Virus record (IMG/VR): IMGVR_UViG_3300005977_000013
Span: 1-28,207 of that record
Strand: one strand, 5' to 3'
DNA: 28,207 bases
Source of the DNA: a virus
The notes beneath the pieces were generated by a model, which was not told where the DNA came from, made no database searches, and saw only the letters and a program-made list of their open reading frames with translations. How positions within the stretch are numbered: position 1 is the stretch's first letter; every line of letters begins with the position of its first letter. A program made the position numbers and the translations under genes. Positions 1-28,207 of this stretch are shown here, one piece after another.

Positions 1-121
1 CAAATTCATATTTCCTACTGAAATAACTTTTCCTAAAACAAATTCCAATTTCACTAGGAAATATTGTATCTTCTGGATATTTCATCTTAAAGCTTTGTTT
101 TACAAATTCTTCATAATTCAT
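1..121 (-). CDS. Cas4-like ssDNA nuclease, N-terminal fragment (cut by window edge)
   Basis: The first 40 codons of a minus-strand gene whose ATG is the complement of 119-121; the rest lies outside the window. The visible protein starts [16 protein letters not shown] and contains [12 protein letters not shown], which fits the N-terminal Cys-x2-Arg-x2-Tyr-like signature of Cas4/RecB-type Fe-S nucleases. It lies 2 bp downstream of the ATPase gene, itself downstream of an SSB-like gene. This is the same order as the SIRV2 gp17-gp18-gp19 operon, whose last member is a Cas4-like single-strand nuclease. Identification rests on the short N-terminus plus this synteny; the catalytic core cannot be seen. 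Confidence 0.7.
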
Positions 122-123
122 AG

Positions 124-1434
124 TTATTCACCACCAAAGTTACTAAATCTCATAAAATTAATTATTTGGTTACATATTTCATCATTAGTTTTTTGGCCTA
201 TTTGAAGATCAATATCAAAGGCCTGAAGAATTAATTGTATATCTATACTTTGTTCTTGCCTTCTTGACTGAAGAGTATCACAGATTACATAATTTGTTGT
301 TCTATTAATCTTATCTTGAATGATTTCTACTAAGGCCTTCAAAATTGAGGGATATAAAACTCTTCCATTTATTACTCTTTCATAAGTTTTTTTCACTGCT
401 AATTGTATAATATGAATTCTGTCTAGTATAGCAGAAGTAAATATTTCATAATTGGCTAAATAGTCCTCAAGGTCAGGAGTTTTTAGTCGATCTATTGTCA
501 TAGAATATGGATTTCCTGCGTAAATAATTGGAATACATTTTTGGATAGTTGCTGATTTGGATTCTGAACCGGCCCCTCTTGTCCATATACAATTTTCAAT
601 TCCAGTTGATAAAGTTGAATTTATAGCATTTAATTCTTTTGCAGAAAATCCATCTTTCCAAGTTTGTATTTCGTCAAAAATTAGGCCATTTGATAAAAAT
701 ACCGCACCATACATATTATTTCTTGCATCATAAACCAAATTCGCATATGTTGGAGATTCTGTATAATAACGAAAGTTAAAAACTTCCTGAAGAATCATAA
801 AAGTTGTAGTTTTTCCAGTTCCTCTGTTGGAAATTTCGATATAATTTATCTGTCTTTTTGTGATTGGAGATTTAAAAAGTGGCATTAATCTAGGAAGTGT
901 AAGAAATATATCATTTACTTCCATTTTTGTTGGGTCATATCCGAAAGCCTGAAGAAGAAGGGCATATGTTTGTTTTTCTGAATTAGCTATCTCGAATAAT
1001 TCTTTTGCAATTTCATAATTATTTGGCGGTTCTATTGAATAAATATCTGATATATACCAATTTTCTACTCCTTTTCTTATTTTAACAAACATGTAACTAG
1101 TTACTAAATTATAGAAATCATCTGGATTATCTGCAATTTGATGAGGATCAAAAGAGCCTACAAATCCATTTTGAAATCTTGCTATTATTTCATTTCCTTT
1201 AACTTTAAAATTTGTTATCTTAGAGATGAATTTTATTTCATTGAAAAATGGTAAGTTAGAGTTAAAATATTGTTGATCGGTTCCGCGTTTATAAGCCTTT
1301 AAAATTCCATTTTTCTTAGATTCTTCAATTTGTTTTTCACCAATTATAAGATTTAAAATTCTTTCAGTATCACGGGGGTTGTAAAAAAATGAGTGAGATT
1401 TTACTTTATCTAGAAATTGCGTTGAACTATTCAT
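124..1434 (-). CDS. P-loop ATPase / ssDNA-annealing protein (SIRV2 gp18-like)
   Basis: A 436-residue protein with a Walker A motif (NRGTGKTT, about residues 203-210) and a Walker B motif (LIFDE, residues 251-255), so it binds and probably hydrolyses ATP. The roughly 200-residue N-terminal part has no motif I recognise. Length and position between an SSB-like gene and a Cas4-like nuclease match the conserved rudivirus operon in which this protein is a DNA-annealing ATPase involved in genome replication or recombination. The family is established; the activity here is inferred. A TTTTAAAAC-CGTCATA promoter-like element lies just upstream, overlapping the end of the SSB gene, so the gene may also be transcribed on its own. 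Confidence 0.85.
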
Positions 1435-1450
1435 GTAGAAAAAAATGATC

Positions 1451-1466
1451 TATGACGTTTTAAAAC
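1451..1466 (-). promoter_or_regulatory. Internal promoter of the ATPase gene
   Basis: On the minus strand a TTTTAAAAC box is followed directly by CGTCATA (complement of 1451-1457), 17 nt before the ATPase ATG. It overlaps the last codons and stop of the SSB gene. It is a C-variant of the TGTCATA element found upstream of many genes in this window. Confidence 0.5.
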
Positions 1467-1858
1467 TCTTCCTCAACGTTCTTTTTACTTCCCTTTCTTG
1501 GTTTTTCTTCTTTTTGTTCTTGTTCTTCATCACCAATTTCCAATTCTTCTTCTTGGACTCTATTATTATTTCTACTAGTAAATCTTACATATTCATTAAG
1601 CAAATCTGCATACTTTTCTAGAAATTCTGAGATTAGTCTTAAATCTTCAGCATCATTTGCAGTTATTCCTATCTGCTTTCTGAAGTTATTTTGACTGTGT
1701 ATAGTCATACTGTATCTTACTGAATTTCCGTTAGGAATCGCATTTAGTTGTACTACAATTCTTTTTATTCCCTTAATTTTTAGAACTCTTGACATTATTT
1801 TATTTTGTTCTTTTGCCTGTTTTCCAATTTCATCTATTATTTCTTTGAGGGATGCCAT
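1460..1858 (-). CDS. ssDNA-binding protein (SIRV2 gp17-like)
   Basis: A 132-residue protein with a basic N-terminal half (residues 1-60, for example VLKIKGIKRIVVQLN) and a strongly acidic, Glu-rich C-terminal tail (EEEELEIGDEEQEQKEE type composition, about residues 100-120) ending in VEEEF. Acidic tails of this kind are typical of single-strand-binding proteins. It is the first gene of the SSB-ATPase-nuclease operon. In SIRV2 the equivalent protein (gp17) binds ssDNA with a non-canonical fold. Role: coating single strands during viral genome replication. Assignment is by length, tail and gene order; there is no OB-fold signature I can point to. Confidence 0.75.
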   Translation of the reverse strand: MASLKEIIDEIGKQAKEQNKIMSRVLKIKGIKRIVVQLNAIPNGNSVRYSMTIHSQNNFRKQIGITANDAEDLRLISEFLEKYADLLNEYVRFTSRNNNRVQEEELEIGDEEQEQKEEKPRKGSKKNVEEEF

Positions 1859-1885
1859 ACATACTCCCTATCTAAAAACTTAGAA

Positions 1886-1910
1886 TATGACATATTTATA
1901 TATTTATAAT
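1886..1910 (-). promoter_or_regulatory. Promoter of the SSB operon (TATA + TGTCATA)
   Basis: Reading the minus strand, an A/T-only TATA stretch (complement of about 1893-1909) runs straight into TGTCATA (complement of 1886-1892), 28 nt before the ATG of the SSB gene. Confidence 0.6.
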
Positions 1911-1959
1911 GACGTAACTTAGGACATTGTTAGGTCTTAAAAATAGTCGAAAAAAATAA

Positions 1960-2250
1960 TTAACTTATTTGGAAGAATATAGATCTTATTATCTTAGCTA
2001 TTTTAGTATTGTACTTTCTGGATAATTCTTCTAATTTTTGGTAATATAGTTCATCAACAGTAAAAAATACTCTTTCGTCATATATATCTTTACTTTCAAT
2101 TTCTCTAAAGTCTTTTTGTTGATTTATTATTTTATCTATCTCTTCCTTTATTAACTCTCTCTTCTGATAAAAAAGATTTTTATACTTTGCGGGTATACGT
2201 AATTCGATATACTTATTTTTTTGTTTTTTCATACTTTTCTCTTCTTTCAT
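1960..2250 (-). CDS. Small charged hypothetical protein (96 aa)
   Basis: Not recognised. The 96-residue protein is rich in Lys and Glu. Its N-terminal segment KYIELRIPAKYKNLF resembles the first strand of ribbon-helix-helix proteins, and the C-terminal part (YYQKLEELSRKYNTKIAKIIRSIF) could form helices of the same fold, so a DNA-binding role is possible but unproven. The start may be the annotated ATG at 2250 or the in-frame ATG at residue 7 (MKKQKNK). It is transcribed divergently from the Rep gene; a GTTTATATG TATA-like stretch lies about 20 bp upstream. It sits just ahead of the SSB operon promoter. Confidence 0.6.
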   Translation of the reverse strand: MKEEKSMKKQKNKYIELRIPAKYKNLFYQKRELIKEEIDKIINQQKDFREIESKDIYDERVFFTVDELYYQKLEELSRKYNTKIAKIIRSIFFQIS

Positions 2251-2272
2251 CTAACATATAAACGTTCCATAT

Positions 2273-2286
2273 ACATTTAAATGTCA
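2273..2286 (+). promoter_or_regulatory. Promoter of the Rep gene
   Basis: ACATTTAAA TATA-like box followed by TGTCA (2282-2286), 18 nt before the ATG at 2304. An ATG contained in this element opens a spurious overlapping reading frame in another phase. Confidence 0.55.
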
Positions 2287-2303
2287 GGTTTTCATTTGAG
2301 GCT

Positions 2304-2651
2304 ATGGACTATGAAAAAGTTTTTAGTTTTCACTTTCTTTACGTTTATACTTATTTTATTACGATCGCAACAAATTATCGATATAATTCAGTTACTCCAA
2401 TTTTTCAAAGATTTAAAAATTATGCTTATGGACATGATAAAAATTCACATATTTTTTCAGTTAAGGAATATACCACTAAGGCACATGGATTACATTATCA
2501 TATTTTATACTTTACAAATAAGAAATTAGATTACTCCAAAGTTCATGAGAAAATGCCAAAACATTCAGATATTCGGATTCAATTAGTTCCGAAAACTAAA
2601 AGTGACATAAAAAAAGTTTTTACTTACATGTTAAAAAATCAAATTACTTAA
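2304..2651 (+). CDS. HUH-family replication initiator Rep
   Basis: A 115-residue protein with the HUH motif HYH at residues 64-66 (GLHYHILYF) and a C-terminal FTYML segment whose tyrosine is residue 108. This matches the SIRV1 Rep protein (119 aa), in which Tyr108 nicks the linear viral genome to initiate replication through a covalent 5'-phosphotyrosine. Length, motif order and tyrosine position all agree. It acts on viral DNA in the host cytoplasm, probably near the genome termini. It stops 1 bp before the convergent P98 gene. Another frame is open over 2281-2529 but encodes nothing recognisable. Confidence 0.88.
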   Translation: MDYEKVFSFHFLYVYTYFITIATNYRYNSVTPIFQRFKNYAYGHDKNSHIFSVKEYTTKAHGLHYHILYFTNKKLDYSKVHEKMPKHSDIRIQLVPKTKSDIKKVFTYMLKNQIT

Positions 2652-2652
2652 A

Positions 2653-2949
2653 TTATTTAGTTTGTTGAGTTTGCTGATTTTGATGTAGTTCAGTTTTCTT
2701 TTGTGCTAAACTATTAACATCTCTTAATGTATCCATATTCAATAACGCATTAACTCCAAGAGTTGTAGTATCTTTAATTGATTCAACTGCTGAAATTGTG
2801 CTTTTCGTCATTTGGTCAATAGCTATTTGAAATGATTCATTTGATTGCTTTTGATTGTATAAATGTATTACTTCACCGACAATATAGCTACCAATTAATA
2901 CACCCATCAGCGTTAAAAATCCTTGTAATGCGTCTGTACTTAGCGTCAT
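2653..2949 (-). CDS. Virus-associated pyramid protein (P98-type egress protein)
   Basis: A 98-residue protein with one N-terminal membrane helix (about residues 8-28, LQGFLTLMGVLIGSYIVGEV) followed by the family landmarks HLYNQKQSNE, KSTISAVESIKDTT and ALLNMDTLRDVNSLAQ. The sequence and length match SIRV2 P98, which assembles sevenfold pyramids in the host membrane and S-layer that open to release virions. The N-terminus is the membrane anchor and the C-terminal helices make the pyramid faces. A TATA-like CTTTATAAA lies upstream near 2966-2974; the TGTCATA element is not seen there, which suggests different timing from most genes here. Confidence 0.95.
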   Translation of the reverse strand: MTLSTDALQGFLTLMGVLIGSYIVGEVIHLYNQKQSNESFQIAIDQMTKSTISAVESIKDTTTLGVNALLNMDTLRDVNSLAQKKTELHQNQQTQQTK

Positions 2950-3002
2950 ACTAATTCTATTTTTATAAAGATGCTCAATAATAAACTTTTCTCAAAAAAT
3001 CA

Positions 3003-3022
3003 AAATATATAAATATGTCATA
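3003..3022 (+). promoter_or_regulatory. Promoter of the RHH gene pair
   Basis: AAATATATAAATA TATA box running into TGTCATA (3016-3022), 25 nt before the ATG at 3048. Confidence 0.6.
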
Positions 3023-3047
3023 ATATGCATTTGATGAATGAGGAAAA

Positions 3048-3209
3048 ATGACAGAAAAGTTAAAAACCCAAAAAGTAGTTTTTGGAATTAATATAAATAA
3101 AGAATTAAAGTTAAAGTTAAAGAAATATTGTGTTGAGCAGGATAAAACGCTAACTGATGCAATCGAAGAGGCAATTATTGAATATCTTCAAAAGAGGGGA
3201 GTTAAATGA
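3048..3209 (+). CDS. Ribbon-helix-helix DNA-binding protein (53 aa)
   Basis: A 53-residue protein starting MTEKLKTQKVVFGI. A short beta strand (QKVVFGININ) is followed by two helices (KELKLKLKKYCVEQ and TLTDAIEEAIIEYLQKRG), the CopG/Arc-type layout that dimerises and inserts the strand pair into the DNA major groove. It is likely a viral transcription regulator; SIRV1 SvtR, a repressor of structural genes, is of the same fold and size. An AGGAAAA stretch precedes the ATG. Its stop overlaps the ATG of a second RHH gene (ATGA). Confidence 0.8.
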   Translation: MTEKLKTQKVVFGININKELKLKLKKYCVEQDKTLTDAIEEAIIEYLQKRGVK

Positions 3210-3364
3210 AAACAATAACTATAAAAATTCCAGATGAACTCTTAAGAGAATTGGATGAATATGCTGAAAAACATGATCTTTATAGAGCTCAAGTTATCAG
3301 ACAGGCTATTAATGAATATCTAAAAGTTTATTTGAGAGTAACTAAGGCAATGTATAATAGTTAA
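3206..3364 (+). CDS. Second ribbon-helix-helix regulator (52 aa)
   Basis: A 52-residue protein beginning MKTITIKIPDELLRELDEYA. It shows the canonical RHH pattern: strand KTITIKIP, helix DELLRELDEYAEKH, turn, and helix RAQVIRQAINEYLKVYL. It is a better consensus CopG-type protein than its upstream neighbour. The ATGA overlap implies translational coupling, so the two proteins are probably made in step and could act as a pair or heterodimer. Which sites they bind is unknown; the palindromes near the structural genes are obvious candidates. Confidence 0.85.
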   Translation: MKTITIKIPDELLRELDEYAEKHDLYRAQVIRQAINEYLKVYLRVTKAMYNS

Positions 3365-3389
3365 AAATAAGTTAATATATCTTTTTTTA

Positions 3390-3914
3390 TTAAACTTTAT
3401 TTTCAAATTTTGGTAATGTTACATCATTTTGATATTGATATTTGCCATGATATGGGTTTTCAACTGGCGTTAATGTCTTAGCAAAAATTAAATGTAGAAA
3501 TCTTTGCCCAGTTTCAAGTTTTATTGGAAATTCTGAGCCTACAATTTCTATAGTCAGTTGTCCCTTAAACCCGGCATCTACTATAGTCGGTGGAATAAAT
3601 AGGCCAAGTCTTGCGAAAGTTGAACGTAAATTCACGAAAGCCATTACATCATTTGGCAATTCTATATATTCCATTGTTGTCATTAATACATGTTCATGCG
3701 GAAAAACTATAAAATGATTAGAATTTGTGACAGTATAGAAATCTTCAACATTTTTACCAGTTTCAAAAACTTGATCTGTTTTTCTTAATCTTGCAAATTG
3801 TGGGCCAATTCTCAGATCAATTCCATTTTCCCTAATTATTTCTTCAGAAAAAGGCCTAATGAAAATTAAACCTTTTTCAAGATAATATTTAAGATCTCTA
3901 TCGCTTAAAATCAT
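3390..3914 (-). CDS. dcd: dCTP deaminase / dUTPase family enzyme
   Basis: A 174-residue protein starting [13 protein letters not shown], as dCTP deaminases do. Landmarks are NGIDLRIG (30-37), RSTFARLGL (97-105, with the nucleotide-binding Arg and Ser) and [11 protein letters not shown] (113-123), whose final Glu is the expected catalytic residue. The DAGF form also resembles dUTPase motif III, as in bifunctional archaeal enzymes that convert dCTP to dUMP. It therefore lowers dUTP and supplies thymidylate precursor for viral DNA synthesis. dUTPases of this superfamily are common in rudiviruses. A TATA-CGTCATA promoter lies upstream. Whether it deaminates, hydrolyses dUTP or does both cannot be decided from sequence alone. 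Confidence 0.88.
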
Positions 3915-3939
3915 TTTTGATCTGTTTTTTGACTTGAGA

Positions 3940-3956
3940 TATGACGTATATATTTC
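3940..3956 (-). promoter_or_regulatory. Promoter of the dCTP deaminase gene
   Basis: On the minus strand GAAATATATA is followed by CGTCATA (complement of 3940-3946), 25 nt before the ATG at 3914. Confidence 0.55.
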
Positions 3957-3959
3957 TAG

Positions 3960-4085
3960 TTATTTTAAAGCGTGAATTATAGCTAAAAATATTAGCGTAA
4001 GTAGAAAAATATCTAATGTGGTATAAAAAAACATTATTATTTTAAATTTTCTTTCAGTAAGCCATATTTTGTTTTTCTTATCCAT
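3960..4085 (-). CDS. Single-pass membrane miniprotein (41 aa)
   Basis: Not recognised. A 41-codon frame with a basic N-terminus (MDKKNKIWLTERKFK) followed by one hydrophobic segment of about 20 residues (MFFYTTLDIFLLTLIFLAII). The positive-inside rule would put the N-terminus in the cytoplasm. Its start overlaps the end of the upstream 51-codon gene by 8 bp, which supports it as a co-transcribed gene. Function unknown. Confidence 0.5.
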   Translation of the reverse strand: MDKKNKIWLTERKFKIIMFFYTTLDIFLLTLIFLAIIHALK

Positions 4086-4233
4086 GTAGATCTAATCCCT
4101 CATCAAGTAATATAATATCATTTTCTGGTGGATATGTAGGAATGAATCTTATCCAGTTACCATAGCATAATATATAACAATCCTCTCCATTGCATCTAAT
4201 TGTACTTTTATCACATTCGGTTTTAAAAGTCAT
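4078..4233 (-). CDS. Cysteine-rich small protein (51 aa)
   Basis: Not recognised. A 51-residue protein with four cysteines in the first 23 residues, spaced C-x6-C-x4-C-x3-C (CDKSTIRCNGEDCYILC), which could hold a metal or form disulfides. The C-terminal half is acidic and Pro-containing. It has its own TATATATGTCA promoter (complement of 4266-4280) and overlaps the downstream membrane miniprotein gene by 8 bp, so the two probably form one unit. Confidence 0.6.
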   Translation of the reverse strand: MTFKTECDKSTIRCNGEDCYILCYGNWIRFIPTYPPENDIILLDEGLDLHG

Positions 4234-4265
4234 GTTTTTCTACCTTATCTTTTCTTTTAGTTTTC

Positions 4266-4280
4266 TGACATATATATTTC
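4266..4280 (-). promoter_or_regulatory. Promoter of the Cys-rich / membrane miniprotein pair
   Basis: Minus strand AAATATATA directly followed by TGTCAG (TGTCA is the complement of 4266-4270), 32 nt before the ATG at 4233. Confidence 0.6.
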
Positions 4281-4283
4281 TAG

Positions 4284-4526
4284 TCATGTCTTTCTTTTCA
4301 ATCTTTCAATTTCTAGTTTAAGTTCATCAATCTCATCATAAATATCAGCAAAAATATCATAAATTACAGTATATAAAAATGCAAAAATTCCAGATGCAAA
4401 AATTACTACTATTACAATATCTAACATATTTTTTGTTAGAATTCCTGATGATAAAATTATTAAAGCTAAAAATGTAAAAAATAGAAAAAATAAGAAGAGT
4501 AATATTCTCCAAAAATCTCTGTCCAT
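4284..4526 (-). CDS. Two-helix membrane protein with coiled-coil tail (80 aa)
   Basis: Not recognised by family. The 80-residue protein has two hydrophobic segments (about 7-28, ILLFLFFLFFTFLALIILSS, and 35-56, MLDIVIVVIFASGIFAFLYTV) and a charged C-terminal heptad-like tail (EIDELKLEIERLKRKT). This suggests a membrane-anchored oligomer with a cytoplasmic coiled coil. It has its own TATA-TGTCA promoter. Function unknown. Confidence 0.65.
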   Translation of the reverse strand: MDRDFWRILLFLFFLFFTFLALIILSSGILTKNMLDIVIVVIFASGIFAFLYTVIYDIFADIYDEIDELKLEIERLKRKT

Positions 4527-4553
4527 ACTTTGTCATTTTTATTTTCAGTTTTC

Positions 4554-4568
4554 TGACAAATTTATAAG
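4554..4568 (-). promoter_or_regulatory. Promoter of the 80-residue membrane protein gene
   Basis: Minus strand CTTATAAATT followed by TGTCAG (TGTCA is the complement of 4554-4558), 27 nt upstream of the ATG at 4526. Confidence 0.6.
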
Positions 4569-4581
4569 TTTCTATTTCAAA

Positions 4582-4704
4582 TTACTTGGAAGATTTTTGA
4601 TTAAGTTCATAATAAGCCTCAATTAACATTTTTCTAAATTCTTCTAAATCTTCTTTAGTTTCAATTACTAAGTAACCTTCTCCATCTTTTTCTTCAATTC
4701 TCAT
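4582..4704 (-). CDS. Small acidic hypothetical protein (40 aa)
   Basis: Not recognised. A 40-codon frame, MRIEEKDGEGYLVIETKEDLE..., reading as a beta hairpin followed by one amphipathic helix (LEEFRKMLIEAYYELNQK). A GTG eight codons upstream could extend it. Coding-like amino acid composition and its position between two minus-strand genes support it, but it is short and has no clear Shine-Dalgarno. Confidence 0.45.
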   Translation of the reverse strand: MRIEEKDGEGYLVIETKEDLEEFRKMLIEAYYELNQKSSK

Positions 4705-4760
4705 GTATGAATATTTGTTATTATGCACTTAAAAAACTTTTCCTCATTCTTAATTTCTAA

Positions 4761-5060
4761 TTAAGAAGTTTCAGATTTCGGTTTACCACAAAAAACTACA
4801 ATATTAAACATATTTCTGTTATATCTCCAATTTATGGATATAAATTGCGGATATCGGAAAGTCTTTAGTATATATCTCAGGATTCCAATTCCCTTTTTTT
4901 CGTAAAATTTTATTGAAACATTCATTATAATTTTGATAGTTACTAGATTATTATCTTCCAAAACTAAATAATCATAAAGATTGTTAGGGTAACGTATTTT
5001 TAACCATTCAAATAGCTGAGTTGTATATTTTATACATTCGTATTTTACAATCTCATCCAT
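4761..5060 (-). CDS. Hypothetical protein (99 aa)
   Basis: Not recognised. A 99-residue, mildly basic protein, rich in Tyr, Ile and Asn, with no membrane segment or motif that I can name. Predicted alternating strands (LVTIKIIMNVSIKFYEKKG; FNIVVFCGKPKS) suggest an alpha/beta fold. A TTGTCA element lies 11-15 nt upstream of the ATG at 5060 (complement of 5071-5075), so it appears to be a single-gene unit. Confidence 0.6.
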   Translation of the reverse strand: MDEIVKYECIKYTTQLFEWLKIRYPNNLYDYLVLEDNNLVTIKIIMNVSIKFYEKKGIGILRYILKTFRYPQFISINWRYNRNMFNIVVFCGKPKSETS

Positions 5061-5070
5061 ATTACAGATT

Positions 5071-5092
5071 TGACAATATGTCGATTAAATAC
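5071..5092 (-). promoter_or_regulatory. Promoter of the 99-residue protein gene
   Basis: Minus strand GTATTTAATCG is followed by ACATAT and TGTCA (complement of 5071-5075), close to the ATG at 5060. The spacing is looser than in the other TGTCA promoters. Confidence 0.4.
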
Positions 5093-5165
5093 TTTTTTCA
5101 TGTTTTAGATATAGTGTCTAATACTGTATTTTATATGGGAAGTAAGAGTCAGATTGCAAACTAGT

Positions 5166-5194
5166 CATATACATAATATTATGAATATAGTATG
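5166..5194. promoter_or_regulatory. Palindromic operator-like site A (distal, coat protein gene)
   Basis: Core CATAATATTATG (5172-5183) is a perfect 12-bp palindrome, flanked by imperfect arms ATATA / AATATAGTATG. The centre is 120 bp upstream of the coat protein ATG. The same core recurs near 8860, 20137 and, degenerate, near 15647 and 15719. Confidence 0.6.
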
Positions 5195-5221
5195 TTTTCC
5201 TAGTGAAAGATCAATGACGAC

Positions 5222-5244
5222 AATAAATATTCATCATATTTATT
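5222..5244. promoter_or_regulatory. Second palindrome upstream of the coat protein gene
   Basis: AATAAATAT and ATATTTATT form perfect 9-bp arms around a 5-nt spacer, centred 64 bp before the coat protein ATG. Sequence differs from the CATAAT-ATTATG core, but the position matches the proximal site seen at the other late genes. A TATTTAAAATAT TATA-like stretch follows near 5257-5268. Confidence 0.45.
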
Positions 5245-5296
5245 ATAAGACGTGAATATTTAAAATATCAAATTGTGCAGATTAAATTGACCAAAA

Positions 5297-5701
5297 ATGG
5301 CAAAAGGTCACACACCAAGATCCTATTCGCAAAGATATGCTAAGTGGAATGCAAAATTCGCCTCATTTTCAAATCCTACCGTGGCATCTACCATATTGTC
5401 TAATGTTGCACCAATTGCACAACAAAATTTCCAAACTCATTCTCCAAAGTTCACTGCAGTAAATGAACAAGTATCAGCAGTTTTAACTCAATATGGAATA
5501 ACTGGGCCTAACAGGGCAATATATCAAGGCTTTGGTCTCAAAATTGCTAGAGCTCTAAATAGGATGGGTTCCGGGCCGGCATTAGCAAATATGATTAACG
5601 GATTGAAAGCTTATTATATTTCTGCGTTCAATGCTAATCCTACAGTTCTTGACGCAGTAACTAACATAATTACTGGATCGCCGACTGGATATGTAAGCTG
5701 A
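5297..5701 (+). CDS. Rudivirus major coat protein (134 aa)
   Basis: A 134-residue protein starting MAKGHTPRSYSQRYAKWNAK and ending GSPTGYVS. Blocks such as FSNPTVASTIL, VNEQVSAVLTQYGITGP and AIYQGFGLKIARALNR are those of the SIRV major coat protein, which is also 134 residues. Dimers of this helical protein wrap the linear dsDNA, held in A-form in SIRV2, to build the rod-shaped virion. There is no Shine-Dalgarno; the message is probably nearly leaderless. Two upstream palindromes and a downstream T-tract frame it as a single strong late unit. G+C content is visibly higher than in the surrounding small genes. Confidence 0.97.
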   Translation: MAKGHTPRSYSQRYAKWNAKFASFSNPTVASTILSNVAPIAQQNFQTHSPKFTAVNEQVSAVLTQYGITGPNRAIYQGFGLKIARALNRMGSGPALANMINGLKAYYISAFNANPTVLDAVTNIITGSPTGYVS

Positions 5702-5718
5702 TTAATTCGTTTAAGCTA

Positions 5719-5740
5719 TTTCTTTTTCTTTTTCTATTTT
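5719..5740 (+). terminator. T-rich terminator after the coat protein gene
   Basis: Runs of T interrupted by single C residues (TTTCTTTTTCTTTTTC-type) begin 17 bp after the coat protein stop, which is typical of archaeal oligo-T termination. It sits between converging genes. Confidence 0.6.
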
Positions 5741-5747
5741 GTAAATT

Positions 5748-5930
5748 CTATTCTTCATATTTTGTTTCTACATATTCTAAATTATTTGGATTTATTCGTT
5801 TTACATCTCTCATTTTTACGCCTTTGTGATACATTTTTATATGAGTTGCCATACTTTTTCTACTTTTTGAAATTGTATGACAAACTGGGCATTCGTATAA
5901 CATCAGACCCATGGAATTTTTTAATGTCAT
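5748..5930 (-). CDS. C2H2 zinc-finger protein (60 aa)
   Basis: A 60-residue protein with one classic finger: CPVC, 12 residues, then HIKMYH (C-x2-C-x12-H-x4-H, about residues 15-35), followed by a basic stretch KGVKMRDVKR. Small C2H2 proteins are common in crenarchaeal viruses and usually bind DNA. The called ATG overlaps a TTTTAAA-CGTCATG element, so translation may instead begin at residue 7 (MGLMLYECPVC, position 5912), just ahead of the finger. It converges on the coat protein gene and diverges from the glycosyltransferase gene only 18 bp away. Confidence 0.75.
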   Translation of the reverse strand: MTLKNSMGLMLYECPVCHTISKSRKSMATHIKMYHKGVKMRDVKRINPNNLEYVETKYEE

Positions 5931-5948
5931 GACGTTTAAAAGCTTAGT

Positions 5949-6956
5949 ATGAAAACCGTAATTTTGACAATGAACTATTCTTCAATTAGAAACATTAGTG
6001 ATGATATAGCTCAAGTCCTTAGAAAAAATGGTGAAATTGTCACAATTTCTACAAATCCGTATTTAATTCCACAATCAAATAAATTAATAATTTTCATGCC
6101 ATTTCATCCCCCATCTTTAAATCCCTACTTATATACTTTTAGAGAATTTAAAGGAAAGAAGTACTTTTATACTACTTGTGATGGTATACCTAATACAAAT
6201 ATTATAAATCAATATCTATTAGAAAATATAATATTTATACCAAATTCAAAGTTTACAGCTCAGAATTTACAAGAAGTTGGCTTAAATGTTGATCTTCCAG
6301 TTTTTCACGGTGTCAATTTTGAAGTTATTCAAAAAGCTGAACAATTATCTCAGCAATTAAAGCAGAAATTGGACAAAGATTTTCCTAGTTCCATAAAATT
6401 TGGCATAGTTTCAGGTCTAACGAAAAGGAAGAACATGGATCTAATGCTTAAGGTCTTTCAGGAGATAAATACTAAAATTCCAGAATTGGCCAAAAAAGTT
6501 CACTTTTTCGTTATTTCTCACAAAGATTTTAAGAATTATGAAGTTCCGCAAAATGTGCATTTTGTTAGTGAATTTGGACTAAATCCTAGAGAATACATTT
6601 TCGCTTTTTATAAAACTATGGATTTTGTTATTGTCCCATCTGGAACGGAAGGTTTCGGAATGCCTGTCTTGGAAAGCATGGCCATGGGAACTCCTGTAAT
6701 TCATCAACTTATGCCCCCGTTTGACGAATTTACAAGTTGGCAATGGAATTTATTGATTAAATCTAGTGAAGTTGAAGAATATTATGACAAAACTCATGGT
6801 CAAAAATGGAAAATTCATAAATTTGATGTTCAAGATATGATAAATGCAATTATGATAGCAAGTGAACTTCAAGATAGAGATGAAAGAAGTAAAAACTTGA
6901 AAGAATTGGCTAAAAGATACGATATTGAAAATTTATATACTAGATTTTTAGAATGA
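5949..6956 (+). CDS. GT-B (GT4-type) glycosyltransferase (335 aa)
   Basis: A 335-residue retaining-type glycosyltransferase. The C-terminal Rossmann half shows SGLTKRKNMDLMLKVF (155-170) and the sugar-nucleotide binding E-x7-E region EGFGMPVLESMAMGTPVI (234-251). The N-terminal half (IIFMPFHPP, CDGIPNTN, FHGVNF) would bind the acceptor. No membrane segment, so it is cytoplasmic. It follows the coat protein region and is one of three glycosyltransferases in this window; glycosylating virion proteins or host envelope are the plausible roles. A TTTAAAAGC TATA box lies immediately upstream, so the transcript is leaderless or nearly so. Confidence 0.85.
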   Translation: MKTVILTMNYSSIRNISDDIAQVLRKNGEIVTISTNPYLIPQSNKLIIFMPFHPPSLNPYLYTFREFKGKKYFYTTCDGIPNTNIINQYLLENIIFIPNSKFTAQNLQEVGLNVDLPVFHGVNFEVIQKAEQLSQQLKQKLDKDFPSSIKFGIVSGLTKRKNMDLMLKVFQEINTKIPELAKKVHFFVISHKDFKNYEVPQNVHFVSEFGLNPREYIFAFYKTMDFVIVPSGTEGFGMPVLESMAMGTPVIHQLMPPFDEFTSWQWNLLIKSSEVEEYYDKTHGQKWKIHKFDVQDMINAIMIASELQDRDERSKNLKELAKRYDIENLYTRFLE

Positions 6957-6969
6957 TTTATATTTGTCA
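6957..6969 (+). promoter_or_regulatory. Promoter of the 69- and 85-residue gene pair
   Basis: TTTATATT followed by TGTCA (6965-6969), 36 nt before the ATG at 7005. Confidence 0.5.
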
Positions 6970-7004
6970 TTTTTTATAATCTTGCATCAAGTGGTGAAGA
7001 TTAT

Positions 7005-7214
7005 ATGAGTTTAAAAGTCGAAAGAAAAGAAGATAAAGTTTATATTACTTATAAAAATCCAGATAATGAATTTGAGCCTATTATGATAACAGAAGAAGTT
7101 AGTATTAAAAAATTTGAAGAATGTGTTCAAAAAGAAAGAAAAAGAGGGACTGAAGATCCAGAATTAAATACAATAATAGGATTTGTACTTTTTGGTGAGA
7201 ATATTGAATGTTGA
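7005..7214 (+). CDS. Small charged hypothetical protein (69 aa)
   Basis: Not recognised. A 69-residue, Glu/Lys-rich protein (MSLKVERKEDKVYITYKNPD...) that begins with what looks like beta strands and then a helix (SIKKFEECVQKERKRG). A GGTGAAG-type Shine-Dalgarno lies at 6993-6998, 6 nt before the ATG. Its 3' end overlaps the next gene by 11 bp and carries that gene's Shine-Dalgarno. Confidence 0.6.
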   Translation: MSLKVERKEDKVYITYKNPDNEFEPIMITEEVSIKKFEECVQKERKRGTEDPELNTIIGFVLFGENIEC

Positions 7215-7461
7215 GCCTAGATTAATTGAAATGAAAAATGGAATAAACATTCAATATTTTTGTTTTATATGTAATACAATGTTAGTAGAGATTGAAAACA
7301 ATACAGTTAAACGTTTTCAGTCATGTGAACATTTTCATACTGAAAGAATATCAAAAGGTTTCTTTTCGTCACCAACTATTAAAAATTCAAAATTTAAAGC
7401 TAAATTTATTGAGAAAGATAAAAATTATTACTATTTAATTGTTCCAAATGTTAAGGACTAA
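7204..7461 (+). CDS. Cys/His-containing small protein (85 aa), TTG start
   Basis: Not recognised by family. The protein contains CFICN and, 24 residues on, SCEHFH, which would make a C-x2-C...C-x2-H metal site. I choose the TTG at 7204 because GGTGA at 7194-7198 is placed 5 nt before it; the same frame stays open upstream to 7183, and an ATG at 7231 is a shorter alternative. It overlaps the 69-residue gene by 11 bp and should be translationally coupled to it. The C-terminus (YYYLIVPNVKD) looks like a closing beta strand. Confidence 0.6.
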   Translation: MNVEPRLIEMKNGINIQYFCFICNTMLVEIENNTVKRFQSCEHFHTERISKGFFSSPTIKNSKFKAKFIEKDKNYYYLIVPNVKD

Positions 7462-7471
7462 TAAATCGAAA

Positions 7472-7488
7472 AATATATGTATGTCATA
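7472..7488 (+). promoter_or_regulatory. Promoter of the zinc-finger operon
   Basis: AAATATATGTA followed by TGTCATA (7482-7488), 23 nt before the ATG at 7512. Confidence 0.6.
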
Positions 7489-7511
7489 ATATATATAATG
7501 GTTGTGAGATC

Positions 7512-7640
7512 ATGGATAAGGTAATAATTGAGTGTGAAAATATGGCCAGATTTCACGTTGATAAAAATGATAAAACTATGCAAAAAGATATAATTAAAAT
7601 GTGCAAAGACTTTGGCGTTTCATATAAGGTGATTGAATAA
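7512..7640 (+). CDS. Small hypothetical protein (42 aa)
   Basis: Not recognised. A 42-codon gene, MDKVIIECENMARFHVDKND..., with a strand-helix pattern and two cysteines. A GTGAG Shine-Dalgarno lies at 7504-7508 and a TGTCATA promoter 24 nt upstream. It is followed with no gap by the zinc-finger gene (TAAATG junction), whose GGTGAT Shine-Dalgarno lies inside its last codons. This arrangement makes it a convincing real gene despite its size. Confidence 0.65.
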   Translation: MDKVIIECENMARFHVDKNDKTMQKDIIKMCKDFGVSYKVIE

Positions 7641-7940
7641 ATGTCAAAACATTATTATTGTTTTTTATGCAAAACGGAAATATTTAGCAGAAGAGATTTT
7701 AAGAATCATGCAGTAAAACATTTTAAAAACGACAGGTGCCCGTATTGTAATATGAAAATTAAAAATTTAAGGATTCATCTAACATTTTATCATATTCAGG
7801 AAAAAAAGAGATTAGTATATTACAGAGATTTAGCGATATTATGTAAAGAGGCTAATGATTTAAACATTTTGAAAGATCCAAATTTAAAACTGAATAAATA
7901 TCAGAGATATAACGTAATGAAAATTATTAATAAGTTATAA
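7641..7940 (+). CDS. Double C2H2-like zinc-finger protein (99 aa)
   Basis: A 99-residue protein with two putative fingers. The first is CFLCKTEIF...HAVKHF (C-x2-C-x12-H-x4-H, about residues 7-28). The second is a compact CPYCNMKIKNLRIHLTFYH (C-x2-C-x9-H-x4-H, about 34-52). A basic alpha-helical C-terminus follows (KLNKYQRYNVMKIINKL). It probably binds nucleic acid and may regulate viral or host transcription. It is the second gene of a two-gene unit, with GGTGAT 7 nt before its ATG. It is distinct from the 60-residue finger protein at 5748-5930. Confidence 0.75.
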   Translation: MSKHYYCFLCKTEIFSRRDFKNHAVKHFKNDRCPYCNMKIKNLRIHLTFYHIQEKKRLVYYRDLAILCKEANDLNILKDPNLKLNKYQRYNVMKIINKL

Positions 7941-7980
7941 TTCTTTTTTTGAATGATATTTCTTTTTTCGAATGCTTTTT
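7941..7980 (+). terminator. Repeated T-tract terminator
   Basis: Three T-runs (TTCTTTTTTT, TTCTTTTTTC, GCTTTTT) follow directly on the zinc-finger gene stop and end just before the next promoter element. Confidence 0.5.
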
Positions 7981-7983
7981 ATT

Positions 7984-7990
7984 TGTCATA
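7984..7990 (+). promoter_or_regulatory. TGTCATA element next to the start of the 73-residue gene
   Basis: TGTCATA ends only 4 nt before the ATG at 7995, with a GCTTTTTAT TATA-like stretch in front. The message would be leaderless. Confidence 0.45.
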
Positions 7991-7994
7991 GTAC

Positions 7995-8216
7995 ATGACT
8001 GATTGTGAACTCAAGATGGTAAATACTGTAGACCTAATAAAAATAAAAATATTGGCAAAATGGATATCTAACATAATGGATGAAATTCCGGACAATAAAG
8101 AATTAAGCGATCATGACATAATAGAAATGTTAATGATTATTCAAGGTGCAATAAATGAAATTGACAAAACAATTACAATAATCATTAGACAAAGTACAAC
8201 TTCACAAAAAAGTTAA
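7995..8216 (+). CDS. Helical hypothetical protein (73 aa)
   Basis: Not recognised. A 73-residue protein that looks almost entirely helical, with amphipathic segments VDLIKIKILAKWISNIMDE and SDHDIIEMLMIIQGAINEID. It has no cysteine-based or membrane signature. It is a single-gene unit that stops right next to the convergent 73-residue membrane/coiled-coil gene. The TGTCATA element lies almost on the ATG. Confidence 0.55.
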   Translation: MTDCELKMVNTVDLIKIKILAKWISNIMDEIPDNKELSDHDIIEMLMIIQGAINEIDKTITIIIRQSTTSQKS

Positions 8217-8438
8217 TTATTCTAATTTCTTTTTTATATCTTCAATTTGCTTTTTTAGATCATTCTGACTTATTTTCAACTCTTCGATTTGAAGTTTCAA
8301 ATTATTTAATTCTGAATTTACAATTTCTTTAACCGCCTCTTTCAATGCATTCTTAATTTTAAGATAAAGTTGAACAATTGCGAATAATGTAGTTACGAAT
8401 GTAGAAATAATTGTTAAAATAAGTGATATCTCAGTCAT
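8217..8438 (-). CDS. Membrane-anchored coiled-coil protein (73 aa)
   Basis: Not recognised by family. One N-terminal hydrophobic helix (about residues 4-27, ISLILTIISTFVTTLFAIVQLYL) is followed by about 45 residues with clear heptad character (LNNLKLQIEELKISQNDLKKQ and onward). This layout of short anchor plus rod-like coiled coil is holin-like or spacer-like in outline, but no specific role can be assigned. Its start overlaps the end of the upstream 122-residue gene by 8 bp, so the two are co-expressed. Confidence 0.65.
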   Translation of the reverse strand: MTEISLILTIISTFVTTLFAIVQLYLKIKNALKEAVKEIVNSELNNLKLQIEELKISQNDLKKQIEDIKKKLE

Positions 8439-8799
8439 CCTTTAACTCCCCCAGTTCTTCTTCTAAATTATCCAAATTTGTATTTTCATCATTTTTGAAT
8501 TTCTGGTAAACGGAATCAACTTGTTTCGCATAAGGCTGAGGGTATACGACTCGAAAGTCTCCAATATCTATTTGATTGGTTTTCGGATCTTTTGTTATTA
8601 GAAATTGAAAATAAAAAGTAAATCCAGGAATATATAAATCTACAATCATTGGAAATTCCAAATTTTTCAAAACTATAATCGAATTTGACAAATATTTAGA
8701 AAGTCCATAAATTTGTCCTCTATTTTCTAATTCTCTAACTTTATCTATTGCAATTCTTATAGGCCCAAAAATATTTTGAAAAGGGTCTTGTGTAAGCAT
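8431..8799 (-). CDS. Conserved-looking rudivirus hypothetical protein (122 aa)
   Basis: No domain recognised. The 122-residue protein has a helical N-terminus (FGPIRIAIDKVRELENRGQ), a beta-rich middle (FPMIVDLYIPGFTFYFQFLITKD) and an acidic C-terminal tail (NLDNLEEELGELKDD). Its position downstream of the P488-type structural gene, and behind one of the late-type palindromes centred 61 bp before its ATG, suggests it belongs to the virion or assembly set. It overlaps the downstream membrane/coiled-coil gene by 8 bp. Confidence 0.65.
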   Translation of the reverse strand: MLTQDPFQNIFGPIRIAIDKVRELENRGQIYGLSKYLSNSIIVLKNLEFPMIVDLYIPGFTFYFQFLITKDPKTNQIDIGDFRVVYPQPYAKQVDSVYQKFKNDENTNLDNLEEELGELKDD

Positions 8800-8842
8800 A
8801 TTAAAATTTTCTCAATTAGAAGATAAAAAGCTCTCATGAAAC

Positions 8843-8874
8843 ACATGCTATATTCATAATATTACGAATATTCG
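8843..8874. promoter_or_regulatory. Palindromic operator-like site B
   Basis: TATTCATAATATTACGAATA (8851-8870) is a 20-bp palindrome with one mismatch, preceded by ACATGC. The centre is 61 bp upstream of the 122-residue gene start. It shares its core with sites at 5177 and 20137. Confidence 0.6.
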
Positions 8875-8881
8875 TTGAAGT

Positions 8882-8995
8882 TTATGTAGACAATATTTCT
8901 TCAATTTTCTTTTTTGTTAATTTTGGATGAACCAAAAATTTACCATTATAAGTATTCGGATCTCTATTCCATTCTTTTCTCTTTTTAACTATCAT
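8882..8995 (-). CDS. Small basic protein (37 aa)
   Basis: Not recognised. A 37-residue, strongly basic protein (MIVKKRKEWNRDPNTYNGKF...), with a short Lys-rich stretch near the C-terminus (LTKKKIEEILST). It begins 13 bp after the stop of the P488-type structural gene on the same strand and is probably in the same transcript. It could bind DNA or RNA, but it is too short to say more. Confidence 0.45.
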   Translation of the reverse strand: MIVKKRKEWNRDPNTYNGKFLVHPKLTKKKIEEILST

Positions 8996-9008
8996 ATTTA
9001 TCAACTTC

Positions 9009-10481
9009 TTATCTTTGAGCTATATTATTAAAGTTTTTGTAGTAGAAAATTGGCTTATATTGTTTTGTTTTTGCTGACTTTTGTGCTAACTTAAGCGAAT
9101 TTTCTACCTTTGCCTGTCCCTGTATTTTCTCACCGTATTCTTGAGCAAATTGAAGATCTGCACTTGATAGGCCGTAAAATGTCCATTTGTTTTTCCAATA
9201 ATTCAGAAAATCGGAATATGAAAGCGTTCTTTTTCCTGTCGAATAACTATAGTTTTGTTGATACGGATATCTGGCAATTTCCAAAATTGCACTTGCGACC
9301 ATTTTAGCATACCAAACGTTAGAATATTTCTTATTAACTAATTGTTGAACATGTAAGAATTGTTGATAAGTAACTGCATAATTTTCAATTTCTGAGCTAT
9401 AAGTAATATTTACTCCTCCCGGAGATGGATCATATAAATGTAATTTAAACAAATTGCCAAATATCGAAATTATAGTTTTATCAGCAGACAAGATAGAAAC
9501 TAAATCTAATTGTGTCACATTATTAGGATTAAATTCAGGTATTAAAATAGCAAAGTCAAGAGGCGTATAATCTAGAATCATTCCAAACACATCAGCAAAA
9601 TTTTGGAGAATCATTCCATTTTGTAATTGTACCTTATAAGTTGGACTTTCTTCAATTTCTGGAACTAAAACACACCTGTCTAACCATCCGACATCTAAAG
9701 CGAATCCGCTATTAATAATTTCGTTCAAGTTAGGAACAAATGAAACTAAGAATTTAGCTAAATCAGGAAGTTGATTATAGTTTATATTTAAAGCATTCAA
9801 GAGATCACTAATTCCAGTATTTTGAATATTTTGAATACTAAAATTATCAGAAACGGGAATACTAGTATTTCCAATTCCTAGAGTCGGAAGATCTATAGAG
9901 ATATTTGTAGTTGTTACTTGAGAGAAATATTTTTCTATTTTTCCACATGCCTCATTTCTATTGATAATTGTATTGGAAGGTTGAAAAACTGATAAATCAA
10001 AGTAAGTTTCATCAAAAACAGCAGGTTGATATAAAGTACAGCAAAGTTGAACATATTTATCATATAGTTTACTACTTTGTTGTATAAATTGAATTCCTGA
10101 TGTTTGTCCAAAAATTGGACTTTGTCCTAGTTGTAGAAAATTTTGCACATTTGTATTTGGATTTAATGTAGAAATTGCTAAATTATTCAGAGCCAAGAGC
10201 AAAGAAGAGATAATTGAGGCATAGGCAATTCCATAATTTGTATTTATACCTGGAGGAACTTGAACATTTTGTAATGGAGTTGGCAAAACTGAAGAAACGC
10301 CTGCATCAAACATTGTACTGAAAGCGGGAAATGAGTTTCTATTTAGAACTTTTTGATACAAATGATATTTCATTGAGGCGATTGACCTATTTCCTACTTT
10401 CTTACCCATATTTCTCATATAGAATATGAATTCTGAAAAGAAAAACTCACTAGATCCATTATGTATATATATGTCATACAT
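9009..10481 (-). CDS. Minor virion structural protein, P488-type (490 aa)
   Basis: A 490-residue protein of the size of SIRV2 P488, one of the three large minor virion proteins of rudiviruses. It is rich in Asn, Gln, Ser and aromatic residues, as fibre-type proteins are, with no transmembrane segment. Gene context (beside the GNAT and upstream of Hjc) agrees with the rudivirus order. The ATG at 10481 has an AGGAGAT Shine-Dalgarno, but its first 21 codons overlap the promoter of the divergent acetyltransferase gene. A start at residue 22 (MRNMGKKVGNRS, position 10418) is therefore a real alternative. Identity is by length, composition and synteny rather than a motif. Confidence 0.75.
   Translation of the reverse strand: MYDIYIHNGSSEFFFSEFIFYMRNMGKKVGNRSIASMKYHLYQKVLNRNSFPAFSTMFDAGVSSVLPTPLQNVQVPPGINTNYGIAYASIISSLLLALNNLAISTLNPNTNVQNFLQLGQSPIFGQTSGIQFIQQSSKLYDKYVQLCCTLYQPAVFDETYFDLSVFQPSNTIINRNEACGKIEKYFSQVTTTNISIDLPTLGIGNTSIPVSDNFSIQNIQNTGISDLLNALNINYNQLPDLAKFLVSFVPNLNEIINSGFALDVGWLDRCVLVPEIEESPTYKVQLQNGMILQNFADVFGMILDYTPLDFAILIPEFNPNNVTQLDLVSILSADKTIISIFGNLFKLHLYDPSPGGVNITYSSEIENYAVTYQQFLHVQQLVNKKYSNVWYAKMVASAILEIARYPYQQNYSYSTGKRTLSYSDFLNYWKNKWTFYGLSSADLQFAQEYGEKIQGQAKVENSLKLAQKSAKTKQYKPIFYYKNFNNIAQR
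10462..10478 (+). promoter_or_regulatory. Promoter of the acetyltransferase gene
   Basis: TGTATATATA followed by TGTCATA (10472-10478), 17 nt before the ATG at 10496. It lies inside the first codons of the divergent P488-type gene as called. Confidence 0.6.
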
Positions 10482-10495
10482 TGATCTCCTAATAG

Positions 10496-10957
10496 ATGAA
10501 AATGGAATTTATGTTACAAGAGGCAATTGATCATAATATGATAAAATTTGTTAGATCGTTAATTGATTATTATCACGGTCAGGGAATGCCTCATGGGGGC
10601 GGTGCGGGAAAAAACTCAAGATATTTTATGTATTTAGCGAAGGAAGAATTACAAAATTTTATAGTTGCTGTGGCATGGTTACACGATAATACACCTTTTC
10701 GCTTTGTTGCTCAACAATATAGAATTCCTTCAGATAGATCATATTTTATAAGAAGAGTGACAAAAACTGCACCGGGCGATTATTTAGTTAAGTTTCTAGT
10801 TGATTTAAGTGAGAAATTGAAAAATGATGGACTTGAGGTATTATGGACTTTAGGAATGCCTGAGCATTCAAATTCTTTGTACAAGAAATCAGGATTTCAA
10901 GAAGTAGGAAGAACAAATAGAACTGGTCATCCAGTTTTTGTTAAATGGTTAAAATGA
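10496..10957 (+). CDS. GNAT-family N-acetyltransferase (153 aa)
   Basis: A 153-residue protein with the GCN5-related acetyltransferase outline: N-terminal helices, central strands (YFMYLAKEELQNFIVAVAWLH) and a C-terminal segment NSLYKKSGFQEVGRTNRTGH, the usual 'Y-x-x-x-GF-x-x-x-G' end of the fold. The typical acetyl-CoA pyrophosphate loop is not obvious, although MPHGGGAGKNSR (31-42) is an unusual Gly-rich loop. Acetyltransferases at this position are known in rudiviruses; the substrate is unknown. The last bases overlap the next gene (ATGA). Confidence 0.75.
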   Translation: MKMEFMLQEAIDHNMIKFVRSLIDYYHGQGMPHGGGAGKNSRYFMYLAKEELQNFIVAVAWLHDNTPFRFVAQQYRIPSDRSYFIRRVTKTAPGDYLVKFLVDLSEKLKNDGLEVLWTLGMPEHSNSLYKKSGFQEVGRTNRTGHPVFVKWLK

Positions 10958-11232
10958 CATCTATTATAATTGTAGATAAAGAAATTGAAAATATAGAATG
11001 TTTAAAAGAAGGAAATAGAGATTTATATGATGATATTGTGACAATTTTGTCAGATTATGAAATTATTAATGAATTTGCTATAAATGTAAATGATAAAACT
11101 TGGAACGAAATAAAAGATGATTCTATAAAAAGATTATCATTAAATGAGGATGAATTTAAACGTTATCTAAAAAATGCAAATTATATATTTGTTTATAAAG
11201 ATGGAAAATATAAATTATGTATTCATAAATAA
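10954..11232 (+). CDS. Acidic hypothetical protein (92 aa)
   Basis: Not recognised. An acidic 92-residue protein (MTSIIIVDKEIENIECLKEG...), rich in Asp, Glu, Asn and Ile and ending in two probable strands (YIFVYKDGKYKLCIHK). I take the ATG at 10954 because it overlaps the acetyltransferase stop as ATGA; an in-frame ATG at 10945 is also possible. Small acidic proteins in accessory positions of rudiviruses include anti-CRISPRs, but nothing here identifies it as one. Confidence 0.6.
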   Translation: MTSIIIVDKEIENIECLKEGNRDLYDDIVTILSDYEIINEFAINVNDKTWNEIKDDSIKRLSLNEDEFKRYLKNANYIFVYKDGKYKLCIHK

Positions 11233-11236
11233 AAAA

Positions 11237-11518
11237 TTATGACTTATATTCTTGATCTTTTTTACTATCATATATTGCTTTAAAAATTGAAATGAAAAAT
11301 GAAAATTCTTTCTTATCTTCAATTGTCATTCCGAGAAAATATGCAAAGTATATTAATGCTGAAGCTTTGTCAATTTTTCCATCTGGATAATTATTAAATA
11401 CATCAAGTATAGCATTTTCTAAATAACTAACTTCTTTTTTTAATCTTTCAATTTCTTTTGTATCTAATTTTACCTCATTAGATGCAATTTCCACAATTTT
11501 TTCTAAAATGGGATCCAT
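11237..11518 (-). CDS. Helical hypothetical protein (93 aa)
   Basis: Not recognised. The first half is a charged coiled-coil-like helix (ILEKIVEIASNEVKLDTKEI, continuing ERLKKEVSYLENAI). The second half is hydrophobic and aromatic (ALIYFAYFLGMTIEDKKEFSF) but looks like buried helices rather than a membrane span. It converges with the acidic 92-residue gene, 4 bp apart, and shares a bidirectional promoter region with the Hjc gene. Confidence 0.55.
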   Translation of the reverse strand: MDPILEKIVEIASNEVKLDTKEIERLKKEVSYLENAILDVFNNYPDGKIDKASALIYFAYFLGMTIEDKKEFSFFISIFKAIYDSKKDQEYKS

Positions 11519-11530
11519 ATGTTATCAATT

Positions 11531-11572
11531 TAAAAATTCTTATATGACAAATTTAAACATATATGTGTCATA
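11531..11572. promoter_or_regulatory. Bidirectional promoter between the 93-residue gene and hjc
   Basis: Two elements point outward. TGTCATA on the plus strand (11566-11572) lies 18 nt before hjc, and TGTCATA on the minus strand (complement of 11543-11549) lies 24 nt before the 93-residue gene. They share the AAATTTAAACATATAT stretch between them as TATA box. Confidence 0.65.
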
Positions 11573-11590
11573 ACTTTTGACTTTGATTTA

Positions 11591-11956
11591 ATGAACTTTA
11601 GACAATCTGGTAAATATTATGAATATAAAACTATTAATTATCTAGAAAAAAACGGTTATAAAGCCATAAGAATTCCAGTTTCTGGAACTGGGAAACAGCC
11701 AATTCCAGATATTATAGCAACAATGGATAATACAATTTTTCCAATTGAAGTTAAATCAACTTCACAAGATTACATCATTGTAGACAATTTTCAAATCGAA
11801 AAACTGTTCAAATTTTGTGAACTTTTCAATTTTTGTAACTGTAAGCCGTTAGTACTAGTTCATTATAAAAAATATAAAACTGTCATAATATATAATTTGG
11901 GGCAAGATGTCAGAAGTAAAGAGAAAATCAAATTTACCTTCAGAGCTAACAGCTAA
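11591..11956 (+). CDS. hjc: Holliday junction resolvase, Hjc type
   Basis: A 121-residue archaeal Holliday junction resolvase. The nuclease site is visible: Glu11 in KYYEYKTINYLEKNGY, Asp40 in GKQPIPDIIA, then Glu53 and Lys55 in FPIEVKST. The GTGKQPIPD turn and IEVK strand are typical of the Hjc/PD-(D/E)XK family, and the length is that of the SIRV enzyme (121 aa). It resolves four-way junctions formed when linear viral genomes replicate as head-to-head or tail-to-tail concatemers or recombine. It is preceded by a strong TATA-TGTCATA promoter and overlaps the next gene by 50 bp. Confidence 0.93.
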   Translation: MNFRQSGKYYEYKTINYLEKNGYKAIRIPVSGTGKQPIPDIIATMDNTIFPIEVKSTSQDYIIVDNFQIEKLFKFCELFNFCNCKPLVLVHYKKYKTVIIYNLGQDVRSKEKIKFTFRANS

Positions 11957-12116
11957 ACTGTATTTAGCTCTTGATGATCTAACTATGTCATTAGCGACTT
12001 GTGATAGTGAAGAAATTAGGAAGAGTGAAGTATTTCAAAAAGCTCTAGAAGTTGTGAAAGTTGTTAAGGAAATGAGAAAATTACAGGCAAAACAGACAGA
12101 AGAAGAAAAATCATAA
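11907..12116 (+). CDS. Helical charged small protein (69 aa)
   Basis: Not recognised. A 69-residue protein (MSEVKRKSNLPSELTAKLYL...) with two predicted helices, the second strongly charged and coiled-coil-like (FQKALEVVKVVKEMRKLQAK). Its ATG lies inside hjc, 50 bp before that gene's stop, in another frame, with TTGGGGC upstream as a weak Shine-Dalgarno. Transcription ends in a T-tract just downstream. It could partner with Hjc, but this is only inferred from overlap. Confidence 0.6.
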   Translation: MSEVKRKSNLPSELTAKLYLALDDLTMSLATCDSEEIRKSEVFQKALEVVKVVKEMRKLQAKQTEEEKS

Positions 12117-12123
12117 ATTAGTA

Positions 12124-12136
12124 TTTTTTTCTTTTT
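12124..12136 (+). terminator. T-tract terminator after the hjc unit
   Basis: Seven T, one C, five T starting 8 bp after the stop of the 69-residue gene. Confidence 0.55.
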
Positions 12137-12446
12137 GAGTAGACAGCTCACTTGGGCTATATCTTTTGACGTAAAACTTTTTTCTTTATAAATGTTTTAA
12201 CGACGTTCTTTTACGTCAATTTAAGGGCAGAAAGTTAAAAAATGCGTAAGATAAAGGTTTAAAAATATTTCTAGTAAACTGACGTTCCTAGTTTATATAC
12301 TCATCATTACAATTTCTTATCAACTTGGGGAGAAAAAATATCAAAGGAAGAATTAAAAGACCTTTTATTCTCATATATAAAAATATAAAATGTTTTTTGT
12401 TTTAAAGGTAATGTTTATTATCTTTCAAGTTAAATATTTAATCTAT
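12137..12446 (+). promoter_or_regulatory. Long leader/control region of the 1,058-residue virion gene
   Basis: About 310 bp without a supported gene. It holds three GACGT motifs (12168, 12202, 12281), one of them in an inverted repeat GACGT-TCTTTT-ACGTC shape at 12202-12217. A TTTATATAC TATA-like box lies at about 12291-12299, followed by a purine-rich GGGGAGAAAA stretch near 12327. Other A/T boxes, including TTAAATATTTAAT at 12430-12442, sit next to the preferred start codon. The CATAAT-ATTATG palindrome of the other late genes is absent, so this promoter may answer to a different factor. Confidence 0.4.
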
Positions 12447-15400
12447 ATGAGTTTCCTACTAAATTTAGGAGATTTAGGAACATTTTTTTCAGATGAGCTA
12501 TCAGCATTAGAGAATTTTACAAATTTTCTAAGCTCTGATTTTATCAACTTTTTTAATTCTGTAGTTAAAGATATTGAAAATACTGTTAATTTCATTGGAC
12601 AAGCAATTTCAGATATTCCAACATTTATGCAAAATATTGCTAACAATTTCTTGACTATATTGCAGAATTTTGTACAAACTGCAGTTCCTGTCGTCTCAGG
12701 GTTTTTAACTTGGTTTGAAACTCAAGTTGTAAATGTGTTCCAAAGCTTATCTTTATTAGCATCTCAATTTATGAATGACGCTTATACATTTTTCCAAAAT
12801 GTCGCAAACTCTTTTGCACAAATAATAAGCACTGTTGTTTCTGATTTTCTAACAAGTTTTGGACAAAATATGGCACATATTTCCGGTGCAATTTCACAAA
12901 TTACACAATTTTTAACACCGTTTATTACGCCAGTTACATTAGGAAAATTTTTACCAATAATAACTGATAAATTGGCTGAAATTCTTCCAGAGATAGAAAT
13001 TGACTTATCGCCAGTTGGTTTAGGCGGAAAAGTTCCAATAAAATTTGGAGAAATTGTAAAAGCATTTGCTGAATCTAGTGTAGACTTTTTAAATGAAGTA
13101 AGGCAAGAAATACAAACTACATTAAAAGAGTTTGTAAAAGAGCCATTTATTTCAGATTTTAAGATTTCTGCAAGAGAAATTTTCAATGAAATTGGACTTG
13201 GAGATCTCCCATTTGCTGACCCGCCGTTTACACAAATAGCGAAATGGGTTGGCTCAAGATCATTTTCTGAAATTAAAGATCATCTTAGGGAAACAATTCT
13301 ATTAACCGGATTTCCCGCATGGTTTACTGACGCTTTCCTAGAATCTCCAGTAGATGATTATGTCCCAAGAAATCCACTTTTTAGGCCTGTTTCAATTCAT
13401 GATGTAATTTTAGGGTCACAATACGGATTTCTGAATTTTGATGCAGTTTCTCAATATGCCGAAAATAACCTAATAACTCCAAAAACTGCTAAATTAATGT
13501 ATAATAATCAAACTGCAAAACTTTTGCAAAAAGTAATTGAGGAAGGCATACGACAATTTATAATAACGCCCAGTGATGCATATAATGAAATAATACAAAA
13601 TGTTAATTTAGCAGGCAAAGACTTATATCTTAAAGTTTTCTCTCTCGAGTATAATTATTCAGTTCAAAGAATTGTCAGGCAATTTTTAAGATCACTTTTA
13701 AGCAGGGCTTTAAGTGATTTTGGTAGACCTTATTTAGATTTTAAAGTTCTTGAAACAACAGTACAAAAATTATTTAAAGAATTAAATTATCCTGAAGAAA
13801 TTCAAAGTGTTTTTAACGTAATGATTCAACAATCACAATTAATTTATTCTAACCAACTTCTTTTAACACAATTACAACAAATTACAAAACTAGGAATATT
13901 TGATGAGAAAAAGATAAAAGCAGAATTGAAAGCCAATAATTTCAATGAGCAAATTGCACTAACAATTTTACAATATGAACTTCAATATGTACAATTACAG
14001 TATATTTTTAAAGAATTAGAATTCAAACTTCAAAATTACATTATTAGTTCAAAAGATGCAGAAAAAGAGTTAAAGAAATTAGGTTTTGATCCCTCAATTA
14101 TCTCTGAGGTAATTTTTGAATATCAAATAGCCCCTCTAACAAAATATCAAATTTCTCAAATTGAAAGTTTAGCGAAAAAAGGATATTTGTCAAATGATGA
14201 AATTAAAAATCAACTACATGCATTAGGTGTTATAAAGGAATTTGAAGATATATTTATAAATTACGTTAATCAAGAAATTACAATTTCCTCAATACTCTCA
14301 ATTATAAAGGAACAACTAAAGAACTTTTTGATAGATTCAAAAACTGTAGATTCTGAGCTAAAGAAATTGAAAATTAATGATTATCTGACAAGTCAAATAA
14401 TACAAGAAAATTATAATGTGAGCATAGCTAAATTACAATTATCATATTTGGAAACTTTAGCTAAGAATTTATACTATGATCAAACTCAATTATCTGGAGA
14501 ATTATCTAAAATTTTGAAAGACAGAACTGCAATTGATTTATATGCTCAAAAATTCTATTATGAATATGTATTTCCAAAAATAATTAATTATTACGTAAGT
14601 TTAGCAAGACATGGGATAATTGGAAATATTAAAAATTTACCAAAAGAAATTGTAGATTATGAAATTAATCCACAAATCCAAATTTTCCAACTTACAACAG
14701 AATTAGAATATATAAAATCTTTACTAAAAGATTTACAAATAACACCGACAAATGCTGAAAACGAGTTAATAAAATTAGGAATGCAAAAAGATTTAGCTAA
14801 TTTATTTGTACAAACTTATGTACCAACACTTTATAGTTTACATACTATAATTGGAAATATTGTAAATGGCCAACTTTTCAAAGTCGGAAAAGTCCCCGTG
14901 AATCTAGGAAATGCTGAATCAGAATTAAGACAATTAGGAATTCCAGATAACCAAATAAAAATATTACTAGAACAATATGCCTCCAGTTTTGGACTTGAAA
15001 TTTGGAGAAAATACTTGCCTTCATTAAGTACAATTGAGACCGCAATAAAGTATAATTATCCAGAAAAACAATTAATTGACTATTCATTTATACCAAGTGA
15101 ATTTCTAAATCTTTACACTAATTTATATCAATATGAACTAGTAGGGCAATATGTGCAATCTCTCAAGACTGATTATGTTCAATTATTAGTTTATGGAGTT
15201 CAAAATATTCAACTTGAAAGTATAATGAAACAATATGGAATAAATGAAGTGTTATTAGGAGTTCTAAAATTATCAGCTCAAATTAAGAAAATATTAACGG
15301 CTTATCAAGAGCTTTATTTAACGCCGTCTAAAGCACTTTCTGTTGCTGAATATGTATCAAATCCAACACAATTATTACAAAAAGTATTTAATGAATTTCA

Positions 15401-15623
15401 AGTTCCTAGCGATTTACAAAATACTTATATCGAGTATGCAATAAATAAAAGAGTTAGAACTTACGTAAACGAAATAATCTCAACAATCAGTTTATTATTT
15501 GAAAAGCAGAAAATAGATTTAAATACTGCACAATCTTATTTACAACAATTACAGAAATATGGATTAACAAATGAAGAAATGCAATTAATCTTATTAAACT
15601 GGCAATTAAGAGCTAATTACTAA
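12447..15623 (+). CDS. Giant minor virion protein, P1070-type (1,058 aa)
   Basis: The largest gene in the window, matching SIRV2 P1070 in size and in its place upstream of the P564-type gene. I prefer the ATG at 12447 (MSFLLNLGDLGTFFSDEL); the frame is open to an ATG at 12390, but the extra 19 residues look like translated leader. The N-terminal 250 residues are amphipathic and Phe-rich (many SQFMND/FFQNVA-like segments). The central and C-terminal parts are helical, with a motif of the form A-E-x-E-L-x-x-L-G repeated at exact 48-residue spacing between 13926 and 14502 and more loosely elsewhere. It probably forms a terminal or fibre structure of the virion. Confidence 0.85.
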   Translation: MSFLLNLGDLGTFFSDELSALENFTNFLSSDFINFFNSVVKDIENTVNFIGQAISDIPTFMQNIANNFLTILQNFVQTAVPVVSGFLTWFETQVVNVFQSLSLLASQFMNDAYTFFQNVANSFAQIISTVVSDFLTSFGQNMAHISGAISQITQFLTPFITPVTLGKFLPIITDKLAEILPEIEIDLSPVGLGGKVPIKFGEIVKAFAESSVDFLNEVRQEIQTTLKEFVKEPFISDFKISAREIFNEIGLGDLPFADPPFTQIAKWVGSRSFSEIKDHLRETILLTGFPAWFTDAFLESPVDDYVPRNPLFRPVSIHDVILGSQYGFLNFDAVSQYAENNLITPKTAKLMYNNQTAKLLQKVIEEGIRQFIITPSDAYNEIIQNVNLAGKDLYLKVFSLEYNYSVQRIVRQFLRSLLSRALSDFGRPYLDFKVLETTVQKLFKELNYPEEIQSVFNVMIQQSQLIYSNQLLLTQLQQITKLGIFDEKKIKAELKANNFNEQIALTILQYELQYVQLQYIFKELEFKLQNYIISSKDAEKELKKLGFDPSIISEVIFEYQIAPLTKYQISQIESLAKKGYLSNDEIKNQLHALGVIKEFEDIFINYVNQEITISSILSIIKEQLKNFLIDSKTVDSELKKLKINDYLTSQIIQENYNVSIAKLQLSYLETLAKNLYYDQTQLSGELSKILKDRTAIDLYAQKFYYEYVFPKIINYYVSLARHGIIGNIKNLPKEIVDYEINPQIQIFQLTTELEYIKSLLKDLQITPTNAENELIKLGMQKDLANLFVQTYVPTLYSLHTIIGNIVNGQLFKVGKVPVNLGNAESELRQLGIPDNQIKILLEQYASSFGLEIWRKYLPSLSTIETAIKYNYPEKQLIDYSFIPSEFLNLYTNLYQYELVGQYVQSLKTDYVQLLVYGVQNIQLESIMKQYGINEVLLGVLKLSAQIKKILTAYQELYLTPSKALSVAEYVSNPTQLLQKVFNEFQVPSDLQNTYIEYAINKRVRTYVNEIISTISLLFEKQKIDLNTAQSYLQQLQKYGLTNEEMQLILLNWQLRANY
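13890..14520 (+). repeat. 48-residue helical repeats in the giant virion protein
   Basis: Five successive motifs (IKAEL, AEKEL, IKNQL, VDSEL, LSGEL) have their terminal Leu codons at 13926, 14070, 14214, 14358 and 14502, exactly 144 nt apart each time. Each unit reads: motif, loop with Gly, helix ending in a Tyr/Asn-rich segment, then a second helix. Repeats are visible in protein, not in DNA. Looser copies occur near 13560, 14743, 14900 and 15518. Confidence 0.75.
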
Positions 15624-15627
15624 TGAC

Positions 15628-15667
15628 AAACATGCCATATACATAATATAAGGTATATAGCATGTTT
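15628..15667. promoter_or_regulatory. Palindromic operator-like site D (40 bp)
   Basis: An inverted repeat with outer arms AAACATGC / GCATGTTT-type ends and inner arms ATATAC / GTATAT; 17 of 20 base pairs match. The centre is 124 bp upstream of the 558-residue gene. Its outer arms match those partly present at sites B and C, so it may be the fullest copy of the operator. Confidence 0.65.
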
Positions 15668-15709
15668 TACGTGACGGTAAAAAAGGGCAAGAACATTAAG
15701 AACATATGA

Positions 15710-15729
15710 TATACATTATATTATGTATA
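15710..15729. promoter_or_regulatory. Palindromic operator-like site E (proximal)
   Basis: TATACATTATATTATGTATA is a 20-bp palindrome with one mismatched pair, centred 52 bp before the ATG of the 558-residue gene. Together with site D it gives the same -120/-55 pair of sites as at the coat protein gene. Confidence 0.6.
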
Positions 15730-15771
15730 AGTTGTGTGTAGTTTTTTACGGCATAAAACAAAATATAAAAC

Positions 15772-17448
15772 ATGCCTACTCCGTATCCCGTAAAATTCAA
15801 ATTACCGCTTGAATTTTTAACGTTACAAGACTGGAATAATTTTGTGCAAAATTTATTATTTCTAAATCAATACGGCTCAGCACAACTTTTAAAATATTAT
15901 CAAAACGGAAATTTTCAAAATATAAATGATGTAATTGCTAAATATTTATATGTTTCTGCTTTAAAAGTCGCAGGATATAACGTTTTACATAATTTATCTG
16001 AACCGTTAGCTTATACCTTTGGGGAAGGAGAACAACAACCATTTGAAAGTATGGCAAATAAACCGACTCCTGGATTAGAAACTGTAATATTGCCAACTCT
16101 AAATTTCCAAATACAATTACAACCTTTAGCTAAGCAATTAAAACTATTAATACCTAATGTAATAAGTAAAATTACAACTCCGACTAGAATTGCAGGCACA
16201 CAATTTCAATTTTCTGGAAGTGCAACAGTACAAACTTTAATAGAAGACTATTTAAATCCTACATATTTACAAACTTGGAGAGAAATAATAATACAAAATC
16301 TTGGAACTTCTGCAGTTCAAATTAATAATTCTATCTATCTAATGCCTAAAAATTGCTTAAAAATAACTGCAAGTTCTCCTAGTGAAATTCAATTAACTGC
16401 ACAAACTCCAACTTTGTTAAGCGAAGAAATTGAATTCATAACTACTCAAACCCAACAATATATAACTGTATATACAATTACGATAACAAATAATCAGGCG
16501 AATCCTACTCCTTCACCATTTCAACAATTGTTAAATTTAAATTTATCATCAATCTTATCAAGTTCTAGTCAACTTTTGAATTTACAATTTTGTTTAGACG
16601 TGAATTGTAATACTCCGCTTTATGCATGGATTGAACAAAATAGTTTATCTAATGCCTATATTTGGATTAATTTACCGACTTCAGTACCGGCAAATGGTTC
16701 ATTAACTATTTATATGTTTGTTAGAAATTCAATACAATATCCATATACTGGAATAGCACCGAATTTAACTCCTACTTATGGACAATATGATAATGGAGAA
16801 AATGTATTTAGATTTTATGATAATTTCGCTGGAACTACATTAAGTTCAAAATGGGTGACAGGAGTTTCAGGGGGGACATATACTGTTAATAATGGTCTAA
16901 CTTTAAATATTTTTCCAACACAAGGAAATTATGTTTATGTTGCGTCAGCATCAGCAATAGCGAATATCCCAATAATCGTTGAGGCATATATGAACGGCAA
17001 CAGTCCAGATGTTGCAGGCCCTAGGTTTGGATTTGGCCTAGTACCGTCTCAAACTTATCTACTTGCAGACGGCCAAAGTCAAGACCATATTTCATGGCAA
17101 GGAACTGAATTAGCAGTAACTGAAATTGTTATGGCCACACAGGTAGGAAGTAGTTATAATAACCCCGGCGGTGTAAATCCAGTAGATAGTAATTATCATA
17201 TTTGGGGAATTGCATGGCTTTCAGGTGAGGCACTATTTTGGTATAATGGTTATTCTCCTGTGACCAGTTCAACTACTGACGTTCCAACTGATACAAATTA
17301 TCTTACTCTCTCATATTATGCATATGGCGGAATTTCTGGAACATTGCCAAATTTACAATTTCAATGGGTCAGAGTAAGAGCTTATCCTCCAAACGGGGTA
17401 ATGCCTTCAAATTCTCAGCCACAAAAAACAATAATACTATTGAGCTGA
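15772..17448 (+). CDS. Minor virion protein, P564-type, with lectin-like domain (558 aa)
   Basis: A 558-residue protein close in length and position to SIRV2 P564. Visible parts: an N-terminal helical segment (LPLEFLTLQDWNNFVQNLLF) shared in outline with two other proteins here; a beta-rich block at about 170-215 (IIIQNLGTSAVQINNS, LKITASSPSEIQLTA); and a C-terminal half resembling DUF2341/concanavalin-A-like folds (CLDVNCNTPLYAWIEQ, NLPTSVPANGSLTIYMFVRN, then a jelly-roll-like region ending VRVRAYPPNG). Such domains bind glycans, so host recognition is plausible. It is expressed from a promoter with two palindromes and followed 7 bp later by the 440-residue gene. Confidence 0.75.
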   Translation: MPTPYPVKFKLPLEFLTLQDWNNFVQNLLFLNQYGSAQLLKYYQNGNFQNINDVIAKYLYVSALKVAGYNVLHNLSEPLAYTFGEGEQQPFESMANKPTPGLETVILPTLNFQIQLQPLAKQLKLLIPNVISKITTPTRIAGTQFQFSGSATVQTLIEDYLNPTYLQTWREIIIQNLGTSAVQINNSIYLMPKNCLKITASSPSEIQLTAQTPTLLSEEIEFITTQTQQYITVYTITITNNQANPTPSPFQQLLNLNLSSILSSSSQLLNLQFCLDVNCNTPLYAWIEQNSLSNAYIWINLPTSVPANGSLTIYMFVRNSIQYPYTGIAPNLTPTYGQYDNGENVFRFYDNFAGTTLSSKWVTGVSGGTYTVNNGLTLNIFPTQGNYVYVASASAIANIPIIVEAYMNGNSPDVAGPRFGFGLVPSQTYLLADGQSQDHISWQGTELAVTEIVMATQVGSSYNNPGGVNPVDSNYHIWGIAWLSGEALFWYNGYSPVTSSTTDVPTDTNYLTLSYYAYGGISGTLPNLQFQWVRVRAYPPNGVMPSNSQPQKTIILLS

Positions 17449-17455
17449 TATAAAA

Positions 17456-18778
17456 ATGTCCGCAGTAACTGTCGCAACAACTTCATTTCCCTGTCAGTCA
17501 GTTTATCAAATTGCTAATCTATTATCTCCCCCAACTAAATATTCATTAATTTCCTCTTCTTTATGGAACGAAATTGTTCAAGATTTATATCTAACTTACA
17601 GTGTTTTTAAATATATTAACTATTTATCTCAATATCCATATCCAGAATATATACAGCCTGCAATTGATGAATTTCTTAATTTTCCTTATCAATTTACGCC
17701 TTATCAATTTACGTCTCTATTGATTGCACAAAAAGGAATTCCTCTCACCACAGATGAATTTAATAAACTCATTGATGCAATTATAGAATTAGCTAACGAA
17801 TTTGATATTAATCTAAAAACACAACTAAGTCATGTTCAACATGATCAAATTGTCAAATCTTCACAATTTTCAAACGTAATTTATGCAATAAATCAATTAT
17901 TAACCTTCAACTTTAATACTTACTTTCTTTTAAGTTGCTCAGGCTATGAATTTAGTAATTTATTAAGTAAACAAAATACATTTTTGAATGTGTTAATTGG
18001 AATTTTAAATACAGCAATAACTATCTCAGATAACACTTATGTTAAAAATTTACTTATATACAATTCGAATCGTTCTATAAATATTTATGGTTCTATCGGC
18101 ACAATAGTAATGGAAACAAACAATGGCGGAATATTTTTATACAATTACGGTTCAGTTGAAACGATTAATATAAATCAAGAAAAAAAAGGAATTTTTTTGA
18201 ACGATAATTCTTATATTAATTCTATTAATATAGGAACAGACAATGGCGGAATATTTTTAGATAATTACACATATATAAACTCAGTAAAAATAGGAACGGA
18301 AAGTATTGGCGTTTATTTAGATAATTATTCTGTAGTATACACATTAAATATAGGGACTGATAGTGGTGGAATATATTTAGAGAATTACACATATATAAAC
18401 TCAGTAAATATAGGAACAGAAGGTTTTGGCGTTTTTTTAGATAATTATTCTGTACTATACACATTAAATATAGGAACTGATAATGGAGGAGTATATTTAG
18501 ATAATTACACATCAGTCAATACAATAACTATACAAACTGAAAATGCAGGAGTATATTTGAATAATAATGCATATGTAAACACCCTATATGTAGAAAATAA
18601 TATTCGTGGAGTATATTTGAATAATGATACATATATAAATACTCTATATGTAGAAAATAATGTTGGCGGAATATATTTAAATGATAATGCAGTAATAGAA
18701 AATTTAATTTGCAAACAAAATTCTGGAGGAGTATATGTTTCTGGAAATGCAAAAATCATAAATAATCAGTGCATCTAA
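17456..18778 (+). CDS. Beta-helix fibre-like protein with 20-residue repeats (440 aa)
   Basis: A 440-residue protein in two parts. Residues 1-220 are mostly helical, with a WNEIVQDLY motif near residue 37 that resembles the N-termini of the 558- and 269-residue proteins. Residues 224-440 are eleven tandem units of 20 residues, consensus GG(I/V)YLDNYTYINTLNIGTDN, which predicts a stacked right-handed beta-helix like those in viral tailspikes. It is very rich in Asn and has a single Cys near its C-terminus. It lies 7 bp downstream of the P564-type gene, so it is likely a virion or receptor-binding component. No enzyme residues can be recognised. Confidence 0.75.
   Translation: MSAVTVATTSFPCQSVYQIANLLSPPTKYSLISSSLWNEIVQDLYLTYSVFKYINYLSQYPYPEYIQPAIDEFLNFPYQFTPYQFTSLLIAQKGIPLTTDEFNKLIDAIIELANEFDINLKTQLSHVQHDQIVKSSQFSNVIYAINQLLTFNFNTYFLLSCSGYEFSNLLSKQNTFLNVLIGILNTAITISDNTYVKNLLIYNSNRSINIYGSIGTIVMETNNGGIFLYNYGSVETININQEKKGIFLNDNSYINSINIGTDNGGIFLDNYTYINSVKIGTESIGVYLDNYSVVYTLNIGTDSGGIYLENYTYINSVNIGTEGFGVFLDNYSVLYTLNIGTDNGGVYLDNYTSVNTITIQTENAGVYLNNNAYVNTLYVENNIRGVYLNNDTYINTLYVENNVGGIYLNDNAVIENLICKQNSGGVYVSGNAKIINNQCI
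18125..18775 (+). repeat. 60-bp tandem coding repeats, partly as 120-bp pairs
   Basis: Eleven consecutive 60-bp units (the last partial) encode the 20-residue repeats. In 18240-18480 alternate units match best (units starting GGAATATTT/GGAATATAT and those starting GGCGTTT), giving a 120-bp higher-order period with near-identical DNA. This shows recent duplication of a two-unit block. Antisense frames stay open through the repeat as a by-product. Confidence 0.85.
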
Positions 18779-19255
18779 CTATAATTTACAAAATACAAAT
18801 TCTCTATTATCGTCAGTAATAAAAGTCAAAATTGTTCCATACATTTTTTTCATTAACTCAAAGCGTTTTTCAGTCCAGTCATGAATAGCAATACAATATT
18901 GCTTATATTTTTGCAATTGAGAAAAATCTAGATTTTTTTCACAACCTTCACAATCCATAATTAGAACGTCAGTATTTGGATATTCTTTTCCAGACCATTC
19001 CCCATTTATCTCAACTTTATCACAAATATTAAATTCTTTACAAACTTTTTCCTTAAATCTCTTATTTAATTTTTCTTCTTTTTCATAACCGATAATTCTC
19101 CTAGCGTCTTTCAGGAGAAAATATAAAGCTGAACTTCCACAATCATTTCCGATTATTGTAATTGTCTTATCTTTCACATCTATTTTTCCATAAGCTAAAT
19201 CAAATTCGTGCCAATAACAACATTCCAATTTACAAAAATAATCTTTGTAATCCAT
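18779..19255 (-). CDS. SAM-dependent methyltransferase-like protein (158 aa)
   Basis: A Rossmann-type methyltransferase outline: motif I IIGNDCGSSALYFLL (a variant of the D-x-G-x-G loop), motif II IIGYEKEEKLNKRF with the acidic residue expected to hold the ribose, and motif IV-like DVLIMDCEGCE. Methyltransferases of about 158 residues occur in rudiviruses. The substrate is unknown. I choose the ATG at 19255, preceded by GGTGAT only 3 nt away; the frame opens at 19273, giving 164 residues. It is downstream of the 269-residue gene by about 20 bp and convergent with the beta-helix gene, touching it end to end. Confidence 0.7.
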   Translation of the reverse strand: MDYKDYFCKLECCYWHEFDLAYGKIDVKDKTITIIGNDCGSSALYFLLKDARRIIGYEKEEKLNKRFKEKVCKEFNICDKVEINGEWSGKEYPNTDVLIMDCEGCEKNLDFSQLQKYKQYCIAIHDWTEKRFELMKKMYGTILTFITDDNREFVFCKL

Positions 19256-19275
19256 AACATCACCTAATTTCATAA

Positions 19276-20085
19276 TTAGGAACTAATAACTTCAAACAAT
19301 GCGTAAACCTTAGCTTTTCCAGTCGCCCATGCGTAAATATTTGAAGGATTATTAACATGAATTTCTATTGAATCATTTTGAAGAATTGGGAAATTATTAT
19401 ATAAATTATTCCCAATATAAACTATATAATTACTCAAGTTTTGTAATATTATTCTTACAGTTTCAATTGAAGGGCCAGTGTACAAAGGTGAAGGAGTTGT
19501 GGAAACATCCAACTGCAAACCTTGAATTGTTGGAGACGATAAATACAAACCAAGTTTATTAATTGTATTTGCTAAACCGACAGTTGCTAAATACACATAT
19601 CCAAGTACATATTCTATAGAATTTGCAACAAAATAAATAGCACTTTGTAATGAAACTCCTAATTTTTCAGAAACTGAGCCAACTAAAGCGTAAAATGAAT
19701 CATAAAATTCATTCAAATTCTGTTTAATTGTAGTATCAATTTGACTAGGAAGTTTTGAAATCGCATAATAAAGTTGTTGATTTGAGTATAATATTGAATT
19801 TATTTGTTGATCTGCAGTTGCTATAAATCCTGCAATATAAATTGGATCAAGTTCCGTAATGACAGGCTGACCCGCAACGTAAACCTCATCATAGAAAAAT
19901 CCAGAATCAGCAGTAATTGAATTTGGAACTGTAAGATTCCCATTTTTAAGAATAGAAGTAACTGCATTTCCGCCTGTCTCATAAAGCTGAATTAAAAGCA
20001 AAGATGCAGTATTCCACATACTTGATGTTAATCGTTGAAACGGTGAGGCCAACAATTCGCTAATTGATGTATATGTAATGCTCAT
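19276..20085 (-). CDS. Probable virion/fibre protein (269 aa)
   Basis: No named family, but it shares modules with the 558-residue virion protein. Its N-terminal LTSSMWNTASLLLIQLYE segment aligns with LTLQDWNNFVQNLLFLNQ there. Its C-terminal block (VRIILQNLSNYIVYIGNN, then DSIEIHVNNPSNIYAWATG) aligns with IIIQNLGTSAVQINNS and LKITASSPSEIQLTA. The middle is helical and Ser/Asn rich. It sits behind a perfect palindrome of the late type, centred 52 bp upstream. I infer a virion surface or scaffold protein, co-transcribed with the methyltransferase. Confidence 0.65.
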   Translation of the reverse strand: MSITYTSISELLASPFQRLTSSMWNTASLLLIQLYETGGNAVTSILKNGNLTVPNSITADSGFFYDEVYVAGQPVITELDPIYIAGFIATADQQINSILYSNQQLYYAISKLPSQIDTTIKQNLNEFYDSFYALVGSVSEKLGVSLQSAIYFVANSIEYVLGYVYLATVGLANTINKLGLYLSSPTIQGLQLDVSTTPSPLYTGPSIETVRIILQNLSNYIVYIGNNLYNNFPILQNDSIEIHVNNPSNIYAWATGKAKVYALFEVISS

Positions 20086-20128
20086 ACGATTTTTATCCTA
20101 TCATGACCTAAAAAACTATTCACAACTA

Positions 20129-20157
20129 ATTCATAATATTATGAATATAGCATGTTC
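20129..20157. promoter_or_regulatory. Palindromic operator-like site C
   Basis: ATTCATAATATTATGAAT (20129-20146) is a perfect 18-bp palindrome followed by ATAGCATGTT, the right outer arm seen at site D. The centre is 52 bp from the 269-residue gene (minus) and 79 bp from the glycosyltransferase gene (plus), so it could control both. Confidence 0.65.
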
Positions 20158-20185
20158 TCATTGATCTCACCAGAAATCAAGATAA

Positions 20186-20200
20186 CTAATATTTGTCATA
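20186..20200 (+). promoter_or_regulatory. Promoter of the two-gene glycosyltransferase unit
   Basis: An AACTAATAT A/T stretch followed by TGTCATA (20194-20200), 16 nt before the ATG at 20217. Confidence 0.55.
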
Positions 20201-20216
20201 ACTTGAGAAGAATATT

Positions 20217-20822
20217 ATGAAGATTTTCACATTTGTAGGATTTACAAAACATCTAAAAGAATTGGATTTCGATTATGTTATAGTTGATAAGACATTTAAT
20301 GATATAACTCCCCAGTTAATAAAGAAATTTAGAGATAAGATAATCTGGAATGAAACAAATAGTGATATAAGACCTGTAAGAATTGCGAAACAATTACTGA
20401 AGATTCTAGAAATAGCAAAAAAAGAAGATGATGATATATTCGCTATAGTAGATAGTGACCTAATAGTCCCAAATTTGAGAAATATTGATCCTAACGATAA
20501 AATATTAACTTTGTGTTATTGGCTTTATTATCCATGGACTAATGAAATAAGACCATTCTGTTCAGGAACAAACTATATATTTAGGAAAAGTCATATTCCA
20601 ATTTTTGAAATTATATTAAATGCTTATCTTGACAAACAATATTATGAAGAATTTCCAGTTGATGTATTTCTACATGACCATATTCTTCACGTAAATGTAC
20701 TGAAGTTAGGAACTATACATTATGTAAAAACTCCAGAAGGAGAGAAAAAAACAGAATTTACTTGGAATGATATAAATGAAGTATTTAAACATATTCCTGA
20801 ATTTGTATTAATAGCATGGTAA
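20217..20822 (+). CDS. GT-A-like glycosyltransferase (201 aa)
   Basis: A 201-residue protein with the GT-A hallmark D-x-D at residues 79-81 in DIFAIVDSDLIVPN, where the aspartates hold the metal and sugar nucleotide. Other landmarks are KIIWNETNSDIRPVRIAKQL upstream and FCSGTNYIFRKSHI (a G-x-x-(Y/F) acceptor-site-like segment) and DVFLHDHILH downstream. It is short for a GT-A enzyme (usual 230-300), so it may be minimal or divergent. It is followed 19 bp later by a GT-B glycosyltransferase; the two probably act in the same sugar chain. Confidence 0.65.
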   Translation: MKIFTFVGFTKHLKELDFDYVIVDKTFNDITPQLIKKFRDKIIWNETNSDIRPVRIAKQLLKILEIAKKEDDDIFAIVDSDLIVPNLRNIDPNDKILTLCYWLYYPWTNEIRPFCSGTNYIFRKSHIPIFEIILNAYLDKQYYEEFPVDVFLHDHILHVNVLKLGTIHYVKTPEGEKKTEFTWNDINEVFKHIPEFVLIAW

Positions 20823-20841
20823 AAAATAAGGTGATATATAA

Positions 20842-21903
20842 TTGCAAACCCCGATTTATTACGTTTACCCTCAACATCATGACGTTTCATTCAAATTTAT
20901 CGCTAAAGAACATATAAAAATGTTGAGAGAAAAATATACAGTTTATGAAATACCTGCTTTATCATTTTATCAATTTACTCCTTTTAAATATCCAATTTCT
21001 ATAATTCATCCGTTCTTTTATAGCATGTGGCATTGGGGTAACATTGAATTTTCATTCTTTGAACAATATAGATCTAGAGTTAGTCAGATTATTGGAGTTG
21101 AAGTGGCCGATAGTGATAGAATTGCAGAGAAATATGTTGAATATGGAAATAATTATGCTGACAAAATAATTGTAAATTCTGAATGGTCAAAAAATGCATT
21201 TATAAACTCTGGCTTAAAGATTCCAATATTTAAAGTTGTACATAATTTTAATGAAAGACTATTGACAAATGATGAGAAATTAAAAATTGATGATCAAGTA
21301 AAATATATTGAAAAAGTTAAAAATGAAAAGAAAATTAAGTTAATTTTCATATCGTTATGGCATTCTGACTTTAGAAAGGGGGCCGATTTATTCCATGTAA
21401 TAGCTAAGGAAATTCAAAAAGAAAGAGATGATGTCTATTTCCTAGTAAAATCAGGCGGGCCTAGGACAGATTTTCAAGATCTCAAAATGTTTAATCTCAC
21501 AGGAAATACTGATTTTGACAATATTGTAAAAATGTATAGAATTTCTGACTTGTATTTATTACCAAGTAGAGGCGGAAGTTTTGAACTTAATGGCCTAGAG
21601 GCATTCATTTCCAAAATTCCGACAATTGCCACAAAAGGTGGGGCATGGGAAGAATATTTTCCTTCCCAATTGAAAGATTTACTAGTTGATTCTTGCAATT
21701 CACCAGTAGTTCTTCCAGGAAATCCAATTCATATAGGAAAAGGAGTAGAAATGTGCATAAATGACGCAATAGATAAAATATTAGAAGTTATAGATAAACT
21801 GGATGAGTATAAGGCAAAAATTGAAGAGAATTATAACTTTTGGTTAGAAAATTTCAGTTATAATGCAGTTAAAAAACAACTTTTCAATGTCTTAACTTTT
21901 TGA
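20842..21903 (+). CDS. GT-B (GT4-type) glycosyltransferase (353 aa), TTG start
   Basis: A 353-residue glycosyltransferase. The C-terminal domain shows IFISLWHSDFRKGADLFHVI (nucleotide-binding entry) and LPSRGGSFELNGLEAFISKI, the E-x7-E-like sugar-donor loop, then ATKGGAWEEYFP. The N-terminal domain has IIGVEVADSDRIAEKYVEYG and IVNSEWSKNAFINSG, typical of GT4 acceptor-side helices. The start is TTG at 20842, with GGTGAT 6 nt upstream (20830-20835). It is co-transcribed with the GT-A-like gene. Its 3' end overlaps the convergent 117-residue gene by 12 bp. Target could be coat or fibre protein. Confidence 0.85.
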   Translation: MQTPIYYVYPQHHDVSFKFIAKEHIKMLREKYTVYEIPALSFYQFTPFKYPISIIHPFFYSMWHWGNIEFSFFEQYRSRVSQIIGVEVADSDRIAEKYVEYGNNYADKIIVNSEWSKNAFINSGLKIPIFKVVHNFNERLLTNDEKLKIDDQVKYIEKVKNEKKIKLIFISLWHSDFRKGADLFHVIAKEIQKERDDVYFLVKSGGPRTDFQDLKMFNLTGNTDFDNIVKMYRISDLYLLPSRGGSFELNGLEAFISKIPTIATKGGAWEEYFPSQLKDLLVDSCNSPVVLPGNPIHIGKGVEMCINDAIDKILEVIDKLDEYKAKIEENYNFWLENFSYNAVKKQLFNVLTF

Positions 21904-22245
21904 TAAAAGTTCAACAATTTGCTTTAATAATTCTGTATTTTCTCCTCTTTCTGTACCAATTACTTCACTAACAAATTCATCAATCTTCAATAATTGTAAA
22001 GTTCTTTGGATTATTGAAACTGAAAATCTATGAGTTTGTTGAACTATCTGAAAGATCTTTTTAGCTATTTTTTCAGCATTAAATTTGTTATATTCAATTA
22101 TAAGAGAAACATTGCTATATTTCGCTATAACTCTTTCCTTTTCAATGATTATCATAAGCTTATATTTATTGTCCACAATTATTTCGGCCTTATTATTACT
22201 AATTCTGACTATAGTATTTTCACTTAACTTTAAATCGTTATTCAT
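21892..22245 (-). CDS. Hypothetical protein (117 aa), start revised
   Basis: Not recognised. The longest frame runs to 22311, but the stretch before the ATG at 22245 contains a TATGTATGTCATA promoter element (complement of 22263-22275), so I start the protein at MNNDLKLSENTIVRIS. The N-terminal half reads as successive beta strands (KAEIIVDNKYKLMIIIEKER; YSNVSLIIEYN). The C-terminal half is helical (AEKIAKKIFQIVQQ...; TELLKQIVELLSKS). Function unknown. It is convergent with the glycosyltransferase gene. Confidence 0.6.
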   Translation of the reverse strand: MNNDLKLSENTIVRISNNKAEIIVDNKYKLMIIIEKERVIAKYSNVSLIIEYNKFNAEKIAKKIFQIVQQTHRFSVSIIQRTLQLLKIDEFVSEVIGTERGENTELLKQIVELLSKS

Positions 22246-22262
22246 GATCAATTGATAAGATT

Positions 22263-22312
22263 TATGACATACATATTTTTTTACCTTTATCATAAGCATT
22301 AAATTGGTCATA
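22263..22312. promoter_or_regulatory. Divergent promoter elements of the 117-residue gene and the permease gene
   Basis: TGTCATA on the minus strand (complement of 22263-22269) follows AAAAAATATGTA and lies 18 nt before the ATG at 22245. On the plus strand GGTCATA (22306-22312) lies 16 nt before the permease ATG at 22329; it is a one-base variant of the element. Confidence 0.5.
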
Positions 22313-22328
22313 AAATCGCATCCATAAT

Positions 22329-23519
22329 ATGGAATTCCAAAGAAACACTTCAGGAATTATAAAAAGTTTTAATTCTCTAGATATTTTTTCAATAAATCTT
22401 TTATATATGGGAATTTTAAGCGGTATAAGCTATCCTCTTTTTGTCTCAAGTCTTCTAAAATCTGTAAACTTGTTATTTGCAATTTCGATAGGTGCAATTT
22501 TTGAAATTCCGCTTTTAGTAATGTATTACATACTAACTAAGAAAATTCCATTAAACGGGGGCGATTATGCTTATATTCGTTCTTCATTTTCGCCAAAATT
22601 CTATACAATCTTTGGAATTTCACTCTGGCTAATTTACGTATTTTCAGCACCGGTATTAGCTGACTTAGTACTCCTAAATTTCAATATTCCAATAATTGAT
22701 AAGTTTTTAATTTCAGAAATGCTATTTGCTATTGCTTTACTTAGTATAGTCAGAAAATCAATTTATGGATATTTAGTAGACGGATTAGCAATTTTACAAA
22801 TAATTGTTTCTGTAATTCTACCAATTTCAAGTTTTCATTTTCAAGTCGAAAATTTCACATTATCAAATACTTTACTTTCAGCTTTGCTATTTGATTTATC
22901 TATGTTTTTATTTCTAAATGCAATTAGTTACATAGCAGGAGAAACGAAAAATGTGAATAAAAATATGAAAATTGGTTATTTCATAAGCTATTTAGTAGTT
23001 ACCATATTAGCGATATTAGATAGTTATTCAAATCTAAACATATTATTTATGTTAATGCCGATATGGTTCATGAGTTATATTTTTGTAACTACATTAATCC
23101 AAAGCCGATTAGTTCAAAATCTTGCATTTGATAAAATCTTACCTGAGAAATTTGCAAAAATATCGCCAAATGCCTTACTATTGATCTTTATCGGTGATAC
23201 TATTACAAATATTCTAGAAAATTTGTTAAACTTTTCAATTTCATTTGGATTTGACGGCTTATTATTTATTTTCTGGAATTTCATAATTGTTAGTTTTGCA
23301 TTTCTCAAATTAACCAATAGCAAATTGATATTTTCTACTGTATTAATTAGCTTAGCTTTACAAATTTTCCTATTTTTCTATCTAGGCATGCAAAATCAAG
23401 TATTTTATAACTTTGTGATTGAAGGAAACGCAATATATATAATACTAAGGATATTAATAATGCCAATTATAGGAGGAATTATTTACTTATTGAGGAGAAA
23501 AGTGATAAATGTTGAATAA
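22329..23519 (+). CDS. APC-superfamily membrane permease (396 aa)
   Basis: A polytopic membrane protein with about 11-12 hydrophobic helices across 396 residues and a short basic C-terminus (LLRRKVINVE). The segment SGISYPLFVS (31-40) in the first helix and PLNGGDYAYIRSSFSP (74-89) are typical of amino acid/amine permeases of the APC superfamily. It would sit in the host cell membrane. A transporter gene is very unusual for a rudivirus. It is leaderless-type, with a GGTCATA promoter, and its stop is 2 bp before the transglycosylase gene, so the two are co-expressed. Substrate cannot be inferred. Confidence 0.75.
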   Translation: MEFQRNTSGIIKSFNSLDIFSINLLYMGILSGISYPLFVSSLLKSVNLLFAISIGAIFEIPLLVMYYILTKKIPLNGGDYAYIRSSFSPKFYTIFGISLWLIYVFSAPVLADLVLLNFNIPIIDKFLISEMLFAIALLSIVRKSIYGYLVDGLAILQIIVSVILPISSFHFQVENFTLSNTLLSALLFDLSMFLFLNAISYIAGETKNVNKNMKIGYFISYLVVTILAILDSYSNLNILFMLMPIWFMSYIFVTTLIQSRLVQNLAFDKILPEKFAKISPNALLLIFIGDTITNILENLLNFSISFGFDGLLFIFWNFIIVSFAFLKLTNSKLIFSTVLISLALQIFLFFYLGMQNQVFYNFVIEGNAIYIILRILIMPIIGGIIYLLRRKVINVE

Positions 23520-23521
23520 AA

Positions 23522-24427
23522 ATGAAATTAATATTCGGATTAAGTTCAAGATCAACTTATCTATTAAAAACTAATTTTCCAGTTCTAATTAACCAATTGA
23601 AATTTAGAAAAAAAGAATGGAAAAATGAGACATGGGTAGATAGTGGGGGCTATCAAATTGCATTACACGGTTTAGAAATTTCTGTAAAAGATATCTTGAA
23701 GAAGTACAAAAAGATAGATGCATATGCGTTTTTTTCTCTTGATATTGCTAGTGTTTTTTCTCCTTTGGACAAACGAAATTTTGAATATTTCGAATATTTG
23801 TACACAAAAATGGAATGGTTAGAAAAAATTATACCAGTGATACACATTTATCCAATTCAAGATGTAGATGAGGCAATTGATTTTTATAAGCAATATACTT
23901 ATTATTTTTCAATTGGTGGACTTGTGGCATCTAGTAAAATGAAAGTTCTAATTTATACATTTCCATGGGTTTATTACTTAAGAAAAAAAGTTCCATATCT
24001 TCACGTTCTTGGAATGCCGGCACCGTATTTTCTCCAAACGTTCAATTTCGCTAATAGCATGGACACAGCGACTTATAGTAAAATAACTGGATTTAGAGAT
24101 ATATTTTGGTTTGATGGATCTAGAAGATATGTCGGAAATATGGAAACGAAAAGAAAAAGATATAAAATCACAAAAGAAGAAAAAGAACAATTGTTTAAAT
24201 TCCTAGATAAACATAATTTTCCTTTTGAATATGACTTGAAAAATAGAAAAATTATAGAACTTATAAATGCTTACATTTTATTCTATAATAATTGGAGAAT
24301 AAAGAATAAATATACAGAATATTCAGAAAAACTTAGAAAAATGGGTCTAGATAGTTTAGTAAACGAATTAATTAGAAATTATAAATTTGCAAGTCAAATA
24401 TTAAAACAAAAAAGAGAAAAATTATAG
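23522..24427 (+). CDS. TGT-superfamily transglycosylase, DpdA-like (301 aa)
   Basis: A 301-residue homologue of queuine/archaeosine tRNA-ribosyltransferases. It has DSGGYQ (40-45; DSGGFQ in the family), SLDIAS (72-77), IGGLVAS (131-137) and LGMPAPYFLQ followed by SMDTATY, whose Asp181 is in the place of the catalytic nucleophile. It has no cysteine at all, so the C-x-C-x2-C zinc site of tRNA enzymes is missing, as are the C-terminal and PUA domains of archaeal TGT (usually over 500 residues). The S-x-D-(S/T) pattern and size are closer to DpdA, which inserts 7-deazaguanines into DNA. A role in modifying viral DNA is inferred; host tRNA remains possible. Confidence 0.75.
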   Translation: MKLIFGLSSRSTYLLKTNFPVLINQLKFRKKEWKNETWVDSGGYQIALHGLEISVKDILKKYKKIDAYAFFSLDIASVFSPLDKRNFEYFEYLYTKMEWLEKIIPVIHIYPIQDVDEAIDFYKQYTYYFSIGGLVASSKMKVLIYTFPWVYYLRKKVPYLHVLGMPAPYFLQTFNFANSMDTATYSKITGFRDIFWFDGSRRYVGNMETKRKRYKITKEEKEQLFKFLDKHNFPFEYDLKNRKIIELINAYILFYNNWRIKNKYTEYSEKLRKMGLDSLVNELIRNYKFASQILKQKREKL

Positions 24428-24488
24428 ATAAAAAATACAATAGTTAATAATTTGTACCGATTTTCAACAATTTAAAATCTTAATTCAA

Positions 24489-24539
24489 ATAAGCTATCCA
24501 CTTTTTGTCTCCGAAATAATGAAAAATATAAACTTATAA
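24489..24539 (+). pseudogene. Remnant of a second APC permease gene
   Basis: In one frame this stretch reads ISYPLFVSEIMKNINL then stop, against ISYPLFVSSLLKSVNL in the intact permease (residues 33-48). At DNA level 22 of the first 23 bases (24489-24511) match the permease gene at 22424-22446, including ATAAGCTATCC and CTTTTTGTCTC; the rest has diverged mostly in ways that keep similar residues. No start codon or further coding homology flanks it. It lies between the transglycosylase and the DndC-like gene and now overlaps the latter's promoter region. Confidence 0.6.
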
Positions 24540-24577
24540 AAGAAAAATTAAAAAGTCAAAAATAAACCATACTTCAT

Positions 24578-25792
24578 ATGTCTCTTAGATTATCTGAAGA
24601 TCCTAAAGTTCATGAAACATTCAATGTATTCGATAGTCTGAAGGACAGGAAAAACTATGTCATAGCGTTTTCAGGCGGAAAAGATTCGACAACACTTTCT
24701 ATTCTTTTCTATGAATGGTTAATTTCCAGAAATCAAAAGGGAAAACGTGTATTTTTTGTCCATAATGACACCGAGTCGGAATATGATGTTCTAGAGGATT
24801 ACGCAATCAATTTCCTTCATGAGATCTGTGAAAAGATCAATGAATCGGGTAATGTATGTATAAATTACATTACAAAACCTAAAGGAAACTTTTACTGGAA
24901 ATCCATATTTTTGGGATATGTGGCGCCCACAACTAGTTTTCGTTGGTGTATTTATGATCTGAAAGTCTCACCAAATAAAAGAAGTTTAAAAAATTTAATT
25001 AAAAAATATGGTGACTTAGTATTATTCACTGGTCATAGGGAAAATGAATCGATAGCAAGAAAAGTAACAATGAAAAAGTATTCATGTGGATTAGATTCTA
25101 TGGACTGTGCAAGTGCTTTTTATCTCAATGTTTCAATGAAAAATGTAATTAAAGTAGCACCAATAAGAAAATGGGATCTTGAAGACGTTTGGAAATTTTT
25201 AAGATCAAAAAGAGGAGAATTCAACATAGATACATTATTTGATGTGATGTATAAGAACACCAATTCTAGATGGGGATGTTGGCATTGTACTTTAGTAAAA
25301 GTACAGAAGAGTGTATATAACTTAGACGAAAAATATTTTCCTCTAGAGGCTTTAAGAATACTTTATAGAATAATATCAGATCTCGAAAGATTCAGATTAC
25401 GAAAAGATTGGGGATACTCGAAATTAGGCGCCCTATCGCCAAAGGGAAGAGCAATACTCATGTATGGAACAAAAGTTATAGAAAATATAGGAATTAAATT
25501 GTATGGATTAGACTTCAAATTAGAAGGAACTCATAACTTAAGAGAAATCATGTTTGAGTTAGATGAGGACATAGCAGACAGGGAAGTCATGACCATAGCT
25601 AAGGAATTGAAGTCAAGGACTAGTCGTATCGTTCCAGTAGGAGTCCTCAGAGGACAAAGAATGACCAAAGCAGATGAAGAAGTGATAGTTAGCATGGCGG
25701 AAAACAATATTGCCCTCAATGTCTTGAGAATCCATTCTAATAGGGATCACTTCAGGGATCTTATCCACAATATTAGAAATGAAATGAGATAA
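24578..25792 (+). CDS. PAPS-reductase/DndC-like PP-loop enzyme (404 aa)
   Basis: The PP-loop SGGKDST (32-38) marks an ATP pyrophosphatase of the PAPS reductase family. Two further blocks point to the DndC branch, which works in DNA phosphorothioation: FRWCIYDLKVSPNKR (121-135) and SRWGCWHCTLVKVQKS (230-245). Cys124, Cys234 and Cys237 are candidate Fe-S ligands, with Cys170 or Cys177 as a possible fourth. VHNDTESEYDVLE (61-73) fits the second strand. The last 100 residues are an extra domain I cannot name. G+C at 25561-25680 is 54 of 120 bases, far above the neighbours, which hints at recent acquisition. No DndD, DndE or DndA partner is in the window. Confidence 0.75.
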   Translation: MSLRLSEDPKVHETFNVFDSLKDRKNYVIAFSGGKDSTTLSILFYEWLISRNQKGKRVFFVHNDTESEYDVLEDYAINFLHEICEKINESGNVCINYITKPKGNFYWKSIFLGYVAPTTSFRWCIYDLKVSPNKRSLKNLIKKYGDLVLFTGHRENESIARKVTMKKYSCGLDSMDCASAFYLNVSMKNVIKVAPIRKWDLEDVWKFLRSKRGEFNIDTLFDVMYKNTNSRWGCWHCTLVKVQKSVYNLDEKYFPLEALRILYRIISDLERFRLRKDWGYSKLGALSPKGRAILMYGTKVIENIGIKLYGLDFKLEGTHNLREIMFELDEDIADREVMTIAKELKSRTSRIVPVGVLRGQRMTKADEEVIVSMAENNIALNVLRIHSNRDHFRDLIHNIRNEMR

Positions 25793-25798
25793 AAAAGA

Positions 25799-26056
25799 TT
25801 AACTTGTTTTCTTATATTGTTCTATCAAACTGATCATTTTTTTAAGAAAAACCTCAAAATTATAACTTATATAGGGATATTTACTTGCACTTTGTAAATC
25901 CTTGTAAAAATTGTCCAATTCCTCTTGTTTTAGAACCTTTGCAAACGACAACAAATAATGATGAAAAAACTCATCAGCACCTGTAGTCGGATAAATATCT
26001 AAGAGTTCTTCTATTATTTCTTCTTTTAACTTCTTAAAGTCCATCTTTAAGTTCAT
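25799..26056 (-). CDS. Helical hypothetical protein (85 aa)
   Basis: Not recognised. An 85-residue helical protein (MNLKMDFKKLKEEIIEELLD...). I place the start at 26056, because GGTGAG (complement of 26064-26069) lies 7 nt upstream; the longer frame to 26074 would need a TTG. That Shine-Dalgarno contains the stop codon of the HTH gene, so the two are translationally coupled. This gene converges with the DndC-like gene, 6 bp apart. Confidence 0.65.
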   Translation of the reverse strand: MNLKMDFKKLKEEIIEELLDIYPTTGADEFFHHYLLSFAKVLKQEELDNFYKDLQSASKYPYISYNFEVFLKKMISLIEQYKKTS

Positions 26057-26064
26057 TTTTAGAC

Positions 26065-26307
26065 TCACCAACAATCATTTATCATATTTCTTACTTTTCT
26101 CTCCGAAATATTTAATATTTGGGCTATTTGGCTTACTGTGAAGCCTTGACTGATTAATTGATGAACTATGGTTATTTCATCCTCTTTATCTTGTATATAA
26201 TATCTTGAACCGTTTACGTTTATCGTTTTCATTTCTGTATCACTAACATCTATCTTGTCGCCGGCCCTTAATAAAGTTTTCTCTAAACTTTTACCTTTAT
26301 AGTCCAC
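26065..26307 (-). CDS. Helix-turn-helix DNA-binding protein (80 aa)
   Basis: An 80-residue protein whose C-terminal 35 residues (IVHQLISQGFTVSQIAQILN, then ISERKVRNMI) form a clear HTH of the resolvase/sigma-like type: 'x-G-(F/Y)-(S/T)-x-x-(E/Q)-I-A-x-x-L-x-(I/V)-S-x-x-x-V'. It is a probable viral transcription regulator. The start as called is GTG at 26307, close behind a CTTTTATAAG TATA box; an internal ATG at residue 26 (26232) has a GTGAT Shine-Dalgarno and would leave a 55-residue protein of just the HTH. Upstream of the 85-residue gene and coupled to it. Confidence 0.75.
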   Translation of the reverse strand: MDYKGKSLEKTLLRAGDKIDVSDTEMKTINVNGSRYYIQDKEDEITIVHQLISQGFTVSQIAQILNISERKVRNMINDCW

Positions 26308-26331
26308 ATGTCTTTTCTTATAAAAGAATAT

Positions 26332-26493
26332 TTAATCTTTATATTTCTTTTTTAACATTCTGACTAATTCTTCTTCTTCAATTCGTTTCATTTCCTGTCT
26401 TAATTCCAATAAGAAAAAGACAAATAAGAACTCATAAAAAAATCCGACAATAACTATAAGCCATATTGGATCTAATGGTGCATTTAAATTCAT
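26332..26493 (-). CDS. Single-pass membrane protein with charged tail (53 aa)
   Basis: Not recognised. A 53-codon frame with one membrane helix (about residues 9-29, PIWLIVIVGFFYEFLFVFFL) followed by a charged cytoplasmic-type tail (ELRQEMKRIEEEELVRMLKK). A GTGAG sequence precedes the ATG by 4 nt. It lies 15 bp downstream of the 174-residue gene on the same strand, so it is probably the second gene of that unit. Confidence 0.6.
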   Translation of the reverse strand: MNLNAPLDPIWLIVIVGFFYEFLFVFFLLELRQEMKRIEEEELVRMLKKKYKD

Positions 26494-26508
26494 AATCTCA
26501 CATCTCAT

Positions 26509-27033
26509 CTATACTTTTTCATTAATAATTTTCTCTATCTTATCGCTAAATTTCGTTTTTATCTCATCAGGACTCAATAATTGATAGACTTCATTACTGA
26601 GAAATTCAGATATTATATCTATATCTTTTCCTTCGAAATTTCCAATTATACATTCTTCAAAAAAAGATATATAATTTAAAACATTCTGCAAATATATTTC
26701 TGCAATTTTCTTTTTTTCATCTTCCGAAAAATCAAATTCAATAGTAATTTTTTTAAAGTCATAATTTAATTCATCTATTTTTTTATTTAATCTAACTATA
26801 ATTTTTGAATTTTTCATAAATGCATTAAATAATTTTTCGGCCTCATCTTTCTCAAAATATTGCAAATCCCATCCGTCTTTTTCTACAATTTCGGAAATTA
26901 TTTTAGTTATTGTTTCAATTAAAACAATTTTAAAATTTGTGTAACAACCCTCATATAAATCTTCAAGATCTAGATTTACAATAACATTTTGATTAAACTT
27001 TTCTTTATCAAATTCTTTAAAAACGATAGTCAT
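26509..27033 (-). CDS. Acidic hypothetical protein (174 aa)
   Basis: Not recognised. A 174-residue acidic protein rich in Glu, Asp, Lys, Ile and Phe, with long alternating helices (KIVLIETITKIISEIVEKDG; KKKIAEIYLQNVLNYISFFE; DEIKTKFSDKIEKIINEKV) and no membrane segment. A strand-rich middle (KIIVRLNKKI, KKITIEFDFSED) suggests an alpha/beta fold. It has a TATA-TGTCATA promoter just upstream and heads a unit that includes the 53-residue membrane gene. Its location at the accessory end fits a host-interaction role, but none can be named. Confidence 0.6.
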   Translation of the reverse strand: MTIVFKEFDKEKFNQNVIVNLDLEDLYEGCYTNFKIVLIETITKIISEIVEKDGWDLQYFEKDEAEKLFNAFMKNSKIIVRLNKKIDELNYDFKKITIEFDFSEDEKKKIAEIYLQNVLNYISFFEECIIGNFEGKDIDIISEFLSNEVYQLLSPDEIKTKFSDKIEKIINEKV

Positions 27034-27057
27034 AACATATCATTTTTCTTTTATTTT

Positions 27058-27075
27058 TATGACATATTTATGTTT
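27058..27075 (-). promoter_or_regulatory. Promoter of the 174-residue gene unit
   Basis: Minus strand AAACATAAATA followed by TGTCATA (complement of 27058-27064), 24 nt before the ATG at 27033. Confidence 0.55.
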
Positions 27076-27151
27076 CTCTCAATAAATGATAATCATGAAT
27101 TTTTATCTCAACTTTGAGAAAAATAGTTGATAAAAAAAATAACTTAAGTGA

Positions 27152-27442
27152 TTATTTACTTGTTTTCAAATATGCATTAATCACTTCTAAAAAATATGTA
27201 AAACCGCCTATTTCTTTTTCTGTTTCATATAGAAAATTGCTAGGATCATTGTCAAATATATATTTAATTTTATATTCGCCGTCATAAATTATATAAATGT
27301 CTACATTGCTAAAATTAAAGAAATCACTGTCTTCTTCAAAACCTGTACTTTTTAACTCTTCAGGCGTTAAAGTAGTTAAAAAAACTTCGCCTTCTTCTTT
27401 TGCCTTTTGCAAAATTTGATTTATCTTTTCATTCATGTTCAT
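27152..27442 (-). CDS. Acidic hypothetical protein (96 aa)
   Basis: Not recognised. A 96-residue, strongly acidic protein with helical ends and a beta-rich centre (FSNVDIYIIYDGEYKIKYIF). GGTGA lies 8 nt before the ATG at 27442 (complement of 27451-27455). Upstream is a 34-bp element duplicated in front of the next gene to the right. Its size, acidity and position resemble those of rudivirus anti-host proteins such as anti-CRISPRs, but it matches none that I remember. Confidence 0.6.
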   Translation of the reverse strand: MNMNEKINQILQKAKEEGEVFLTTLTPEELKSTGFEEDSDFFNFSNVDIYIIYDGEYKIKYIFDNDPSNFLYETEKEIGGFTYFLEVINAYLKTSK

Positions 27443-27472
27443 TTTTCTTTCACCAACATAACATATGTAACT

Positions 27473-27506
27473 CCCCCTTATTAAATCTTTCTCTATCTTT
27501 TTACCT
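27473..27506 (-). repeat. Promoter repeat copy 1
   Basis: A 34-bp block, identical at 33 positions to 27869-27902. On the minus strand it reads AGGTAAAAAGATAGAGAAAG, then ATTTAATAAGGGGG. It lies 30 nt before the 96-residue gene and contains a TATA-like TTTAATAA; the second copy lies at nearly the same distance from the next gene. Confidence 0.7.
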
Positions 27507-27645
27507 CTTTATCTTTCGACTCTTTTATCATCAAGTCCCTTACTTAGAAATCCTTCTTCATTTCGAAATAATAAAACGGAAATGAGAAAAATTATCGATA
27601 ATCTTGCCTAAAAATAGAATATAAAACAAAAAATAAAATAAATAG

Positions 27646-27843
27646 TTATTTAGAATTAACTGTTATATCTCTTATTTTTTCTATCTCTCCATTCCTTGAT
27701 TGGAGAACCGAAATTCCTGCAAAATTCTTATGGCTTTCAAATAAATAAAAAACGCCTTCATGTTTCTTTAGATACATTTCGGCCTGTTCTATTGTCTGAA
27801 ACTTCTTGACCTTTTCATCCTGTGAAACTATTATACACACCAT
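27646..27843 (-). CDS. Hypothetical protein (65 aa)
   Basis: Not recognised. A 65-residue protein (MVCIIVSQDEKVKKFQTIEQ...), with a strand, a helix (TIEQAEMYLKKHE), two more strands (GVFYLFESH; AGISVLQSRNG) and a final strand: a small alpha/beta fold. It has the second copy of the duplicated promoter block 25 nt upstream, so it is probably controlled with the 96-residue gene. It is the last supported gene at the right side of the window. Confidence 0.6.
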   Translation of the reverse strand: MVCIIVSQDEKVKKFQTIEQAEMYLKKHEGVFYLFESHKNFAGISVLQSRNGEIEKIRDITVNSK

Positions 27844-27868
27844 TTTTCCTCATATCTATCTTGTCTTC

Positions 27869-27902
27869 CCCCCTTAATAAATCTTTCTCTATCTTTTTAC
27901 CT
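27869..27902 (-). repeat. Promoter repeat copy 2
   Basis: The 34-bp partner of 27473-27506 (one difference), here with TTTATTAA as the TATA-like core followed by a run of G on the minus strand. It lies 25 nt before the 65-residue gene. Confidence 0.7.
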
Positions 27903-28207
27903 TTCTACCTTTTTATACCTTAACGTCATCTCTCTTTATAGAGAACGTGCAAATTTTGTTTCTCCAGTTTCTCTCATAGCTCCTAAGAGAAATTGTTTTG
28001 TAACGGTGAAAAATCCTAAAAGAATCTATTTTGACCTTCCTCATAACTATTAAATTAATAACTACTAACTATCTATCTACATAATATGTTAATATAATAA
28101 CTACATAACTACTAGTTAGCTAATTATTATATTATATATTTTGCTAAAGATAGTATTCATAGAAGTATAATAATAATAAGAAAGATAGTGCCCACTACTC
28201 ATAACAA
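27903..28207. other. Gene-poor right flank of the window
   Basis: About 305 bp with no convincing gene. It holds a small inverted repeat TCTCT-TTAT-AGAGA (27941-27954), several TAACTAC copies between 28045 and 28112 and an almost pure A/T run near 28125-28145. This could be the approach to a terminal repeat, but no inverted partner appears at the left edge, which cuts a gene. Confidence 0.4.

What the first reader, a model, noticed from the sequence alone, without database searches (positions are those of the whole stretch)
22329..25792. Permease / DpdA-like transglycosylase / DndC-like cassette: possible viral nucleic acid modification system
Three genes on one strand that are not part of the usual rudivirus core sit together: an APC permease, a 301-residue TGT-superfamily enzyme without the zinc site or PUA domain of tRNA enzymes, and a PP-loop enzyme with DndC-type blocks (FRWC..., RWGCWHC). 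DpdA puts 7-deazaguanines into DNA, and DndC helps replace a phosphate oxygen by sulfur. Having both kinds side by side in a virus suggests protection of viral DNA against host nucleases or CRISPR effectors, with the host supplying preQ0 from its archaeosine pathway and a sulfur donor. What is seen: the motifs and the gene order. What is inferred: the joint function and DNA as target.
Basis: partly seen in the sequence, partly recalled or inferred. Interest (0 to 1): 0.88.

Follow-up and report, generated by a model that had tools for sequence, protein, structure and literature searches.

The report
Rudivirus gene captured from host defence
A virus of hot-spring archaea carries one gene of an apparently undescribed archaeal modification-and-restriction defence system (the sulfur-type DNA-marking enzyme, without its nuclease and helicase), probably so that the host takes viral DNA for its own.

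Summary
The three genes and their motifs are real and exactly placed, but the cassette splits in two. (1) Permease and TGT-like gene are ordinary for this virus group: present in SIRV1-11, SBRV1 and SRV, and Ligamenvirales were already counted among predicted DpdA/7-deazaguanine viruses (Hutinet 2019). The TGT-like protein shares a profile family with phage 9g DpdA and has a TGT fold but no cysteine and no PUA domain. (2) The 404-residue DndC-like gene is the new part. No catalogued rudivirus has it; besides the window, one independent IMG/VR contig carries it at the same place (95% identical, dN/dS about 0.1). It fills a variable slot where SIRV2/SIRV3 keep anti-CRISPR genes. Its closest relatives are not bacterial DndC or phage 'PAPS reductases' but chromosomal genes of Thermoproteota, next to a Cas4-like nuclease and an SF1 helicase. 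In seven further genomes found by the DndC-like gene alone, the helicase was adjacent in 6 and the nuclease in 5. Relatives of this pair also sit with methyltransferases in Hma-like restriction loci. Best reading: the virus captured the modification half of a host restriction system as camouflage. Sulfur chemistry and DNA target are inferred; a joint TGT+DndC pathway is not supported.

The parts
22329..23519 (+). APC-type permease (396 aa), common in rudiviruses; not specifically tied to the other two genes
   Evidence: phrog_8289 1.9e-193; in SIRV1-11, SBRV1, SRV, SSRV1, ARV2
23522..24427 (+). DpdA-like (TGT-superfamily) transglycosylase, 301 aa; conserved D40-SGG-Q, SLD74, GG132-133, H161, D181-T182; no Cys, no PUA
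   Evidence: phrog_887 as phage 9g DpdA; AF2 model pLDDT 85.8, best PDB match archaeosine TGT 1iq8; alignment
24428..24577 (+). Intergenic spacer with a TATA-like AAACTTATAAAAG, nearly identical in the second virus; possible own promoter of the DndC-like gene
   Evidence: sequence comparison with L004; promoter function inferred
24578..25792 (+). DndC-like PP-loop enzyme, 404 aa, captured from a host nuclease-helicase system; SGGKDST loop (32-38), C124, C170, C177, C234, C237
   Evidence: purifying selection dN/dS 0.09-0.12
25799..26074 (-). Small ORF (91 aa) directly downstream, opposite strand, also present after the DndC-like gene in L004; function unknown
   Evidence: no convincing family hit

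Best explanation
The DndC-like gene is the modification component of a chromosomal three-gene restriction-modification-like system of Thermoproteota (DndC-like enzyme + Cas4-like PD-(D/E)XK nuclease + SF1 helicase), captured without the destructive nuclease and helicase. The viral enzyme most likely puts the host-type, sulfur-based mark (probably on the DNA backbone, using sulfur from a host cysteine desulfurase) on viral DNA, so that hosts with the system treat it as self. The neighbouring DpdA-like gene is an older, separate, predicted 7-deazaguanine DNA-modification gene common to the group. Shown here: gene integrity, purifying selection, the origin of the gene, the conserved chromosomal context and the variable viral slot. 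Inferred: that the chromosomal system is defensive, that the mark is on DNA, that it is sulfur, and that it protects the virus.
For: Full-length relatives (44-47% over about 390 aa) in two ~3-Mb genomes of the host order, and 36-37% in two others. All four sit beside the same helicase and nuclease, and a nuclease search of 214 genomes gives close matches in exactly those four. Out-of-sample test: seven more Thermoproteota genomes found with the DndC-like profile alone had the helicase adjacent in 6 and the nuclease in 5; ten other DndC-like loci had 0 nuclease and 1 weak helicase match. Tree: the viral genes fall inside this clade (100/99 with the two host-order copies), apart from phage and bacterial DndC. 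The nuclease keeps H...PD...ExK and Cas4-like cysteines. Relatives of the nuclease-helicase pair lie beside HmaB/HmaC-like methylase and ATPase, so the module pairs with different modification enzymes. Slot: AcrID1 in SIRV2/SIRV3, other genes elsewhere. Two viruses carry it under purifying selection.
Against: No chemistry is shown. The three-gene system has no experimental record that I found. It lacks DndD/E, which the Dnd literature treats as the DNA-scanning core, so how the enzyme would find DNA sites is unknown. The DndC-specific cysteine dyad is missing. The AF2 model is poor beyond the PP-loop core (mean pLDDT 64.6) and structurally also resembles tRNA thiolases. Only two viral contigs carry the gene. 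It is not shown that the virus's own hosts have the system.
Confidence: 0.52

Rival explanations
1. Joint pathway: DpdA-like and DndC-like enzymes act together on viral DNA, for example base exchange plus backbone or base thiolation, with the permease importing a precursor.
For: Neighbouring genes on one strand. In genome G115 the only DpdA-family gene found in 214 genomes of the host order lies next to a DndC-like remnant and NurA/HerA genes.
Against: Dozens of viruses have the TGT-like gene without the DndC-like gene. The chromosomal relatives of the DndC-like gene have nuclease and helicase, not DpdA, as neighbours. The spacer, GC and tree indicate separate arrival.
Confidence: 0.12
2. Decoy: the viral protein does not modify DNA but competes with the host DndC-like subunit or blocks the host nuclease-helicase, a dominant-negative inhibitor.
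For: Captured single component of a multi-protein system; its slot holds anti-CRISPR genes in other rudiviruses.
Against: All PP-loop and cysteine motifs are kept under purifying selection, which suggests catalysis rather than binding alone.
Confidence: 0.12
3. Thiolation of host or viral tRNA, or another small-molecule sulfur transfer, by a PP-loop enzyme (NcsA/TtuA/TilS-like).
For: Foldseek best hits are TilS, NcsA and TtuA.
Against: Low-confidence model; sequence profiles point to DndC, with no curated tRNA thiolase family over its cut-off; chromosomal context is nuclease plus helicase.
Confidence: 0.08
4. Auxiliary metabolic gene for sulfate assimilation (PAPS/APS reductase).
For: Pfam PAPS_reduct 2.3e-13.
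Against: No ECGxH redox motif; TIGR02057/cysH scores far below cut-off; SBRV1 has a clearly different CysH-type gene.
Confidence: 0.03

Closest known systems
DndC of the DndABCDE phosphorothioation system
   Same: SGGKDS PP-loop, FRWC and G-C-W-x-C blocks, i.e. the three cysteines said to hold the Fe-S cluster; PADLOC DndC 3e-37
   Different: No DndB/D/E partner, DndC cysteine dyad absent and another pair (C170/C177) instead, shorter and different C-terminal part, 120 bits against the DndC cut-off of 290
Hma / DUF499-centred BREX-related systems
   Same: Archaeal members here carry a related nuclease-helicase pair next to the modification genes
   Different: Modification by DUF1156 N6-methyltransferase and a DUF499 ATPase; the DndC-type system has neither as core, and its helicase is AAA_11/SF1-like, whereas published BR helicases are Swi2/Snf2 SF2
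DpdA of phage 9g (7-deazaguanine in DNA)
   Same: Same PHROG family (phrog_887), TGT fold, nucleophile Asp
   Different: Only about 17% identity in the aligned half; virus lacks preQ0 synthesis genes; no Pfam PF23859 hit; rudiviral DNA not tested
Phage 'PAPS reductase' (phrog_424/2302)
   Same: Same five cysteine positions (C124, C170, C177, C234, C237); viral genes without a full dnd set
   Different: Separate clade in the tree; beside cytosine methyltransferases in the two phage loci read
BREX type 4 BrxP / SspD
   Same: PP-loop sulfur enzyme paired with restriction proteins
   Different: Weak match only (2.5e-12, 3.8e-9); no PglZ, BrxC or DUF4007 recognised nearby in the loci read

Membership tests
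DndC / Dnd phosphorothioation system | PP-loop SGGKDS | tested here: met
   invariant in alignment
DndC / Dnd phosphorothioation system | three cysteines for an Fe-S cluster | tested here: met
   C124, C234, C237 aligned with Salmonella DndC; cluster itself not testable
DndC / Dnd phosphorothioation system | DndC-specific cysteine dyad (Rakesh 2024) | tested here: not met
   cysteines around ECP...SCG of Salmonella DndC have no counterpart; C170/C177 lie elsewhere; that these are the published dyad is my reading
DndC / Dnd phosphorothioation system | equivalog cut-off of TIGR03183 (290 bits) | tested here: not met
   120 bits
DndC / Dnd phosphorothioation system | DndD/DndE partners | tested here: not met
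   none in window; no DndD over cut-off in the four genomes with the chromosomal copies
DndC / Dnd phosphorothioation system | phosphorothioate in DNA | not testable with these tools
   needs mass spectrometry
DpdA (DNA transglycosylase) | TGT fold with active-site aspartates | tested here: met
   Foldseek archaeosine TGT 1.4e-8; D40, D74, D181 invariant
DpdA (DNA transglycosylase) | profile family of an experimentally linked DpdA | tested here: met
   phrog_887 matched by 9g DpdA 2e-98 and by the viral protein 1e-64; tRNA TGTs match no PHROG
DpdA (DNA transglycosylase) | Pfam PF23859 (DpdA) | tested here: not met
   no Pfam hit at E<=1
DpdA (DNA transglycosylase) | 7-deazaguanine in virion DNA | not testable with these tools
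   not measured for rudiviruses in the papers found
tRNA TGT / TgtA | zinc site CxCxxC...H | tested here: not met
   no cysteine in 301 aa; host TgtA has CxCxxC
PAPS/APS reductase (CysH) | ECGxH redox motif and cut-off score | tested here: not met
   motif absent; TIGR00434/TIGR02057 far below cut-off
Chromosomal DndC-like + nuclease + helicase system | DndC-like component of the same clade | tested here: met
   100/99 support
Chromosomal DndC-like + nuclease + helicase system | nuclease and helicase beside it | tested here: not met
   absent from window and L004: the virus has one component only

The most novel reading that the evidence does not exclude
Thermoproteota have an undescribed sulfur-based restriction-modification system that needs only a DndC-like enzyme for marking and a Cas4-like nuclease plus SF1 helicase for attack. 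A rudivirus has stolen the marking enzyme and, with its DpdA-like protein, carries DNA modified twice (7-deazaguanine bases and sulfur in the backbone).
Probability: 0.2. Interest if true: 0.88.

Novelty: new variant of a known kind. Interest (0 to 1): 0.62.

Why it matters
Phages that carry orphan DNA methyltransferases against host restriction are well known. A captured DndC-type enzyme in an archaeal virus would be a sulfur-based counterpart, and I found none reported. The context also points to a minimal, DndD/E-free modification-restriction unit in Thermoproteota that is in none of the defence or family libraries searched. Cultivable Sulfolobus rudiviruses make both parts testable.

Tried and rejected
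A genome-contig scan with the viral DndC-like protein alone found nothing, and PDB sequence searches gave nothing useful; profile searches of whole genomes were needed. hhalign of the rudiviral TGT set against small DpdA and TgtA sets did not separate them (93 against 91.5% probability); the PHROG result and the missing zinc site decide for DpdA. The deeper IMG/VR scan with the DndC-like profile returned only distant phage relatives (22-35%); those put into the tree fall in another clade. I considered and rejected PAPS reductase, a Dnd system, BREX type 4, an assembly artefact, and the permease as a necessary partner. AcrID1 homologs were sought in the window and not found. The first tree placed the virus with the G196 copy (94/89), the second as sister to G196+G188; only membership of the clade is claimed, and the host-to-virus direction is inferred from the syntenic chromosomal outgroups.

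Full report
What is there. The window is a 28,207-base IMG/VR virus record, about 80% identical to Yellowstone Usarudivirus genomes SIRV4-11. The motifs it names are present.

Two of the three genes are ordinary. tblastn finds the permease in SIRV1-11, SBRV1, SRV, SSRV1 and ARV2, and the TGT-like protein in SIRV1-11, SBRV1, SRV, STSV1/2 and STSV4. They are adjacent in the SIRVs, face each other in SRV and lie 5 kb apart in SBRV1; each also occurs without the other. Hutinet et al. 2019 (PMC6884629) already counted 12 Ligamenvirales and 2 Bicaudaviridae among viruses with DpdA or 7-deazaguanine pathway genes.

The TGT-like protein. It matches phrog_887 over its length (1e-64). DpdA of phage 9g, whose DNA carries deoxyarchaeosine (PMC5567051, abstract), matches the same family at 2e-98, while E. 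coli Tgt and a host-order tRNA TgtA match no PHROG. The AlphaFold2 model (pLDDT 85.8) finds archaeosine TGT 1iq8 as best PDB match. It has no cysteine, against the CxCxxC site of host TgtA. All six host-order genomes tested have their own tRNA TgtA, so a preQ0-type base is likely available (inference). DNA as substrate is not shown, Pfam's DpdA model does not match, and hhalign with small sets was undecided.

The DndC-like protein is the unusual one. PADLOC DndC matches residues 21-249 (3e-37), but the NCBIfam DndC equivalog score is 120 against a cut-off of 290. No rudivirus in the phage collection has it. In IMG/VR a second contig, L004, has it with the same neighbours; among 26 IMG/VR contigs with the TGT-like gene, only L004 carries it. 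Between the two viruses dN/dS is 0.09-0.12, like the TGT and permease. Its GC is 33.5% (third positions 29.6%) against 26.7% (19.9%) for the TGT-like gene, consistent with later arrival. The slot holds AcrID1 directly after the TGT in SIRV3 and a few genes on in SIRV2, and unrelated genes in other SIRVs. Bautista et al. 2017 (PMC5454432) place the variable SIRV genes at the genome ends and predict that they govern the arms race with the host.

Where it comes from. Searching 214 genomes of the host order gave four full-length relatives: 47% and 44% in two ~3-Mb genomes, 37% and 36% in two smaller ones. In all four the gene lies beside a ~520-540-aa helicase (AAA_11/AAA_12, SF1-like) and a ~645-690-aa PD-(D/E)XK nuclease with Cas4-like cysteines. 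A nuclease search over the same 214 genomes gave close matches (E below 1e-290) in exactly those four. As a test on new data, I searched 398 Thermoproteota genomes with the DndC-like profile only. Seven further relatives appeared; the helicase profile hit next to 6 and the nuclease profile next to 5. One exception (G298) is fused into a 1122-aa protein; another (G259) has an adjacent ORF the nuclease profile does not recognise. Ten other DndC-like loci served as controls: no nuclease hit, one weak helicase hit; some of these control contigs are short, which limits the control.

Tree. In two maximum-likelihood trees the viral sequences fall inside this clade with the two host-order copies (100/99), apart from bacterial DndC, phage PAPS-reductase-like proteins and other archaeal DndC-like genes. 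The chromosomal members surround the virus and share synteny, so transfer from host to virus is the simpler direction (inference).

What the chromosomal system is. Nine other genomes of the order carry distant relatives of the nuclease, with the helicase next to it in eight. Their neighbours include methyltransferases and a DUF499 ATPase; in the locus tested these match HmaB (3e-52) and HmaC (2e-68). The destructive pair thus combines with different modification enzymes, as in restriction-modification. Neither the three-gene set nor its nuclease has a specific model in PADLOC or NCBIfam. I found no description in the papers searched; that search is limited to open-access text, so 'undescribed' is provisional. 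BREX-related helicases in PMC12839542 are Swi2/Snf2 type, unlike these.

How it probably works. The enzyme keeps the PP-loop (ATP activation) and C124, C234 and C237, the three cysteines shared with DndC, plus C170/C177 shared with phage PAPS-reductase-like proteins. In the host it would mark self DNA, and the nuclease-helicase would attack unmarked DNA. In the virus the marking enzyme alone would protect viral DNA. Sulfur could come from host cysteine desulfurases, of which SufS-type relatives exist in all four genomes. DndD was not found over its cut-off in those genomes, so the conserved C-terminal part (about residues 250-400) is the candidate for DNA recognition. That is inference; the model there is of low confidence.

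Verdict. The finding is worth keeping, but for a different reason than given: not a three-gene modification cassette, but a captured modification gene of a chromosomal system, inserted beside an older DpdA-like gene.

Noticed in passing
L042 (genome G115) 5208-10500: The only DpdA-family (PF23859) gene found in 214 host-order genomes lies next to a frame-broken DndC-like gene, a NurA-like nuclease and a HerA ATPase: a second, chromosomal DpdA/DndC-like neighbourhood.
   Followed up: partly
L082-L090: Nine archaeal Hma-like loci carry a ~600-640-aa Cas4-like nuclease, in eight with a ~525-aa SF1 helicase beside it, near DNA methyltransferase and (in several) DUF499-like ATPase genes; this nuclease-helicase pair has no library model.
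   Followed up: partly
L217 2232-5600 (genome G298): A DndC-like domain of the same clade is fused behind about 730 residues of unknown function in a 1122-aa protein, without the nuclease-helicase pair.
   Followed up: no
L215 5961-6485, L216 7092-7661, L219 6520-7032; L038 10434-11858, L218 14448-15746, L219 13955-15538: Possible accessory genes of the DndC-like system: a ~175-aa SAM-methyltransferase-like protein and a P-loop ATPase with GSGKTYGxGY-type motifs recur in several loci (assigned by eye).
   Followed up: no
L043 and L052 (genomes G199, G109): Other archaeal DndC-like genes sit beside HerA-like and NurA-like genes (assigned by eye), suggesting several different nuclease partners for DndC-like enzymes.
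   Followed up: no
L054 607-1419 (SBRV1): Another rudivirus carries a different, CysH-type PAPS-reductase-like gene about 2 kb from its TGT-like gene.
   Followed up: partly
window 17456-18778: Protein with many degenerate GGIYL/DNY-type repeats that differs in repeat content from the copy in L004; possible beta-helical variable virion or receptor-binding protein.
   Followed up: no
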